A program made the position numbers and the translations under genes. From Rhodococcus aetherivorans (GTDB taxonomy: Bacteria; Actinomycetota; Actinomycetes; Mycobacteriales; Mycobacteriaceae), in the NCBI RefSeq assembly GCF_011058165.1, contig NZ_JAALEG010000001.1, positions 1-64,000 of the forward strand: a stretch of 64,000 nucleotides of DNA, read 5' to 3'. This document shows positions 1 to 64,000 of this stretch, one piece after another (the first letter of the stretch is position 1; each line of letters opens with the position of its first letter). A model generated the notes under the pieces. It was not told the DNA's origin. It ran no database searches and saw nothing but the letters and a program-made list of their open reading frames with translations.

Positions 1-72
1 TCCCGCACCGACAAGCCCGCCGACAGTGTCGCCGAGGAGACCGGGGAGGTGACACCGGCCTTGACTGCCTGA
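1..72 (+). CDS. 3' end of an unidentified protein (cut by window edge)
   Basis: Twenty-three codons read in frame 1 to a TGA at 70-72. The visible tail is acidic and polar (KPADSVAEETGEV), a composition common at the cytoplasmic C-terminus of transporters, but too little is present to name the family. The hydroxylase remnant that follows continues in the same frame directly after this stop, so a deletion may have joined the two. Confidence 0.35.
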   Translation, partial: SRTDKPADSVAEETGEVTPALTA

Positions 73-753
73 CCCACTCCCGAGGAATCACGCGACGACG
101 TCGTACACCACCTCCAGGGACTTGACCGCGGCCGGTCCGGCCCGGCGCTGCTCGACAGCTACACCTCCGAACGGACGCGACACCTGCAGTACGCAATCGC
201 GATGTCGGTGGCCCTCGGCAACGTCATCTGCGTCCTGGACCCGGAGCTGGCTGCCGAACGTGACGCCCGCATGCTCGCCGGGGGAGCAGATCCGGCCAAG
301 GTTCTGCCCATCACCGAGCAGCCGGTCCTGGGGTCCGGGATCGTGGCCACGGCCGAGGGCCTCGCCGGACTCGCGGGAACCCATGCTCCGCAGTTCCCGG
401 TGGAGACTGCCGAGGGGTACACCGCCCTGCTCGACGACGTCGTCGGCTACGGCGCGGTTCTGCTGACGTCCGACGCCGCGGCTGCTGCCCGGATCGGCGA
501 AACGCATCGGTCCCTACTCGATGCGGCGAACGTGCGAGTGTTCACAATCGGGTCGGAAGGCTGCGATCTCGAGGATTCCACTCACGCATGGTCGCGATGG
601 TTCACCGACCAGCAGATCGCCTGCGTACTCCTCCGTCCCGACCACTACGTCTTCGGCACCGCTGCCGCCCCGGAGCGGCTCACCGACCTTGTCCACGGGT
701 ACCACGCTGCCCTCGCTCCGATCTCTGTCGCCACCCCTGTTCCGACAGCCTGA
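73..753 (+). pseudogene. MhpA-type FAD monooxygenase, C-terminal remnant
   Basis: The reading frame from 73 to the TGA at 751-753 gives the C-terminal third of an aromatic-ring flavin hydroxylase of the 3-(3-hydroxyphenyl)propionate hydroxylase (MhpA) type. Landmarks are GPALLDSYTSER near 157-190, the family's end-of-FAD-domain motif, and the thioredoxin-like tail with WFTDQQIACVLLRPDHYV. The N-terminal GxGxxG FAD-binding region and the middle of the enzyme are absent: the frame is closed by a stop at 70-72, and the first possible ATG (202) has no ribosome binding site and lies inside the conserved motif. I infer a deletion remnant rather than a functional small protein. It heads a cluster encoding ring-cleavage and hydrolysis enzymes, so the ancestral gene probably made the catechol substrate for the dioxygenase at 1687. 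Confidence 0.6.
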
Positions 754-800
754 CCCCGCACCGCCCCGGGTTCCTCACACAATTTCAGGAGATGCCTCTC

Positions 801-1673
801 ATGCGTATTGCCAACCTTGCCGGTCGCGCCGCTCTGATCGTCGGAGAGCGCGGTGCCGAGCACGCCATCGATATCGCCACTGCGAGCGATGGCCGGTTCG
901 GTCCGGACCTGCCGTCGATCTACAACACCTGGGACGAGTTCCGCTCCTGGGCTTCGGATGTGGATTCGACGGAGCAGACCACCCCGGTGCAGCGGGCAAC
1001 GCTCGAGGCGCCGTCCCCGGCCCCGCGCCAGGTTTTCGCGGTCGGCCTGAACTATTCCGCTCACGCCACCGAATCGGGTTTCGAGGCGCCGAGCCAGCTC
1101 CCGCCGGTCTTCACCAAGTACGTCTCGAGCTTCTCCGGCCCGGACACCGAGGTCACCATTCCCGCCGGCGGTAACGTCGACTGGGAAATCGAACTCGTGG
1201 CGATCATCGGCCGCGAAGGTTTCCAGATCGCCGAGCAGGATGCGTGGGACCACGTAGCCGGATTGACCGTCGGGCAGGACATCTCCGAACGAGTCACCCA
1301 GTTGCGCGGACCCGCACCGCAATTCGGACTCGGAAAGTCGTTCCCCGGATTCTCCCCGCAGGGTCCGTGGCTGGTCACCCCGGACGAGTTCGCCGATCCG
1401 AGCGATCTGGAGCTGGGCTGCAGGATCGACGGCGAGGAGATGCAGAAGGGCCGCACCCGCGAGTTGATCTTCCCGGTCGGCAAGCTGATCGCCGCCCTTT
1501 CGCAAACCGTCACCTTGTACCCGGGCGACGTCATCTTCACCGGAACCCCTGCCGGCGTCGGCGGTGGCCGCACCCCGAAGCGTTTCCTGCAGCCCGGCGA
1601 AACCCTCGACAGCTGGATCGAAGGCATCGGCGAACTGCACCAGCGGTTCGTCGCCGGTCCCGCCGCGAAGTAA
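801..1673 (+). CDS. Fumarylacetoacetate hydrolase family protein
   Basis: A 290-residue FAH-fold hydrolase or hydratase, cleaving or hydrating a 2-oxo or acylpyruvate intermediate of aromatic catabolism in the cytoplasm. The N-terminal ~70 residues are the small domain. The catalytic barrel follows, with the metal ligands E129 and E131 (DWEIELVAIIGRE) and D160 (GQDISER), then the family signature GKSFPGFSPQGPWL and GDVIFTGTPAGVG. The AGGAG at 787-791 abuts a possible ATG at 792 but sits nine bases before the ATG at 801, so 801 is preferred. It is followed at 13 bases by the extradiol dioxygenase, suggesting that it acts on the ring-cleavage product. The exact substrate cannot be read from sequence. 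Confidence 0.85.
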   Translation: MRIANLAGRAALIVGERGAEHAIDIATASDGRFGPDLPSIYNTWDEFRSWASDVDSTEQTTPVQRATLEAPSPAPRQVFAVGLNYSAHATESGFEAPSQLPPVFTKYVSSFSGPDTEVTIPAGGNVDWEIELVAIIGREGFQIAEQDAWDHVAGLTVGQDISERVTQLRGPAPQFGLGKSFPGFSPQGPWLVTPDEFADPSDLELGCRIDGEEMQKGRTRELIFPVGKLIAALSQTVTLYPGDVIFTGTPAGVGGGRTPKRFLQPGETLDSWIEGIGELHQRFVAGPAAK

Positions 1674-1686
1674 CAGGAGAACTGTC

Positions 1687-2610
1687 ATGGCCTTGCACGG
1701 ACTGGGCAAAGTCACCATCGGTGTGCCCAATGTGGACGAAAACATCTCCTACTACACCGAATTCGGGCTAGACCACCGCGGTGGCGGCATCTTCGCCACT
1801 CAGAACGGTGGCGAGCAACTCGAGATCGTTCATGCACCGATCCGTCGGCTGGTCGAACTCGAGATTGCTGCGGACGATCCCGACGACATCGCTTCCATCG
1901 CCCGGCGACTGGCCGAGCTCGGTGTGCCGGTGGTGCACGAAGAGTCGAGTCTGGTGGCCGTGGAACCGGCCACCGGCACCCGAGTGCGTGTCTCGGTGCG
2001 TTCGCGCATCGTCGTGCCCCCGGTACCGGCCACCCCGTACAACGGGCCCGGACGGATCGACCGCACCGGTCGCGCGCCCTTCTCCTCGCGCACCGGGCCG
2101 GTCCGTCCCCGCAAGCTCGGTCACGCCGTGCTGGGAAGTGTCGACTACGAGACGACGCGGAGGTTCTTCACCGAAGGCCTCGGGTTCAAGGTCAGCGATT
2201 ATGTCGGGGACACGGCCGCCTTCATGCGTTGCTCCACCGATCACCACAACGTGCTCGTCCAGGCCTCGCCGGTGAACTTCCTGCACCACACCAGCTGGCA
2301 GGTCGACGACATCGACGAAGTCGGACGCGGCGGTTACGGAATGCTCGAAGGACATCCGGAACGGCACGCCTGGGGACTGGGACGGCATTACGCCGGCTCG
2401 AACTTCTTCTGGTACCTGCGCGATCCCGCCGGCAACTACTCCGAGTACTACTCCGACATGGACTGCATCCCCGAAGACGAGGTGTGGACCCCGGAGGTGC
2501 TCCACGGCCTGGCAGCACTGTACTCGTGGGGACCCCCGCTGCCGCCGTCGTTCCTCGAACCCGAAGATCTTGCCGCCCTGATGACCGGCGCGCACTCGAG
2601 CAAAGGCTGA
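1687..2610 (+). CDS. Type I extradiol ring-cleavage dioxygenase (VOC fold)
   Basis: A 307-residue iron-dependent meta-cleavage dioxygenase made of two vicinal-oxygen-chelate modules. The likely Fe(II) ligands are H146 (KLGHAVLGS), H200 or H201 (FLHHTSWQ) and E253 (GNYSEYYSD), matching in order and spacing the H146/H210/E260 triad of BphC-type enzymes. H186/H187 and H234 fall near second-sphere histidines. The start ATG has AGGAG at 1675-1679. Upstream is the FAH hydrolase and downstream the CoA-transferase, so the enzyme should open a substituted catechol whose product is hydrolysed next door. The N-terminal module has lost metal-binding residues, as is usual in the family. Substrate unknown. 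Confidence 0.85.
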   Translation: MALHGLGKVTIGVPNVDENISYYTEFGLDHRGGGIFATQNGGEQLEIVHAPIRRLVELEIAADDPDDIASIARRLAELGVPVVHEESSLVAVEPATGTRVRVSVRSRIVVPPVPATPYNGPGRIDRTGRAPFSSRTGPVRPRKLGHAVLGSVDYETTRRFFTEGLGFKVSDYVGDTAAFMRCSTDHHNVLVQASPVNFLHHTSWQVDDIDEVGRGGYGMLEGHPERHAWGLGRHYAGSNFFWYLRDPAGNYSEYYSDMDCIPEDEVWTPEVLHGLAALYSWGPPLPPSFLEPEDLAALMTGAHSSKG

Positions 2611-2616
2611 TCCAAG

Positions 2617-3402
2617 ATGACCGATCGCGTCGAATTATTGTGCGCGGGCAAGGTGTTCGCCTCCGCAGCCGAAGCGGTGGCAGACATTCCCTCGTCGGCC
2701 GCGCTGGCGGTGGGAGGATTCGGAGTCTCCGGTGTTCCAGATGTCCTGATCGGTGCTCTTGCCGATCGCGACGTGGACGACTTCGAGGTCTTCTCCAACA
2801 ACTGCGGCGCGACCGGCCACGGACTGGACCTGCTGCTCACTCGCGGAAAAGTACGCCGGATGGTCTCGTCCTATGTGGGGGAGAACAAGGAATTCGCTCG
2901 GCAGTACCTGTCGGGTGAACTCGAGGTGGAGTTGACGCCCCAGGGGACCCTCGCGGAGAAGCTGCGGGCCGGCGGCGCGGGCATTCCCGCCTTCTTCACC
3001 CCCGCCGGGGTGGGGACACCGGTTTCGCAGGGCGGTCTGCCGTGGCGCTACAACGCCGACGGATCGGTCGCGGTGGCGTCCCCGCCGAAGGAGATCCGCG
3101 AGTTCCGCGGCAAGCGGTACGTGCTCGAGGAGTCGATCACGGCGGACTTCTCGCTGGTGCACGCGCTCGAGGGCGACACCGAGGGCAACCTGGTGTTCAA
3201 CAAGGCCGCGATGAACTTCAACCCGCTCGCCGCGATGGCCGGCCGGATCTGTATCGCGCAGGTCGAGGAGCTGGTGGAGCCGGGCGAGATCGATCCGGGC
3301 GAAGTGCACCTGCCGGGGATTTTCGTCAACCGGATCGTGCACACCGGGGTGCAGGACAAGCAGATCGAGAAGCGGACCGTGTCGGCCGGAAAGGGTGCTT
3401 GA
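2617..3402 (+). CDS. scoA: 3-oxoacid CoA-transferase, subunit A
   Basis: A 261-residue alpha subunit of a class I CoA-transferase of the succinyl-CoA:3-ketoacid (SCOT) type. It binds the CoA portion and moves CoA from succinyl-CoA onto acetoacetate or a related 3-oxoacid. The glycine-rich CoA-binding segment near the N-terminus ([18 protein letters not shown]) and the late block [17 protein letters not shown] are family hallmarks. The gene starts six bases after the dioxygenase stop and its stop is one base from the start of subunit B, so the two are translationally coupled. A 3-oxoadipate CoA-transferase role (PcaI-like) cannot be excluded. A SCOT fits the neighbouring FAH-fold hydrolase, since such hydrolases can release acetoacetate-type products. 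Confidence 0.85.
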
Positions 3403-3403
3403 G

Positions 3404-4078
3404 ATGACCGTGAGTGTGGACACACAGTCCGTCGGCTGGTCGCGCACGCAGATGGCGGCCCGGGCCGCTCAGGAGCTGTCGCCGGGGGAATACGTCAACC
3501 TCGGTATCGGCCTGCCGACGCTGATCCCCAACTACCTGCGCGAGGGCGTGAAGGTCACCCTGCACAGTGAGAACGGGATCCTGGGAACGGGACCGTACCC
3601 GACCGAGGATGCGGTCGATCCGGACTTGATCAACGCCGGTAAGGAAACGGTCACCGTCAACCCGGGCGCGGCGTTCTTCGACTCGGCGCTGAGCTTCGGC
3701 ATGATCCGCGGCGGGCACATCGACACCGCGGTGCTCGGTGGCATGGAGGTCTCCGCTACGGGCGATCTGGCGAACTGGATGGTGCCGGGCAAGATGGTCA
3801 AGGGCATGGGCGGGGCGATGGACCTCGTCCACGGTGCCCGCAAGGTCATCGTGCTCATGGAACACACCGACAAGCAGGGCAACCCCAAGATCGTCTCGGA
3901 GTGCTCGCTGCCGCTCACGGGAGAGGGCGTGGTGCAGCGGATCATCACCGACCTCGCCGTGATCGACGTGACCGACGACGGCCTGGTCCTGCGTGAGTGC
4001 GCACCCGGTGTCGCCGAGGAGTGGGTGCGCGGAGCCACCGGCGCACCGCTGCACCAACTCGAAGCTCAACCCGCCTGA
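3404..4078 (+). CDS. scoB: 3-oxoacid CoA-transferase, subunit B
   Basis: A 224-residue beta subunit carrying the catalytic glutamate of class I CoA-transferases, E56 in the motif [12 protein letters not shown], which forms the glutamyl-CoA thioester intermediate. [13 protein letters not shown] precedes it and [27 protein letters not shown] and [10 protein letters not shown] follow in the expected order. The ATG at 3404 overlaps nothing but is only one base past the subunit A stop. The last codons and the stop lie inside an 18-bp exact tandem duplication (4065-4100), so the C-terminus may have been reshaped recently. Confidence 0.87.
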
Positions 4079-4100
4079 GGACCTCAACCCGCCTGAGGAC
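4065..4100 (+). repeat. 18-bp exact tandem duplication across the scoB stop
   Basis: CTCAACCCGCCTGAGGAC occurs twice without interruption at 4065-4082 and 4083-4100. The first copy contains the scoB TGA, so the second copy is untranslated. It looks like a slippage duplication. Confidence 0.9.
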
Positions 4101-4158
4101 ACTGTCGCGCCCGGGCCGCACTGCCGAACCCGCCCACTCCCGGAAAGAACCACCGGCC

Positions 4159-4455
4159 ATGCCTATCGCCCACGTAGTGACCTTCACCTTCACCCCGAGC
4201 ACCACATCGGAGACCATCGACGCGCTCGCCCACGCGCTCGAGACCGTCTCCCACTCCTGCGCGGGTATCGAGTCCTACCACCACGGTGCCGACCTGCGCC
4301 TGCGGCCGGGAACTGCGGACTACGCCGTCGCCGCGGTCTTCCGTGACCAACAGGCACTCACCGACTACATGACCGATCCGCAGCACCAACGCGTCAACAC
4401 CGAGTTCGCGACTTTTGTCGCCGCCAAGTCATCGGTGCAGTTCCCGGTGCCCTGA
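4159..4455 (+). CDS. Dabb (stress-responsive A/B barrel) domain protein
   Basis: A 98-residue dimeric alpha-beta barrel (Dabb) protein. The opening IAHVVTFTF, the central HGADLRLRPGTADYAVAAVF and the late DYMTDPQHQRVNTEF match the family pattern in which two short ferredoxin-like protomers form a barrel. Members serve as small cyclases, heat or salt stress proteins, or accessory enzymes in catabolic clusters. GGAAAG at 4142-4147 is the likely ribosome binding site. It is the last gene of the catabolic run and faces the M20 amidohydrolase. An enzymatic part in the aromatic pathway is possible but unproven. Confidence 0.75.
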   Translation: MPIAHVVTFTFTPSTTSETIDALAHALETVSHSCAGIESYHHGADLRLRPGTADYAVAAVFRDQQALTDYMTDPQHQRVNTEFATFVAAKSSVQFPVP

Positions 4456-4536
4456 CCCGTCAAGACAGCTTTGCATCGATCCTCTCCCCAGAGCACCTCG
4501 GCATTGCGGGCGCACCGAGACCGGTGCTGCGGACGG

Positions 4537-5784
4537 TCAGTGAGTCGACGGCAGCCACGTCCGGGCAGCGGTCACCAACGCGGCGACCCCGATCGGCAGC
4601 GTCGGTTCGATGACAGGGGCGTAATGGGGTGAATGGTTGGACGGGACGGTGAGCAGCGCGGGATCGGTCATGTCACCGGTGGTGAAGAGCGACGGGTCGG
4701 CGCCGCCGAGAAGCCAGTAGGACAGCGGCGCCCCGGCGCTGGTCGCGAGAATGCCGACGTCCTCGCTTCCGGCGCCGGCTCCCGGGTCGAGAATGTTGTC
4801 CTGCCCCAGCCAGGTCGCGAAGGCCTCGAGGCTCGTGCGCAACGCGTCCGCGTCGTTGGTGACGACCGGAAAGCGCTCGATCTCGGTGATGGTCGGGTCC
4901 TCCGGCGCGCCGGCCGTGGCAGCTTCGCCGCGCACGATGCGTTCGACACTGTCGAGGATGCGGCGGCGCACGGCGGTGTCGTAACTGCGGATGTTCAACT
5001 GGATCTCGGCGTGCCCGGGAATCACGTTCGCGGCGTCACCGGCATGGATCGACCCGACGGTGAGCACCGCGGTCGCGGTACTCGGAATCTCCCGGGAAAC
5101 GACGGTCTGCAGACGCAACACCGTGGCGGCGGCCAACACGATGGGATCGACCGACGCCTCCGGCATCGATCCGTGCGCGCCCCTTCCGACGAGCCGCACC
5201 CGCAGAGAATCCGAGCCCGCGTACGACGGGCCGGGATGTCCGGCGATCTTGCCGGCCGGCAGGGGCGCCACGTGCTGACCGAGCACGACGTCCGGCTTCG
5301 GGAATCTGTCGAACAGCCCGTCGTCCACCACGGCCTGCGCACCCGCGCCCAGCTCCTCGGCGGGCTGGAACACCAGCAGTAGGGTGCCGGTCCAGCCGGA
5401 CCGGTCGGCAGCGAGAATTCGGGCCGCGCCCAGCAGACAGGTGGTGTGCAGGTCGTGGCCGCACGCATGAGCGACCGGCACCGTGCCGCCGTGCTCGTCG
5501 GTGGCCGTGGCGGTGCTGGCGTAGTCGAGCCCGGTGTCCTCCCGGACGGGAAGGGCGTCCATGTCCGCCCGCAGCAGCGCGGTCGGCCCCGGCCCGTTCT
5601 TCAGGACGCCGACTACGCCGGTCTTCCCTACGCCGGTGGTGACCTCGAATCCCGATGCCCTCAGCCGGTCGGCCACGATCGCGGCAGTGCGGTGTTCTCG
5701 GAATCCGAGCTCGGGATGCCGGTGCAGGTCCTTGTACAGATCGACGAGTGCCGGATCGATCGTGATACCGCCGGGTGTGGTCAT
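4537..5784 (-). CDS. M20 family amidohydrolase (hippurate-hydrolase-like)
   Basis: A 415-residue metallo-amidohydrolase of the M20D/ACY1 type that hydrolyses N-acyl amino acids or related amides in the cytoplasm. The metal site is visible as AHACGHDLHTTCLLGAA (C108, H110) and VFQPAEELGAGA, with E143 as the likely catalytic base. The N-terminal DLHRHPELGFREHRTA block and the dimerisation-domain segment GRGAHGSMPEASVDPI are typical. The ATG at 5784 follows AAGGA; an upstream in-frame extension rich in Ser and Arg is not conserved-looking and was rejected. It faces the catabolic genes and could release an aromatic acid from an amide such as hippurate, but that link is only positional. Confidence 0.85.
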   Translation of the reverse strand: MTTPGGITIDPALVDLYKDLHRHPELGFREHRTAAIVADRLRASGFEVTTGVGKTGVVGVLKNGPGPTALLRADMDALPVREDTGLDYASTATATDEHGGTVPVAHACGHDLHTTCLLGAARILAADRSGWTGTLLLVFQPAEELGAGAQAVVDDGLFDRFPKPDVVLGQHVAPLPAGKIAGHPGPSYAGSDSLRVRLVGRGAHGSMPEASVDPIVLAAATVLRLQTVVSREIPSTATAVLTVGSIHAGDAANVIPGHAEIQLNIRSYDTAVRRRILDSVERIVRGEAATAGAPEDPTITEIERFPVVTNDADALRTSLEAFATWLGQDNILDPGAGAGSEDVGILATSAGAPLSYWLLGGADPSLFTTGDMTDPALLTVPSNHSPHYAPVIEPTLPIGVAALVTAARTWLPSTH

Positions 5785-6249
5785 GGTTTTCCTTCGATTA
5801 CGTCTTCTGCTGGGCAGACGACTCGACCTTCGGGTTCCATGGGGCTGGCTGTGCACACGGAGCGCGGTTGTGCGTGAGGCCATCCTTCCACGCCCTTACT
5901 CGGCGCGGGGTGACTTCATGCGACCCGGCTCGAACGGGTTGCGCACGAATACGTTCGGCCACCGCCTCGCCCGAAGCGCTATCGGCCACAGCCGGCGCGG
6001 GTCGAGGGCTGCCCTGGCGAAGCCTGGGGCGCTGGACCGGTGGTCGACGAGGTGTGCAAGCTCGGCGAAGCCGGTGTGGTGATACGGAGACTGGTGTAAT
6101 GGTGTGCGGCGAGGGGGGTTCCATCGATATCGTCGACGAGGTGGCGTTGCGGGACGCGGGTGCGGGTTGACAGGCCCTGAGCGTCACGGCGAGCAGCGGG
6201 AACGCGCAGTCGCGATGGTGGTCGGGCCCGAACTGTGACGGAGGTGCGT
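5785..6249. other. 465-base region without a convincing gene
   Basis: Several open frames cross this stretch, but none has a plausible start, composition or family resemblance. At 6176-6238 one frame reads PERHGEQRERAVAMV before a stop, faintly recalling the N-terminus of IS3-type transposase OrfA proteins (RERAVRMV). It may be a decayed transposon scrap, or coincidence. The promoter of the methyltransferase at 6250 should lie at the right end. Confidence 0.3.
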
Positions 6250-7578
6250 ATGACGGTCGCTTATACGGTGGCGCCGCTGGTTCGTGCGGTGCTGGGCGAG
6301 GAGGCTCCGGTCGGGATCAGGTGTTGGGACGGCAGCCGGAGTGGGCCTGCGGACGCGCCCTGGCGGGTGCACCTGGTCAATAGGCGTGGTCTACGGCGAT
6401 TGCTGTGGGCGCCCAACGACCTCGGTTTCGCTCGGGCCTACGTCTCCGGTGACATCGACATCGAGGGAGATCTGCTCGCCGGTCTGGACGTGTTGGAGCA
6501 GGTGTCGGACCCGAGCCGCGGCCCGGGTGTCCGGATCGACGGGCACACGAAGACGGCGGTGGTGAAAGCGGCGCTGCGCCTGGGGATCCTCGGCCCGCCC
6601 CCGCGGCCGCCGACGGAGGAGATGAAACCGGTGCGCGGGCGCCGGCACGACAAGGGACGTGACGCCGCCGCGATCAGCCACCACTACGACGTCGGCAACG
6701 ACTTCTATCGACTCGTGCTCGGAGAGTCGATGACCTACTCGTGCGCATACTGGGCGGCGCAGAGCGAGGATCTGGACGCCGCCCAGTACGCCAAATGCGA
6801 TCTGGTGGCCCGCAAACTCGGCCTGACCGCGGGGATGCGGGTACTCGACGTCGGCTGCGGGTGGGGGACCTTCGCGCTGCACGCGGCACGTCACTACGGC
6901 GCGCACGTCGTCGGTGTCACCCTGTCCCACGAACAGGCGGACTACGCCGGCAAACGGATGGTCGACGCGGGCGTGGGCGAGTTGGTGCAGATCCGGGTCC
7001 AGGACTACCGCGACGTCACCGACGGCCCCTACGACGCGATCTCGAGCATCGGCATGGCCGAGCACGTCGGCGCTGCGATGCTGGCGACCTATGCCGCGGA
7101 CCTGTTCGCGCTGCTACGCCCGCAGGGACGATTGCTCAACCACGCGATCTCGCGGCGACCGGGCAAATCCCTCGCCGAGTTCTCGAAAACGTCGTTCATC
7201 GATCGCTATGTGTTCCCCGATGGCGAGATCTTGCCGCTCGCGACGATGATCGAGGCGCTCGAAGGGGCCGGTTTCGAGGTGCGAGACGTCGAGTCGCTGC
7301 GCGAGCACTACGCGACGACCCTGCGGGCCTGGGTGGCGAACCTGGAGTCGAACTGGGACGAGGCGGTGGCTCACAGCAGCGCCGGGCGGGCACGAGTATG
7401 GCGGCTGTACATGGCCGGCTCGGCGTTGGCATTTGCGGCGAACCGGCTCGGGGTCAATCAGGTCCTGGCGGTCAAATGCACCGAACGGGGTCACAGCGGC
7501 ATGCCCGGCACCCGCGCCGAACTCCTGCGGCCACCCGCACCGAACCCCTCTCCGCCGGGCCACAGTCACACGCAGTGA
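6250..7578 (+). CDS. Cyclopropane-fatty-acyl-phospholipid synthase family methyltransferase
   Basis: A 442-residue SAM-dependent enzyme that methylenates or methylates double bonds of membrane lipid acyl chains. An N-terminal lipid-binding region of about 130 residues (FARAYVSGDIDIEGDL) precedes the methyltransferase domain with HHYDVGNDFYRLVLG (144-158), the SAM loop VLDVGCGWGTFALHAA (198-213), and SSIGMAEHVG. The C-terminal half carries the family's conserved YVFPDGEI and RVWRLYMAGSALAF blocks. GGAGGT at 6239-6244 fixes the ATG at 6250. The length and extended N-terminus fit the actinobacterial CFA/UfaA1-like branch (tuberculostearate or cyclopropane lipids) rather than the shorter mycolic acid cyclopropane synthases. 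Confidence 0.85.
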   Translation: MTVAYTVAPLVRAVLGEEAPVGIRCWDGSRSGPADAPWRVHLVNRRGLRRLLWAPNDLGFARAYVSGDIDIEGDLLAGLDVLEQVSDPSRGPGVRIDGHTKTAVVKAALRLGILGPPPRPPTEEMKPVRGRRHDKGRDAAAISHHYDVGNDFYRLVLGESMTYSCAYWAAQSEDLDAAQYAKCDLVARKLGLTAGMRVLDVGCGWGTFALHAARHYGAHVVGVTLSHEQADYAGKRMVDAGVGELVQIRVQDYRDVTDGPYDAISSIGMAEHVGAAMLATYAADLFALLRPQGRLLNHAISRRPGKSLAEFSKTSFIDRYVFPDGEILPLATMIEALEGAGFEVRDVESLREHYATTLRAWVANLESNWDEAVAHSSAGRARVWRLYMAGSALAFAANRLGVNQVLAVKCTERGHSGMPGTRAELLRPPAPNPSPPGHSHTQ

Positions 7579-7774
7579 TGTCGGTCCTCTGCCCGGCACA
7601 CGGACACGATGCGGAGTTCTACCGGCTTCTGACGAGGTAGCCGGAGTTTGCTCGGCTCGACCGAGCTGGACCATTCCGCGACCTTGCCACGGGCCTCGAC
7701 TGGGATGATCCGAACTGACACCATTCGTACCCGTCGCGGCGACCGCCGTCGCACCCGAGAGTCCGAGGAGCCCC

Positions 7775-8377
7775 ATGCCGAGTCGCACAGCCGGTGTCAC
7801 CCTTGTGTCGGCCCTTGCGATGGCGATCCTGGCCGGGTGCGCGCAGCCGCAGGACGGGCAGCCGGTGGCCGAACCGACCACCGCGACGTCCTCCCGTCAG
7901 GCACCCACCGGCGGGGCCGCCGTGTCCACGACGGTGGGCGAACAGCCGTGCGACCCGGATGTCGACCTCGAGGCACCCGAGGTCTTCGCGGTGATCGAGC
8001 AGCTACCCCCGCCGCAGCAGATCCCCGATGCCACGTGGCTGCAGGCGTACAACGGCAACTACAACGGCTGCAGCAACCTGAGCTACGCGCAGGTCGGGAT
8101 CGTGGGGGCGACGGGATCGTCGCCGACCCACCTGCTGTTGTTCCACCGCGGCGACTACGTCGGCACCGCCACGCCGTGCGCGCTGAACCCGGCGGTGGTC
8201 GCAACGGCCTTCGACTCCATCGACGTCGAATACAACTACCCGCGCGAGGGCGAGCCGAACGCGGCCGCTACCGGTTTCGCGGAGCTGACGTTCACGTGGT
8301 CCGACGGCGGGGTCGTCACCGACGGGCGACTGCCGGACGAGTACCTGGAGTTGACGGGATGCGACGAAATGCGGTGA
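7775..8377 (+). CDS. LppP/LprE-family lipoprotein
   Basis: A 200-residue predicted lipoprotein. The signal peptide ends in a lipobox LAGC with the lipidated cysteine at position 22, followed by a Thr/Ala/Ser-rich linker to about residue 55. The mature domain (about 57-200) has paired cysteines and the sequence LQAYNGNYNGCSNLSY with a late FTWSDGGVVTDG, the pattern of the mycobacterial LppP/LprE family of exported lipoproteins. GAGGAG at 7765-7770 precedes the ATG. No enzymatic residues are recognisable; it is anchored outside the membrane and its role is unknown. Its neighbours give no functional hint. Confidence 0.75.
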   Translation: MPSRTAGVTLVSALAMAILAGCAQPQDGQPVAEPTTATSSRQAPTGGAAVSTTVGEQPCDPDVDLEAPEVFAVIEQLPPPQQIPDATWLQAYNGNYNGCSNLSYAQVGIVGATGSSPTHLLLFHRGDYVGTATPCALNPAVVATAFDSIDVEYNYPREGEPNAAATGFAELTFTWSDGGVVTDGRLPDEYLELTGCDEMR

Positions 8378-8488
8378 CATCGCCGGGCACTTCGATTGCC
8401 GCGGCATCGACGCGAACGTCGGTACGATCGCGGCAAGGTCGGGAAGCCACCCTCAGGACTGCCCGACAGAACAGACAAGGCAGAAACG

Positions 8489-10390
8489 ATGGCAGTCGCC
8501 CCCATTCCGGTGGACCAGCGTGTGATCGGGATCGATTCGCGGCGCTTCGCCTCGATCGAGAAGGCGCTCGTCGAACTGATCACCAACAGTGACGACAGCT
8601 ACTCCCGGCTGGACAACGGCCGCGCACAGGCGAACGGCCGCATCGACATCACCTACGAGCGCCACCAGTCGGGCGCGGTCCTGCAGGTCACCGACCATGC
8701 CGAAGGTATGCCGTTCGATCAGGCCGCCCGCATCCTGGCGTACGGGGCAGCCCACAGCCCGCTGTCGCGGGGCGAGGGCCATGGGCGGGGCTACTTCGGG
8801 CGCGGCCTCAAGCAGGCCGTGTTCGGTGTCGGCGCCGGAACGGTCGAGACCGTCAAGGACGGCCGGCTCACCCGCATCGACCTCTTCCGCGGCGAGAACG
8901 GCGGCTACCTCTACGACGACCACGGCGGCGACCGGCCGGTCTCCGACGACGACCGCGAACGCCTCGGCATCCCCGGGAACGGTACCCGGGTGACGTTGGT
9001 CGTGGAGAACCCGCACGTGGTCATCTCCCGGTACCAGACCGTGGTGCAGGCGCTGTCCGACAACGTCTACCTGCGTGAGGTGCTGTCGCGGCGGAGCGTG
9101 GAGGTGGTGCACGTCGCCGGTCGGCACGAGATCCAGCGCAGCGGCCGGGTGCTCTTCGACGAACCCCCGGCGCTCGTGCTGATCGGTCCGGACGCGCCCG
9201 GCAGCTTCGACTTCGACGGCGACGAGTACACCTTCACCCTCACCCTGAAGCGGGCCGAAGGTGCCGAGCTGGCCATGTCGGGGGACGAGCGCACGAACGG
9301 TCTCGTCGTCGTCTCGGGCCTCGCCGTGCTCGACTGTCAGATGTTCGAGTACGAGAACCAGGTGGGCGCCGAGTACCTGTTCGGCACCGTGCACTGCGCA
9401 GCCCTGATCGAGCGGCTCGGGCAGGGTGAGCCGATCATCAGCGACGAGCGTGAGGGTCTGAACCACAAGGACCGGTTCGTCGCCGCATTCTCGCATGCGG
9501 TCAGCGTTCGGCTCGCCGAATATGTGCTGGCCGAACGCGATCAGCTCAGACACCTCGAGCACGCGATAACCTCCGAGCACACCGCGCACATGATCGACCG
9601 GCTGCTGCACCGGATGAGCGAGTCGGCGATCCGGGATCTCGGGATCGGGCCGGCGCCGACATCGGCACCGCTGACGACCGCGACCGGCACGGGGAAGTCG
9701 GTCGTCCTTGAATTCACGACGCCCTTCTACTACCGCAGGCCCGGCCATCGGTTCCACGTCACTCTGGAAGTCGACACCGAGCGCCTGCCCGGCGACGACA
9801 GGCTGACGATCACGTACATGCTGCCCGACTCGATGCGGATCGACCCCCGGCCCGCCGAGATTGCCGTGGAGCAGAAGGCCGGTGTGCAGCGGCTGGAATG
9901 GACGGTCGTCGGCGAGGCGGCCGGGGAGCGCGGCGAGATCATGGTGCGGTCCGGGGCGTTCTGGGCGTGGTGCGAGATCGTCATCGCCGAGAACGCGCCG
10001 TCGCCGCACCATGTGCCACGCCCGCACACCCCGCCCCATCCGGAGGAACACCGACGGCCGCCACGCGACCACGGCGAGGACATGTTCGTCGGCTACGACC
10101 TGCGCTATCTCGGGGACGACGGTGGACGTGCCGTGTACGACCCCGAGCAGCGAACGATCCTCATCAACACCGGCGACCCCACCGTGCAGCTGTATCTGGA
10201 CGGCCGGGGCCGGTTCCGGGATGCGGCACGACTGCTGCTGGCCGAGTTGTTCCTCGACGTGATCGCCGGCGAGTTGGCACGCCGATCGCTCGAGAACAAG
10301 GGCTTGCAGGACGACGTCCACGCCTACACCGCCGCCAAGCAGAAGATCATCCGCCGCTACGGCGCGCAGATCCACAAGTCGTTCGCCTGA
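8489..10390 (+). CDS. GHKL-fold ATPase (Hsp90/MutL/MORC-like ATP-binding protein)
   Basis: A 633-residue protein whose first ~190 residues form a Bergerat (GHKL) ATP-binding fold. The N-box is ALVELITNSDDSY (E29, N33), the G1 box is TDHAEGM (D69-M74), the G2 box is GHGRGYFGRGLKQAVFG (97-113), and GNGTRVTLV follows. This arrangement resembles Hsp90, MutL and MORC proteins rather than histidine kinases: no phospho-acceptor helix is seen. The middle and C-terminal parts (about 190-633) have no family I recognise; a His/Pro-rich linker at about 505-530 separates a final helical domain. The ATG at 8489 follows AAGG. The deaminase gene starts 20 bases downstream on the same strand, suggesting one operon and a joint function. 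Confidence 0.7.
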   Translation: MAVAPIPVDQRVIGIDSRRFASIEKALVELITNSDDSYSRLDNGRAQANGRIDITYERHQSGAVLQVTDHAEGMPFDQAARILAYGAAHSPLSRGEGHGRGYFGRGLKQAVFGVGAGTVETVKDGRLTRIDLFRGENGGYLYDDHGGDRPVSDDDRERLGIPGNGTRVTLVVENPHVVISRYQTVVQALSDNVYLREVLSRRSVEVVHVAGRHEIQRSGRVLFDEPPALVLIGPDAPGSFDFDGDEYTFTLTLKRAEGAELAMSGDERTNGLVVVSGLAVLDCQMFEYENQVGAEYLFGTVHCAALIERLGQGEPIISDEREGLNHKDRFVAAFSHAVSVRLAEYVLAERDQLRHLEHAITSEHTAHMIDRLLHRMSESAIRDLGIGPAPTSAPLTTATGTGKSVVLEFTTPFYYRRPGHRFHVTLEVDTERLPGDDRLTITYMLPDSMRIDPRPAEIAVEQKAGVQRLEWTVVGEAAGERGEIMVRSGAFWAWCEIVIAENAPSPHHVPRPHTPPHPEEHRRPPRDHGEDMFVGYDLRYLGDDGGRAVYDPEQRTILINTGDPTVQLYLDGRGRFRDAARLLLAELFLDVIAGELARRSLENKGLQDDVHAYTAAKQKIIRRYGAQIHKSFA

Positions 10391-10410
10391 ACGGGATTCG
10401 AGGTGGCGTC

Positions 10411-10893
10411 ATGACGGACCCGCGCAGGCCGCTCGACATCCCCACCACCGCTGCCATGCTCGAGGTCGCGCTCGCGGAGGCCCGGCTCGGCCTCGCCGAG
10501 GGCGGCATCCCGATCGGCGCGGCCCTGTTCGCCGCCGACGGGACGCTGCTCGGCCGCGGCCACAACCGGCGGGTGCAGGAGGGGGACCCGTCGCTGCACG
10601 CCGAGACCGCCGCCTTCCGGGCCGCGGGCCGCCGGCGCGACTACCGCTCGACGATCATGGTGACGACGTTGTCGCCGTGCTGGTACTGCAGCGGCCTGAT
10701 CCGGCAGTTCGGCATCGGCGCGGTGGTGATCGGGGAGAGCGTCACGTTCACCGGCGGCCACGACTGGCTCGCCGAGCACGGGGTCGAGGTGACGGTGCTG
10801 AACGATCGACGCTGCATCGACATGATGGCGACGTTCGTCGCCGAGCACCCGGACCTGTGGCACGAGGACATCGGCGTCACACCCCCCGAGTAG
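10411..10893 (+). CDS. Fcy1-like nucleobase/nucleoside deaminase
   Basis: A 160-residue zinc deaminase of the CDA superfamily. The catalytic HAE motif is H63-A64-E65 (SLHAETAAF), and the zinc cysteines are C90 and C93 in LSPCWYC. The overall pattern closely follows yeast cytosine deaminase Fcy1: EGGIPIGAALF, GRGHNRRVQ, YRSTIMVTTLSPC, and the tail DLWHEDIG. Cytosine or a related base is therefore the likely substrate, though guanine or modified bases are possible. GAGGTGG at 10400-10406 is the ribosome binding site. It lies 20 bases behind the GHKL ATPase and converges on the carboxylate-amine ligase. A pairing of GHKL ATPase with deaminase is unusual and is treated as a finding. Confidence 0.8.
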   Translation: MTDPRRPLDIPTTAAMLEVALAEARLGLAEGGIPIGAALFAADGTLLGRGHNRRVQEGDPSLHAETAAFRAAGRRRDYRSTIMVTTLSPCWYCSGLIRQFGIGAVVIGESVTFTGGHDWLAEHGVEVTVLNDRRCIDMMATFVAEHPDLWHEDIGVTPPE

Positions 10894-10919
10894 GGCGATC
10901 ACCGAGTAGGAGCGATCAC
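10887..10919 (+). repeat. Imperfect tandem repeat at the deaminase stop
   Basis: CGAGTAGGGCGATCAC (10887-10902) is followed directly by CGAGTAGGAGCGATCAC (10903-10919), differing by one inserted base. The first copy contains the TAG stop of the deaminase and the second overlaps the stop of the convergent carboxylate-amine ligase. Confidence 0.8.
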
Positions 10920-12091
10920 CGGGCCGTCGGTGGGGGAGCGGCCGGCTCGCACCCCTCGACGGTGATGCGGGCCAGTTCCGCGACGAAGTCCGCCGTGCTC
11001 CGGGACTCAGCGAGCGCTCGCCGCTGACGGCGCGCGCCGTTGCCCCGGCGCAGGATCCGCCGCACCGATGCGCGCGCGGACGGGAAGTCGCCGGCCTCCT
11101 CGAGGCCGGGCCGCACGTGCTCGAGCAGCGAGCCCAGCAGCCGGGCTGCGGGGACGGGCCGTTGCGTCAGCGGGTCCATCCCGTAGCCGTCGATGCCCTC
11201 CCGCGCGGCGCGCCAGCACGCGGCCTTCAGTCGGTCGGCCTCGAGCCGGGGCGCCGGGTCACCGCGGTGGACGGCGGTGAGCGCGGTGGACACGAGTCCG
11301 CGGACGAGGGTGGCGGCGGTGACGGTCTCCTCGATCGTGGCGGGCACGTCGCAGACCCGGATCTCGAGGGTGGGCAGGTGCGGCGAGAGCCGGATGTCCC
11401 AGTAGACCATCGCGGGGTCGAGGACGGTGCCGGCGTCGAGCATCATGGCGACGACGTCGTCGTAGTGCCGGGCGGACCGGAAGAAGGGCGGCGGCCCCCC
11501 GCTGGCCCAGCGCCCCCACTGGATGTGACGCCAGCTGGCGTAACCGGTGTCGGCGCCGGCGGTGACGGACGAGTTCGCCGTGAGCGCGAGCAGGGCGGGC
11601 AGCCAGGGCCGCAGGTGATTGCAGACCTGCACCGCGACGTCGCGATCGGGCACCCCGACGTGGACGTGACAGCCGCAGATCACCTGATCGGTCACCACCC
11701 CGAAGTGCTCGGCCATCCGCCGGTACCGGGCGGCGTCCGTGAGCGCCCCGGGCGGGGTGGTGTCGAACGGGGGCACTGCCGCCGCGAGCAGGCGGGCCCC
11801 GGCGCGTGCGGCGGCCGCCGCCGCCACCGTGCGCGAGACGCGCAGTTCCTGCCGCAGGTCGTCGATCCGGGTGCAGACCGGTGTGGCGGTCTCGACCTGG
11901 CAGCGCGACAGCTCGAGCTGGAGGTCGAGCCCGGACTCGCGGGCATCGGCCACGACGGCGGCGTTGCTCAGCCGGGGCCGGCCGGAGTCGGCGTCGACGA
12001 GCAGCAACTCCTCCTCGACGCCCATGGTCAGCAGCCGGCCCGGGACATCGCCACGGTCGGATCCGGCACGGCGCGGCAGCGTGGACGTCAT
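10916..12091 (-). CDS. YbdK-type carboxylate-amine ligase (GCS2 family)
   Basis: A 391-residue ATP-dependent ligase of the glutamate-cysteine ligase type 2 family. The N-terminal MGVEEELLLVDADSGRP is the metal/ATP-binding signature, GCHVHVGVPDRD holds catalytic histidines, and the later IRLSPHLPTLEIRVCDVPATIEE is characteristic. Family members form amide bonds between a carboxylate and an amine and have weak gamma-glutamylcysteine synthetase activity; the true substrate is mostly unknown. GGAGGAG is placed just before the ATG at 12091. It is convergent with the deaminase. Related ligases often occur with ATP-grasp/alpha-E/transglutaminase genes such as those at 22427-25959, but here they are 10 kb apart. 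Confidence 0.82.
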   Translation of the reverse strand: MTSTLPRRAGSDRGDVPGRLLTMGVEEELLLVDADSGRPRLSNAAVVADARESGLDLQLELSRCQVETATPVCTRIDDLRQELRVSRTVAAAAAARAGARLLAAAVPPFDTTPPGALTDAARYRRMAEHFGVVTDQVICGCHVHVGVPDRDVAVQVCNHLRPWLPALLALTANSSVTAGADTGYASWRHIQWGRWASGGPPPFFRSARHYDDVVAMMLDAGTVLDPAMVYWDIRLSPHLPTLEIRVCDVPATIEETVTAATLVRGLVSTALTAVHRGDPAPRLEADRLKAACWRAAREGIDGYGMDPLTQRPVPAARLLGSLLEHVRPGLEEAGDFPSARASVRRILRRGNGARRQRRALAESRSTADFVAELARITVEGCEPAAPPPTAR

Positions 12092-12187
12092 CGTCTCCTC
12101 CAACCGGAACGGCCGAAACAGCTCGGCAGGACCGTGGCTCCAGCCTGGCACGCGTCCCGGGCAGGTGGGAAGAGAACGGGAGGGAAA

Positions 12188-12598
12188 TCAGGCGGCGCCG
12201 ACGGCGTGGATACCGCGTGCCCACTGCTGCAGCGGCCGGTCTCCGAGCGCGATCGCGAGGGATTCGAGGGTGCGGACGCGGTCGGCCAGCTGGTCCGCGA
12301 GGACGTGTTCGAGGGCGGCGACGCTGCGCCTGTCCGCCGAGCCGGCGATGGTGGCGATGCAGTCGCTCAGCCGCGCCGCCCGAGACGACGACGACTTCGC
12401 GGATGTCGTGTGCGAATGCAGAATTCGTTCGAGGGCGTCGCATCGTTCCGACAAATAGCGAATGTCCGCCGCAATTTGCTGCTTCGCCATCGGATGCGAG
12501 CTGCGCTCGTGGCGAATTTCGAGTATCTGCAGTTGCGTCCGCACCAATTGGTGTACGGCCCGAATCTGGTCGCTCAGTGCGCTCGTGTTCGTGTTCAT
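12188..12598 (-). CDS. Small helical protein of unknown function
   Basis: A 136-residue soluble protein with no family I recognise. It is predicted to be almost wholly helical, with leucine/isoleucine spacing suggesting a coiled coil in the first half (DQIRAVHQLVRTQLQILEIRH) and a serine-rich break near residue 70. The ATG at 12598 has AGGGAA five bases upstream. It lies between the carboxylate-amine ligase and the DosS-like kinase on the same strand, with 267 bases of lower-G+C sequence before the kinase end. Possible roles such as a redox or stress adaptor would be guesses. Confidence 0.5.
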   Translation of the reverse strand: MNTNTSALSDQIRAVHQLVRTQLQILEIRHERSSHPMAKQQIAADIRYLSERCDALERILHSHTTSAKSSSSRAARLSDCIATIAGSADRRSVAALEHVLADQLADRVRTLESLAIALGDRPLQQWARGIHAVGAA

Positions 12599-12865
12599 CG
12601 GGTTCCCTCTGCCGAATTCGATGATAGCCCCCGCGCCGGGCCATCCGGCGCATACCGGAGAATCTCGACTTCCGGCCGAGAAAGGACAGAAACGGCGATT
12701 CGGAATTCGGATCGGCACGGCCGCGAAGGGAAACGGCGACGAGGAGCGCCGCAGCAATTGTTGCCGCCTCCCCCCACCGAGCCGGTCACCGCCTCGGTGC
12801 GACCCGCTGCCGCGCCCGCGGCGAGATGCCGGGGCCGGGAGCCGTCCGCCGCCGGCGGTGCGAGC

Positions 12866-14575
<1,710 letters not shown>

Positions 14576-14681
14576 TCACCCCTTCGGTGGATTACGTCCC
14601 GTGCGCCGCGTGCCGGGCCGCTTCGAAAGGCCCGGTTTTTCCCATTGTGCCGAGGGTAATCCGTGGGTCACCCCCGGCGCG

Positions 14682-14716
14682 GTGACTTGCGCCCCGGTGG
14701 TGACGACTTTGGACCC
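14682..14716. promoter_or_regulatory. Pair of DosR-box-like sites in the divergent promoter
   Basis: Two 14-base sites, GTGACTTGCGCCCC (14682-14695) and ACGACTTTGGACCC (14703-14716), each match 10 of 14 positions of the core DosR box GGGACTTTAGTCCC as I recall it. Their starts are 21 bp apart, two helical turns, so dimers would bind the same DNA face. They lie between the sensor kinase and the flavin-binding protein/regulator genes, where autoregulation would act. Confidence 0.5.
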
Positions 14717-14783
14717 TGCCGCGGGCCGCCTCGACGGGCGAGGGTGGAGTGCGGAGATGTCTTTGCAGGAGGGAAAGCCCAGG

Positions 14784-15206
14784 ATGACGACGGGTCCGGA
14801 AGCTCCGCTCGCGCCGGGTCGCTGCATGGCGTTGCTGCGGTCGGTGCCGACCGGCCGTCTGGTCTACACCGACGGGGCGTTGCCCGCGGTGCACCCGGTG
14901 ACCTTCGCGGCGCCGAACGGCGAGATCGTCGTTCCCACCGGCGATGACGGGTGGTTCGAGCGTTTCGACGGCAGGCTGCTCGCCTTCCATGCCGAACAAC
15001 TCGAGGCGCCGACCCGGTCGGGGTGGAGCGTGGTCGCGATCGGCCGCGCCCGGCTCGCGCGCGGCACGGACGGTCTCCGCGGATTCGACGGCGCCGGCGG
15101 CCTGCCGTGGGGCATCGGCACGGAGGATCCCCTCCTCGTCATCGACGTCGAGCACATCAGTGGGCGTCGTGCCACGCTGCCGTGGTGGCCCGGCGAGCGC
15201 GGTTGA
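14784..15206 (+). CDS. Pyridoxamine 5'-phosphate oxidase-like FMN-binding protein
   Basis: A 140-residue split-beta-barrel protein of the PNPOx-like/F420-FMN-binding superfamily. The opening CMALLRSVPTGRLVYTDGALPAVHPVTFA and FERFDGRLLAFHAEQLEAPTRSGWSVVAIGRA are the typical flavin-binding barrel pattern. AGGAGGG at 14768-14774 favours the ATG at 14784; an in-frame ATG at 14757 is possible and would add nine residues. Small proteins of this family are members of the DosR regulon in mycobacteria, and this gene lies directly downstream of two DosR-like boxes and upstream of the regulator. A role in redox or nitroreductase chemistry under hypoxia is an inference. Confidence 0.8.
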   Translation: MTTGPEAPLAPGRCMALLRSVPTGRLVYTDGALPAVHPVTFAAPNGEIVVPTGDDGWFERFDGRLLAFHAEQLEAPTRSGWSVVAIGRARLARGTDGLRGFDGAGGLPWGIGTEDPLLVIDVEHISGRRATLPWWPGERG

Positions 15207-15281
15207 CCATCCAGTCCCCGAGCCGACCGTGAGCCGGCACACCGTGCGGTACCGTGCTGACCGGGGATTGGAGGCTGCCGC

Positions 15282-15932
15282 ATGGTCAAGGTCTTTCTCG
15301 TCGACGACCACGAGGTCGTCCGCCGTGGCATCGCGGACCTGCTCACCACGGATCCCGAACTGACGATCGCGGGGGAGGCGTCGTCGTACGGCGAGGCTCT
15401 CGTGCGGGTACCTGCCGTAGAACCCGACGTCGCCGTGCTCGACGTCCGGCTCCCCGACGGCAACGGCATCGAGCTGTGCCGGGAACTGCTCTCGCAGATG
15501 CCGCGACTGCGCTGCCTGATGCTGACCTCGTTCACCGACGAGCAGGCGATGCTCGACGCGATACTCGCCGGCGCGAGCGGCTACGCGCTCAAGGACATCC
15601 GCGGAACCGAGCTGATCCAGGCCGTGCGGGACGTCGGGGCAGGCAAATCCCTGCTCGACAGCCGCGCCGCGACCACGCTGATGGCGAAGCTGCGCGCCGA
15701 CACCAGTAACGACGGCGGACCGTATGCGAACCTGACCGACCAGGAACGGACCCTGCTCGCGCTGCTCGGGGAGGGGCTGACCAACCGTCAGATCGCCGAA
15801 CGGATGTTCCTGGCCGAGAAAACGGTGAAGAATTACGTGTCGCGGCTCCTGGCCAAGCTCGGGGTCGAACGCCGCACCCAGGCCGCGGTACTGGCGACGA
15901 AGGTGCCGCCGAGACGCCCCGGCGGGCGCTGA
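15282..15932 (+). CDS. devR: DosR/DevR-like NarL-family response regulator
   Basis: A 216-residue regulator very similar by eye to M. tuberculosis DosR. The N-terminal [17 protein letters not shown] has the acidic pocket, and the phosphorylated aspartate is D54 in [37 protein letters not shown] covers the receiver end. The LuxR-type helix-turn-helix near 148-205 contains [25 protein letters not shown] and [17 protein letters not shown], nearly the DosR sequence, so it should recognise DosR-type boxes. GGAGG at 15270-15274 precedes the ATG. It sits between the flavin protein and a wax ester synthase gene; the matching sensor kinase is divergent at 12866. It probably activates the hypoxia/dormancy regulon including its own region. 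Confidence 0.92.
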
Positions 15933-15982
15933 ACGTTCCGTCGCCGCGCCGCCCGGGCGTTGCCGACGGCAGGACGGGCACC

Positions 15983-17365
15983 ATGACGGACGACCGGCCC
16001 CGATTCGAGCGGCTGAGCCCGCTCGACGTAGGGAACCTGCGCGTCGAGGACCGCGGGGTGCCCATGCACGTGGCCGCGCTCGCCGTCCTGGACGGAGCGC
16101 CGCTGCGCGATGCGGCCGGACGCCTCCGGCTGGCGGCGATCCGCGAGCACGTCGCGCGGCGCACCCGCCGCGCGCCCCGACTGCGCCAGCGGCTGCACCG
16201 CCCGCCGCCGGGTGCCGGACCGCCCGTGTGGGTCGACGACCCGCACTTCGACATCTCGGGCCACGTGCGGACCCGCGCCCTGCCCGCTCCCGGCGACGAG
16301 GCCACCCTGTTGCGCACCTGCGCGGAACTCGACGAACCACGCCTCGACCGGTCCCGGCCGCTGTGGGAGATGTGGCTGCTCACGGACCGGGACGACGGGA
16401 CGATCGCGCTGCTGCTGCGGCTCCACCACGTGGTCGCCGACGGCATCGCCGCCCTCGAACTGTTCGGCGCCCTGCTCGACACTGCCGCGACCACGCCCGA
16501 CGAGGACCCCGGTCCCGTGCCCACCCCGGTTCCGCCACCCTCCGTGCGTGCGCTCGTCCGCGACAACCTGCACCGCCGGCCCGGGGCCGCGTGGCGGTGG
16601 CTCCGGGCAGTGCGGCCGGCGGTGGTGGCGCGACGTGCCGCCCTGCGGGTGCGGCAGCTGCGCTCGCTCGCCCGGCAGGGCCGGGCCCCGCGGGTGTCGT
16701 TCGACGGTCCCGTCGGGCCGCACCGCCGGCTGAGCCTGGTGCGCTGCGACCTCGCCGAGGTCAGGCGCGTCGCACACGCGCACGGTGCGACGGTCAACGA
16801 CGTCGTGCTCGCCGCCGTGGCCGCCGGCGCGCGGCGGCTCCTCGCGGCGCGCGGCGAACTCGACCCGGACCTGATCCTGAAGGCGTCGGTGGCGGCGTCG
16901 CTGCGCACCGCCGACGACCGGAGCCCGGGGAACCGGGTCGGGATCCTGCTCGTGCCCCTGCCGGTGGGGCCCGGGTCGGTGGCCGCCCGGGTCGCGGCCG
17001 TCGCCCGCGAGACCGCGCGGCTCAAGCGGGAGCCGCCGCTGCAGCCCGGGGGACGGCTGCTCCAGCGGTGGACGGTGCGGGTGATGCGGCGCCAACGGCT
17101 GGTCAATCTGTTCGTCAGCAATCTGGTCGGCCCGCCCGTGCCGCTGTACTTCGCGGGTGCCCGCGTGCGCGAGCTGTTCCAGGTCGGCGTGGTGCAGGGC
17201 AACGTCGGTGTCGCCGTCGGCGTGCTGTCCTACGCGGGCCGGCTGAACGTCGACGTCGTCGCCGATGCCGATCTCGCCCCGGACGTCGACGAGTTCGCCG
17301 GGGGGATCGTCGACGGCCTCGCGGAGCTGGGCGTCGCGGCGGTCGGCGGCCCGCCGCGTCGCTGA
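15983..17365 (+). CDS. Wax ester synthase/diacylglycerol acyltransferase (WS/DGAT)
   Basis: A 460-residue acyltransferase of the WS/DGAT family, which esterifies diacylglycerol or fatty alcohol with acyl-CoA to make storage lipid. The catalytic HHxxxDG motif is H148-H149-V-V-A-D153-G154, preceded by RPLWEMWLL. The C-terminal domain keeps NDVVLAAVAAGARRLL, GNRVGILLVPLPVG and FVSNLVGPPVPLYFAG. The position directly behind the DosR-like gene recalls M. tuberculosis, where tgs1 lies near dosRS and makes triacylglycerol in hypoxia; the same link is inferred here. The Arg-rich linker near 185-240 is longer than in several family members. AGGA around 15971 serves the ATG at 15983. Confidence 0.88.
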   Translation: MTDDRPRFERLSPLDVGNLRVEDRGVPMHVAALAVLDGAPLRDAAGRLRLAAIREHVARRTRRAPRLRQRLHRPPPGAGPPVWVDDPHFDISGHVRTRALPAPGDEATLLRTCAELDEPRLDRSRPLWEMWLLTDRDDGTIALLLRLHHVVADGIAALELFGALLDTAATTPDEDPGPVPTPVPPPSVRALVRDNLHRRPGAAWRWLRAVRPAVVARRAALRVRQLRSLARQGRAPRVSFDGPVGPHRRLSLVRCDLAEVRRVAHAHGATVNDVVLAAVAAGARRLLAARGELDPDLILKASVAASLRTADDRSPGNRVGILLVPLPVGPGSVAARVAAVARETARLKREPPLQPGGRLLQRWTVRVMRRQRLVNLFVSNLVGPPVPLYFAGARVRELFQVGVVQGNVGVAVGVLSYAGRLNVDVVADADLAPDVDEFAGGIVDGLAELGVAAVGGPPRR

Positions 17366-17565
17366 CCCGGCCCTTCAGGCGCGATCGCGCCGACCGTGCG
17401 CGCCAGCGAATTGCATGCGCGGAGTGCTGAGAATTTCGCGAACCCGATTTCCCCTACCGCGTGCGGCAGCCGGGTCCGCGCTCGAATTGCGGGACCCGGC
17501 GCGTTTGGTGGGTTCGGTGCACGGCACCGGTACGGTATGTACAAGATCAGAAATGGAGCTCCAGC

Positions 17566-17667
17566 ATGGACTTTGGAACGTTGGCCGACTTCTTCGGAGC
17601 AATCGCCGACCTCTTCGGCGCGTTCGACTTCTTCTCCGGTTCCGCCGAGGATATGAACCTCAGCTGA
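17566..17667 (+). CDS. 33-residue aromatic amphipathic peptide
   Basis: A short gene of 33 codons with GGAG at 17554-17557, eight bases before the ATG, and a perfect rho-independent terminator 15 bases after the stop, so it appears to be an independent highly expressed unit. The peptide has seven phenylalanines in a hydrophobic pattern (FGTLADFFGAIADLFGAFDFF) followed by a polar tail, has no lysine or arginine, and lacks a signal peptide. Size, lack of signal and amphipathicity resemble the small PorA/PorH-type channel peptides of the mycolic-acid outer membrane, or a small membrane-active peptide. The resemblance is in composition, not in alignable sequence, so function is open. Confidence 0.6.
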   Translation: MDFGTLADFFGAIADLFGAFDFFSGSAEDMNLS

Positions 17668-17682
17668 TCCGGGGGAAATAGA

Positions 17683-17717
17683 GGGGGCCTGCGGGTTGAG
17701 GACGCAGGCCCCCTTTT
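17683..17717 (+). terminator. Rho-independent terminator after the 33-residue peptide gene
   Basis: GGGGGCCTGCG (17683-17693) pairs perfectly with CGCAGGCCCCC (17703-17713) around a nine-base loop, followed by TTTT. Confidence 0.92.
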
Positions 17718-17838
17718 CCTGTCCGGGTCCCGGATACCGGTCGCCCGGTCGATCTCATTCTTTACCCGACGTTGATGTTCGATAAAGGTGAGATAACGCG
17801 AGATTGAATTTTCGAAAGCGCCGCCGGCTCCGGGGACC

Positions 17839-19278
17839 TCATTCGGCGTCGCGTTCGGCCAGGGCCACCGGCCGCATGTAGTCGGTGATGTACTCGCGCA
17901 CCCACCACGCGCCGGTCTCGCGGCGCTCGCGCCACGTGGTGTACCGGTAGCTGAAGTACCGCGCCCGCACCCAGCGGGGCGGCGCGTCGGGGAACGGGTT
18001 ACGCCGCAGCAGTGCCGTCACGTGCTCGTCGTTGGTCAGCAGCTTTTCGAGCAGTCGCCCGAACCAGGAGCGCGCGTAGTCGGGGGACAGCGCGGCGAAC
18101 CACATCAGCCAGTCCAGCCGCAGGTGATACGGCGCGTACTGGCGGGGCCGGCGGCGCACGTCGCCGGGCTTGCCCTTGAACTCGTACTCGCGCCACACGG
18201 TGCCGGGGCCCACCTCCCGATCGGAGGTGCCCTCGACGATCACCTCGTGCCGGTGCCGGGTGATGCTGCCGAACGCGCCGTAGGTGTTGACGAAGTGCCA
18301 CCGGTTGAACGAGGCGTTCATCGCCTGCCGGTGGGAGAGCATGTTCCGCACCGGCAGGTAGCTGAGCACCGCGACCGTCCCGGTCAGCGCCACGACCACC
18401 GCCACGAACACCGTCTGCGTCGTCCCGTACCCCGGACCGGGTTCGAGCGGCAGCAGACGCTCCCACCAGCTGTCCGGGATCACCGACAGGCCCAGCACGA
18501 TCGCCAGCCAGTTCAGCCAGGAGAAGTTGCCGCTGACCACCAGCCACAACTGGGTGACGATCATGATCGACGCCGCGATCCCCGCGATCGGCTGCGGCGC
18601 GAACAGGAAGAAGGGCACCACGAGCTGGGTGACGTGGTTCCCGGCCACCTCGACCCGGTGCAGGGGCCTGGGCAGGTGGTGGAAGTACCAGCTCAGCGGG
18701 CCCGGCATCGGCTGGGTCTCGTGGTGGTAGTACAGGCACGTCAGATCCCGCCAGCACCGGTCGCCGCGCATCTTGATCAGGCCCGCCCCGAACTCGAGCC
18801 GGAACAGCAGCCAGCGCAGCAGGATCAGGACGAGCAGTGGCGGGGCGGTGTCCGCGTTGCCGAGGAAGATCGCCAGGAAGCCGGTTTCGAGCAGCAACGA
18901 TTCCCAGCCGAACGAGTACCAGACCTGTCCGACGTTGACGATCGACAGGTACAGCAGCCACAGCAGGAACCAGACGAGCATCGACGCGATCAGCGGCAGC
19001 CGGTCCGTCACCCCGAGCGCGGTGGCGGCGGCCAGGACCGCGCCGAGACCGGCGACCGCCGCGAAGAGACGGTCCGAGTAGCGCAGGTGGAACACGCTCG
19101 GGGCCCGGCCGAACGACGTCGCCTTCAGGAAGCGGGGGATCGGCGTCAGGCCGGTGCTCCCGAGCAGCGCCCGGAACTGGTTGAGCGCCACCAGGAACGC
19201 GACGAGGTACACCAGGGCCAGCGCGCGCGTGCACAGCAGCCGTCCCAGCGAATACCCGTCGGCGTCGTACCATTCCAC
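17839..19278 (-). CDS. Lipase-maturation-factor-like membrane protein
   Basis: A 479-residue polytopic membrane protein of the lipase maturation factor (LMF1/2) family. About eight hydrophobic segments occupy residues 15-330, and conserved blocks include [47 protein letters not shown] split by charged turns, and the C-terminal soluble domain with [10 protein letters not shown] and [13 protein letters not shown]. In animals LMF1 helps lipases fold; bacterial homologues are uncharacterised. The start is GTG at 19278 with GAGGTG seven bases upstream. The gene converges on the 33-residue peptide gene and is separated by 89 bases from the YpfJ peptidase behind it. Lipid-related function is only inferred. 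Confidence 0.82.
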
Positions 19279-19366
19279 GGCAGGTCACCTCGTACCGGTG
19301 CGGACCCCTCGAGCATGGCACGCGCACCGCGTTTCGGGAGTGGATTCCCCGTGGTGGGCGGCGGGG

Positions 19367-20281
19367 TCAGCGCAGCGCCGGCGGGTTGTCCAGATCTCGC
19401 GCCGTGTACGTGTCGCACGCCGCGATCTGCCCGGTGGTGTACCCGGCGAGGAACCACTTCTGCCGCTGGTCGGACGACCCGTGCGTCCAGCCCTCGGGGT
19501 TCACCCGCCCGCCGGCGGAAGCCTGGATCCGGTCGTCGCCGACGGCGGACGCCGCCGACAGCGCGTCGCGGATGTCCTGCTGGGTGAGGGGCTGCAGGAA
19601 CGGCTCCCCGGTGTTCGGATCCGGCTGCTTGTCGGCGTGGTACGCCCACGCCCCGGCATAGCAGTCGGCCTGCAGCTCGGTGCGGACGGCCCCGGAGTCG
19701 GCACCGCGCGGATCGGCCTGCGCGCGGCCGAGGTCCCCGAGCTGGTTCTGCAGGTGGTGACCCACCTCGTGCGCGACGACGTACTCCTGCGCGAGCGGGC
19801 CGGCGTTGGCGCCGAACCGGGTGACCAGGTCCTGGAAGAAGCTGGTGTCGAAGTACGCGGTCCGGTCGGCCGGGCAGTAGAACGGTCCGACGTCGCTCGT
19901 GGCGTTGCCGCAGCCCGTCGCGACCGCACCGGAGAACAGCACGACCGCGGGCCGGACGTACTCGACGCCGGTCTGCGGCCCGAGCTGCTGTTCCCACACC
20001 GCGTCGAGGCTGCCGACGGTGAACTGGACGCGGCAGTCGACGCTCGCGTTGGCGTCCGCCCCGGTCTCACAGCCCTCCAGGGTGCCCGAGCCGTACTGCC
20101 CGGACTGCTCCGGGGCGCCGCTGCCGAGGAGCGAGCCGGGATCACCTCCGAGCAGCAGTGCCAGGATCAGCACCAGCAGGCCGCCGGCGCCACCGCCGAT
20201 CGCGATCTTCCCGCCCGGTCCGCCTCCGCCGCCGACCTGGATGCGGCCGCCCTCCATCCGAGCGCCCTCGTTGAACGTCAT
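19367..20281 (-). CDS. YpfJ-family neutral zinc metallopeptidase
   Basis: A 304-residue membrane-anchored protein of the KPN_02809/YpfJ family. The N-terminus is Gly-rich ([21 protein letters not shown]) and leads into one transmembrane helix at about 33-46. The outer domain carries the zinc motif [10 protein letters not shown] (H171, E172, H175), with a glutamate in [12 protein letters not shown] as likely third ligand, and several cysteines for disulfides. These features are diagnostic of the family, whose substrate is unknown. The ATG at 20281 has AAGG six bases upstream; an upstream in-frame GTG at 20293 is too close to GAGGA. It is divergent from aspS. Confidence 0.87.
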
Positions 20282-20425
20282 CGCCGCCTTCACTTCCTCG
20301 TCGCAGGGGGACCGATCGGTTCAGCTTGGCACGGCCGATCGGGTACGGGTGTCCTCGGCGGATGTGTGTCTTTCGTAGGATTGCAACGACGACGTCCCTC
20401 GTTAGGTTGTTTCGAAAGGAATTCC

Positions 20426-22204
20426 GTGCTGCGCACCCATCTCGCCGGCTCGTTGCGAGCCGAGCACGCCGAGCAGACCGTCACCCTCACCGGCTGGGTG
20501 GCCCGGCGCCGCGACCACGGCGGGGTGATCTTCATCGACCTGCGCGACGCGTCGGGTGTGTCGCAGGTCGTCTTCCGCGAGGGCGCCGTCCTCGAGCAGG
20601 CACACCGTCTGCGCGCCGAGTACTGCATCAAGGTCGTCGGAGTGGTCGAGGTCCGACCGGAGGGCAACCAGAACTTCGACATCCCCACCGGCGCCGTCGA
20701 GGTCAACGCCTCGACGCTCGAGGTTCTCAACGAGGCCGCGCCGCTGCCGTTCCAGCTCGACGACCAGGTCGGCGAGGAAGCCCGCCTGAAGTACCGCTAC
20801 CTGGACCTGCGCCGCGAGGGCCCGGGCAAGGCGATCCGGCTGCGCAGCAAGGTCAACGCCGCCGCCCGCGGCGTGCTCGCCCACCACAGCTTCGTGGAGG
20901 TCGAGACCCCGACGCTGACCCGCTCCACCCCGGAGGGCGCCCGCGACTTCGTGGTGCCGGCGCGGCTGCAGCCCGGCAGCTTCTACGCACTGCCGCAGTC
21001 GCCGCAGCTGTTCAAGCAGTTGCTGATGGCCGGCGGCATCGAGCGGTACTACCAGATCGCCCGCTGCTACCGCGACGAGGACTTCCGCGCCGACCGGCAG
21101 CCGGAGTTCACCCAGCTCGACATCGAGATGGCGTTCGTGTGCCAGGACGACGTGATCCTGCTCGCCGAGGAGATCCTGCACGCGCTGTGGCGCCTGGTCG
21201 GGCACGAGCTGACCACCCCGATCCCGCGCATGACCTACGCCGACGCGATGCGCCGCTACGGCTCCGACAAGCCCGACCTGCGTTTCGGCCTCGAGCTCGT
21301 CGAGTGCCGGGAGTTCTTCAAGGACACCACCTTCCGGGTGTTCCAGGCCGAGTACGTCGGCGCGGTCGTCATGCCCGGCGGCGCGAGCCAGCCGCGGCGC
21401 CAGCTCGACGCCTGGCAGGAGTGGGCCAAGCAGCGCGGCGCGAAGGGCTTGGCGTACGTGCTGGTCGGCGAGGACGGGGAGCTGTCCGGACCGGTCGCGA
21501 AGAACCTCACCGACGCCGAGCGCGAGGGCCTGGCCAAGCACGTCGGCGCCCAGCCCGGGGACTGCATCTTCTTCGCCGCCGGCGCCACCAAGCCCATGCG
21601 CGCGCTGCTCGGTGCCGCTCGCGGCGAGATCGCCCGCAAGCTCGATCTCATCGATCCCGACGACTGGAAGTTCGTGTGGGTCGTCGACGCCCCGCTGTTC
21701 GAGCCGGCCGCCGACGCCACCGCCTCCGGCGACGTCGCGCTCGGCAGCTCCGCATGGACGGCGGTGCACCACGCCTTCACCTCGCCGATGCCCGAGCACC
21801 TCGACACGTTCGACACCGATCCCGGGTCGGCCCTCGCCTACGCCTACGACATCGTGTGCAACGGTCACGAGATCGGCGGCGGCTCGATCCGAATCCACCG
21901 CACCGACATCCAGCAGCGCGTGTTCAAGGTGATGGGCATCTCCGAGGAGGAGGCGAACGAGAAGTTCGGCTTCCTGCTCGAGGCATTCAAGTACGGCGCG
22001 CCGCCGCACGGCGGCATCGCCTTCGGGTGGGACCGCATCACCGCCCTGCTCGCCGGCGCGGACTCGATCCGCGAGGTCATCGCGTTCCCGAAGTCCGGCG
22101 GCGGTGTCGACCCGCTGACCGACGCTCCGGCGCCGATCACCCCCGAGCAGCGCAAGGAGTCCGGGATCGACTTCAAGCCGGAGCCGAAGAAGGCCGAGAA
22201 GTAG
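20426..22204 (+). CDS. aspS: Aspartyl-tRNA synthetase (probably non-discriminating)
   Basis: A 592-residue class II synthetase charging tRNA-Asp in the cytoplasm. The N-terminal OB-fold (1-105) has [23 protein letters not shown]; motif 1 follows near KYRYLDLRR; motif 2 is [18 protein letters not shown]; the bacterial GAD insert covers about 290-420; motif 3 is [14 protein letters not shown]. In actinobacteria that lack asparaginyl-tRNA synthetase this enzyme also makes Asp-tRNA-Asn for the GatCAB route; whether that applies here cannot be seen. Start GTG at 20426 follows GAAAGGA at 20414-20420. The C-terminal tail is lysine-rich (KPEPKKAEK). The upstream gene is divergent, so the promoter lies in 20282-20425. 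Confidence 0.95.
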
Positions 22205-22238
22205 GGCACCGACAGGACCTCGTCGGCGGCGCCTGCCC

Positions 22239-22334
22239 ACGGTCCGGCGCCGCCGCGGTGTCACGGTCCGGCGCCGCCGCGGTGTCACGGTCCGGCGCCG
22301 CCGCGGTGTCACGGTCCGGCGCCGCCGCGGTGTC
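22239..22334 (+). repeat. Four exact 24-bp tandem repeats after aspS
   Basis: A 24-bp unit beginning ACGGTCCGGCGCC and ending GCGGTGTC is repeated four times without change at 22239-22262, 22263-22286, 22287-22310 and 22311-22334. Each unit holds the palindrome CGGCGCCG. The array is non-coding, between aspS and the ATP-grasp gene, and looks like a variable-number tandem repeat. Confidence 0.95.
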
Positions 22335-22426
22335 AGAGGGCAGCGCGCACGGCGGGGGGCGCACGGCGGGGCACGGCCTGGCACAGTGACAGCAGGCGCC
22401 GGACGGACGGAGAGGGCGGCAACGGC

Positions 22427-25012
22427 ATGACCGACATGGTCGCCACACAGTCGCTGCGGGCGCGGTACGCCCACCGCGGACCGGAATTCGACGAACTCTT
22501 CGACCCAGCGGGCGACGTCCGCGAGCACTGGGCCGAACTGGCGGAGGGGTTGCAGGCACGTGGCCCCCAGGCGCTGGCCCGCTACCGGCAGCGGGTGCGC
22601 CGGCTCGTCGACAACCACGGCATCACATACACCCCCGTCGACGCCCGCACCGAGGAGACCGGTCCGGCCGCGCCGCACCGGTGGGAACTCGACGGGGTGC
22701 CGTTCGTCCTCTCCGCCGACGATTGGAGCACCCTCGAGCAGGGTCTGCTGCAGCGCTCACGGCTGCTCGACACGCTGCTCGCCGACCTGTACGGGCCGAT
22801 GCGCACGCTCCGGGAGGGACTGCTGCCCCCGCAACTGGTGTTCGGCCATCGCGGCTACGTGCGGGCCGCGCACGGGCTCTCGCTCCCCGGGCCGCATCAG
22901 CTGTTCGTCCACGCAATCGACGTCGCCCGTGCCCGCGACGGCCGGTTCCGGGTGGTGCGGGACCACACCCAGGCCCCGTCCGGCGCCGGGTACGCCCTCG
23001 CCGACCGGCGGGTGACGGCACGCGCCATGCCCGACCTGTACCAGGCGACGAACCCACGGCCGCTGTCGCCGTTCGTCGAGGCGATGCGCCTCGCGCTGCG
23101 CGAGGCCGCACCCGCCGGCGCGGAGGACCCGGTGGTGGTCGTCCTCGGCCCGGGCGCACACTCGGAGACCGCCTTCGATCAGGCCCACATCGCGGGCGTC
23201 CTCGGGTTCCCGCTGGTCGAGGCCGCCGACCTGGTGGTGCGCGAGGGCCGGTTGTGGATGCGCTCGCTCGGCTCGCTCACCCGCGTCGACGTCGTGCTAC
23301 GCCGCGTCGATGCCGCCTACGCGGACCCGCTCGACCTGCGGCCGGACTCGCGGCTCGGCGTGGTCGGGCTCGTGGAGGTGGTGCGGCGCGGCGCCGTCAC
23401 CGTCGTCAACACCCTCGGCAGCGGGGTGCTCGAGAATCCGGCCCTGGCGGAGTTCCTGCCGTCGCTGTGCCGGGCGCTGCTGGACGAGGACCTGCTGCTC
23501 GAGCCGGTCCCCGCATACTGGGGCGGCACCCCGGCCGGGGTGGCGGCGCTGACGGAGAGGTTCGAGCAGCTGGTGCTGCGGTCGGCGGTCACCGCCCGGT
23601 CGGTGATGGTCGGCAGCCTCGACGCGCAGCAGCGCGAGGGTCTGCTCGCCCAGGTGCGAGCGCAGCCGGGGCGGTGGGTCGGCCAGGAGATTCCCGACCA
23701 CTCGTACGTCCCGTCGCTGTCCGGAATCTCCGGCGGGCTCGGTGCCGCGCCGGTCGGCGTCCGACTGTTCACCGTCGCCCAGCGGGTCGGATTCACCCCC
23801 ATGCCCGGTGGGCTCGGCGAGATCGTCGTCCCGGGCGCGACGCCGCGCACGCGGCCGCCGATGCGCGTCGTCGCCAAGGACGTGTGGGTGCGCACCGCCG
23901 CGCCCACGGCCACCACCGGCGCGACAGGCGTTTCGGCCGGGGACGAGGTGTCCACCTTCGCCGTGCCCCCCGTCGACGTCGTCGCCTCGCCTCGGGTGCT
24001 CAACGACCTGTTCTGGCTGGGCCGCTACGGCGAGCGTGCCGAGGACACCGCCCGCCTGCTCGTCGCGGTCCGCGAGCGCTACCAGGACTACCGCTTCCGG
24101 CCCTGGCTGCCGGGCAGCGAGTGCCTGCCCGTGCTGCTGTCGGCGCTCACCGCCGCGGCCCCCGGACCGGCGATCGCGGCGCAGCACACCGGTGCCGACG
24201 TCATGGACGACTACCACTCCGCCACAGCGGAATTCCGCTCCATGACCGTCGATCCGAAACGGCTCGGCTCGCTCGCCCAATCGTTCGCCGGACTCGACCA
24301 GGCGGCCCGGGCCGTGCGCGACCAGCTCTCCAACGACACGTGGGCCGTGCTCGCCGACGTCCAGCGCGCCCTCGACGCGCTCACCGAGGACCCCGACGAC
24401 GACGGCTCCCTGCTCGGCGCCACCCAGTCCGCCGTCCTCGCCGGGATGCTCGCCCTGTCCGGGCTCGGGGCCGAATCGATGGTCCGTGACCTGGGCTGGC
24501 ACGTGATGGACCTCGGCAAGCGGATCGAGCGGGCGCTGTCGCTGACCACCCTGCTGGCGACCACCCTCACCGTCGCCCGCGACGCCGCCACCGACCGGGC
24601 GCTGATGGAGACGGTGCTCGGCGCCGCGGAGAGCTCGGTGACCTACCGCCGCCGCAACCACCGGGTGCGCCCGGCCGCCGTCGCGCAGCTGCTGCTGCTC
24701 GACACCACCAACCCCCGCTCGCTGGCGTGGGTGCTCGAACGCCTGCGCGAGAACTTGCGGGCGCTGCCCGACGCCTCCGGCTCGACCCGGCCCGAACGCC
24801 TCGCCGACGAGCTGCTGACCCGGCTGCGCCGGGTGGACCCGGTCGACCTCGAGACCGCCACCGACGGCGTCCGCCGCGAGCTCGCCGATCTCCTCGCGGC
24901 CGTCCACACCGGACTCGAGCAGCTGGCCGAGCAGCTGCTGCGCGGGCCGCTGTCGCTGCCCGGCGGCACCCGGCCGCTGTGGGGCGGCGCCCAGCGGAGG
25001 ACCCTGCCGTGA
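22427..25012 (+). CDS. Circularly permuted ATP-grasp / alpha-E domain fusion
   Basis: An 861-residue fusion. Residues about 1-505 are a circularly permuted ATP-grasp ligase (COG2308 type): VRRLVDNHGITYTP, GYVRAAHGLSLPGPHQL, APSGAGYALADRR, ADLVVREGRLWMRSLGS, and the late GGLGEIVVPG. Residues about 520-850 are an alpha-E helical domain beginning VLNDLFWLGRYGERAEDTARLL. Most genomes encode these as two proteins; here they are joined. The pair, together with transglutaminase, has been predicted by comparative genomics (Iyer, Aravind and colleagues) to make or attach small peptides, but no product is known. The stop overlaps the GTG start of the transglutaminase (GTGA). GGAGAGGG precedes the ATG. 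Confidence 0.87.
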   Translation: MTDMVATQSLRARYAHRGPEFDELFDPAGDVREHWAELAEGLQARGPQALARYRQRVRRLVDNHGITYTPVDARTEETGPAAPHRWELDGVPFVLSADDWSTLEQGLLQRSRLLDTLLADLYGPMRTLREGLLPPQLVFGHRGYVRAAHGLSLPGPHQLFVHAIDVARARDGRFRVVRDHTQAPSGAGYALADRRVTARAMPDLYQATNPRPLSPFVEAMRLALREAAPAGAEDPVVVVLGPGAHSETAFDQAHIAGVLGFPLVEAADLVVREGRLWMRSLGSLTRVDVVLRRVDAAYADPLDLRPDSRLGVVGLVEVVRRGAVTVVNTLGSGVLENPALAEFLPSLCRALLDEDLLLEPVPAYWGGTPAGVAALTERFEQLVLRSAVTARSVMVGSLDAQQREGLLAQVRAQPGRWVGQEIPDHSYVPSLSGISGGLGAAPVGVRLFTVAQRVGFTPMPGGLGEIVVPGATPRTRPPMRVVAKDVWVRTAAPTATTGATGVSAGDEVSTFAVPPVDVVASPRVLNDLFWLGRYGERAEDTARLLVAVRERYQDYRFRPWLPGSECLPVLLSALTAAAPGPAIAAQHTGADVMDDYHSATAEFRSMTVDPKRLGSLAQSFAGLDQAARAVRDQLSNDTWAVLADVQRALDALTEDPDDDGSLLGATQSAVLAGMLALSGLGAESMVRDLGWHVMDLGKRIERALSLTTLLATTLTVARDAATDRALMETVLGAAESSVTYRRRNHRVRPAAVAQLLLLDTTNPRSLAWVLERLRENLRALPDASGSTRPERLADELLTRLRRVDPVDLETATDGVRRELADLLAAVHTGLEQLAEQLLRGPLSLPGGTRPLWGGAQRRTLP

Positions 25013-25959
25013 CCGATCCGCTCGACCCCGCCCGGCGCCGGTACCGCATCGTGCATCGCACCACCTACCGGTACTCCGGCGTGGTGACCTCCTCGTACGG
25101 CCGCGGCTACCTGCTGCCCCGCGACACCGACAACCAGCGGGTCGTCTCGAGCAGCGTCACCGTCGACCCCGCCCCGGCCGACACGTCGGTGGGGGCGGAC
25201 CTGTGGGGCAACCGCGACGTCTACTTCCACGTCGCCGAGCCCCACGACACGCTCGTCGTCACCGCGGAGTCCGAGGTGACGGTGACCCCGCCGGATCCGG
25301 CGCGGCTGGTCGCCGGTCCCGCCGTCGCGCCGTGGGAGTCGGCGCGGCCGGTCGGCACGGCCGGCGCCCTGGCCACCGACTTCGTTCTGGACCTCGACCC
25401 GCCCGAGGTCGACGCCGAGGTACTCGCCTACGCCGCGCCCACCTTCCCTCCGGGCCGGCCGCTGGTCGAGGCGATCGCCGAACTCACCCACCGCATCTTC
25501 ACCGACTTCGCCTACCACTCCGGATCGACGTCGGTGTCCACGCGCGTCGCCGAGGTCCTGGTCGCGCGCTCCGGCGTGTGCCAGGACTTCGCGCGCCTGG
25601 CCCTCGCCTGCCTGCGCGCGCACGGCCTCGCCGCCCGCTACGTGTCCGGCTACCTCGCCACCGATCCGCCCCCCGGACGCGAACGCATGGTGGGCGTCGA
25701 CGCGACGCACGCCTGGGCGGCGGTGTGGCTGCCCGGCGACACGTGGCTCGCCTTCGACCCGACCAACGACCAGTTCGTGGACGAGCGGTATACCACCGTC
25801 GCGTGGGGCCGCGACTACGCCGACGTGCCGCCGCTGCGCGGGGTGATCTACACCGAAGCCAAGGACAGCACCATCGACGTGTCCGTCGACGTGGCTCCGC
25901 TCGCGCCCACCGGCGGCGACCGCACCGACCCCGAACCGACAGGAGCGGCCGATGCGTGA
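25009..25959 (+). CDS. Transglutaminase-like cysteine peptidase/ligase
   Basis: A 316-residue cytoplasmic transglutaminase-fold protein. The N-terminal beta domain (about 10-95, HRTTYRYSGVVTSSYGRGYLLPR) is the bacterial transglutaminase-like N-terminal region. The catalytic triad is C191 (RSGVCQDFARL), H234 (DATHAWAAVWLP) and D250 (FDPTND). It belongs to the group fixed next to ATP-grasp/alpha-E genes, where it is expected to cut or transfer an amide bond in the peptide made by the ligase. The GTG start at 25009 overlaps the previous stop by four bases, and its own end overlaps the metallopeptidase start by eight bases. Confidence 0.88.
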   Translation: MTDPLDPARRRYRIVHRTTYRYSGVVTSSYGRGYLLPRDTDNQRVVSSSVTVDPAPADTSVGADLWGNRDVYFHVAEPHDTLVVTAESEVTVTPPDPARLVAGPAVAPWESARPVGTAGALATDFVLDLDPPEVDAEVLAYAAPTFPPGRPLVEAIAELTHRIFTDFAYHSGSTSVSTRVAEVLVARSGVCQDFARLALACLRAHGLAARYVSGYLATDPPPGRERMVGVDATHAWAAVWLPGDTWLAFDPTNDQFVDERYTTVAWGRDYADVPPLRGVIYTEAKDSTIDVSVDVAPLAPTGGDRTDPEPTGAADA

Positions 25960-26977
25960 CTTCTCGTGCCCGATGTGCGGGCAGCAACTGACCTTCGAGA
26001 ACTCGGTCTGCCTGCGCTGTGGCAGCGCAATCGGCTTCGACCTCGGCGCCGTCTCGATGGTCGCGATCCTGCCCGAGGACGACGCCGACGGTCCGGCCTC
26101 CGGTGCGGTGCCGGCCCGCCGCTACCGGCTGTGCGACAACCTGCACCTGGCCCGCTGCAACTGGATCGTCGGCCGCGACGAGCCCGGCCTGTGCCGGTCG
26201 TGCCGGCTCACCCGCACCCGCCCGGCCGACGACGACACCGACGCGCTGGCCGCGTTCGCCGACGCCGAGGCCGCCAAGCGCCGGCTGATCGTCGAACTCA
26301 CCGAACTCGGCCTGCCGCTCACCGGCCGCGACACCGACCCGGACACCGGCCTCGCGTTCGACCTGCTGTCGAGCCGCGACGAGCAGGTCCTCACCGGACA
26401 CGCGTCGGGAGTGATCTCCCTCGATCTCGCCGAGGGCGACGACGTGCACCGTGAGCAGCTGCGGATCGAGATGGGCGAGCCGTACCGCACCCTGCTGGGC
26501 CACTTCCGGCACGAGATCGGGCACTACTACCAGATGGTCCTGATCGCCACCCCCGCCGTGCGGGCCCGGTTCGAGGCGCTGTTCGGCGATCCCGACGCGG
26601 ACTACCAGGCGGCGCTGGACCGGCACTACTCCGAGGGAGCACCCGACGGGTGGGAGGACGAGTTCGTCTCCTCGTACGCGACGATGCATCCGGCCGAGGA
26701 CTGGGCCGAGACGTTCGCGCACTATCTGCACATGCGGGACGCGCTGGACACCGCCGCCGGGTTCGGGTTCGCACCCGCCGGCGCCGCCCTGGACCGCCCC
26801 CAGCCCGGCCCGGCCGGCTTCGACAAACTCCTCGAGCGCTGGCTGCCGCTGGCCTGGTCGCTGAACATGGTCAACCGGTCGATGGGTCACACCGATCTGT
26901 ATCCGTTCGTGCTACCCCCGCCCGTTTTGGTCAAGATGCGGTTCGTGCACGAACTGATCGTCGCCCGAACCGGGTAG
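25952..26977 (+). CDS. Zinc-ribbon zinc-dependent metallopeptidase
   Basis: A 341-residue protein of the putative zinc-binding metallopeptidase family (DUF2248-like). Two cysteine clusters form zinc ribbons: C6, C9, C20, C23, and C61, C69, C81, C84. The protease motif is HEIGHYY (H187, E188, H191), followed by EDWAETFAHYLHMRD, whose glutamate is a likely third ligand. AGGAG at 25941-25945 serves the ATG at 25952 inside the end of the transglutaminase gene, so the two are coupled. Together with the ATP-grasp/alpha-E protein and transglutaminase it may process the peptide product or a tagged protein; this is inferred from operon structure only. Confidence 0.85.
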   Translation: MRDFSCPMCGQQLTFENSVCLRCGSAIGFDLGAVSMVAILPEDDADGPASGAVPARRYRLCDNLHLARCNWIVGRDEPGLCRSCRLTRTRPADDDTDALAAFADAEAAKRRLIVELTELGLPLTGRDTDPDTGLAFDLLSSRDEQVLTGHASGVISLDLAEGDDVHREQLRIEMGEPYRTLLGHFRHEIGHYYQMVLIATPAVRARFEALFGDPDADYQAALDRHYSEGAPDGWEDEFVSSYATMHPAEDWAETFAHYLHMRDALDTAAGFGFAPAGAALDRPQPGPAGFDKLLERWLPLAWSLNMVNRSMGHTDLYPFVLPPPVLVKMRFVHELIVARTG

Positions 26978-26980
26978 ATT
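26975..26980 (+). promoter_or_regulatory. Candidate -10 box (TAGATT) for leaderless kinase-like gene
   Basis: TAGATT matches the TANNNT form and overlaps the metallopeptidase stop; the ATG at 26989 is eight bases downstream with no Shine-Dalgarno sequence, as in leaderless actinobacterial messages. Confidence 0.4.
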
Positions 26981-26988
26981 GTCAGACG

Positions 26989-28152
26989 ATGACTGCAACA
27001 TTGGCGGAGCCCATGTCGGAAGTGGTGGAGGCGGCCGAAAAGCTGCTGACCCGGCGCACCGGCGCACCCGTGACCTTGGCCGATCCGGTGGATCTCGGCG
27101 GCAGTGGCCGCTCGGTGGTTCTGCGCGTGCGGGTCGCGGCGAACCCGTTCTCCCTGCCGCGCACCCTGGTGCTCAAGCAGGTGCCCCCGCGCGCCGAACG
27201 GCGGGTGGGCTTCCGTGGCGCCGCCACCGACGACGAGGTCGCGTTCCTGCGCGAGGCGGTGTCCTACCAGTTCGCCACCGCCCTGGCCAAGGACGACCGG
27301 CCGGGCGCCGAACTGCTGGCCTACGACTTCGAGTCGCGGCTGCTGGTGCTCAGCGACCTCGGCGACGCCACCCCGATCGCCACGCTGCTGCGCAGCGACG
27401 ACACCGACACCGTCACCAACACCCTCATGGCGTTCGCCCAGGCCCTCGGCCGGATGCATGCCGCGACCGTCGGGCGCGAGGAGGACTTCGCCGCCCTGCT
27501 GCGCCGTGCCGAGGTGGCGCACTTCGCCGACGCCGTCGTCGAGCAGGCCACCGGCGCGCTGCGCGTCGTGCCCGACCGCTTCGCCACCGAGTTCGGCCTC
27601 GAGGTGCCGCAGAGCGTGATCGACCGCGCCGAGCGGGCCGCGAAGCTGTTCACCGCCGGCCGGTTCCGGGCCTTCAGCCCCTCGGACCTGTGCCCGGACA
27701 ACATCGTCGTCGGCGACGAGGGCGTGCAGTTCCTCGACTACGAGTGGGGCGGCTTCCGCGACGCCACCCTCGACATCGCCTACGCCCTGACCTCCTTCCC
27801 GGCGTGCCTGTGCAAGGCGCCGCTCACGCTCGAGCGGGCCCGCGCGATGGCCGACGCGTGGCGGGCCGAGGTGGTGGGCATGTGGCCCTCGCTCGGCTTC
27901 GACGAGGTGCTCGCCGAGCGGCTGCTCGACGCGCAGCTCGCGTGGGTGTGGCTGAGCACCTATCTGTTCGTCCCCGAGGACCATGCCCGCATCGCGGCGG
28001 TGCGGGACCACCACCTGTCCGTGCCGTGGTCCGACGCGCTGCGCAGCCGCTGGTCGTTGCTCGCCGACTACGCCGCCGACACCGGACACGACGACGTCGC
28101 CGGGCATGCCCGAGACGTCCTCGAACGTCTCGAGCAGCGCGTCGGCGACTGA
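26989..28152 (+). CDS. APH-like phosphotransferase (aminoglycoside/choline kinase fold)
   Basis: A 387-residue kinase-fold protein. The ATP-binding N-lobe includes GGSGRSVVLRVRV and the lysine in TLVLKQVPP. The catalytic loop is FSPSDLCPDNIVV, where the usual HGD is replaced by PSD but the catalytic Asp and the metal-binding Asn remain, and the metal-binding aspartate is in QFLDYEWGG. Family members phosphorylate small hydroxylated molecules; the substrate here is unknown. It starts 12 bases after the metallopeptidase gene and may belong to the same operon, but a TAGATT box suggests its own leaderless promoter. An ATG at 27013 preceded by GGAG is an alternative start. Confidence 0.75.
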   Translation: MTATLAEPMSEVVEAAEKLLTRRTGAPVTLADPVDLGGSGRSVVLRVRVAANPFSLPRTLVLKQVPPRAERRVGFRGAATDDEVAFLREAVSYQFATALAKDDRPGAELLAYDFESRLLVLSDLGDATPIATLLRSDDTDTVTNTLMAFAQALGRMHAATVGREEDFAALLRRAEVAHFADAVVEQATGALRVVPDRFATEFGLEVPQSVIDRAERAAKLFTAGRFRAFSPSDLCPDNIVVGDEGVQFLDYEWGGFRDATLDIAYALTSFPACLCKAPLTLERARAMADAWRAEVVGMWPSLGFDEVLAERLLDAQLAWVWLSTYLFVPEDHARIAAVRDHHLSVPWSDALRSRWSLLADYAADTGHDDVAGHARDVLERLEQRVGD

Positions 28153-28195
28153 CCGCGCTACGCCCGGGCCGTCACGCGCGGTATGCCCGGCCCGC

Positions 28196-28621
28196 CTACG
28201 GCGCGGTACGTGCGCAGATGGCCTCGACGAACCGGCCCACCTCCGACTCGGGCAGATGCGTGGCCAGGTCGGCCTCGCTGATCATGCCGATCAGCCGATG
28301 CTCCTCGACCACCGGCAGCCTGCGGATGCGGTGTTCCTCCATCATCGTCAGGACCCGGTCGATGTCCGCGTCCGCGTCGACCACGTAGGGCTTGCCCTGG
28401 GCGAGCTCACCGGCCGTCATGGAACTCGGGTCGCCGCCCGCGGCGACGCACTCGAGCACGATGTCGCGGTCGGTGATGATGCCGTGGAGCCGGTCGTCGT
28501 CGCCGCAGATCGGCAACGCGCCGATGTCCAGTTCCCGCATCCGCTGGGCCGCGGTCTCGAGGGTGTCGTGTTCGCCGATGCAGACCGCGTCGCGGTGCAT
28601 GATGTCGCGTGCAGTGGTCAT
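28196..28621 (-). CDS. hrp1: Hrp1-like CBS-pair protein
   Basis: A 141-residue protein with two CBS domains (about 6-60 and 75-130), very similar by eye to M. tuberculosis hypoxic response protein 1 (Rv2626c): MTTARDIM, DIGALPICGDDDRLHGIITDRDIV, MEEHRIRRLPVVEEHRLIGMISEADLA and the FVEAIC tail. Hrp1 is among the most strongly DosR-induced proteins in M. tuberculosis; CBS pairs usually sense adenine nucleotides, though Hrp1 ligands are unsettled. GGAGGAGG lies five bases before the ATG at 28621. I could not find a clear DosR box upstream. It is convergent with the APH-like gene and follows the phosphatase genes in reverse order on the other side. Confidence 0.88.
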   Translation of the reverse strand: MTTARDIMHRDAVCIGEHDTLETAAQRMRELDIGALPICGDDDRLHGIITDRDIVLECVAAGGDPSSMTAGELAQGKPYVVDADADIDRVLTMMEEHRIRRLPVVEEHRLIGMISEADLATHLPESEVGRFVEAICARTAP

Positions 28622-28707
28622 CACTGCCTCCTCCGTTGAAAACGGTTACTGCACTTCCATTGTCACGCGCGACGGCGACCGGCGGAAGGGCTGCGGAGGC
28701 ATCGGGC

Positions 28708-30006
28708 TCACCCGGCGAAGGCGTGCGTTGCCGCGCGGCCGTCCCAGCCACCCGCCGGCCCGGCCAACCCGAACAGCGCCGCGACCGTCGGGGCGACGTC
28801 GAGGGTGCGCACGGGGTCGGCGACGGTGAGGCCGCGGCGGATACTCGCATGCCCGCCGGCGACGAAGAACGGGATCTCGACGGTCGCGGCGTGACCGTGA
28901 TTGCCCGGAATCGGATTCGACAACGGGCTCGGATCGGAGAACCGCCACCCCGCGTCGCACAACGCCACCAGATCACCCGCGGCGGCGCCGAGACCCAGAT
29001 CCGCACCCGCGTACAGTGCGGCCACGCCCGGGACGGCGGCGGCGACCTCCCGCATCCGCGCCACCGCGTCCACCCGGGCCGCCGGATCGCCGACCCAGTA
29101 CAGCAGGTTCGCACCGCCGTTCTGGGCGGTGCGCACCGATCCGGCGAGCAGCGGGTCGGCGCCGAGCACGTCGACGAGGCCGATCAGCTGGTCCGGCGCC
29201 GACCAGTCCATCCCGTGGTCGGCCAGCACGATCAGCACCGACCGTTCCCACCGTCCCGTCGCGCGCAGGAACTCCACGAACCGGGCCACCTGCTCGTCCG
29301 CCGAGCGCAGCGCCGCGGTACGCGCGAGCCGCAGCGACGCGCCGAGCACGTCCAGGTGCCCGACGCGGTCCACGTCGCCGAGGTTGGTGAACGTGAACCG
29401 CGGCGACCGCTCCTCCACCACGGAGATCAGCGCGTCGACCGTGAAGCGGTCCGGCGCGTGTTCGGTGAGCGGCAGCAGCGGCACCGGATCCCACGCCACC
29501 GACGCGCGGCCGCCGAACAGGCCGTGCAGGTACCGCTTGGACAGCACGCTCGCGGTCGTCAGCCCCAGCTCGCGGGGCAGCCGGTCGAGCACCGTCCCGG
29601 CGCGCAGGTCGGTCGGCCGGTCGAGGTCCCGGGTGCGGCCGAGCACCGGGTCGAAGATCGAGTTGGCGGGCACGCCGGAGCGGTGCGGCAGCACACCGGT
29701 CATCATCGCCGCATGGTTCGGCAGCGTCTCGGCCACCGAGATCGCCCGGGCCGCGGTGTACCGGGTGCCGGCGTCGGCGAGCGCGAGCAGATGCGGCGTG
29801 AGACCCGGCGCGAGCTCGTCCGGGCGCATCCCGTCGACGACGAGGACGTGCACGTCCGCGTCCGGGAGCAGCGCCGACGGCGTCGCCGCCCGGGCCGGAG
29901 CCGTGCCGATCAGGGCCGGAGCCGTGCCGATCAGGGCCGCGCCGGCCAGCACGGCCGTGCCGGCGAGCATCGTGCGCCGATCGATCGCTCCGGCGGGTGG
30001 CGTCAC
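28708..30006 (-). CDS. Exported type I phosphodiesterase / alkaline phosphatase superfamily protein
   Basis: A 432-residue metallo-phosphatase of the nucleotide pyrophosphatase/phosphodiesterase type. A signal region with twin arginine (DRRTMLAGTAVLAGAALIG) contains a duplicated LIGTAPA. The core has VHVLVVDGMRPDEL (metal aspartate), the nucleophile region ISVAETLPNHAAMMTGVLPHRSG, and VLIVLADHGMDWS (ADHGM metal site). It should act outside the membrane on phosphodiesters or nucleotides. The start is GTG at 30006, overlapping the stop of the PhoD gene by four bases (GTGA), so both phosphatases are translationally coupled and may serve phosphate scavenging. Confidence 0.82.
   Translation of the reverse strand: MTPPAGAIDRRTMLAGTAVLAGAALIGTAPALIGTAPARAATPSALLPDADVHVLVVDGMRPDELAPGLTPHLLALADAGTRYTAARAISVAETLPNHAAMMTGVLPHRSGVPANSIFDPVLGRTRDLDRPTDLRAGTVLDRLPRELGLTTASVLSKRYLHGLFGGRASVAWDPVPLLPLTEHAPDRFTVDALISVVEERSPRFTFTNLGDVDRVGHLDVLGASLRLARTAALRSADEQVARFVEFLRATGRWERSVLIVLADHGMDWSAPDQLIGLVDVLGADPLLAGSVRTAQNGGANLLYWVGDPAARVDAVARMREVAAAVPGVAALYAGADLGLGAAAGDLVALCDAGWRFSDPSPLSNPIPGNHGHAATVEIPFFVAGGHASIRRGLTVADPVRTLDVAPTVAALFGLAGPAGGWDGRAATHAFAG
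29892..29933 (-). repeat. 21-bp in-frame tandem duplication in a signal peptide
   Basis: A 21-bp unit starting GGGCCGGAGCCGTG occurs at 29892-29912 and again at 29913-29933. On the minus strand it encodes a doubled seven-residue segment (LIGTAPA) in the hydrophobic part of the exported phosphodiesterase's signal peptide. Confidence 0.9.
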
Positions 30007-31673
30007 GGCCGGGCCTGCCGGCCGTGCGCACCCGGATCGAGCGCGGCCGCCGGCTCCAGCCGCGGCGTGCCGGCGGCGACCCGCCGGCTCGTGCCGTACC
30101 GCACGCCGGTGCCCGGGTCGGTCGGATCGAGCACGTACAGCCAGTCCATCTGCACCGCGTCGGGTGTCACGTCGAGGACACCGAAGCCGTGCGAGTCCAG
30201 TTCGACGTACCGGATGTGGTGGTTCGTCGCCAGCACCGCCGCCTCGATCGACGGGGTGACGGTGCGGGGCGCGACGCCCAGCATCTCGTCGATGTTCGCC
30301 GAGGTCACCGACGGCACCACCAGTTCGGTGGCCACGGTGCCCGCGCCGGGGTAGTTCGCGGCGTCGACGGGGATGTCGGCGGCCCACGACGAGTGGATGT
30401 CGCCGGTGAGGAACACCACGTCGCGGCCGGAGGCACGAATCGCGTCGAGCAGCCGTCGCCGGTCGGCGGGATAGCCGTCCCACTGGTCGACGTTGAACGG
30501 TGCCCCCGCCGCGGGGAGCCCCGCGACGGCGGTCAGCGCCGCCGTGGTCCGCTCGTCCAGGGGCGGCAGCAGCACCGGGGTGATCATCACCGGGTTCCCG
30601 ATGAGCTGCCATCGCGTGCCCGAACTCGTCACGCCCGCGGTCAGCCACGCCATCTGCTCCGCGCCGGTGATGGTGCGCGCCGGGTCGTCGATGCGGCGCC
30701 CGTGCACCTGCTCGGTGCGATAGCTGCGCAGATCCAGCATCGACAGCTCGGCCAGGTCCCCGAACTGCAGCCGCCGGTACAGCCGGGGCGCGTCGGCGGT
30801 GCCGCCCGGCCGGAGGGGCTGCCACTCCAGGTAGGCCTGCAGGGCCGCGGCCCGTCGCTCCGCCCAGGCTCCCTCGACGGCGGGGTCGTGGTTCTGGGCG
30901 CCGCCGGACCACGCGTCGTTGGCGCTCTCGTGGTCGTCCCACACCACGATCCACGGCAGCAGCGCGTGCAGCCGCTGCAGATCGGGATCGCTCTTGTACT
31001 GGCCGTGCCGGATCCGGTAGTCGGCGAGGGTGACGATTTCGTGCCGCGGGTCGTGCGGGCGCACCACCCGGTTGCCGCCGGAGGCGTATTCGCCCGTGCC
31101 GTACTCGTACAGGTAGTCGCCGAGGTGCACGACGGCGTCGAGGTCCGGGCGCGCCGCCAGGTGCCGGTAGACGCCGAAGAACCCGGCCTCCCAGTTCGAG
31201 CACGACACCACCGCGAACCGTAGCCGGTTCAGCTCGGCCCCCGGCCCGGGCGCGGTGCGGGTGCGGCCGACCGGGGAGGCCGCGTCGCCGGCGGTGAAGC
31301 GGTAGAAGTAGGCGGTGTCCGGCTCGAGGCCCGTCGCATCGACCTTGACCGTGTGGTCGGACGCGGGGGACGTCGTCACGGACCCCGAGGCCACCACGTC
31401 GCGGAGGTCGCCGTCGGTGGCGATCTCCCAGCGGACCGTCGTCGGGGCGCCGAGGCCGGAACCGGGCACGGCGTCCGGGGCGGGCGTGATGCGGGTCCAC
31501 AGGATCACCCGGTCGGGTAGGGGATCGCCGGAGGCCACGCCGTGCGCGAACACGACGCTCTCCGCCGCGGCGGGGGAGACGGAGACGGCCGCCAGGGCCG
31601 CGGCGCCGAGGGCGACGCCGCCCGCGCGCAGCGCGGTCCGTCGCGACACGACACGGGTTTCGGTGGGAGGCAC
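30003..31673 (-). CDS. phoD: PhoD-family alkaline phosphatase, Tat-exported
   Basis: A 556-residue PhoD-type phosphodiesterase/phosphatase needing calcium and iron. The Tat signal SRRTALRAGGVALGAAALAA (R11-R12) ends near AAAE. An N-terminal fibronectin-like domain (FAHGVASGDPLPDRVILWTR) is followed by the metallophosphatase core: VVSCSNWEAGFFGVYRHLA, DAVVHLGDYLYEYG, VVWDDHESANDAW and VVFLTGDIHSSWAADI. It releases phosphate from extracellular phosphomono- and diesters. The start is assigned to GTG at 31673; no good Shine-Dalgarno sequence is present. It is coupled to the second phosphatase through a GTGA overlap and is divergent from rarA with a 124-base gap. Confidence 0.9.
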   Translation of the reverse strand: MPPTETRVVSRRTALRAGGVALGAAALAAVSVSPAAAESVVFAHGVASGDPLPDRVILWTRITPAPDAVPGSGLGAPTTVRWEIATDGDLRDVVASGSVTTSPASDHTVKVDATGLEPDTAYFYRFTAGDAASPVGRTRTAPGPGAELNRLRFAVVSCSNWEAGFFGVYRHLAARPDLDAVVHLGDYLYEYGTGEYASGGNRVVRPHDPRHEIVTLADYRIRHGQYKSDPDLQRLHALLPWIVVWDDHESANDAWSGGAQNHDPAVEGAWAERRAAALQAYLEWQPLRPGGTADAPRLYRRLQFGDLAELSMLDLRSYRTEQVHGRRIDDPARTITGAEQMAWLTAGVTSSGTRWQLIGNPVMITPVLLPPLDERTTAALTAVAGLPAAGAPFNVDQWDGYPADRRRLLDAIRASGRDVVFLTGDIHSSWAADIPVDAANYPGAGTVATELVVPSVTSANIDEMLGVAPRTVTPSIEAAVLATNHHIRYVELDSHGFGVLDVTPDAVQMDWLYVLDPTDPGTGVRYGTSRRVAAGTPRLEPAAALDPGAHGRQARP

Positions 31674-31785
31674 CGGACGATCAGACCAGCGTCCCCCGCG
31701 ATGAGCAAGTACCGCGACGGAATGTCCCGAACGTTCACGGCCGGTTCACGCGCCGTCGGCCCGACCCGCCGTCGGGCCGGGACGG

Positions 31786-31791
31786 TAGCGT
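31786..31791 (+). promoter_or_regulatory. Candidate -10 box (TAGCGT) for leaderless rarA
   Basis: TAGCGT ends six bases before the GTG start of rarA, with no ribosome binding site between, the arrangement of a leaderless message. Confidence 0.4.
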
Positions 31792-31797
31792 CGTGGG

Positions 31798-33207
31798 GTG
31801 AGCACCTTCTTCGGAGCGGAGGAACCAGCCGGACCGGACGCCCTGTTCGAGACCCCCCGCCCGACCGAGCCCGACCCCGCACCCGTACCACCGGCGTCGC
31901 GCCCGTCCCGCGGTGCCGGACCGAACGCGCCGCTCGCCGCGCGGATGCGCCCGGCCGACCTGAGCGAAGTCGTCGGCCAGCAGCACCTGCTCGCCCCCGG
32001 TGCGCCGCTGCGCCGCCTCGTCGAGGGCTCCGGCGCCGCGTCCGTCGTGCTCTACGGCCCGCCGGGGACCGGCAAGACCACCCTGGCCTCCCTCATCTCC
32101 GGTGCCACCGGCCGCCGCTTCGAGGCGCTGTCCGCGCTGTCGGCCGGCGTCAAGGACGTGCGGGCCGTGATCGACCTGGCCCGTCGCCGCCTGGGCGCCG
32201 GTGAACAGACCGTGCTCTTCATCGACGAGGTGCACCGCTTCTCCAAGACCCAGCAGGACGCGCTGCTCGCCGCGGTGGAGAACCGGATCGTGCTGCTCGT
32301 GGCGGCCACCACCGAGAATCCGTCGTTCTCCGTCGTCGCCCCGCTGCTGTCCCGCTCGCTGGTGCTGCAGCTGCAGCCGCTGGGCCCGGACGACGTCCGG
32401 GCCCTGCTCGAGCGGGCCCGCACCGACGAACGCGGTCTCGGCGGCGGTGTGGAGATCACCGACGACGCGCTCGACCACCTGGTGCGCCTCGCGGGCGGAG
32501 ACGCACGTCGCGCGCTGACCGCGCTCGAGGCGGCGGCCGAGACCGCGCTCGACCGCGGCGGTACGGGCGCGACGATCGACCTGCCGACCGTCGAGTCGAG
32601 CATCGACAAGGCCGCGGTGCGCTACGACCGCGACGGCGACCAGCACTACGACGTCGCGAGCGCGTTCATCAAGTCGCTGCGCGGCTCCGACGTCGACGCG
32701 GCGCTGCACTATCTCGCGCGGATGATCGTCGCGGGGGAGGACCCGCGGTTCATCGCGCGGCGGCTGATGATCCAGGCCAGCGAGGAGGTCGGTATGGCCG
32801 ATCCCACCGCGCTGCAGACCGCGACGGCGGCCGCGCAGGTCGTGCAGCTCGTCGGCATGCCCGAGGCGCAGCTCGCCCTGGCGCAGGCCACCATCCACAT
32901 CGCGACCGCGCCCAAGTCGGGTGCGGTGACCGCCGCGCTCGGCGCCGCGATCGCCGACGTCAAGGCCGGCCGGTCCGGGTCGGTGCCGGCGCATCTGCGC
33001 GACGGTCACTACGCCGGCGCACAGAAGCTCGGTAACGCCGTCGGCTACCGCTACCCGCACGACCACCCCGACGGCGTGCTGGCGCAGCAGTACGCGCCGG
33101 ACGAACTCGTCGGCGTCGACTACTACACCCCGACCGGCCACGGCGCCGAGCGCGAGCTGGCGCAGCGGGTGCCCAAGCTGCGCCGGATCGTGCGCGGCGA
33201 ACGGTAG
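31798..33207 (+). CDS. rarA: Replication-associated recombination protein A (RarA/MgsA)
   Basis: A 469-residue AAA+ clamp-loader-related ATPase acting at stalled replication forks. Walker A is GPPGTGKTT (87-95), Walker B is [10 protein letters not shown] (139-148), sensor 1 is [12 protein letters not shown] and the arginine-finger/sensor 2 region includes [12 protein letters not shown]. The C-terminal tetramerisation part contains [26 protein letters not shown] and [13 protein letters not shown], both family hallmarks. The first ~45 residues are a Pro/Ala-rich extension common in actinobacteria. Its stop is 224 bases before alaS, which follows rarA in related genomes. The GTG start appears leaderless. 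Confidence 0.93.
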
Positions 33208-33354
33208 GGCACCGCGTGCGCCGCAGGTCGCGCGGCAGGCGCCGAGCGAATGAACCATGCCGTCGGACTACGGAGGTGAACGATACATTCGCTCGCCCCC
33301 CGGCGGGGGACGGAGCGGCGCGGGTGGCGAGAACGGCCACCGTCGCCCGCGCGA

Positions 33355-33360
33355 TAAGCT
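33355..33360 (+). promoter_or_regulatory. Candidate -10 box (TAAGCT) for alaS
   Basis: TAAGCT in the rarA-alaS gap would start transcription near 33367, giving a leader of about 65 bases before the GTG at 33432. Confidence 0.4.
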
Positions 33361-33431
33361 GAACGATGGCCGATTCGCCGTGCCCGCGCGGGTTCGGCAG
33401 CCCACACCGTCAGACAAAGAGGACCATCGAC

Positions 33432-36098
33432 GTGCAGACCCACGAGATCCGCAGGCGCTTTCTCGACCATTTCGTGAAGGCCGGCCACACCGAGGTGCCC
33501 AGCGCGTCGCTGATCCTCGCCGACCCGAACCTGCTGTTCGTCAACGCCGGCATGGTCCCGTTCGTGCCCTACTTCCTCGGCCAGCAGACCCCGCCGTTCA
33601 GCACCGCGACATCGGTGCAGAAGTGCGTGCGCACCCTCGACATCGAGGAGGTGGGCATCACCACCCGGCACAACACGTTCTTCCAGATGGCGGGCAACTT
33701 CTCGTTCGGCGACTACTTCAAGGAAGAGGCGATAGGCCATGCGTGGTCGCTGCTGACCAGCCCCGTCGAGGACGGCGGCTACGGCATCGATCCCGAGAAG
33801 CTCTGGGCGACGGTGTATCTGGACGACGACGAGGCGTACTCGATCTGGCACGACAAGATCGGTGTCCCCGCCGAGCGCATCCAGCGTCGCGGCATGAAGG
33901 ACAACTACTGGTCCATGGGCATCCCCGGCCCGTGTGGCCCCTGCTCGGAGATCTTCTACGACCGCGGCCCCGAGTACGGCGCCCCGGGCGGCCCGGAGGC
34001 CGACGAGGACCGCTACATCGAGATCTGGAATCTCGTGTTCATGCAGAACGAGCGCGGTGAGGGCGGCGCCAAGGAGGGCTACCCGATCCTCGGGCCGCTG
34101 CCGAAGAAGAACATCGACACCGGCATGGGCGTCGAGCGCGTCGCGTTCCTGCTCCAGGGCGTCGAGAACGTCTACGAGACCGACCTGCTGCGCCCGGTCA
34201 TCGACAAGGCCGCCGAGCTGACCGGCAGCGTCTACGGCGCCGACCACGCCTCCGACGTGCGGTTCCGCGTCATCGCCGACCACGCCCGCACCGCCGCGAT
34301 GCTCATCGTCGACGGCGTCAACCCCGGCAACGACGGTCGTGGCTACGTGCTGCGCCGCCTGCTGCGCCGGATCGTGCGCTCGGCCCGGCTGCTCGGCGCC
34401 GACACGCCGACGATGGCCGAGTTCATGGCCGTCGTGCGCGACACCATGAGCCCGTCCTACCCGGAACTGGCCACGGACTACTCGCGCATCGAGACCGTCG
34501 CCGTCGGCGAGGAGACCGCGTTCCTCAAGACCCTGGGCACCGGCAGCAAGCTGTTCGAGGGTGCGGTCGAGACCGCGAAGGCGCAGGGCAGGTCCGTCCT
34601 CGGCGGCACCGAGGCCTTCACCTTGCACGACACCTACGGGTTCCCCATCGATCTGACGCTGGAGATGGCCTCCGAGGCGGGCCTGACCGTCGACGAGGAC
34701 GGGTTCCGTTCCCTCATGGCCGAGCAGCGCCAGCGCGCGAAGGACGACGCCCGCGCCCGCAAGCACGCCCACGCCGACCTGACCGTCTACAAGGAGCTGC
34801 TCGACCGCGGCCCCACGGAGTTCACCGGCTTCACCGAGCTGGTGACCGAGGCGACGGTGCTGGCCGTCATCACCGGCGGCGAGCGGCTGCACGCGGCGCA
34901 GGCCGGCCAGGACGTCGAGCTGATCCTCGACCGCAGCCCCCTCTACGCCGAGTCCGGCGGCCAGATCGCCGACGTCGGCACCATCACCGCCGGCGGCCTG
35001 CGCATCAAGGTCAACGACGTCCAGAAGATCGCCAAGCAGCTGTGGGTGCACAAGGTGACCGTGCTCGAGGGACAGGTCACCGAGGGCGATGCCGTGCTCG
35101 TGCAGGTCGACCCGTCCTGGCGCAAGGGCGCCACCCAGGGCCACTCGGGTACCCACCTGGTCCACGCCGCGCTGCGTGAGGTCCTCGGCCCCAACGCCGT
35201 GCAGGCCGGCTCGCTGAACAAGCCGGGCTACCTGCGGTTCGACTTCTCCTGGCCCGGCGCGCTCAGCGAGCAGCAGAAGACCGACATCGAGGCCGTCACC
35301 AACGAGGCCGTCGCCGCGAACTACCCGGTGAACACCTTCGTCACGGACCTGGACAAGGCCAAGAAGATGGGCGCGATGGCGCTCTTCGGCGAGAACTACG
35401 GCGACGAGGTCCGCGTCGTGGAGATCGGCGGCCCGTTCTCGATGGAGCTGTGCGGCGGCACCCACGTCGAGCACTCCTCCCACGTCGGCACCGTCACCCT
35501 GCTCGGCGAGCAGTCCGTCGGTTCGGGCGTGCGCCGCGTCGAGGCGTACGTCGGCCTGGACTCGTACCGGCACCTGGCCAAGGAACGGGCGCTGCTCGCG
35601 GGTCTCTCCTCGACGCTGAAGGTGCCCTCCGAGGAGGTGCCCGCACGGGTCGAATCCCTGATCGAGCGGCTGAAGGTGGCCGAGAAGGAGCTCGAACGCA
35701 CCCGCGCCGCCGCGGTGCTCGCCTCGGCCGGCACCTTCGCCGAGAAGGCGCAGCGCACCGGGGATCTTCTCGTCGTCGCCGAGACCGCCCCCGAGGGCGT
35801 GGCCGGGAACGACCTGCGCAGCCTCGCCTCCGACGTCCGCGGCCGGCTCGGCAGCGAGCCCGCCGTGGTGCTGCTGCTCGGTTCCGCCGACGGCAAGGTG
35901 CCGTTCGTCGTCGCCACCACCAAGGCGGCCCAGGCGAGGGGCATCAAGGCCGGCGACCTGGTGTCGAGCTTCGGGCCCGCCATCGGTGGCCGCGGCGGCG
36001 GCAAGCCCGACATGGCGCAGGGATCCGGATCCGATCCGGCCGGGATCCCTGCGGCGCTGACCGCGTTCCGGGCCCGGCTGAGCGAGCTGGCCGGCTGA
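33432..36098 (+). CDS. alaS: Alanyl-tRNA synthetase
   Basis: An 888-residue class II synthetase for tRNA-Ala. Catalytic domain: [59 protein letters not shown] and the motif 3 region [18 protein letters not shown]. The editing domain has the zinc motif [16 protein letters not shown] and the downstream [13 protein letters not shown]. The C-terminal C-Ala domain ends [15 protein letters not shown]. The length is standard. GAGGA at 33419-33423 lies eight bases before the GTG at 33432, giving the usual MQTHEIR start; an in-frame ATG at 33366 would add 22 residues not typical of the family. It leads an operon with ruvX, mltG and aroE. Confidence 0.96.
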
Positions 36099-36100
36099 TC

Positions 36101-36622
36101 GTGGCCGACTTCGCCGGTCCCGACCGTCCGGGCGTCGACGACCCCGGCCGCGGCCGCCGCATCGGCATCGATGTCGGAAGTGTCCGAATCGGGGTCGCCT
36201 CGTCCGACCCTGACGGCATCCTGGCCACTCCGGTCGAGACCGTGCCCCGCTCGAAGGAACGCGGGTCCGACGCGCCGGATATCCGGCGCATTGTGGACAT
36301 CGTCACGGAGTACGAGGCCGTGGAGGTTATCGTCGGACTGCCGCAGACCCTGCGCGGGGAGCCCGGCAAGGCCGCGAAACTGGCCCGTGATTTCGCGGGA
36401 CGGCTGCGCCGGCGCCTGACCGGGATCCCTGTGCGGATGGCCGACGAACGATTCACGACGGTCACTGCGGCGCGGGCGCTCCGCGAGAGCGGAGTCAGCG
36501 CGCGCGGTGCGCGGCCGGTGATCGACCAGGCCGCCGCCGTCGCCATCTTGCAGGGTTGGTTGGACGAGCGGAGTGCAGTTGTGAACGTGGCCGAGGACGG
36601 CAAGCCGGGGAGCGGGCAGTGA
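36101..36622 (+). CDS. ruvX: Holliday junction resolvase-like protein RuvX (YqgF)
   Basis: A 173-residue RNase H-fold nuclease of the RuvX/YqgF family, implicated in rRNA processing and DNA resolution. [18 protein letters not shown] carries the first catalytic aspartate, [19 protein letters not shown] follows, and [17 protein letters not shown] plus a late [14 protein letters not shown] give the other acidic residues. The GTG start is two bases after the alaS stop. Its end overlaps the mltG start by four bases (GTGA). The N-terminal 20 residues and the C-terminal tail are extended compared with the E. coli protein. Confidence 0.93.
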
Positions 36623-38442
36623 GCCGGCACGGGCGGCCGGACGACGAGTCCACCGGGGCGGACCACGACTTCCCCGGGGGGCGCTCCGGCTTCGGACCCG
36701 CGCAGCAGGACGAGTGGTACCGGCCGCGGCACGGTTCTCCGGGGCCCGACGTCCCGGAGCCGCCGGCCCCGGCCGGGGACGGTTACCGATACGAGCACCC
36801 ACCGCATCCGGCCGCCGGACATCCCTTCGACGACGCGCCGACCACCGAGCACGTCTACCGGCTCGACGACTACGCCCCCGGCGCCCCGTCGCAGCCCGAC
36901 CCCCGCCACGACCGGCAGGACCTCGATCCCCACGGCCGGACTCCCACCGACGGGCCGGGCCACGACACCTTCGAGGCCCGGGCCCACGAGACGCAGGGCT
37001 ACGAGACACAGGGCTACGAGACGCAGGGCTACGAGCCCCGGGACTACGACCCCCGCGACCACGACGGGTACGACCCCGAGCCGGGGGCCTACCGGTACGA
37101 CGACTACGAGCAGCGGCCGGCCTACGACGAGGCGGGCTACGACCAGTTCGGCTACGCCGCGGTGGACGACGACCCCCGCGGATACGCCGAGACGCCGGCC
37201 GCAGGGCGGGACTGGACCGACTCCGCCGACCGCGCCGCCCCCGAAACCGTCGGGGTGTCCCCGGCCCGCCGGGCCCACGCCCGCTCGGCCCGGGCCCGCC
37301 GCACCCGCGGCCGGATCGTCGGGATCCTCGCCGTCGCGGCCGTGCTGGTCCTGCTCCTCGGCGGCGGATTCTTCGCCTACCAGAAATTCACCGGCCCGGA
37401 CCTGCCGCCCGACTACACCGGTGCGGGCGGTCCCGCCGTCGTGGTGCAGGTGCACCCGGGCGACACCGCCGAGCAGATCGGCGCCGTCTTCAAGGAGGCG
37501 GACATCGTCGCCAGCTCCGATGCCTTCTACAACGCCGCCGTCCAGGACCCCGGCATGAACTCGCTGCAGCCGGGCTTCTACTCGATCGCCAGCCGGCTTC
37601 CCGCCCGCGAGGCCGTCGCCGCCCTGGTCGACCCCGCGAACCGGGTGGGGGCGGTGGTGATCTCCGAGGGCCGGCAGTTGCACGACATCCGTGACGTCAA
37701 CACCGGCGCGGTGCGCAAGGGCATCTACACCCTCATCGCGGAGGCCAGCTGCCTCGACCGCGACGGGCAGCGCACCTGCCTGACGTACGAGGAGCTCGAC
37801 GCCGCCGGCGCGAGCACCGACCTCGCCGCGCTCGGCGTGCCGGAATGGGCGCGGGGCGCGGTCGCGAACGTGCCCGACCGCAACCGTCAGCTCGAGGGGC
37901 TCATCGCGGCGGGTCGCTGGGACTTCGACCCCAGTGCCGGGGCCGCCGAGATCCTGCGGTACCTCGTCTCCACCAGCGCGCAGCGCTACGACGAGACCGG
38001 CATCACCCAGGCCGCGGCGAAGGTCGGGCTGACCCCGTACGAGATGCTCGTCGCAGCGTCCCTCGTGGAACGCGAGGCGCTGCCGGACGACTTCGCGAAG
38101 GTCGCCCGGGTGATCCTCAACCGCCTGAAGATCGGGCAGCCGCTGCAGTTCGACTCGACGGTCAACTATGCCCTCGACGAAACCGAGCTGGCGACCACCG
38201 ACGCCGACCGGGCGCAGGTCACCCCCTGGAACACGTACGCGAGCCCCGGACTGCCCGCCACGCCGATCTCGTCGCCGAGCATCGAGGCGCTGCAGGCCGT
38301 AGAGAACCCGGAGGCGGGAGACTGGACGTACTTCGTGACCATCGACGCCCAGGGCACGACCCTGTTCACCAACAGCTACGACGAACACCTGACGAATACG
38401 CAGCAGGCTCTGGAAAGCGGAATCCTCGACAGTGGCAGATGA
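36619..38442 (+). CDS. mltG: Endolytic murein transglycosylase MltG with long disordered N-terminus
   Basis: A 607-residue membrane-bound lytic transglycosylase that cuts nascent peptidoglycan. Residues 1-225 are a cytoplasmic low-complexity tail rich in Asp, Tyr, Pro and Arg, including three repeats of ETQGY at 124-138. A basic stretch precedes one transmembrane helix at about 233-253. The outer part has a LysM-like segment ([22 protein letters not shown]) and the YceG catalytic domain with the key glutamate E484 in [12 protein letters not shown], then FDSTVNYAL and [20 protein letters not shown]. Start GTG overlaps ruvX; its last 11 bases overlap aroE. Such acidic/Tyr-rich tails are typical of actinobacterial MltG and may dock to the elongation machinery. 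Confidence 0.93.
36988..37032 (+). repeat. Three 15-bp repeats coding ETQGY in mltG
   Basis: GAGACGCAGGGCTAC occurs three times in frame (36988-37002, 37003-37017, 37018-37032); the middle copy has one silent change. It lies in the disordered N-terminal tail of MltG. Confidence 0.9.
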
Positions 38443-39265
38443 CATCGTGACCGGCGGCCGCAAGGCCGCGGTCCTCGGCAGCCCCATCGCGCATTCGAAG
38501 TCCCCGCTGTTGCACCTGGCGGCCTACCGGGCGCTGGGGCTGACGGACTGGACGTACGAGCGCATCGAATGCACCGGCGAGCAGCTGCCGGCGCTGGTGG
38601 CCGGGCTCGGCCCCGAGTGGGTCGGGGTGTCGGTGACGATGCCCGGCAAGTTCGCGGCGCTCGAGTTCGCCACCGAGCGTACCGACCGGGCGGTGCTGAT
38701 CGGCTCGGCGAACACCCTGGTGCGGACCGCGGACGGCTGGCGGGCCGACTGTACCGACGTCGACGGCGTCACCGGCGCGCTGCGCGCCGCCGGCGTCGGG
38801 GATCTGACCGGCGCCTCGGCGGTGGTGGTCGGGGCCGGGGGGACGGCGCGCCCGGCCCTCGTGGGGCTCGCCGAGCTCGGGGTCACGTCGGTGACCGTCG
38901 TCGCCCGCAGCGAGCTCCGGGCCGCCGAGACCTTCGACTGTGCCGAGGCGGTGGGCATGAAGCCGCGCTGGCTGCCGTTCGACGCCCCGGAACTCGGGGA
39001 GGTGTGCGCGTCCGCGGGCGCGCTGGTGAGCACCGTGCCGGCGGCGGCGGCCGCGCCCTACGCGCAGCAGCTCGGCCGCGCGCCGTTCGTCCTCGACGCG
39101 ATCTACGACCCGTGGCCCACGCCGCTCGCCGAGGCCGCCGCGGCGCACGGCTCGGTCGTCGTGGGTGGCCTGCAGATGCTGCTGCACCAGGCGTTCGGCC
39201 AGGTCGAGCAGTTCACCGGCCGGCTGGCCCCGCGGGAGGCGATGGCGGCGGCCGTCGCCGGCTGA
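38432..39265 (+). CDS. aroE: Shikimate dehydrogenase
   Basis: A 277-residue enzyme reducing 3-dehydroshikimate to shikimate with NADPH. The substrate side shows AAVLGSPIAHSKSPLLH, VGVSVTMPGKFAALEFA with the catalytic lysine, SANTLVR with the conserved Asn, and DCTDVDG with the catalytic Asp. The nucleotide loop is VVVGAGGTARPAL. DAIYDPWPTPLAEAA and GGLQMLLHQAFGQVEQFTG close the fold. The GTG start lies 11 bases inside mltG. In related genomes the next genes are the prepilin-peptidase-like gene and aroC; here about 3 kb of other genes intervene. Confidence 0.94.
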   Translation: MADDIVTGGRKAAVLGSPIAHSKSPLLHLAAYRALGLTDWTYERIECTGEQLPALVAGLGPEWVGVSVTMPGKFAALEFATERTDRAVLIGSANTLVRTADGWRADCTDVDGVTGALRAAGVGDLTGASAVVVGAGGTARPALVGLAELGVTSVTVVARSELRAAETFDCAEAVGMKPRWLPFDAPELGEVCASAGALVSTVPAAAAAPYAQQLGRAPFVLDAIYDPWPTPLAEAAAAHGSVVVGGLQMLLHQAFGQVEQFTGRLAPREAMAAAVAG

Positions 39266-39271
39266 ACCACC

Positions 39272-39328
39272 GGTAGGTGCTACCGTCCGGTTGCACATCG
39301 TCCGGGTAGGTGCAACCATGAAGTTGCA
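39272..39328. promoter_or_regulatory. Candidate ArsR-type operator: nested TGCAAC/GTTGCA repeats
   Basis: GGTTGCAC (39289-39296) is inverted as GTGCAACC (39310-39317), and TGCAAC (39311-39316) is inverted again as GTTGCA (39323-39328) with six bases between. A 13-base sequence GGTAGGTGC[T/A]ACC is also directly repeated at 39272-39284 and 39305-39317, 33 bp apart. The cluster lies just upstream of the SRPBCC-ArsR operon, where an autorepressor would bind. Confidence 0.55.
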
Positions 39329-39351
39329 TGTCATCGGACGAGGAGGTTCCC

Positions 39352-39792
39352 ATGGACACGCAGGACCGCATCGAACGGGAGATCCGCATCGAGGCGCCCG
39401 CCGCTCGGGTGTGGCAGCTCGTCGCCCGGCCCGGCTGGTGGATCGGCGACGGCGACCGTTCCGGGCACACCGTGACCACCGACGGCGACCTGATCGTCGT
39501 CCACGACCCGCGGTACGGGAAGTTCCCGATGTACCGGGTGGCGTCCGATGAGCCCCGATACCTCGCGTACCGCTGCTCGGCGGTGATCGACGAGCCGCCC
39601 CGTGACGGCGCCGCCACCCTCGTCGAGTTCTTCCTCACCGAGGTGGGCGGCGGCACCGTCCTGCGCGTCGTCGAGAGCGGGTTCGGCGCCCTGGACGGGA
39701 CCCCGGCACAGCGCCGCGAGGCGTTCGAGGGCAACACCGACGGCTGGCGGCAGCAGCTCGACATCGCCAAACGGGACGTCGAGAGTGCCTGA
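39352..39792 (+). CDS. SRPBCC (AHSA1/START-like) domain protein
   Basis: A 146-residue helix-grip protein of the AHSA1/polyketide-cyclase superfamily. RIEREIRIEAPAARVWQLVARPGWWIGDG is the N-terminal strand-helix, and the C-terminal long helix contains QRREAFEGNTDGWRQQLDIAKRD. These proteins bind hydrophobic small molecules and often sit next to an ArsR regulator, as here. AGGAGG at 39341-39346 defines the ATG at 39352; a further in-frame ATG at 39328 overlaps the proposed operator and lacks a ribosome site. The stop overlaps the ArsR gene by eight bases, so both are made together. Confidence 0.82.
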   Translation: MDTQDRIEREIRIEAPAARVWQLVARPGWWIGDGDRSGHTVTTDGDLIVVHDPRYGKFPMYRVASDEPRYLAYRCSAVIDEPPRDGAATLVEFFLTEVGGGTVLRVVESGFGALDGTPAQRREAFEGNTDGWRQQLDIAKRDVESA

Positions 39793-40126
39793 CCCCGCCG
39801 ATTCCGCCGTCGGCGCGGTGCTCGCGGCGCTGGCCGACCCGACCCGCCGGCTCATCCTCGGCACGCTCGCCGAACTGGGGAGGGCCAGCGCCACCACGCT
39901 CGCCGGGCGGGTCCCGGTCTCGCGCCAGGCGGTGGTCAAGCAACTCCAGATCCTCGAGACCGCGGGCCTGGTCGACGCCGCCCGCGCCGGCCGGGAGGTG
40001 CTCTACACCCCGCGCCCCGAGACCCTGGACGGCTCGGCCCGGTGGCTCGCCGAGCTGGCCGACGCCTGGGACCGCCGTCTCGGGGCGGTGAAACGCGCCG
40101 CCGAAGAGGGCCGGCCCTCCCGCTGA
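39785..40126 (+). CDS. ArsR-family transcriptional regulator
   Basis: A 113-residue winged helix-turn-helix repressor. LAALADPTRRLILGTLAELGRASATTLAGRVPVSRQAVVKQLQILETAGLV is the standard ArsR DNA-binding core, followed by the wing GREVLYTPRPE and a dimerisation helix with WLAELADAWDRRL. No cysteine pair is present, so metal sensing is unlikely; it belongs to the ArsR group linked to SRPBCC proteins. The GTG start lies within the SRPBCC gene. Autoregulation through the repeats at 39272-39328 is proposed. Confidence 0.85.
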   Translation: MPDPADSAVGAVLAALADPTRRLILGTLAELGRASATTLAGRVPVSRQAVVKQLQILETAGLVDAARAGREVLYTPRPETLDGSARWLAELADAWDRRLGAVKRAAEEGRPSR

Positions 40127-40155
40127 CCGGCGGAGGAAGAAAATTCCGCGCCGGA

Positions 40156-40182
40156 TGTCGATCCACCCGCCGGCCGTTCGTG
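40156..40182 (+). promoter_or_regulatory. Candidate ECF42-type promoter upstream of the YCII gene
   Basis: TGTCGA (40156-40161) followed after 17 bases by CGTG (40179-40182). As I recall, ECF42 promoters read TGTCGA in the -35 region and CGAC/CGTC at -10, so one base deviates. It lies 57 bases before the YCII start, consistent with autoregulation. Confidence 0.4.
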
Positions 40183-40238
40183 TACAGGTTGGATCACCGG
40201 CACGGGGCCGGGGACCGCCACCGCGAGGAGGATCGGCC

Positions 40239-40592
40239 ATGACCCAGTACCTGCTGAGCATCTACCAGCCCGACGGTGACCCGCCGCCGCCGGAGTTCCT
40301 CGACCCGATCATGCGCGACGTCGAGGCCGTCGATGCCGAGATGCGTGCCGCCGGCGTCTGGGTGTTCGCCGGGGGACTGCACCCCCCGAGCACCGCCACC
40401 GTGCTCCGGCTCGCGGGCGACGGCATCCTCACCACCGACGGCCCGTACCTCGAGGGCAAGGAACACATCGGCGGGTTCACCGTGATCGAAGCGCCCGACC
40501 TCGACGCCGCCCTGGAGTGGGGCCGCAAGCTCGCCCGCGCGATCACGCTGCCGATCGAGGTGCGGCCGCTGCAGGGCGGGCACTGCGGGTGA
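40239..40592 (+). CDS. YCII/DGPF-domain protein
   Basis: A 117-residue protein of the YCII-related (DGPF) family, a small ferredoxin-like fold. QYLLSIYQPDG starts the domain, followed by GVWVFAGGLHPPSTATVLR, TDGPYLEGKEHIGGFTVIEAPDLDAALEWGRK and the C-terminal strand IEVRPLQ. Genes of this type are the standard partner of ECF42 sigma factors, one of which starts seven bases downstream. GAGGAGGA at 40225-40232 is a strong ribosome site. The biochemical role of the DGPF proteins is not known; they may be the output of the sigma factor rather than an anti-sigma factor. Confidence 0.88.
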   Translation: MTQYLLSIYQPDGDPPPPEFLDPIMRDVEAVDAEMRAAGVWVFAGGLHPPSTATVLRLAGDGILTTDGPYLEGKEHIGGFTVIEAPDLDAALEWGRKLARAITLPIEVRPLQGGHCG

Positions 40593-40599
40593 CACGCCC

Positions 40600-41826
40600 G
40601 TGCCCGAGGTGACGGACGCGGAGATCGCGCGCGTGTTCCGCGCCGAACACGGCCGTGCGGTCGCCGCGCTCGTCCGCGCCTTCGGGGACATCGACCTGGC
40701 CGAGGAATCCGTGCAGGACGCGTTCGCCGTCGCCGTCGCCCGGTGGCCGGTCGACGGGCTGCCGCCGAGCCCGGCCGGGTGGATCGTCACCACCGCCCGG
40801 CGCCGCGCGATCGACCGGATCCGCCGGGAGAAGGCCCGCGCCGGCAAGCACGCCGACGCCGCCCGGCTGCACGAATCCGGGGACACCGCCGTCGACGGCG
40901 AGGAGACCGTCGTGCCCGACGACCGGCTGCGCCTGATCTTCACGTGTTGCCATCCCGCGCTGGCGCCCGCCGCCCGCGTCGCCCTCACGCTGCGGTTGCT
41001 CGGCGGCCTGACCACGGCCGAGATCGCCCGGGCCTTCCTCGTCCCGGAGACGACCATGGCGCAGCGGCTGGTGCGCGCCAAGGGCAAGATCCGCGACGCC
41101 CGCATCCCGTACCGCGTTCCGGACCCCGGTGAGCTACCCGCCCGCCTCGGCTCCGTGCTCGCCGTCGTCTATCTCGTCTTCACCGAGGGGCACACCGCGG
41201 CCGGTGGGGACCGGCTGGTCCGCGACGACCTGTGCACCGAGGCGATCCGGCTCGCCCGCCTGCTGGCCGAGCTCATGCCCGACGAACCCGAGGTACTGGG
41301 CCTGCTCGCGCTGCTGCTGCTCGCCGACGCGCGACGACCGGCCCGCACGAACGCCGCCGGGAATCTGGTGCCCCTCGCCGAGCAGGACCGCGGGCTGTGG
41401 GACCGCGACCGGATCGCCGAGGGACAGGCCCTCGTCCGGCGCTGCCTGCGGCTCGGGCGGCCCGGCCCGTACCAGATCCAGGCCGCGATAGCCGCCGTCC
41501 ACGGCGACGCCGCCACGGTCGAGACGACCGACTGGCGGCAGGTCGTCGCGCTCTACGATCAGCTGCTCGTCGTCGCACCCACCCCGGTCGCCGCCCTGCA
41601 CCGGGCAGTCGCGGTGGCCGAGGTCGACGGCCCCGCCGCGGGTCTCGCCCTCGTCGACGCCCTCGACCTGGACCGCTACCACCTGTTCCACGCGGTGCGC
41701 GCCGACATGCTCCGCCGGCTCGGCCGCATCCCGGAGGCCACCGCGGCGTACGACGCGGCGCTCGCGCGGACCGCCAACGCCGCCGAGCGCGGCTTCCTGC
41801 AGCGCCGTCGCGCCGAGCTCAGCTGA
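40600..41826 (+). CDS. ECF42-type sigma factor with long C-terminal extension
   Basis: A 408-residue extracytoplasmic-function sigma factor. Region 2 includes ALVRAFGDIDLAEESVQDAFAVAVARWP and the DNA-melting WIVTTARRRAIDRIRRE. Region 4 is RVALTLRLLGGLTTAEIARAFLVPETTMAQRLVRAKGKIRDA. Unlike simple ECFs it continues for about 220 residues with the helical, TPR-like extension of ECF42 (VYLVFTEGH, LLALLLLADARRPARTN, YQIQAAIAAVHGDA, YDQLLVVAPTPVAALHRAVAVAE). ECF42 factors have no anti-sigma factor, and the extension is thought to be needed for activity. The GTG start is seven bases behind the YCII gene. The end overlaps the convergent DUF1622 gene by eight bases. Confidence 0.9.
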   Translation: MPEVTDAEIARVFRAEHGRAVAALVRAFGDIDLAEESVQDAFAVAVARWPVDGLPPSPAGWIVTTARRRAIDRIRREKARAGKHADAARLHESGDTAVDGEETVVPDDRLRLIFTCCHPALAPAARVALTLRLLGGLTTAEIARAFLVPETTMAQRLVRAKGKIRDARIPYRVPDPGELPARLGSVLAVVYLVFTEGHTAAGGDRLVRDDLCTEAIRLARLLAELMPDEPEVLGLLALLLLADARRPARTNAAGNLVPLAEQDRGLWDRDRIAEGQALVRRCLRLGRPGPYQIQAAIAAVHGDAATVETTDWRQVVALYDQLLVVAPTPVAALHRAVAVAEVDGPAAGLALVDALDLDRYHLFHAVRADMLRRLGRIPEATAAYDAALARTANAAERGFLQRRRAELS

Positions 41827-42193
41827 CCGGCGACTCCTCCGCCGGCGGCCCGGTCCTGCCGTTCTGCCACGGCCACCGGCCGGAGATCTCGAGCTGCAGG
41901 GACCAGCTCAAGAAGGTCCGGATGAGGACGATGACCGCCAGTACCCCTACCGAGGTGAAGGTGGGGGTGACGGCGACCGTCTTGATGATGTCCGCGGCCA
42001 CCAGGAATTCGAGACCGAGCAGGATCGACCGCCCGAGATCGCGCCGGTAGCGTTCGTAGATCGGTGCGGCGGCGGAGCGGCGCCAGGACCGCACGGCGAC
42101 CCAGCTCGCCACCGCCGCACCGACGACGATCACCGCCACCCCGACCACGTCGACGGCGCCGCCGACGGTCTCGAGCACGCGGGACAGCTCCAT
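41819..42193 (-). CDS. DUF1622-family membrane protein
   Basis: A 124-residue membrane protein with three hydrophobic segments, about 13-36, 58-72 and 78-94, and the pattern YERYRRDLGRSILLGLEFLVAADIIKTVAVTPTF that marks DUF1622. GGAGG lies five bases before the ATG at 42193. Function unknown; the family is small inner-membrane proteins with a conserved Arg/Gly/Glu helix. It converges on and overlaps the sigma factor gene by eight bases and faces away from the DnaA-box pair at 42263. Confidence 0.8.
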   Translation of the reverse strand: MELSRVLETVGGAVDVVGVAVIVVGAAVASWVAVRSWRRSAAAPIYERYRRDLGRSILLGLEFLVAADIIKTVAVTPTFTSVGVLAVIVLIRTFLSWSLQLEISGRWPWQNGRTGPPAEESPVS

Positions 42194-42262
42194 GCGAACC
42201 TCCGGGGTGCGGACGGGACGATTCGGTCATGTTCGCAGGTCCGGCTCGATCCGTCCCGGCAA

Positions 42263-42294
42263 CCGGTTGTCCACACCCGGACCGGTTATCCACA
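42263..42294 (+). promoter_or_regulatory. Two directly repeated DnaA boxes
   Basis: CCGGTTGTCCACA (42263-42275) and CCGGTTATCCACA (42282-42294) are 19 bp apart in the same orientation. TTATCCACA is the perfect consensus DnaA box and TTGTCCACA differs by one base. They lie in the divergent gap before the prepilin-peptidase-like gene. Confidence 0.65.
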
Positions 42295-42355
42295 GATTCC
42301 GCCTGCGGGCGGCGAGATCGCCGTGCCGGCGCCGCGCGCGCGGCACGCTGCCGCC

Positions 42356-42961
42356 ATGACCGTATTGCTGTTCGCCGTGCTCGGCGCCGCGGCCGGTGCC
42401 GGCGCGCACCGCCTCGTCGCCCGCCTCGCCGGGCGCCACCCACCGCGCGGGGTGTGTGAGGCCGCCGCCGCGGCCGGCGGCGCCGTGGCCGTGCTCGCCA
42501 CCGCCACGGCACCGGGTGCGGCCGCCGTCGCGGCGCTGATCTGGTGGTGTGTGTGCCTGAGCGCGGCCGACCTGTCGGCGCGGCGGCTGCCGAACGTCCT
42601 GACGGTGCCGGGCGCCGCCGTCGTCCTCGCGGTCGCCGCAGGAGCGGGACACGCGGCCCCCGCGCTCGCCGGGGCGGTCCTGCTGGCCGGGCCGTACCTG
42701 CTCGCTCACCTGGCCGCCCCGCGGAGTCTCGGCGCGGGCGATGTGAAGCTCGCCGCCGGGCTGGGGGCGGCCGCGGGCGCGAACGGCGCGGCCGCGTGGA
42801 CGACGGCGGCCCTGCTGCCACCGCTGCTCACCGCCGCGGCGGGCGCCGTCGTCGTCGGCGCGGGTTGGGTACGGGCACATCGCCGCCCGCGCGGTGTGGT
42901 GCTGCCGCACGGGCCGTCGATGTGCGCGGCGGCCGTCGCCGCGGTCCTGGCGGCGGGTTGA
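42356..42961 (+). CDS. A24-family prepilin-peptidase-like membrane protein
   Basis: A 201-residue, alanine-rich polytopic protein of the type IV prepilin peptidase (A24) family. The two catalytic aspartates are D72 ([14 protein letters not shown]) and D129 in the GxGD motif ([14 protein letters not shown]). There is no N-terminal methyltransferase domain, so it is a short peptidase-only form, as found in the aro region of mycobacteria and rhodococci (Rv2551c-like). It may process pilin-like proteins. No good ribosome site precedes the ATG at 42356; a GTG at 42323 in frame would add 11 residues. It leads into aroC with a 47-base gap. Confidence 0.83.
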
Positions 42962-43008
42962 CCGGGGCGGCGTCCTGCCGGTGGCGGTGCACGTGGAAGG
43001 ATGGGATT

Positions 43009-44196
43009 GTGCTGCGCTGGATAACTGCTGGAGAGTCCCATGGTCCCGCCCTCGTCGCGATGCTCGAGGGGATGGTCGCCGGCGTCGAGGTGACGTCGAG
43101 CGACATCTCGGAGCAGCTGGCGCGGCGCCGCCTCGGCTACGGCCGCGGCGCGCGCATGAAATTCGAGGCCGACAAGGTCACCATCCTCGGCGGCGTCCGG
43201 CACGGCCACACCCTCGGCGGCCCGGTGGCCATCGAGATCGGCAACACCGAGTGGCCCAAGTGGGAGACCATCATGTCCGCCGACCCGGTGGACGCCGAAC
43301 TGCTCGCCGGGCAGGCCCGCAACGCGCCGCTGACCCGTCCGCGACCCGGCCACGCCGACTACTCCGGCATGCTCAAGTACGGCTTCGACGACGCCCGGCC
43401 CGTTCTCGAGCGCGCCAGCGCCCGGGAGACTGCGGCCCGCGTCGCCGCCGGCACCGTGGCCCGCAACTTCCTGCGCCAGGTGTTCGGCGCCGAGGTCGTC
43501 TCGCATGTGATCTCCATCGGCGCGTCCGAACCCTACGTGGGGGTGGAGCCGACCGGCGCCGACCTCGCCGCCATCGACGCCAGCCCGGTGCGGGCCTTCG
43601 ACAAGTCGGCCGAGGAGTCGATGATCGCCGAGATCGAGGCCGCCAAGCGCGACGGTGACACCCTCGGCGGTGTCGTCGAGGTCGTGGTGCACGGCTTGCC
43701 CGTCGGTCTCGGCTCGTTCATCAGCGGTGCCGACCGGCTCGACGCCCGGCTCGCCGCGGCCCTCATGGGCATCCAGGCCATCAAGGGCGTCGAGGTCGGC
43801 GACGGCTTCGAGACCGCCCGCCGCCGCGGCAGCGTCGCCCACGACGAGATGCGGCCCGGCCCCGACGGCGTGCTCCGCTCGACCAACCGGGCCGGCGGCC
43901 TCGAGGGCGGCATGACCAACGGCGAGGCGCTGCGGGTGCGGGCCGCGATGAAGCCCATCTCCACGGTGCCGCGCGCCCTCGCCACCGTCGACATGTCGTC
44001 CGGCGAGGAGGCCGTCGCGATCCACCAGCGCTCCGACGTGTGCGCCGTGCCCGCGGCCGGCGTCGTGGCCGAGGCGATGGTGGCGCTCGTCGTGGCGCAG
44101 GCCGCGCTCGAGAAGTTCGGGGGCGACTCGATCGACGAGACCCGCACCAACGTCCGCAACTACCTCGAGGCCGTCGCGGCCCGGGTGCCACGGTGA
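43009..44196 (+). CDS. aroC: Chorismate synthase
   Basis: A 395-residue FMN-dependent enzyme making chorismate from EPSP, the last common step of aromatic amino acid synthesis. [20 protein letters not shown] is the N-terminal signature, and further conserved blocks are [38 protein letters not shown] with nearby [12 protein letters not shown], and [22 protein letters not shown]. The start is GTG at 43009, with GGAAGG eight bases upstream, giving the usual MLRWITAGE opening. It is followed by aroK after four bases. Confidence 0.96.
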
Positions 44197-45891
<1,695 letters not shown>

Positions 45892-45908
45892 TCCGCTGAG
45901 TCCCCTCG

Positions 45909-45951
45909 ACGGGCCGGCGCACCGAAGGGTGCGCCGGCCCGTTCCCTTTTT
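45909..45951 (+). terminator. Rho-independent terminator closing the aro operon
   Basis: A 15-bp perfect stem, 45909-45923 with 45928-45942, a four-base loop GAAG, then a TCCCTTTTT tract to 45951. Confidence 0.95.
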
Positions 45952-46112
45952 CCGGGATCCCCTCGGCTTACTCGGCCCCGAGGTAATTCGAACTGGACGG
46001 AATCAAAGAATTTTCCGAATCGAAGGTCGCGGCCCCACCGAACGGCCGACCGCAGCCACGAAAATGAAAGACTTTTCGCCGCAACGTGTTCGGATCCGCC
46101 CTCGGCTCTTCG

Positions 46113-46142
46113 TTGATTTCCGGGTGGTACCGGCCGTACGAT
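46113..46142 (+). promoter_or_regulatory. Promoter of the ThrRS-paralogue leader
   Basis: TTGATT (46113-46118) and TACGAT (46137-46142) are separated by 18 bases, a good sigma-70/SigA-type match. The leader peptide ATG at 46150 is seven bases after the -10 box, so transcription should begin at or next to this ATG. Confidence 0.55.
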
Positions 46143-46149
46143 TCCCGTC

Positions 46150-46215
46150 ATGATGAACGCTCAGCAGGTCACGACGACGCCGGATGCCTTCCGGCGCCGC
46201 GTCGCTCACTGCTGA
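46150..46215 (+). CDS. Threonine-codon leader peptide (21 residues)
   Basis: A 21-codon frame starts with two adjacent ATGs and contains three consecutive threonine codons ACG ACG ACG (46171-46179) before a Pro and an Arg-rich end, with TGA at 46213-46215. It has no Shine-Dalgarno sequence but begins right after a promoter, so it would be translated from a leaderless message. A six-pair hairpin CGCCGG/CCGGCG (46178-46183 with 46191-46196) starts within the third Thr codon. It lies 96 bases before a threonyl-tRNA synthetase-like gene. A run of codons for the amino acid handled by the downstream enzyme is the classic sign of ribosome-mediated attenuation; this reading is inferred. Confidence 0.6.
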   Translation: MMNAQQVTTTPDAFRRRVAHC

Positions 46216-46226
46216 CCCACCACGCG

Positions 46227-46253
46227 AGCCCCGGGAGTCGACGTCCCGGGGCT
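46227..46253 (+). terminator. Hairpin between Thr leader peptide and ThrRS-like gene (candidate attenuator)
   Basis: AGCCCCGGGA (46227-46236) pairs perfectly with TCCCGGGGCT (46244-46253) over a seven-base loop. It starts 11 bases after the leader stop. The following tract is only TTCG, so it may act as an intrinsic terminator of weak type, a pause site or a Rho-dependent element. A further stem CTCTCG/CGAGAG (46280-46285, 46292-46297) sits just before the synthetase ribosome site. Confidence 0.55.
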
Positions 46254-46311
46254 TTCGTCGTGTTCGGGCACGTCGCTTCCTCTCGCCGACACGAGAGTCG
46301 AGGAACGGATC

Positions 46312-47538
46312 ATGAACGGTGCAGATCACCGAGTGCTCGGTCGCGAACTCGAAATGTTCGCCACCGCACCGATAGTGGGTGCGGGCCTTCCGCTGTGGCT
46401 GCCGGACGGTGCGGTGATCCGTGCCGAACTCGAGGCCTTCGCCGCCGAGGTGGCGGCCGAAACCGGCTGTCGCCGCGTCTACACCCCGGTGCTCGCCAAG
46501 AAGGAATTGTTCGTCCGGTCCGGCCACTGGTCCAAATTCGCCGACGACATGTTCCCCGAGATGCGGGTCGGAGGCGAGAGTTTCGTTCTCCGGCCCGCCA
46601 ATTGCCCCCACCACGCCCAGATCTTCGCCTCGCGGGGCCGCAGTTACCGCGACCTGCCGATCCGCCTGTCGGAGCTGGGATCGATGTTCCGCAGCGAACT
46701 GTCCGGCGTGCTCGCCGGCCTGAGCCGGGTCCGGCAGATCAGTCTCGACGACGCGCACGTGTTCTGCGCGCCCGAACAGGTCGGCGCGGAGGTGGAACTC
46801 GCGCTGAGTGCGATCGAGCGCTGCTACGGGGTCCTCGGGCTCGACGACCGGCGTTACCGCCTGTCCCTGGGTGACGCCGGCGGGCGGTATCTCGGCACCG
46901 GCGAGCAGTGGGCGCACGCCCAGGATCAACTGCGCGGAGCGCTCGAACGGCGCGGGCTGGACTTCTTCGAAGCCGAAGGGGAGGCCGCGTTCTACGGTCC
47001 GAAGATCGACATCCAGGTCGCCGGCGCGCACGGGCGCGAGGAGACCGTGTCCACCGTCCAGCTCGACTTCACTCAGCCCGAGCGCTTCGGCCTCGAATAC
47101 ACCGGCGAGGACGGGCGCAGGCATCGGCCCGCGATGATCCACCGGGGTGTGCTCGGGTCGATGGAGCGGCTGATCGCGATGCTCGTCGAACGCTTCGAAG
47201 GGCGCATGCCGCCCTGGCTGTCGCCCCGCCAGGTGGCGGTCCTGCCCGTCGGGGACGGCCACGGCGACGGGGCCGGCAGGCTGCGGGACAGGTTGGTGGC
47301 CGAGGGGATTCGCGTCGACGTGCTCGCCGGGGGTTCGTTGGGCAGCCGTATCCGGGCCGCGCGCCTGCACCGCGACCCGTACATCGCGATCGTCGGCGAT
47401 GAGGAACTCGCGGACGAGACCGTCAGCGCACTGGTGCCGCAGTCGGGGCAGCGGGCGTGCCTCGGGCGCGAGCAGTTCGTGCAACGGGTGCGGGCCGACG
47501 TCCGGGGCCGGGTCCTGCGTCCGTCCGCGCTGCCGTGA
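46312..47538 (+). CDS. Truncated threonyl-tRNA synthetase paralogue (no TGS or editing domain)
   Basis: A 408-residue protein covering only the catalytic and anticodon-binding domains of ThrRS. It begins DHRVLGRELEMF, which aligns with the start of the catalytic core, so the roughly 240-residue TGS and editing region is missing. The zinc ligands are intact: C98 (NCPHHAQIF), H149 (DDAHVFC) and H277 (MIHRGVLGSMERL). AFYGPKIDIQV and VQLDFTQPERFGLEYTGEDG are typical; the anticodon domain starts at WLSPRQVAVLPV. The usual CPGH is CPHH. GAGGAA precedes the ATG. It might be a stress- or inhibitor-induced backup ThrRS (compare resistance-type ThrRS genes), or charge a carrier instead of tRNA. The upstream Thr leader suggests control by Thr-tRNA supply. 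Confidence 0.85.
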   Translation: MNGADHRVLGRELEMFATAPIVGAGLPLWLPDGAVIRAELEAFAAEVAAETGCRRVYTPVLAKKELFVRSGHWSKFADDMFPEMRVGGESFVLRPANCPHHAQIFASRGRSYRDLPIRLSELGSMFRSELSGVLAGLSRVRQISLDDAHVFCAPEQVGAEVELALSAIERCYGVLGLDDRRYRLSLGDAGGRYLGTGEQWAHAQDQLRGALERRGLDFFEAEGEAAFYGPKIDIQVAGAHGREETVSTVQLDFTQPERFGLEYTGEDGRRHRPAMIHRGVLGSMERLIAMLVERFEGRMPPWLSPRQVAVLPVGDGHGDGAGRLRDRLVAEGIRVDVLAGGSLGSRIRAARLHRDPYIAIVGDEELADETVSALVPQSGQRACLGREQFVQRVRADVRGRVLRPSALP

Positions 47539-47551
47539 ACGCCCCCTCGTG

Positions 47552-47578
47552 GACGCCGGCCGAGGGGGAGCCGGCGTC
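47552..47578. terminator. Hairpin between convergent genes
   Basis: GACGCCGGC (47552-47560) pairs with GCCGGCGTC (47570-47578) over a nine-base loop, without a T-run. It lies in the 45-base gap between the ThrRS paralogue and the P-type ATPase gene and may stop transcription from both sides. Confidence 0.55.
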
Positions 47579-47583
47579 TCGGG

Positions 47584-49544
47584 TCATGACCGGGTTCCGG
47601 CGATCGGCTCGGCCGCCGTCGGCGCTGGTCGTGCCGTCGCAGTCGGGCTCCGAGCGCGCCCGGCCCGGACTCCGTTGGCGATCACGACGATCTCGGCGAC
47701 CTCGTGGACGAGGACGACCGCGGCCAGGCCGAGGACTCCGAACAGGGCGAGTGGCATCAGAACGGTGATGATCGCCAGGGACAGTCCGACGTTCTGCAGC
47801 ATGATCGTCCGCGACCGTCGAGCGTGGCGGAGCGCTCGGGGCAGGTGCCGCAGGTCCTCGCCCATCAGGGCGACGTCGGCGGTGTCGATGGCGACGTCGG
47901 AGCCCATCGCGCCCATCGCGATGCCGAGGTCGGCGGCCGCGAGCGCAGGGGCGTCGTTGACCCCGTCGCCGACCATCGCGGTCGGCCGTGTGGCGCGCAG
48001 GGTCTCGACGAGACGGGCCTTGTCCTCGGGGCGCAGGTCGGCGTGCACCTCGTCGATACCGGCGTCGGCGGCCAGGGCTCGGGCGGTGCGGTCGTGGTCG
48101 CCGGTGAGCATCGCGACGGTGTAGCCGTCACGGCGCAGCCCGGCGACCACCTCGCGCGCTTCCGCGCGGAGCTCGTCGCGGACGGCGACCGCCCCGATCG
48201 CGGCGCCTTCGCGTTCGACGAGGACCGCGGTGGCCCCGGCGTGCTGCATCCGCTCGATGTCCGCGGCGAGCGGACCGGCGTCGATCCAGCCGGGCCGGCC
48301 CAGCCGGACAGGAGCGCCGGCGATGCGGCCGGTCAGGCCGGCACCGGGGACCGCGTCCACCTGTTCGGCCGGCACGTAGTCGTCGACGGCGGCGAGAATC
48401 GCCGGGGCGAGGGGGTGTTCGCTGCGGGCCTCCAGAGCGGCGGCCACGGCGAGAACGTCGTGGGGGGTCGTTCCCTCCGCGGTGGCGACGTCGAGCACGG
48501 CGGGCCGGTTCCGGGTGAGGGTGCCGGTCTTGTCCAACGCGATGCCGCGGATGCGGCCGAGAGCCTCGAGGGCGGCGCCGCCCTTGACCAGGACGCCGAA
48601 CCTGGATGCGGCGCCGACCGCGGCGACGACCGTGACCGGGATCGCGATCGCCAGCGCGCACGGCGACGCGGCGACCAGCACCACCAGGGCGCGTTCGATC
48701 CACACGCGCGGATCCCCGGCCAGGCTGCCGACGACGGCGATGGCCGCGGCCGCGACCATCACGGCCGGGACGAGTGGGGTGGCGATCCTGTCGGCCAGGC
48801 GTTGCGCGTCGCCCTTGCGGGACTGCTCGGCCTCGACGATCCGCACGATCCTGGCCAGCGAGTTGTCCTGCGCGCCGGCGGCGACCTCGACCTCGAGGAC
48901 ACCGGTGCCGTTGATCGACCCGGCGAACACCTCGTCGCCCGGACCGGCCTCGACGGGCATCGATTCCCCGGTGACGGCGGAGGTGTCCAGGGCGGTGCGC
49001 CCGGATCGGACGATCCCGTCGGTGGCGATCCGCTCCCCGGGTTTGACGATCATGACCTCGCCGAGCGCGAGGTCGGCAGGCGGAACGGTCTGCTCGCGAC
49101 CGTCGCGCAGCACCGTGGCGGTGTCCGGGACCAGGGACAGCAGTGCGCGCAGACCACGGCGGGTGCGGGTGACGGCGTACTCCTCGAGTCCCTCGCTGAT
49201 CGCGAACAGGAACGCGAGCATCGCGGCCTCGCCGACCTCACCGAGCAGCACCGCGCCGAGGGCCGCGATCGTCATCAGGGTCCCGACGCCGATCCCGCCC
49301 CTGACCAGGCGTTCGAGCGTGGCGGGGACGAAGGTGTAGCCGGCGACGATCAAGGCCACCGCCTCGAGTCCCACACCGAGAGCGTCGGGTCCGCCGCCGA
49401 CACGGACGATCAGGGCCGCCACCAGCAGGACGCCCGCGGCGCGGCCGCCCGGATCTCCGTGATCTGCCACAACTTCTCGGGCGCGTCCTCGTCCTCGCCG
49501 GGGAGGCGGGGTTCGGCGTGGCCGCAACCGCAGGCGTCGCTCAC
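47584..49544 (-). CDS. Heavy-metal P1B-type ATPase, apparently frameshifted near its N-terminus
   Basis: A metal efflux pump with the full core in one frame: actuator TGES (TSAVTGESMPVE), ion-site SPC in AASPCALAIAIP, phosphorylation DKTGTLT, MLTGDHDRTARALA, and GDGVNDAPAL hinge, ending in HEVAEIVVIANGVRAGR. The natural start seems to be GTG at 49544, overlapping the regulator stop (GTGA), because that frame reads DACGCGHAEPRL and EKLWQITEIR, the usual Cys/His N-terminus of actinobacterial CadA-like pumps. That frame then hits a stop at 49412, while the core continues in the next frame from about AAGVLLVAALIV. A one-step shift near 49430-49465 in a G/C run is needed, so this is either an inactivating mutation, a sequencing error or recoding. 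An internal GTG could start a shorter pump. Confidence 0.8.
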
Positions 49545-49921
49545 GACGCGCTCCCGGTGCCGGTGCCGTAGTTCGGGCACAACGCGACCGCGTTCCCGGT
49601 CGCGGCCAGCAACGTCTCGGCCGAGGCGAGCAGATCCATCAACTCGGGTCGGGTCAGCGAGTAGAACACCTGCCGGCCCTGGGGGCGGCCCTCGACGAGG
49701 TTGCAGTCCCGCAGGCACGCCATGTGCGCAGAGACCGTCGACTGCGCCAACCGCAGCTCACCGACGAGGTCCGCCACCCGCGCCTCACCCTCGGCGAGCC
49801 GTCGCACGATCGCCAATCGGGTGCCGTCCGAGAGGCTGTGGAACAGCGCCACCGCGGCGTCGAGGTCCGACACCGGCCCGGTCGACGTCCGGACCGCACC
49901 ACCGTCGCGATTGATCGTCAT
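49541..49921 (-). CDS. cmtR: CmtR-like ArsR-family metal sensor
   Basis: A 126-residue ArsR/SmtB repressor. The helix-turn-helix is VADLVGELRLAQSTVSAHMACLRDCNLV with the wing GRQVFYSLT. The pair of cysteines in CLRDC plus a third cysteine in the tail (ALCPNYG) reproduces the Cys57/Cys61/Cys102 Cd(II)/Pb(II) site of M. tuberculosis CmtR. It is coupled by a four-base GTGA overlap to the P-type ATPase gene, which it should derepress in cadmium or lead. The ATG at 49921 has no ribosome site, but a TATCAT box lies six bases upstream, so the message is probably leaderless and the operator likely overlaps it. Confidence 0.87.
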   Translation of the reverse strand: MTINRDGGAVRTSTGPVSDLDAAVALFHSLSDGTRLAIVRRLAEGEARVADLVGELRLAQSTVSAHMACLRDCNLVEGRPQGRQVFYSLTRPELMDLLASAETLLAATGNAVALCPNYGTGTGSAS

Positions 49922-49927
49922 ACGGCG

Positions 49928-49933
49928 ATGATA
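49928..49933 (-). promoter_or_regulatory. Candidate -10 box (TATCAT) for leaderless cmtR
   Basis: On the minus strand TATCAT ends six bases before the cmtR ATG, with no ribosome binding site between. Confidence 0.45.
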
Positions 49934-49960
49934 GCGGTTTCAGGCGATGTAACGCTGCGA

Positions 49961-50521
49961 CTACTCGGCGCCGCGCACGACCTGCAGGCCGGGACGGCCG
50001 GCACGCGACGGCACGGGCGTTCCGCGGCGGCCCCGGTTGTCCCGGACGGGATGGGAGAGCCGGTGGGCGTGCAGGTAGGCGACGCCCACGCGGGAATACC
50101 AGGCGGCGGTCCAGGACGGGATGCCGCCCAGCATCGACAGCGCGAACCCGTGGTGGCGGTCGACGAAGTCGACGGTCACCGCGTACAGATCCACCCCCGG
50201 GCACTTCCTGGCCGCCGCCTCGATGTCGAGGTCGTCGGGCCACCAGCTCGCGGGCAGGACGGGGTCGGCCGCCTCGGGGGTGCCCGGGTGGCGGCGACCG
50301 AGCACTCGTCCGCGCACCACCTTGGCGGCGGCGCTGCACGAGCCCTTCGCGAGGCCCCACGTCGTGGACCACAGGCCGGCGGGGTGCGTCAGCGGCAGGA
50401 TCGCCCCGAGCAGTCGTCCCAGCTGCGGTTCACCACCGGTCCGGGAGCACCAAGGCCCACCCTCGTCCGAGCCGTTCGGGGCCGTCTTCCCGTCGGGGCA
50501 TACCGGAGCGCGCTCTCCCAT
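49961..50521 (-). CDS. Protein of unknown function (186 residues)
   Basis: I do not recognise this family. The protein has an N-terminal Cys-containing polar stretch (APVCPDGK, GGPWCSR), a central segment LLGAILPLTHPAGLWSTTWGLAKGSCSAAAKVV, an acidic PASWWPDDLDIEAAARKCPG, then VDLYAVTVDFVDRHHGFALSMLGG and an Arg-rich end. Four cysteines could form a metal site or disulfides. AGGG lies shortly before the ATG at 50521. Base composition resembles its neighbours. It follows, on the same strand, the small gene at 50686 and precedes the cmtR gene, but with no overlap. Its reality rests on coherent coding bias and length. Confidence 0.5.
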   Translation of the reverse strand: MGERAPVCPDGKTAPNGSDEGGPWCSRTGGEPQLGRLLGAILPLTHPAGLWSTTWGLAKGSCSAAAKVVRGRVLGRRHPGTPEAADPVLPASWWPDDLDIEAAARKCPGVDLYAVTVDFVDRHHGFALSMLGGIPSWTAAWYSRVGVAYLHAHRLSHPVRDNRGRRGTPVPSRAGRPGLQVVRGAE

Positions 50522-50685
50522 GGTTCCCTACTCTAAATGTATTGGGCGCCAGTCGGATTGATTTTCGGTGATCGCATCGCGGCAGGGGGATCCGACCGGG
50601 CGGCTCCGCCTGCCCGGCATCCGGGTCGCGGACGGGGCGGTGCTGGGGCGGTCGCTGCGCGTGGGGACTCTGCCGAGGATCGGTC

Positions 50686-50829
50686 TCATCCGCCGTCGAG
50701 GCTCCGGTGGGCCAGTTCCTCGCGCGCGGCGGTCTCGACGCCGACCGGGAGGGCAGGGGTGCGGCCCAGTTCGAGGTCGGCCACGAACTCGGCGAGCAGG
50801 TCGGTCGGCCATCGATCGAAGTCGGCCAT
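50686..50829 (-). CDS. Small protein of unknown function (47 residues)
   Basis: A 47-codon frame starting ATG at 50829 with a purine-rich GAGGGGG about seven bases upstream. The peptide is acidic and helical (MADFDRWPTDLLAEFVADLELGR begins the helix when read in parts) with a VGVETAAREELAHRS end, like many short helical actinobacterial proteins. No family recognised. It sits in an otherwise sparse stretch between two unknown genes. Confidence 0.4.
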   Translation of the reverse strand: MADFDRWPTDLLAEFVADLELGRTPALPVGVETAAREELAHRSLDGG

Positions 50830-50995
50830 CGCAATCCCCCTCGGTGCGTCCGATCGGGCGAGCGGCTTTCCCTCGCCTGCTCCCGATTCTCGATCCCGAT
50901 GCTTCACAATTACACCACCGGCACGTCGTGTGACACGACTCCTCGCATAATCGGTCCGTTCCGCCCGTCCCGTCCGATTCCGGCCCGGGCGCGGA

Positions 50996-52216
50996 TCACG
51001 CCCGGATGCCCTCCACGGCCGGCGCGGAGCTCGGTTCGGCGCCGTGTTCCCGGCCCAGGTCGGCGATCGCGGAGGTGAACTCCGGGTCGAACAGCAGGAA
51101 GCTGAGCAGGTCTCCGCGATCCTCGTCATCGCCGCCGACCAGCCGCGCGACGACGGACGGCGCGGGGTTGCGTAGGAACCGGCGCACGGCGGGCCGGCGA
51201 TGCACCACGTCCTCCGCGATCTCGGCGATCCGGCCGGCCTGGCCCGGTGGTGGACCGGCGAAGTCGATCCCGATGGGACGGTCGGTCGGGGACACCGCGC
51301 GGGTCTGCGCGATCCGTGCGTTGCGGAATTCGAGCGTGTGCAGATCCTCGATCATCCGGTAGCCGAGCATCGCGCGCAGTGCCAGGGCCGCGACGCCGGC
51401 CACGTCGGGAGGCGCCGGCCGGTGCCTCCCGGTGCGCGCCGCGACCGGCGGGGGCCACACCCGCGGCTGCGTCGCCACGACGCCGACGTCGTTCGCGCCC
51501 AGCAGCAGCGCGGGTTTGATCGGGGTGTTGAGCAGCAGTCCGCCGTCGATGTACCAGCCGGAGCGCTGCGGGGCGCATCGGTCGGTGACGTGGATGGGCC
51601 GGAACAGGATCGGGACCGCCGAGGAGGCCAGCAGGTGGTCGACGGTCAGCGTCGTCTCGACGTAGCTGATGTTGCGGCGGATGTCGTACTCGGGCAGGCG
51701 CACCGAATCGTTCTTCTCCACGAACACCACCGTCCCGCCGGTGGCCACGGACGTCGTCGCGACGGCGACCGCGTCCACCAACCCGGCCCGGATGTTCTCG
51801 TGCAGCCGGGTCCACGGGACGAGGCGCTGCAGGGTTCCCCGGATCGGGGTCGTATCGAGCAGGCTGACGAGACGCGTGCGGGGAAAGCCGATCGCCTGGC
51901 CCAGGAAGGCCGCGCCGGTGCCGAGAAGGCTGTGCACCGACGAGTACACGTCGGACGAGACCACCCCGGTCCACAGGTCCACGACCCGTTCCGCGGCCGT
52001 GGGCAGTCCCTCGTCGGCAAACGCGGCGAGCCCGAGCACGTTGATCGCGCCCGCGCTGGTCCCGACGAGGATCGCGGGCGCTGCGCCGTGCCGCGTCATC
52101 CGGGGAAGCAGGGAGGTGATCGCCCCGGCCTGATAGGCACCGCGCGCGCCCGCGCCCGCGACGACCAGCGCCGTCCGCCGGCGTCCGTGGGTACCGCGCG
52201 CCCCGCGTCCGGCCAT
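50996..52216 (-). CDS. Patatin-like phospholipase
   Basis: A 406-residue lipid acyl hydrolase with the patatin Ser-Asp dyad. The oxyanion loop is GAGARGAYQAG (21-31), the nucleophile S54 is in GTSAGAIN, and the catalytic D224 is in YIDGG. LLASSAVPILFRPIHV before the aspartate is the usual family pattern. The C-terminal 100 residues are an actinobacterial helical extension. No signal peptide is visible, so it may be cytosolic or delivered by another route. The start is put at ATG 52216; an upstream TTG in frame at 52264 adds a basic stretch and was not preferred. It lies between unknown genes and the DMT-like membrane protein on the same strand. Confidence 0.85.
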   Translation of the reverse strand: MAGRGARGTHGRRRTALVVAGAGARGAYQAGAITSLLPRMTRHGAAPAILVGTSAGAINVLGLAAFADEGLPTAAERVVDLWTGVVSSDVYSSVHSLLGTGAAFLGQAIGFPRTRLVSLLDTTPIRGTLQRLVPWTRLHENIRAGLVDAVAVATTSVATGGTVVFVEKNDSVRLPEYDIRRNISYVETTLTVDHLLASSAVPILFRPIHVTDRCAPQRSGWYIDGGLLLNTPIKPALLLGANDVGVVATQPRVWPPPVAARTGRHRPAPPDVAGVAALALRAMLGYRMIEDLHTLEFRNARIAQTRAVSPTDRPIGIDFAGPPPGQAGRIAEIAEDVVHRRPAVRRFLRNPAPSVVARLVGGDDEDRGDLLSFLLFDPEFTSAIADLGREHGAEPSSAPAVEGIRA

Positions 52217-52288
52217 GGGCGGAACGGTACCTGCCGGCCTCCGGCCACGGACCCGATTCCGCAACCGGCCCGGTCCGATCGGGAGACG

Positions 52289-52849
52289 CTAGGGGCGGCG
52301 GTCCGGATCGATCCGCTCGAACACCTCGGTCGGGGCGTCGTCGTCGCGCCACCCCGGATCCGGCGCCGCGGCCGCCCCGACCGGCGCCGGCCCGGCGTCG
52401 GGCTTCGCCTTCGGCGCGGACTTGCGCTGCTCCCGGCGCACCAGGAACCGCCCGAGCATCACCGCGGCCGTCGCGGGGACGTACACCAGCAGCACGGTGA
52501 ACGCCGCACCCGAGGTCAGTTCGAAGAACAGCGACTTGACCCCGACCTGGATCGGGCTGACCGTGTCGATCAGCCAGGTGAGCAGGCCGGCGACGAGGCC
52601 GGTGACCGCCGCCGCCTTCAGCCACAGCATCGTCAGGTCCGCACCGTCCTCCGACTGCGGGTGCGCCCGCTGGTCGCGGATCCCGTCGAGCCCGGCCCAC
52701 ACGATCGCGGCGAGCACGACGACGGCCAGCGCGACCATCCGCAGCACCGAGCCTTGCAGCGGCCATTGCACCAGGGCGGCCCCCAGCAGGACCCGCACGA
52801 GCACGTGCACGAGGGTCAGGCCGAGCCCGCGAAGCAACCAGGGTTTCAT
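52289..52849 (-). CDS. B-4DMT-family membrane protein (Rv2536-like)
   Basis: A 186-residue membrane protein with four hydrophobic helices at about 6-28, 35-55, 80-100 and 112-135, then a basic/acidic cytoplasmic tail ending EVFERIDPDRRP. Position next to pepQ-efp matches Rv2536 in M. tuberculosis, annotated there as a B-4DMT-type transporter or conserved membrane protein; the substrate is unknown. The start at ATG 52849 (MKPWLLRGLG) is preferred. The frame stays open upstream to an ATG at 53047 through a DDEGQ-repeat stretch, but that extension would overlap the pepQ start and crosses the tandem repeat array. It is divergent from pepQ. Confidence 0.8.
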   Translation of the reverse strand: MKPWLLRGLGLTLVHVLVRVLLGAALVQWPLQGSVLRMVALAVVVLAAIVWAGLDGIRDQRAHPQSEDGADLTMLWLKAAAVTGLVAGLLTWLIDTVSPIQVGVKSLFFELTSGAAFTVLLVYVPATAAVMLGRFLVRREQRKSAPKAKPDAGPAPVGAAAAPDPGWRDDDAPTEVFERIDPDRRP

Positions 52850-52908
52850 GTACCTCAGAGTAACGTCTGGATCGGCGGAAGTGTGTTCCGCCCCACATGG
52901 TCTCCGCT

Positions 52909-52993
52909 CCTCATCGTCCTGCTCCTCATCGTCCTGCCCTTCGTCGTCCTGCCCTTCGTCGTCCTGCCCTTCGTCGTCCTGCCCTTCGTCGTC
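52909..52993. repeat. 15-bp tandem repeat array between divergent genes
   Basis: A 15-bp unit is repeated 5.7 times: two variant copies CCTCATCGTCCTGCT/C (52909-52938), three identical CTTCGTCGTCCTGCC (52939-52983) and a partial copy to 52993. Because 15 is a multiple of three, the minus strand reads DDEGQ over and over in frame with the downstream membrane protein. Confidence 0.95.
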
Positions 52994-53033
52994 ACCGCCC
53001 GGGCGGCGGCCGTTCCGGCCGCCGCCGCGGGAG

Positions 53034-53039
53034 TACGTT
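53034..53039 (+). promoter_or_regulatory. Candidate -10 box (TACGTT) for leaderless pepQ
   Basis: TACGTT ends six bases before the pepQ ATG, and no ribosome binding site lies between. Confidence 0.45.
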
Positions 53040-53045
53040 GAGCCC

Positions 53046-54140
53046 ATGCCCGCCGATCACGCCTCCCGCCGCGCCGCGCTGCGCCGGCTGCTCGCCGACC
53101 GGGACCTCGATGCGCTCCTGGTGACGGACCTGCTCAACATCCGCTACCTCACCGGCTTCACCGGTTCGAACGCCGCGCTGCTCGTCACCGCCGACGACGA
53201 CGCCGACGAGTCCCGCACCGTCGTGTGCACCGACGGCCGCTACCTCACCCAGATCGCCGCGCAGGTGCCCGACCTGCGGGCCCGGATCGCCCGCGCCAGC
53301 GCCGATCACCTGGTCGGTTCCGCGGCCACGCCGGCCCGGTGGGGCTTCGAGAGCCACATCGTCACCGTCGAACAGCACGTGCGCTGGGCGGGGCTGGACA
53401 GCCCGCTCACCCTCACGCCCGCGCCCCGGCTGGTCGAGCAGTTGCGCATGGTCAAGGACGAACACGAGGTCGGGCTGCTGAAGGCGGCGTGCGCCGCCGC
53501 GGACCGGGCGCTGGCCGACCTCGTCGCCGCCGGCGGGCTGCGCCCGGGCCGCACCGAACGGCAGGTCGGCCGCGATCTCGAGGCCCGCATGCTCGACTAC
53601 GGCGCCGACGGCATCTCCTTCGAGACGATCGTCGCGACCGGGGCGAACTCGGCTGTGCCGCACCACCGGCCCACCGACGCGGTGCTCGCCGCCGGGGACT
53701 TCGTCAAGCTCGACTTCGGCGCGCAGGTCGGGGGATACCACTCCGACATGACCCGCACCTACGTCCTCGCGCGGGCCGCCGACTGGCAGCGGGAGGTGTA
53801 CGACCTCGTCGCGCGCGCCCAGGCGGCCGGGCGGGCGGCGCTCGTGCCGGGCGTCGACCTGGCCGCCGTGGACGCCGCGGCCCGCGGCGTCATCGCCGAC
53901 GCCGGGCACGGTGATCTGTTCCTGCACGGACTCGGCCACGGGGTCGGTCTGGAGATCCACGAAGCACCCGGAATCGGCCAGGCGGCGACCGGTACACTTG
54001 CCTGCGGTGCGGCGGTGACCGTCGAACCGGGCGTGTACTTCTCCGGGCGCGGAGGCGTGCGGATCGAGGACACGCTCGTGGTGCGTGAGCAGGGACCGGA
54101 GCTGCTCACACTCACCGACAAGACATTGACCGTCGTATGA
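53046..54140 (+). CDS. pepQ: Xaa-Pro aminopeptidase / prolidase (M24B)
   Basis: A 364-residue metallopeptidase cleaving X-Pro bonds. The N-terminal creatinase-like domain (1-125) has LLVTDLLNIRYLTGFTGSNAALLVT. The pita-bread domain holds the dinuclear metal ligands: D in VKLDFGAQVGGYHSDMTRT (two aspartates), H in FLHGLGHGVGLEIHEAPG, E in VTVEPGVYF and E in GVRIEDTLVV. The length is normal. It begins the pepQ-efp-nusB operon, conserved in mycobacteria, and its likely leaderless start lies just past the 15-bp repeat array. efp follows after 35 bases. Confidence 0.94.
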   Translation: MPADHASRRAALRRLLADRDLDALLVTDLLNIRYLTGFTGSNAALLVTADDDADESRTVVCTDGRYLTQIAAQVPDLRARIARASADHLVGSAATPARWGFESHIVTVEQHVRWAGLDSPLTLTPAPRLVEQLRMVKDEHEVGLLKAACAAADRALADLVAAGGLRPGRTERQVGRDLEARMLDYGADGISFETIVATGANSAVPHHRPTDAVLAAGDFVKLDFGAQVGGYHSDMTRTYVLARAADWQREVYDLVARAQAAGRAALVPGVDLAAVDAAARGVIADAGHGDLFLHGLGHGVGLEIHEAPGIGQAATGTLACGAAVTVEPGVYFSGRGGVRIEDTLVVREQGPELLTLTDKTLTVV

Positions 54141-54175
54141 GGGCGGTACCTCGACTCTAGGAGACGCGAAACCAA

Positions 54176-54739
54176 GTGGCCGATACCAGCGATTTCAAGA
54201 ACGGGCTCGTGCTGAAGATCGATGGTCAGCTGTGGCAGATCATCGAGTTCCAGCACGTCAAGCCCGGCAAGGGGCCGGCGTTCGTCCGTACGAAGATCAA
54301 GAACGTGCTCTCCGGCAAGACCGTCGACAAGACCTGGAACGCCGGGGTGAAGGTCGAGACCGCCACCGTGGACCGCCGCGACATGACGTACCTGTACCAC
54401 GACGGCACCGACTACGTGTTCATGGACGGCGAGACCTACGACCAGATCTCCATCAACGAGGAGACCCTGGGCGACGGCGCGAAGTTCCTGCTCGAGAACA
54501 TGCAGGTGCAGGTGGCCACCCACGAGGGCACCCCGCTGTTCGTCGAACTGCCGGTCACCGTCGAACTCGAGGTCACCCACACCGATCCCGGCCTGCAGGG
54601 CGACCGCTCCACCGGGGGCACCAAGCCGGCGACCCTCGAGACCGGCGCCGAGATCCAGGTCCCGCTGTTCATCAACACCGGCGACAAGCTCAAGGTCGAT
54701 TCGCGTGACGGCAGCTACCTCGGGCGAGTGAATTCCTGA
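54176..54739 (+). CDS. efp: Elongation factor P
   Basis: A 187-residue three-domain tRNA mimic that relieves ribosome stalling at polyproline. [37 protein letters not shown] is the KOW-like first domain. The loop residue is the Lys in [10 protein letters not shown], the position of post-translational modification in other species. The C-terminal domain ends [20 protein letters not shown]. The start is GTG at 54176 with AGGAG at 54159-54163, a longer than usual spacing of 12 bases. nusB follows without gap, one base after the stop. Confidence 0.96.
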
Positions 54740-55249
54740 GTGTCCGGTACGCAGAAGAAACTCGGAGCCCGGCACAAGGCGCGTAAGCGTGCCGTCGACC
54801 TGCTGTTCGAGGCCGAAGCCCGCGACATCGACCCGGTCGGTCTCGCGGCCGACCGCATCGCGCTCGCCGTCACCGACGACCAGGTCGCCCAGGTGCCGCC
54901 GTACACGCAGACCGTCGTGCGCGGCGTGGCGGAGCATCTCGACGAGCTCGACCAGGTGATCGCCGAGCACCTGCACGACTGGACGCTCGAGCGGCTGCCC
55001 GCCGTGGACCGGGCGATCCTGCGCATCTCGGTGTGGGAGCTGTTCCACGCCTCCGACGTGCCGCCGGTGGTGGCCGTCGACGAGGCCGTCGAACTGGCCA
55101 AGCAGCTGTCCACCGACGACTCGCCCGCCTTCGTCAACGGCATCCTCGGCCAGATCGTGGCGCTCGCCGACCAGGTCCGTGCCGCCGCGGCGGCCACCTC
55201 GTCGCGCGCCGCCGAGCCGGCCGAGCAGCGGGAGTCCGAGCGGCCCTGA
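54740..55249 (+). CDS. nusB: Transcription antitermination protein NusB
   Basis: A 169-residue all-helical protein that binds boxA RNA with NusE/S10. [26 protein letters not shown] is the RNA-binding N-terminus; [26 protein letters not shown] and [30 protein letters not shown] are the conserved later helices. The GTG start comes immediately after the efp stop, and the operon ends at a hairpin at 55261. The last 20 residues are a Ser/Ala/Glu tail. Confidence 0.95.
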
Positions 55250-55260
55250 CATCGCAACGT

Positions 55261-55304
55261 GAGCGGGCCCGGCCGGGGACGGAAGTCGCCGGCCGGGCCC
55301 GCTC
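55261..55304 (+). terminator. Strong hairpin after nusB
   Basis: GAGCGGGCCCGGCCGG (55261-55276) pairs perfectly with CCGGCCGGGCCCGCTC (55289-55304) around 12 bases. No T-run follows, as is common in actinobacterial terminators. Confidence 0.7.
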
Positions 55305-55374
55305 GTCGCTACCGGGACGGCGGCCTGTGGCACGCCTCACCCCGCACCCGTGTCTGGGGGTCACCGGCCGCTGC

Positions 55375-56981
<1,607 letters not shown>

Positions 56982-57046
56982 CCGGCTCGCACGTGGACCG
57001 CGCAGCCGCGCAGGATACGAAGAACACTGGGACAGGAGAAGATTCG

Positions 57047-58366
57047 GTGTCGCCGCAGGTGCTCATCCGCAACGTGCTCGTCTACGGGGAGGGCGCGCCG
57101 ACCGACGTGCTGCTCGGCGACGAGCAGATCCTCGGGATCGGGACCGACCTCGATGCCGGCTCCGACGCCGAGGTGATCGACGGCGCCGGACGGGTCCTGC
57201 TGCCCGGCTTCGTCGACCTGCACACGCACCTGCGCGAGCCCGGCCGCGAGGACACCGAGACCATCGACACCGGATCCGCCGCGGCGGCGCTCGGCGGCTA
57301 CACCGCGGTGTTCGCGATGGCCAACACCGACCCCGTCGCGGACTCCGTCGTCGTCACCGACCACGTGTGGCGGCGCGGGCAGGAGGTCGGCCTCGTCGAT
57401 GTGCACCCCGTCGGCGCCGTCACCGTCGGCCTCGCGGGCAAGCAGCTCGCGGAGATGGGCACCATGGCCGCCGGCGTCGGCCGCGTCCGGATGTTCTCCG
57501 ACGACGGGCACTGCGTGTACGACCCGCTCATCATGCGCCGGGCGCTCGAGTACTCGAGTTCGCTCGGGGTGCTCATCGCCCAGCACGCCGAGGAACCGCG
57601 GCTGACCGCCGGAGCCGTCGCCCACGAGGGCCCCACCGCGGCGCGCCTCGGCCTGGCCGGCTGGCCGCGCGCGGCCGAGGAGTCCATCGTCGCGCGCGAC
57701 GCCCTGCTCGCCCGGGACGCCGGAGCCCGCGTGCACATCTGCCACGCCTCCACCGCCGGCACCGTCGAGCTGGTGAAATGGGCTAAGGCGCAAGGGATCC
57801 CGATCACCGCCGAGGTCACCCCGCACCACCTCCTGCTGGACGATTCGCGGCTCGAGACCTACGACGGCGTCAACCGTGTCAACCCGCCGCTGCGTGAGCG
57901 CTCCGACGTCGAGGCGCTGCGCCGCGGCCTGGCCGAGGGCGTGCTCGACTGCGTCGCCACCGACCACGCCCCGCACGCCGAGCAGGACAAGTGCTGCGAG
58001 TTCTCCCAGGCCCGTCCCGGCATGCTCGGCCTCGAGACGGCCCTGTCGATCGTCGTCGAGACGATGGTCCGCCCCGGGCTGCTGGACTGGCGCGGCGTCG
58101 CGAAGGTGATGAGCGAACGGCCCGCCGAGATCGTCGGCCTCGACGACCAGGGGCGGCCCCTCGAGGTGGGGGAGCCGGCCAACGTGGTGCTCGTCGACCC
58201 CGACGCCGAGTGGACGGTGCGCGGACCGGAGCTGGCCTCGGTCGCGCACAACACGCCGTACGAGGCGATGACCCTGCCCGGCAAGGTCGTCGCGACCGTG
58301 CTGCGCGGCCGGATCACCGCGCTCGACGGCACGGTCCGGCCGGCCACCGGAAGCGGGGTGCGGTGA
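57047..58366 (+). CDS. pyrC: Dihydroorotase
   Basis: A 439-residue amidohydrolase closing dihydroorotate. The metal site is [10 protein letters not shown] (H59, H61), with [38 protein letters not shown] and [15 protein letters not shown] following in order. Two starts are possible: ATG at 56978 overlapping the pyrB stop (ATGA), or GTG at 57047. I chose the GTG because AGGAG (57034-57038) lies eight bases before it, and the resulting N-terminus ([15 protein letters not shown]) matches the start of the M. tuberculosis protein as I recall it. The ATG would add 23 unconserved residues. Confidence 0.93.
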
Positions 58367-58872
58367 TGGACCGCGTGTTGCTCACGCTCGGCTTCGTCGC
58401 CCTGTGGGTGGTGCTGGCCCTGCTGATGTGGAAGGGCTGGCGCGGCCGCGGCCGACGCCAGGCCGATGCCGTCGGTGCCCTCCCGCCGGTGCCGGCCGAG
58501 CTGGGGGAGCAGCTGGTGGCCCCGAGCACAGGCCTGTACGTGGGCAGCACCCTCGCGCCGAGCTGGCAGGACCGGATCGCCGTCGGCGACCTCGGCCACC
58601 GCGCGGCCGGCGAGCTCAGCCGCTACCGCGCCGGAGTGCTGCTCGAACGCGACGGCGCCTCGCCGATCTGGATCCCGCAGGACTCGATCCGGGCGATCCG
58701 CACCGAACGGGGCCTCGCGGGGAAGGTGATGACCAAGGACGGTGTGCTGGTGATCCGCTGGCAGCTGCCCTCCGGCACCGAGATCGACACGGGATTCCGC
58801 GGCGACGACAAGACCATCTACCCCCTGTGGGTGCAGGAGACGAACGAGAATTACCGGGACAGTGAAAGCTAG
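58366..58872 (+). CDS. Membrane-anchored PH-like protein of the pyr operon (Rv1382-like)
   Basis: A 168-residue protein with one N-terminal transmembrane helix (about 4-24, LLTLGFVALWVVLALLMW) and a soluble domain that resembles the PH-like fold (YVGSTLAPSWQDRIAVGDLGHRA, SIRAIRTERGLAGKVM, VLVIRWQLPSG, TIYPLWVQET). It shares one base with the pyrC stop (TGATG). The same gene stands between pyrC and carA in mycobacteria (Rv1382), so it has been kept in the pyrimidine operon although its role is unknown. Scaffolding the pathway at the membrane is a guess. Confidence 0.85.
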   Translation: MDRVLLTLGFVALWVVLALLMWKGWRGRGRRQADAVGALPPVPAELGEQLVAPSTGLYVGSTLAPSWQDRIAVGDLGHRAAGELSRYRAGVLLERDGASPIWIPQDSIRAIRTERGLAGKVMTKDGVLVIRWQLPSGTEIDTGFRGDDKTIYPLWVQETNENYRDSES

Positions 58873-58968
58873 GACGACAGCCTGGACGGCTGGTACAGCG
58901 ACGACGGTACGCGAGATTTCGGCTGATGCGGCGAGCTCCGGTGAGGTCGAGCAGAACGGAGAGAACGC

Positions 58969-60132
58969 ATGAGCGGCAACAACTTCGACACGGACACCGC
59001 GATCCTGGTGCTCGAGGACGGGCGCACGTTCCGCGGCACCGTCTTCGGTGCGGTGGGGCAGACCCTCGGCGAGGCCGTGTTCAGCACCGGCATGACCGGC
59101 TACCAGGAGACCCTCACCGACCCGAGCTACCACCGGCAGATCGTGGTCTCCACGGCCCCGCAGATCGGCAACACCGGGTGGAACACCGAGGACAACGAGT
59201 CCGTCGGGCCCACCGGTGACCCCGCCGGCGCGAAGATCTGGGTCGCCGGCTACGTCGTGCGCGACCCGGCGCGCCGCACCTCGAGCTGGCGCGCGTCCGG
59301 CTCCCTGCAGGACGAGCTCGAGCGGCAGCACATCGTCGGCATCGCCGGGATCGACACCCGTGCCCTGGTGCGGCACCTGCGCACCCGCGGCTCGATGCGG
59401 GCGGGCGTCTTCTCCGGTGATGCCCTCGCCGACGAGCAGACCCTGCTGGATCGGGTGCGGAGCCAGCCGTCGATGCTCGGCGCCGACCTGGCCGGTGAGG
59501 TCACCACCACGAGCGGCTACGTCGTCGAGCCCGACGGCGAGGCCCGCTTCACCGTCGCCGCGATCGACCTCGGGATCAAGACCAACACCCCGCGGATGTT
59601 CGCCCAGCGCGGCATGCGCGTGCACGTGCTGCCGTCCACCGCGACGCTGCACGACATCCTGGACCTGAAGGCCGACGGGGTCTTCCTCTCGAACGGCCCC
59701 GGCGACCCGGCCACCGCGGACGGCGCGGTGCACCTGACCAAGGAGGTGCTCGGGCAGGGACTGCCGCTGTTCGGCATCTGTTTCGGCAACCAGATCCTCG
59801 GCCGCGCCCTCGGCCTGGGCACCTACAAGATGAAGTTCGGCCACCGCGGCATCAACATCCCCGTGATCGAGCACGAGACCGGCCGCATCGCCATCACCGC
59901 CCAGAACCACGGCTTCGCGCTCGAGGGCGAAGCGGGGCAGGAGTTCGACACGCCCTACGGCCGGGCCGTGATCAGCCACACCTGCGCCAACGACGGCGCC
60001 GTCGAGGGCGTGCGCCTGCTCGACGGGTCCGCCTTCTCCGTGCAGTACCACCCCGAGGCGGCGGCCGGCCCGCACGACGCCTCCTACCTGTTCGACCGGT
60101 TCACCAGCATGCTCGAGGGAGAGAAGAACTAA
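58969..60132 (+). CDS. carA: Carbamoyl-phosphate synthase small subunit
   Basis: A 387-residue glutaminase subunit. The N-terminal domain has [18 protein letters not shown] and [19 protein letters not shown]. The class I amidotransferase domain has its nucleophile C271 in [15 protein letters not shown], with [16 protein letters not shown] before it, [17 protein letters not shown], and the His-Glu pair in [12 protein letters not shown]. It supplies ammonia to CarB through a tunnel. GGAGAG upstream serves the ATG at 58969. The gene follows the PH-like gene after a 96-base gap and ends directly at carB (TAAATG). Confidence 0.96.
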
Positions 60133-63518
<3,386 letters not shown>

Positions 63519-63522
<4 letters not shown>

Positions 63523-64000
63523 CGACGTTCGGGCAGCGCCTGCACGCGGCCCTCGCCGAGCGCGGGCCGCTGTGCGTCGGCATCGACCCGCACCCGGAAC
63601 TGCTCACCGACTGGGGGCTGACGGTCGACGTCGCGGGTCTCGAGCGGTTCGCGGAGGCGTGCGTCGACGCCTTCGCCGGGCAGGTGGCCGTGGTCAAGCC
63701 GCAGGTCGCGTTCTTCGAGGCGTTCGGTTCCGCGGGCATCGCGGTGCTCGAACGCACCGTCGCGGCGCTGCGGGGCACCGGCACCCTCGTCCTCGCGGAC
63801 GCCAAGCGCGGCGACATCGGTTCGACGATGGACGCCTACGCCCGCACGTGGCTGACCGACGCGTCCCCGCTCGGGTCCGACGCGGTCACCGTCTCGCCGT
63901 ACCTGGGGTTCGGGTCGCTCGAGCCGGCGCTGCGCCGCACCGCCGACGGGCGCGGGGTGTTCGTCCTCGCGGCCACCTCCAACCCGGAGGGGGCGCAGGT
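63519..64000 (+). CDS. pyrF: Orotidine 5'-phosphate decarboxylase (type 2), cut by window end
   Basis: The first 160 residues of OMP decarboxylase, the last step of UMP synthesis. [17 protein letters not shown] is the substrate loop, [19 protein letters not shown] follows, and the catalytic block is [21 protein letters not shown] with the Lys-Asp pair. [18 protein letters not shown] and [12 protein letters not shown] match the mycobacterial (type 2) form, about 280 residues when complete. GTG at 63519 overlaps the carB stop. The sequence ends in the middle of the gene. Confidence 0.95.

Follow-up and report, generated by a model that had tools for sequence, protein, structure and literature searches.

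The window, a 64,000-nt stretch of Rhodococcus aetherivorans DNA, carries on its forward strand a short threonyl-tRNA synthetase (ThrRS) of 408 aa (46312–47538), preceded by a promoter, a threonine-codon leader frame and several predicted RNA hairpins. As an earlier note on this DNA had described it, and as Pfam and a residue check now confirm, the protein consists of the core and anticodon domains (tRNA-synt_2b and HGTP_anticodon only), possesses the zinc ligands (C334, H385 and H511 of the E. coli enzyme) and lacks the TGS and editing domains that bacterial ThrRS usually have; this short, non-standard form passes the TIGR00418 cut-off (437.2 versus 383.65 bits) and is 90% identical to an R. 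ruber protein. All 96 short enzymes compared keep the three ligands, and some positions of their anticodon domains vary. We infer that the short enzyme charges tRNAThr without an editing domain of its own. A full-length ThrRS of 693 aa with a tRNA_SAD domain, which the earlier note had thought worth looking for, lies on another contig (C205) of the same genome and could edit Ser-tRNAThr in trans. A full-length match was found in 38 of the 38 family genomes searched, in one of them (G215) split between two contigs.

In a quick tree, in which E. coli and Trichormus are flagged as long branches, the short-enzyme clade falls nearer to the Bacilli ThrRS than to the host ThrRS, and among the PDB matches of the short enzyme that of S. 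aureus is closer than that of E. coli. These two results argue against a recent duplication or a stripped copy of the host thrS; of the domain-stripped paralogue proposed earlier the reduced domain content stands, but the short enzyme was more probably acquired long ago from a source close to the Bacilli ThrRS. Its distribution is patchy, some copies residing on plasmids, and inspection by eye of four annotated plasmid copies revealed no pathway neighbours common to them. PADLOC returned no match. What is indicated is a mobile, possibly inhibitor-tolerant ThrRS. In the window the gene stands alone, adjoined by a ZntA-type ATPase and an ArsR-type regulator. Because of these neighbours, zinc control by Zur, as known for Anabaena thrS2, was considered and then rejected, given that the promoter alignment, read by eye, holds no palindrome common to all clades and that the neighbour is convergent.

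Upstream of the gene, the promoter TTGATT-N18-TACGAT (46113–46142; TTGATT at 46113–46118, TACGAT at 46137–46142) is followed after 7 nt by the ATG at 46150 of a 21-codon frame (46150–46215) that encodes the thrL-like leader peptide MMNAQQVTTTPDAFRRRVAHC, conserved in orthologue loci, with three successive ACG codons at 46171–46179; both promoter and frame are as the earlier note had read them. Transcription probably starts at or adjoining this ATG, so that the leader would itself be leaderless, since all 96 orthologue loci measured have TANNNT 6–8 nt ahead of the leader frame, a count for which the script picks the best among candidate starts without a shuffle control. Across relatives, a scan for any codon followed by AC., AC. 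and CC., and a stop in frame no more than 25 codons away, matches 96 of 99 short-ThrRS orthologue loci. The three misses, which are left out of the counts of 96, comprise two contigs that end too near the gene, before the leader (L104 and L120), and one broken synthetase start (L122), where the leader is nonetheless visible by eye; it is thus present in 97 of the 97 loci with enough upstream DNA, spanning six family labels. Where two matches occur (L053 and L054) the one nearer the gene was used, and a row whose match starts inside the gene (L024) was dropped. ACG-ACG-CCG is found in all 96 measured loci, the third positions of the Thr2, Thr3 and Pro codons being invariant, and the Thr1 codon is ACG in 87, another Thr codon in 7, and Ala or Ile in 2. 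By comparison, of 50 full-length thrS genes, 2 are preceded by a short reading frame that contains TTT or TTxT. Judging from this distribution, the leader before the short gene is not a chance pattern, and the conservation of Thr codons and hairpins in relatives, on which the earlier note had staked its reading, is borne out.

The first hairpin, A:B (46178–46196; CGCCGG 46178–46183 with CCGGCG 46191–46196), begins at the third Thr codon, as previously noted, and appears both in the sequence and in local folds. The second, terminator-like hairpin C:D had been described as a perfect 10-bp stem at 46227–46253; this is its core, and the full stem extends over 46226–46254, with 11 bp including one G–U, a 7-nt loop and then TCGTCGTG, a weak U tract. 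Of the 96 loci listed, the majority have a GC-rich, near-perfect C:D (it differs in L063 and L064). Many show a weak U tract behind it or none, and some of the Rhodococcus and Nocardia-like ones have T-rich tails. Further downstream, segment E (46266–46280) is the complement of the terminator's inner arm and loop (46233–46247; duplex −22.0 kcal/mol in the window), and the window fold predicts an anti-Shine-Dalgarno hairpin E:F (46276–46305; CUUC 46276–46279 with GAGG 46300–46303, CUCUCG 46280–46285 with CGAGAG 46292–46297) that covers the Shine-Dalgarno sequence GAGGAA (46300–46305). Rfam finds no match in the leader, and so neither a T-box nor another catalogued leader, and three chance-level matches elsewhere in 44000–49000. 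The window's own genome holds the pattern ACGACGCCGG-N4-12-CCGGCG five times, once in this leader, and a backward-read control gives no match.

An antiterminator, which the earlier note could not draw, can be drawn as B:C (46188–46237; CUUCCGG 46188–46194 with CCGGGAG 46231–46237), but this kinetic candidate is weak and loses at equilibrium. Its own pairs reach −15.78 kcal/mol versus −15.11 kcal/mol for swapped pairs, with 12 of 5000 permutations as low among 60 distinct pairs. For the pairing of E with the terminator arm and loop, the Rhodococcus-type set gives −15.40 kcal/mol for own versus −12.84 kcal/mol for swapped pairs, with 0 of 5000 permutations as low, and in the PAR-tail set none of 5000 within-family permutations matches the own pairs. 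The own E:F pairs of the PAR-tail set likewise beat all 5000 within-family permutations; five loci (L063, L064, L068, L095 and L108) belong to neither set. Segment E thereby covaries with both the terminator arm and loop and the Shine-Dalgarno region, which suggests a joint switch, and a second layer that closes or frees the Shine-Dalgarno sequence, better backed by covariation than B:C, may exist. Equilibrium folding under five ribosome masks leaves the terminator at probability 1.00 in five of five sequences and Shine-Dalgarno accessibility nearly constant (0.43–0.44 for L001, 0.04–0.09 for L028, 0.32–0.37 for L066, 0.31–0.39 for L118 and 0.19 for L054), the AGGA of the window being unpaired with a probability of about 0.43–0.44, that is, only half closed. 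These masked folds support neither a stable antiterminator nor release of the Shine-Dalgarno sequence at equilibrium, and both events, if real, must therefore be kinetic.

The codon that the leader repeats is nearly missing from the gene behind it. The window ORF has no ACG among its 9 Thr codons, and across 96 short genes ACG accounts for 16 of 938 Thr codons against a background of 1115 of 3964 (28%); 86 of the 96 short genes, versus 2 of 171 background genes, have none at all. Within 43 paired genomes the count is 15 of 485 in short genes versus 153 of 854 in the full-length core, a comparison restricted to those full-length genes in which the core motif was found (8 of 51 are left out). 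The full-length thrS of the same genomes does use ACG, and the other four-fold boxes of the short ORF do not lose their G-ending codon as Thr does. Threonine itself is sparse in the short enzymes (2.8% versus 4.8%), which in 41 of 43 pairs contain less of it than the full-length core does, and tRNAThr genes with CGU, UGU and GGU anticodons are all present. On codon counts, an ACG sensor leader placed before an ACG-poor gene suggests a backup enzyme that could be made when threonine loading fails: needing mainly the GGU isoacceptor (ACC/ACU), the short ORF would be translatable while ACG decoding fails.

Sites of borrelidin contact have changed as well. M332 is altered in 96 of 96 short enzymes versus 0 of 51 full-length ThrRS, and L489 in 95 of 96 versus 4 of 51. 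An L489 mutation raises the borrelidin Ki of E. coli ThrRS, and borrelidin-resistant archaeal enzymes are altered at human M411 and L567, as stated in the available portion of PMC4389257, human M411 corresponding to E. coli M332 by our own numbering. Changes at these contact sites suggest that the short enzyme tolerates such an inhibitor. Q381L and Q479T were dropped as clade-specific marks, because the two Bacilli ThrRS compared also carry them.

We propose that the gene encodes an accessory, emergency ThrRS that is probably controlled in a ribosome-mediated manner by charged tRNAThr and induced when Thr-tRNA falls; the emergency or inhibitor-resistant role entertained in the earlier note gains indirect support from the ACG avoidance, the low threonine content and the borrelidin-contact changes. 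When the ACG-reading Thr-tRNA drops, through threonine starvation or a ThrRS inhibitor, a ribosome would stall at the leader ACG codons and cover segment A, leaving B free to bind C while the RNA polymerase is still within the leader, so that terminator C:D would not nucleate. Segment E would then capture the arm and loop of C, freeing the Shine-Dalgarno sequence, and the ORF would be translated mainly with the GGU isoacceptor despite failing ACG decoding. With ample Thr-tRNA, C:D would form and stop transcription, and on any read-through RNA the Shine-Dalgarno sequence would be partly closed by E:F. More tentatively, the leader might listen to the ACG-reading tRNAThr and the ORF be written for the one reading ACC/ACU, with one RNA arm passing from terminator to anti-anti-Shine-Dalgarno element, such that a single stall would switch on transcription and translation together. 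Possibly the short enzyme even prefers the GGU isoacceptor as its substrate, and a restricted decoding programme would then survive a block of the housekeeping ThrRS.

This proposal has competitors. Control could be purely translational, C:D being no terminator and serving to decide whether E closes the Shine-Dalgarno sequence, akin to erm-type translational attenuation; the weak U tracts and the better covariation of E:F and arm/loop:E than of B:C are consistent with this, as is the description of termination as unclear for the S. lividans thrL in the available part of PMC8079986, but the near-perfect, GC-rich C:D stems and the T-rich tails of some loci argue for termination, and we regard a translational-only mechanism as unlikely. 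Threonine starvation as such might also not be the natural signal, the gene serving mainly in antibiotic stress or in self-protection and being induced via WhiB7/WblC or by inhibitor-induced stalling. Of the 96 promoters, 23 carry GAAAWY where a WblC site would lie (on average 0.15 and at most 2 after shuffling), thrS2 of S. coelicolor is on the list of WblC-activated genes in the accessible portion of PMC7157823, and the borrelidin-site changes and the patchy, partly plasmid-borne spread fit such a role, yet 0 of 23 Rhodococcus-type promoters, the window's included, carry the motif. We consider this possible though not the probable signal, and it is compatible with, rather than exclusive of, an emergency ThrRS.

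The ACG runs could instead be kept only for the RNA sequence ACGACGCCGG, the gene avoiding ACG for an unrelated reason. Since the Thr2, Thr3 and Pro codons are fixed even at their last base and the G of the Thr2 codon, like that of Thr3, is paired in six of six local folds, the constraint on ACG can be partly on RNA, and two loci have Ala or Ile instead of Thr1. However, Thr1 lies outside the minimal A:B stem and still is a Thr codon, mostly ACG, nearly everywhere, the depletion of a G-ending codon in the ORF is confined to Thr among the four-fold boxes, and ACG does occur in the full-length thrS of these genomes, all of which makes an RNA-only explanation improbable. Activation of threonine for an acceptor other than tRNA, raised in the earlier note, or for some biosynthetic pathway found no support here: the loss of N-terminal domains and the variable anticodon-domain positions would suit it, but the anticodon domain is retained, the gene has neither partners in the window nor, by eye, common pathway neighbours at the four plasmid copies, and the leader is tied to Thr codons, so that we hold it to be very improbable.

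A predicted thrL before thrS is already published for Streptomyces lividans: from RNA-seq of strain TK24, the available text of PMC8079986 lists it as leaderless and as one of eight attenuators. Its peptide, MKRVRPFLETTPGFVPAR, has two Thr and closely resembles the PAR-tail leaders here, and because of this leader SLIV_19410 is presumably the short ThrRS form; domain loss, clade-wide conservation, the ACG partition and Shine-Dalgarno control go unmentioned in that portion of the account. As in classical attenuation (E. coli trp, his and thr; actinobacterial trp, leuS and ilvB: PMC1262725), the locus has a cognate-codon leader peptide, predicted alternative hairpins and a terminator-like stem, whereas here a possible second layer links the decision to the Shine-Dalgarno sequence. 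For threonine genes, that survey, from 2005, reported no RNA structure that was conserved (PMC1262725). The Anabaena T1/T2 pair (PMC4787780) likewise sets a second, editing-poor stress ThrRS beside a full editing one, but T2, regulated by Zur, retains an editing domain that carries an insertion, whereas here the domain is gone and control would lie with a leader peptide. Resistant second synthetases such as ObaO and the ThrRS of the borrelidin producer (PMC11252418, PMC4389257) are similarly extra or altered enzymes changed at inhibitor sites; ObaO changes G463 (PMC11252418), which all 96 short, putatively resistant enzymes keep, the changes here being at M332 and L489.

The locus points to layered RNA control in bacteria with GC-rich genomes, in which weak U tracts obscure classical attenuation. 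In the selective-charging idea, as given in the available text of PMC1183508, sensing codons should be those whose tRNA empties first, and the ACG split offers a natural test of it; the E. coli thr leader described there uses ACC codons, in contrast to the ACG used here. Modelling in E. coli, as far as the accessible portion of PMC3783181 goes, finds that leaders respond sensitively and that the structural genes following them are robust; here, across distant actinomycetes, the split shows as a controlled gene nearly devoid of the sensor codon.

The arrangement that the earlier note described, namely promoter-like boxes, a threonine-codon leader, two hairpins and a short threonyl-tRNA synthetase (ThrRS), is borne out by the window sequence. 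A promoter-like TTGATT (46113-46118) is separated by an 18-nt spacer from TACGAT (46137-46142), which lies 7 nt upstream of the ATG at 46150. The leader frame (46150-46215) encodes MMNAQQVTTTPDAFRRRVAHC and contains an ACG ACG ACG run at 46171-46179, with a first hairpin starting at its third ACG and a second at 46226-46254. The synthetase frame follows at 46312-47538; its 408-aa product scores above the curated ThrRS cut-off, gives two Pfam matches alone (class II core and anticodon-binding domain), and has its closest named relative in R. ruber NBRC 15591 (90% identity). The 6.43-Mb genome does hold a full-length thrS elsewhere, a point that the earlier note had left for checking: it encodes 693 aa with the tRNA_SAD editing domain, and shares 42% identity with the short form over the core. 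Searches with this full-length protein found a counterpart in each of the 38 family genomes searched (E up to 1e-150), in two pieces in one of them (G215). The leader hairpin pattern has four further matches in the same genome (loci L205, L207, L208 and L209), and a control pattern has none there. Adjoining and convergent with the short thrS are a heavy-metal P-type ATPase and an ArsR/SmtB regulator (47584-49527 and 49541-49921, minus strand), probably unrelated to it.

Orthologues of the short enzyme are sporadic: within the genus, 2 of 18 genomes have one (own included), as do 39 of 401 family genomes (5 of 31 genera) and at least 62 of 394 class genomes (at least 48% identity; own genome and one partial match counted); the orthologues span six family labels (f1, f2, f19-f22). 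The family search supplied 39 and the class search 60 of our 99 loci; two whose sequence stops short of the leader (L104, L120) were excluded from the leader count, and seven named Rhodococcus loci were not added since their genera were already counted and several are evidently the same contigs as genomes in the set. The threonine codons are kept in relatives, the leader reading xxx-ACG-ACG-CCG in all 96 measured loci, with ACG (87), ACC (6), ACT (1) or an Ala or Ile codon (2) at the first Thr position. Of 50 full-length thrS genes, 2 have a small TTT- or TTxT-containing frame upstream. The distance from TANNNT to the leader start, taken by a script that selects the best candidate start and carries no shuffle control, is 6 nt in 16, 7 nt in 78 and 8 nt in 2 of the 96 loci, which fits leaderless transcription. 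One locus, L122 (genome G483), has a tandem repeat and a broken frame at the synthetase start behind a leader that by eye appears intact, and is possibly a decaying copy. In two loci of another family (L063 and L064; 62% and 57% identity to the window protein) the TTTP leader is retained and a longer ACCCACGA/TCGTGGGT stem takes the place of the simple terminator. The short gene and its ACG leader also occur on large plasmids (L210:3980-5260 in Mycobacterium intracellulare; L211-L213; L216). The plasmid copies from M. intracellulare, Streptomyces (two), Kitasatospora and Nonomuraea have the leader in 5 of 5 and an ACG-free ORF in 5 of 5, and such carriage in several actinomycetes makes transfer between species probable.

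Downstream of the leader codons, segments B to F recur, B being the far arm of the hairpin that starts at the third Thr codon, C and D the arms of the terminator-like hairpin, E a downstream complement and F the carrier of the Shine-Dalgarno sequence. Where the leader has a PAR-type tail (68 loci), the terminator inner arm and loop are complementary to E: own pairs average -18.35 against -15.60 kcal/mol for swapped ones, and none of 2000 permutations over 53 distinct pairs reached so low a value (within-family swaps, 58 distinct pairs, 0 of 5000). The same holds for E:F over the Shine-Dalgarno region (-13.81 versus -12.15; 65 distinct pairs, 0 of 2000; within-family swaps, 0 of 5000), and for arm/loop:E in the 23 Rhodococcus-type loci, window counted (-15.40 versus -12.84; 20 distinct pairs, 0 of 5000). 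In the window itself this pairing joins 46233-46247 with 46266-46280 at -22.0 kcal/mol. The candidate antiterminator B:C is weaker (-15.78 versus -15.11; 60 distinct pairs, 12 of 5000 as low). Equilibrium folding under five ribosome masks kept the terminator hairpin at probability 1.00 throughout in 5 of 5 sequences and Shine-Dalgarno accessibility nearly constant (window, 0.43-0.44 unpaired throughout); since these folds show no switch, B:C and arm/loop:E, if relevant, would act during RNA synthesis. In the proposed switch, a stalled ribosome would permit B:C, C would be taken over by E, and the Shine-Dalgarno sequence would be freed. Read from sequence, the leader has the sensor of an attenuator, with C:D as candidate terminator and B:C as candidate antiterminator. 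All six local folds pair the G of the second Thr codon, and the constraint on ACG in the leader may lie partly on the RNA.

The codon that the leader repeats is nearly absent from the gene behind it. ACG makes up 16 of 938 Thr codons across the 96 short genes, which are related by descent rather than independent trials and diverge from the window protein down to 48% identity. The background is 1115 of 3964 in 183 window or flanking genes other than ThrRS genes, predicted with a simple GC-by-position script from fewer genomes than the 96. No ACG at all is found in 86 of 96 short genes, versus 2 of the 171 background genes that have 8 or more Thr codons. In 43 paired genomes the counts are 15/485 in the short gene versus 153/854 in the full-length core; codons ending in G are about equally frequent in the two for Ala, Pro, Val, Ser and Leu, and commoner in the short genes for Gly and Arg. 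For the window, the figures are 0 of 9 and, in its own full-length thrS, 12 of 35. Threonine itself is scarce, averaging 2.8% versus 4.8% in the full-length core; of the 43 pairs, 41 have the lower value in the short enzyme (Wilcoxon 5e-7). Among the 102 background genes that reach 300 aa, none has 2.8% or less. Anticodons CGU, UGU and GGU are all present among tRNAThr (ARAGORN; 30 loci from the genome's 52 tRNA matches plus pattern loci). By standard wobble, CGU and UGU tRNAs decode ACG and GGU decodes ACC and ACU; the leader would therefore report on tRNAs hardly needed by the gene.

The enzyme is likely of Bacilli-like origin, as judged with a quick tree that includes two Bacilli rows. The best PDB match is S. 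aureus ThrRS (1.9e-113; E. coli entries near 1e-77), and in the tree the M. intracellulare copy joins 32 short sequences on one branch beside the two Bacilli sequences, apart from 16 actinomycete full-length enzymes. All 96 short sequences keep the zinc ligands, R363, D383, Y462, K465 and R520 (E. coli numbers), and 95 keep Q484. M332, by our own numbering a borrelidin contact, is Ser, Ala or Gly in 96/96 short and changed in 0/51 full-length enzymes; L489 is Gln or Lys in 95/96 and changed in 4/51. Passages of PMC4389257 give L489 as a borrelidin contact at which changes raise the Ki of the E. coli enzyme. They name one other site, H309, which all 96 short sequences keep, as they do G463, the obafluorin-resistance site in passages of PMC11252418. 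Q381L and Q479T characterise the short clade yet are common to both Bacilli ThrRS compared. The other group that the genome scan brought up, Saccharibacteria ThrRS (L011-L021, L023; 41-44% identity), has Gln at the L489 position in one of two rows checked.

Of the 96 promoters, 23 have GAAAWY, the WblC box in excerpts of PMC7157823, beginning 32-34 nt upstream of the -10 box, against a mean of 0.15 and a maximum of 2 in 500 shuffles; they comprise 21/57 class loci, 2/16 other family loci and, at the WblC position, 0/23 Rhodococcus-type promoters. In the same excerpts thrS2 is listed as one of the S. coelicolor genes that WblC activates, and we infer that this is the short form. SCO3778, named threonyl-tRNA synthetase, has a sigma-E site under ethanol stress in the available part of PMC10771440.

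The finding of the earlier note is thus real and goes deeper than first described, with a fit at the leader, codon and amino-acid levels. We infer an accessory, editing-less ThrRS fitted in these three respects for synthesis when Thr-tRNA fails. The sensor/gene principle is stated for E. coli leaders by selective-charging theory in passages of PMC1183508, where the thr leader uses ACC codons, unlike the ACG here, and parts of PMC3783181 model E. coli leaders as sensitive and the structural genes behind them as robust. For actinobacterial threonine genes, the portion of PMC1262725 available reports no conserved RNA structure. Among the matches listed, the searched literature, partly excerpts and covering few subscription journals, had nothing on domain loss, ACG partition or a Shine-Dalgarno layer of the short thrS. 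S. lividans thrL MKRVRPFLETTPGFVPAR, leaderless by RNA-seq and preceding thrS SLIV_19410, with termination unclear in the accessible text of PMC8079986, resembles leaders here such as that of locus L092, MKRAQPFLTTTPDSVPAR, so in our view it would belong to the same family. On that text, the Streptomyces leader is therefore a predicted element already described, its start mapped, and the domain loss, ACG partition and Shine-Dalgarno layer of the short thrS appear to be new.
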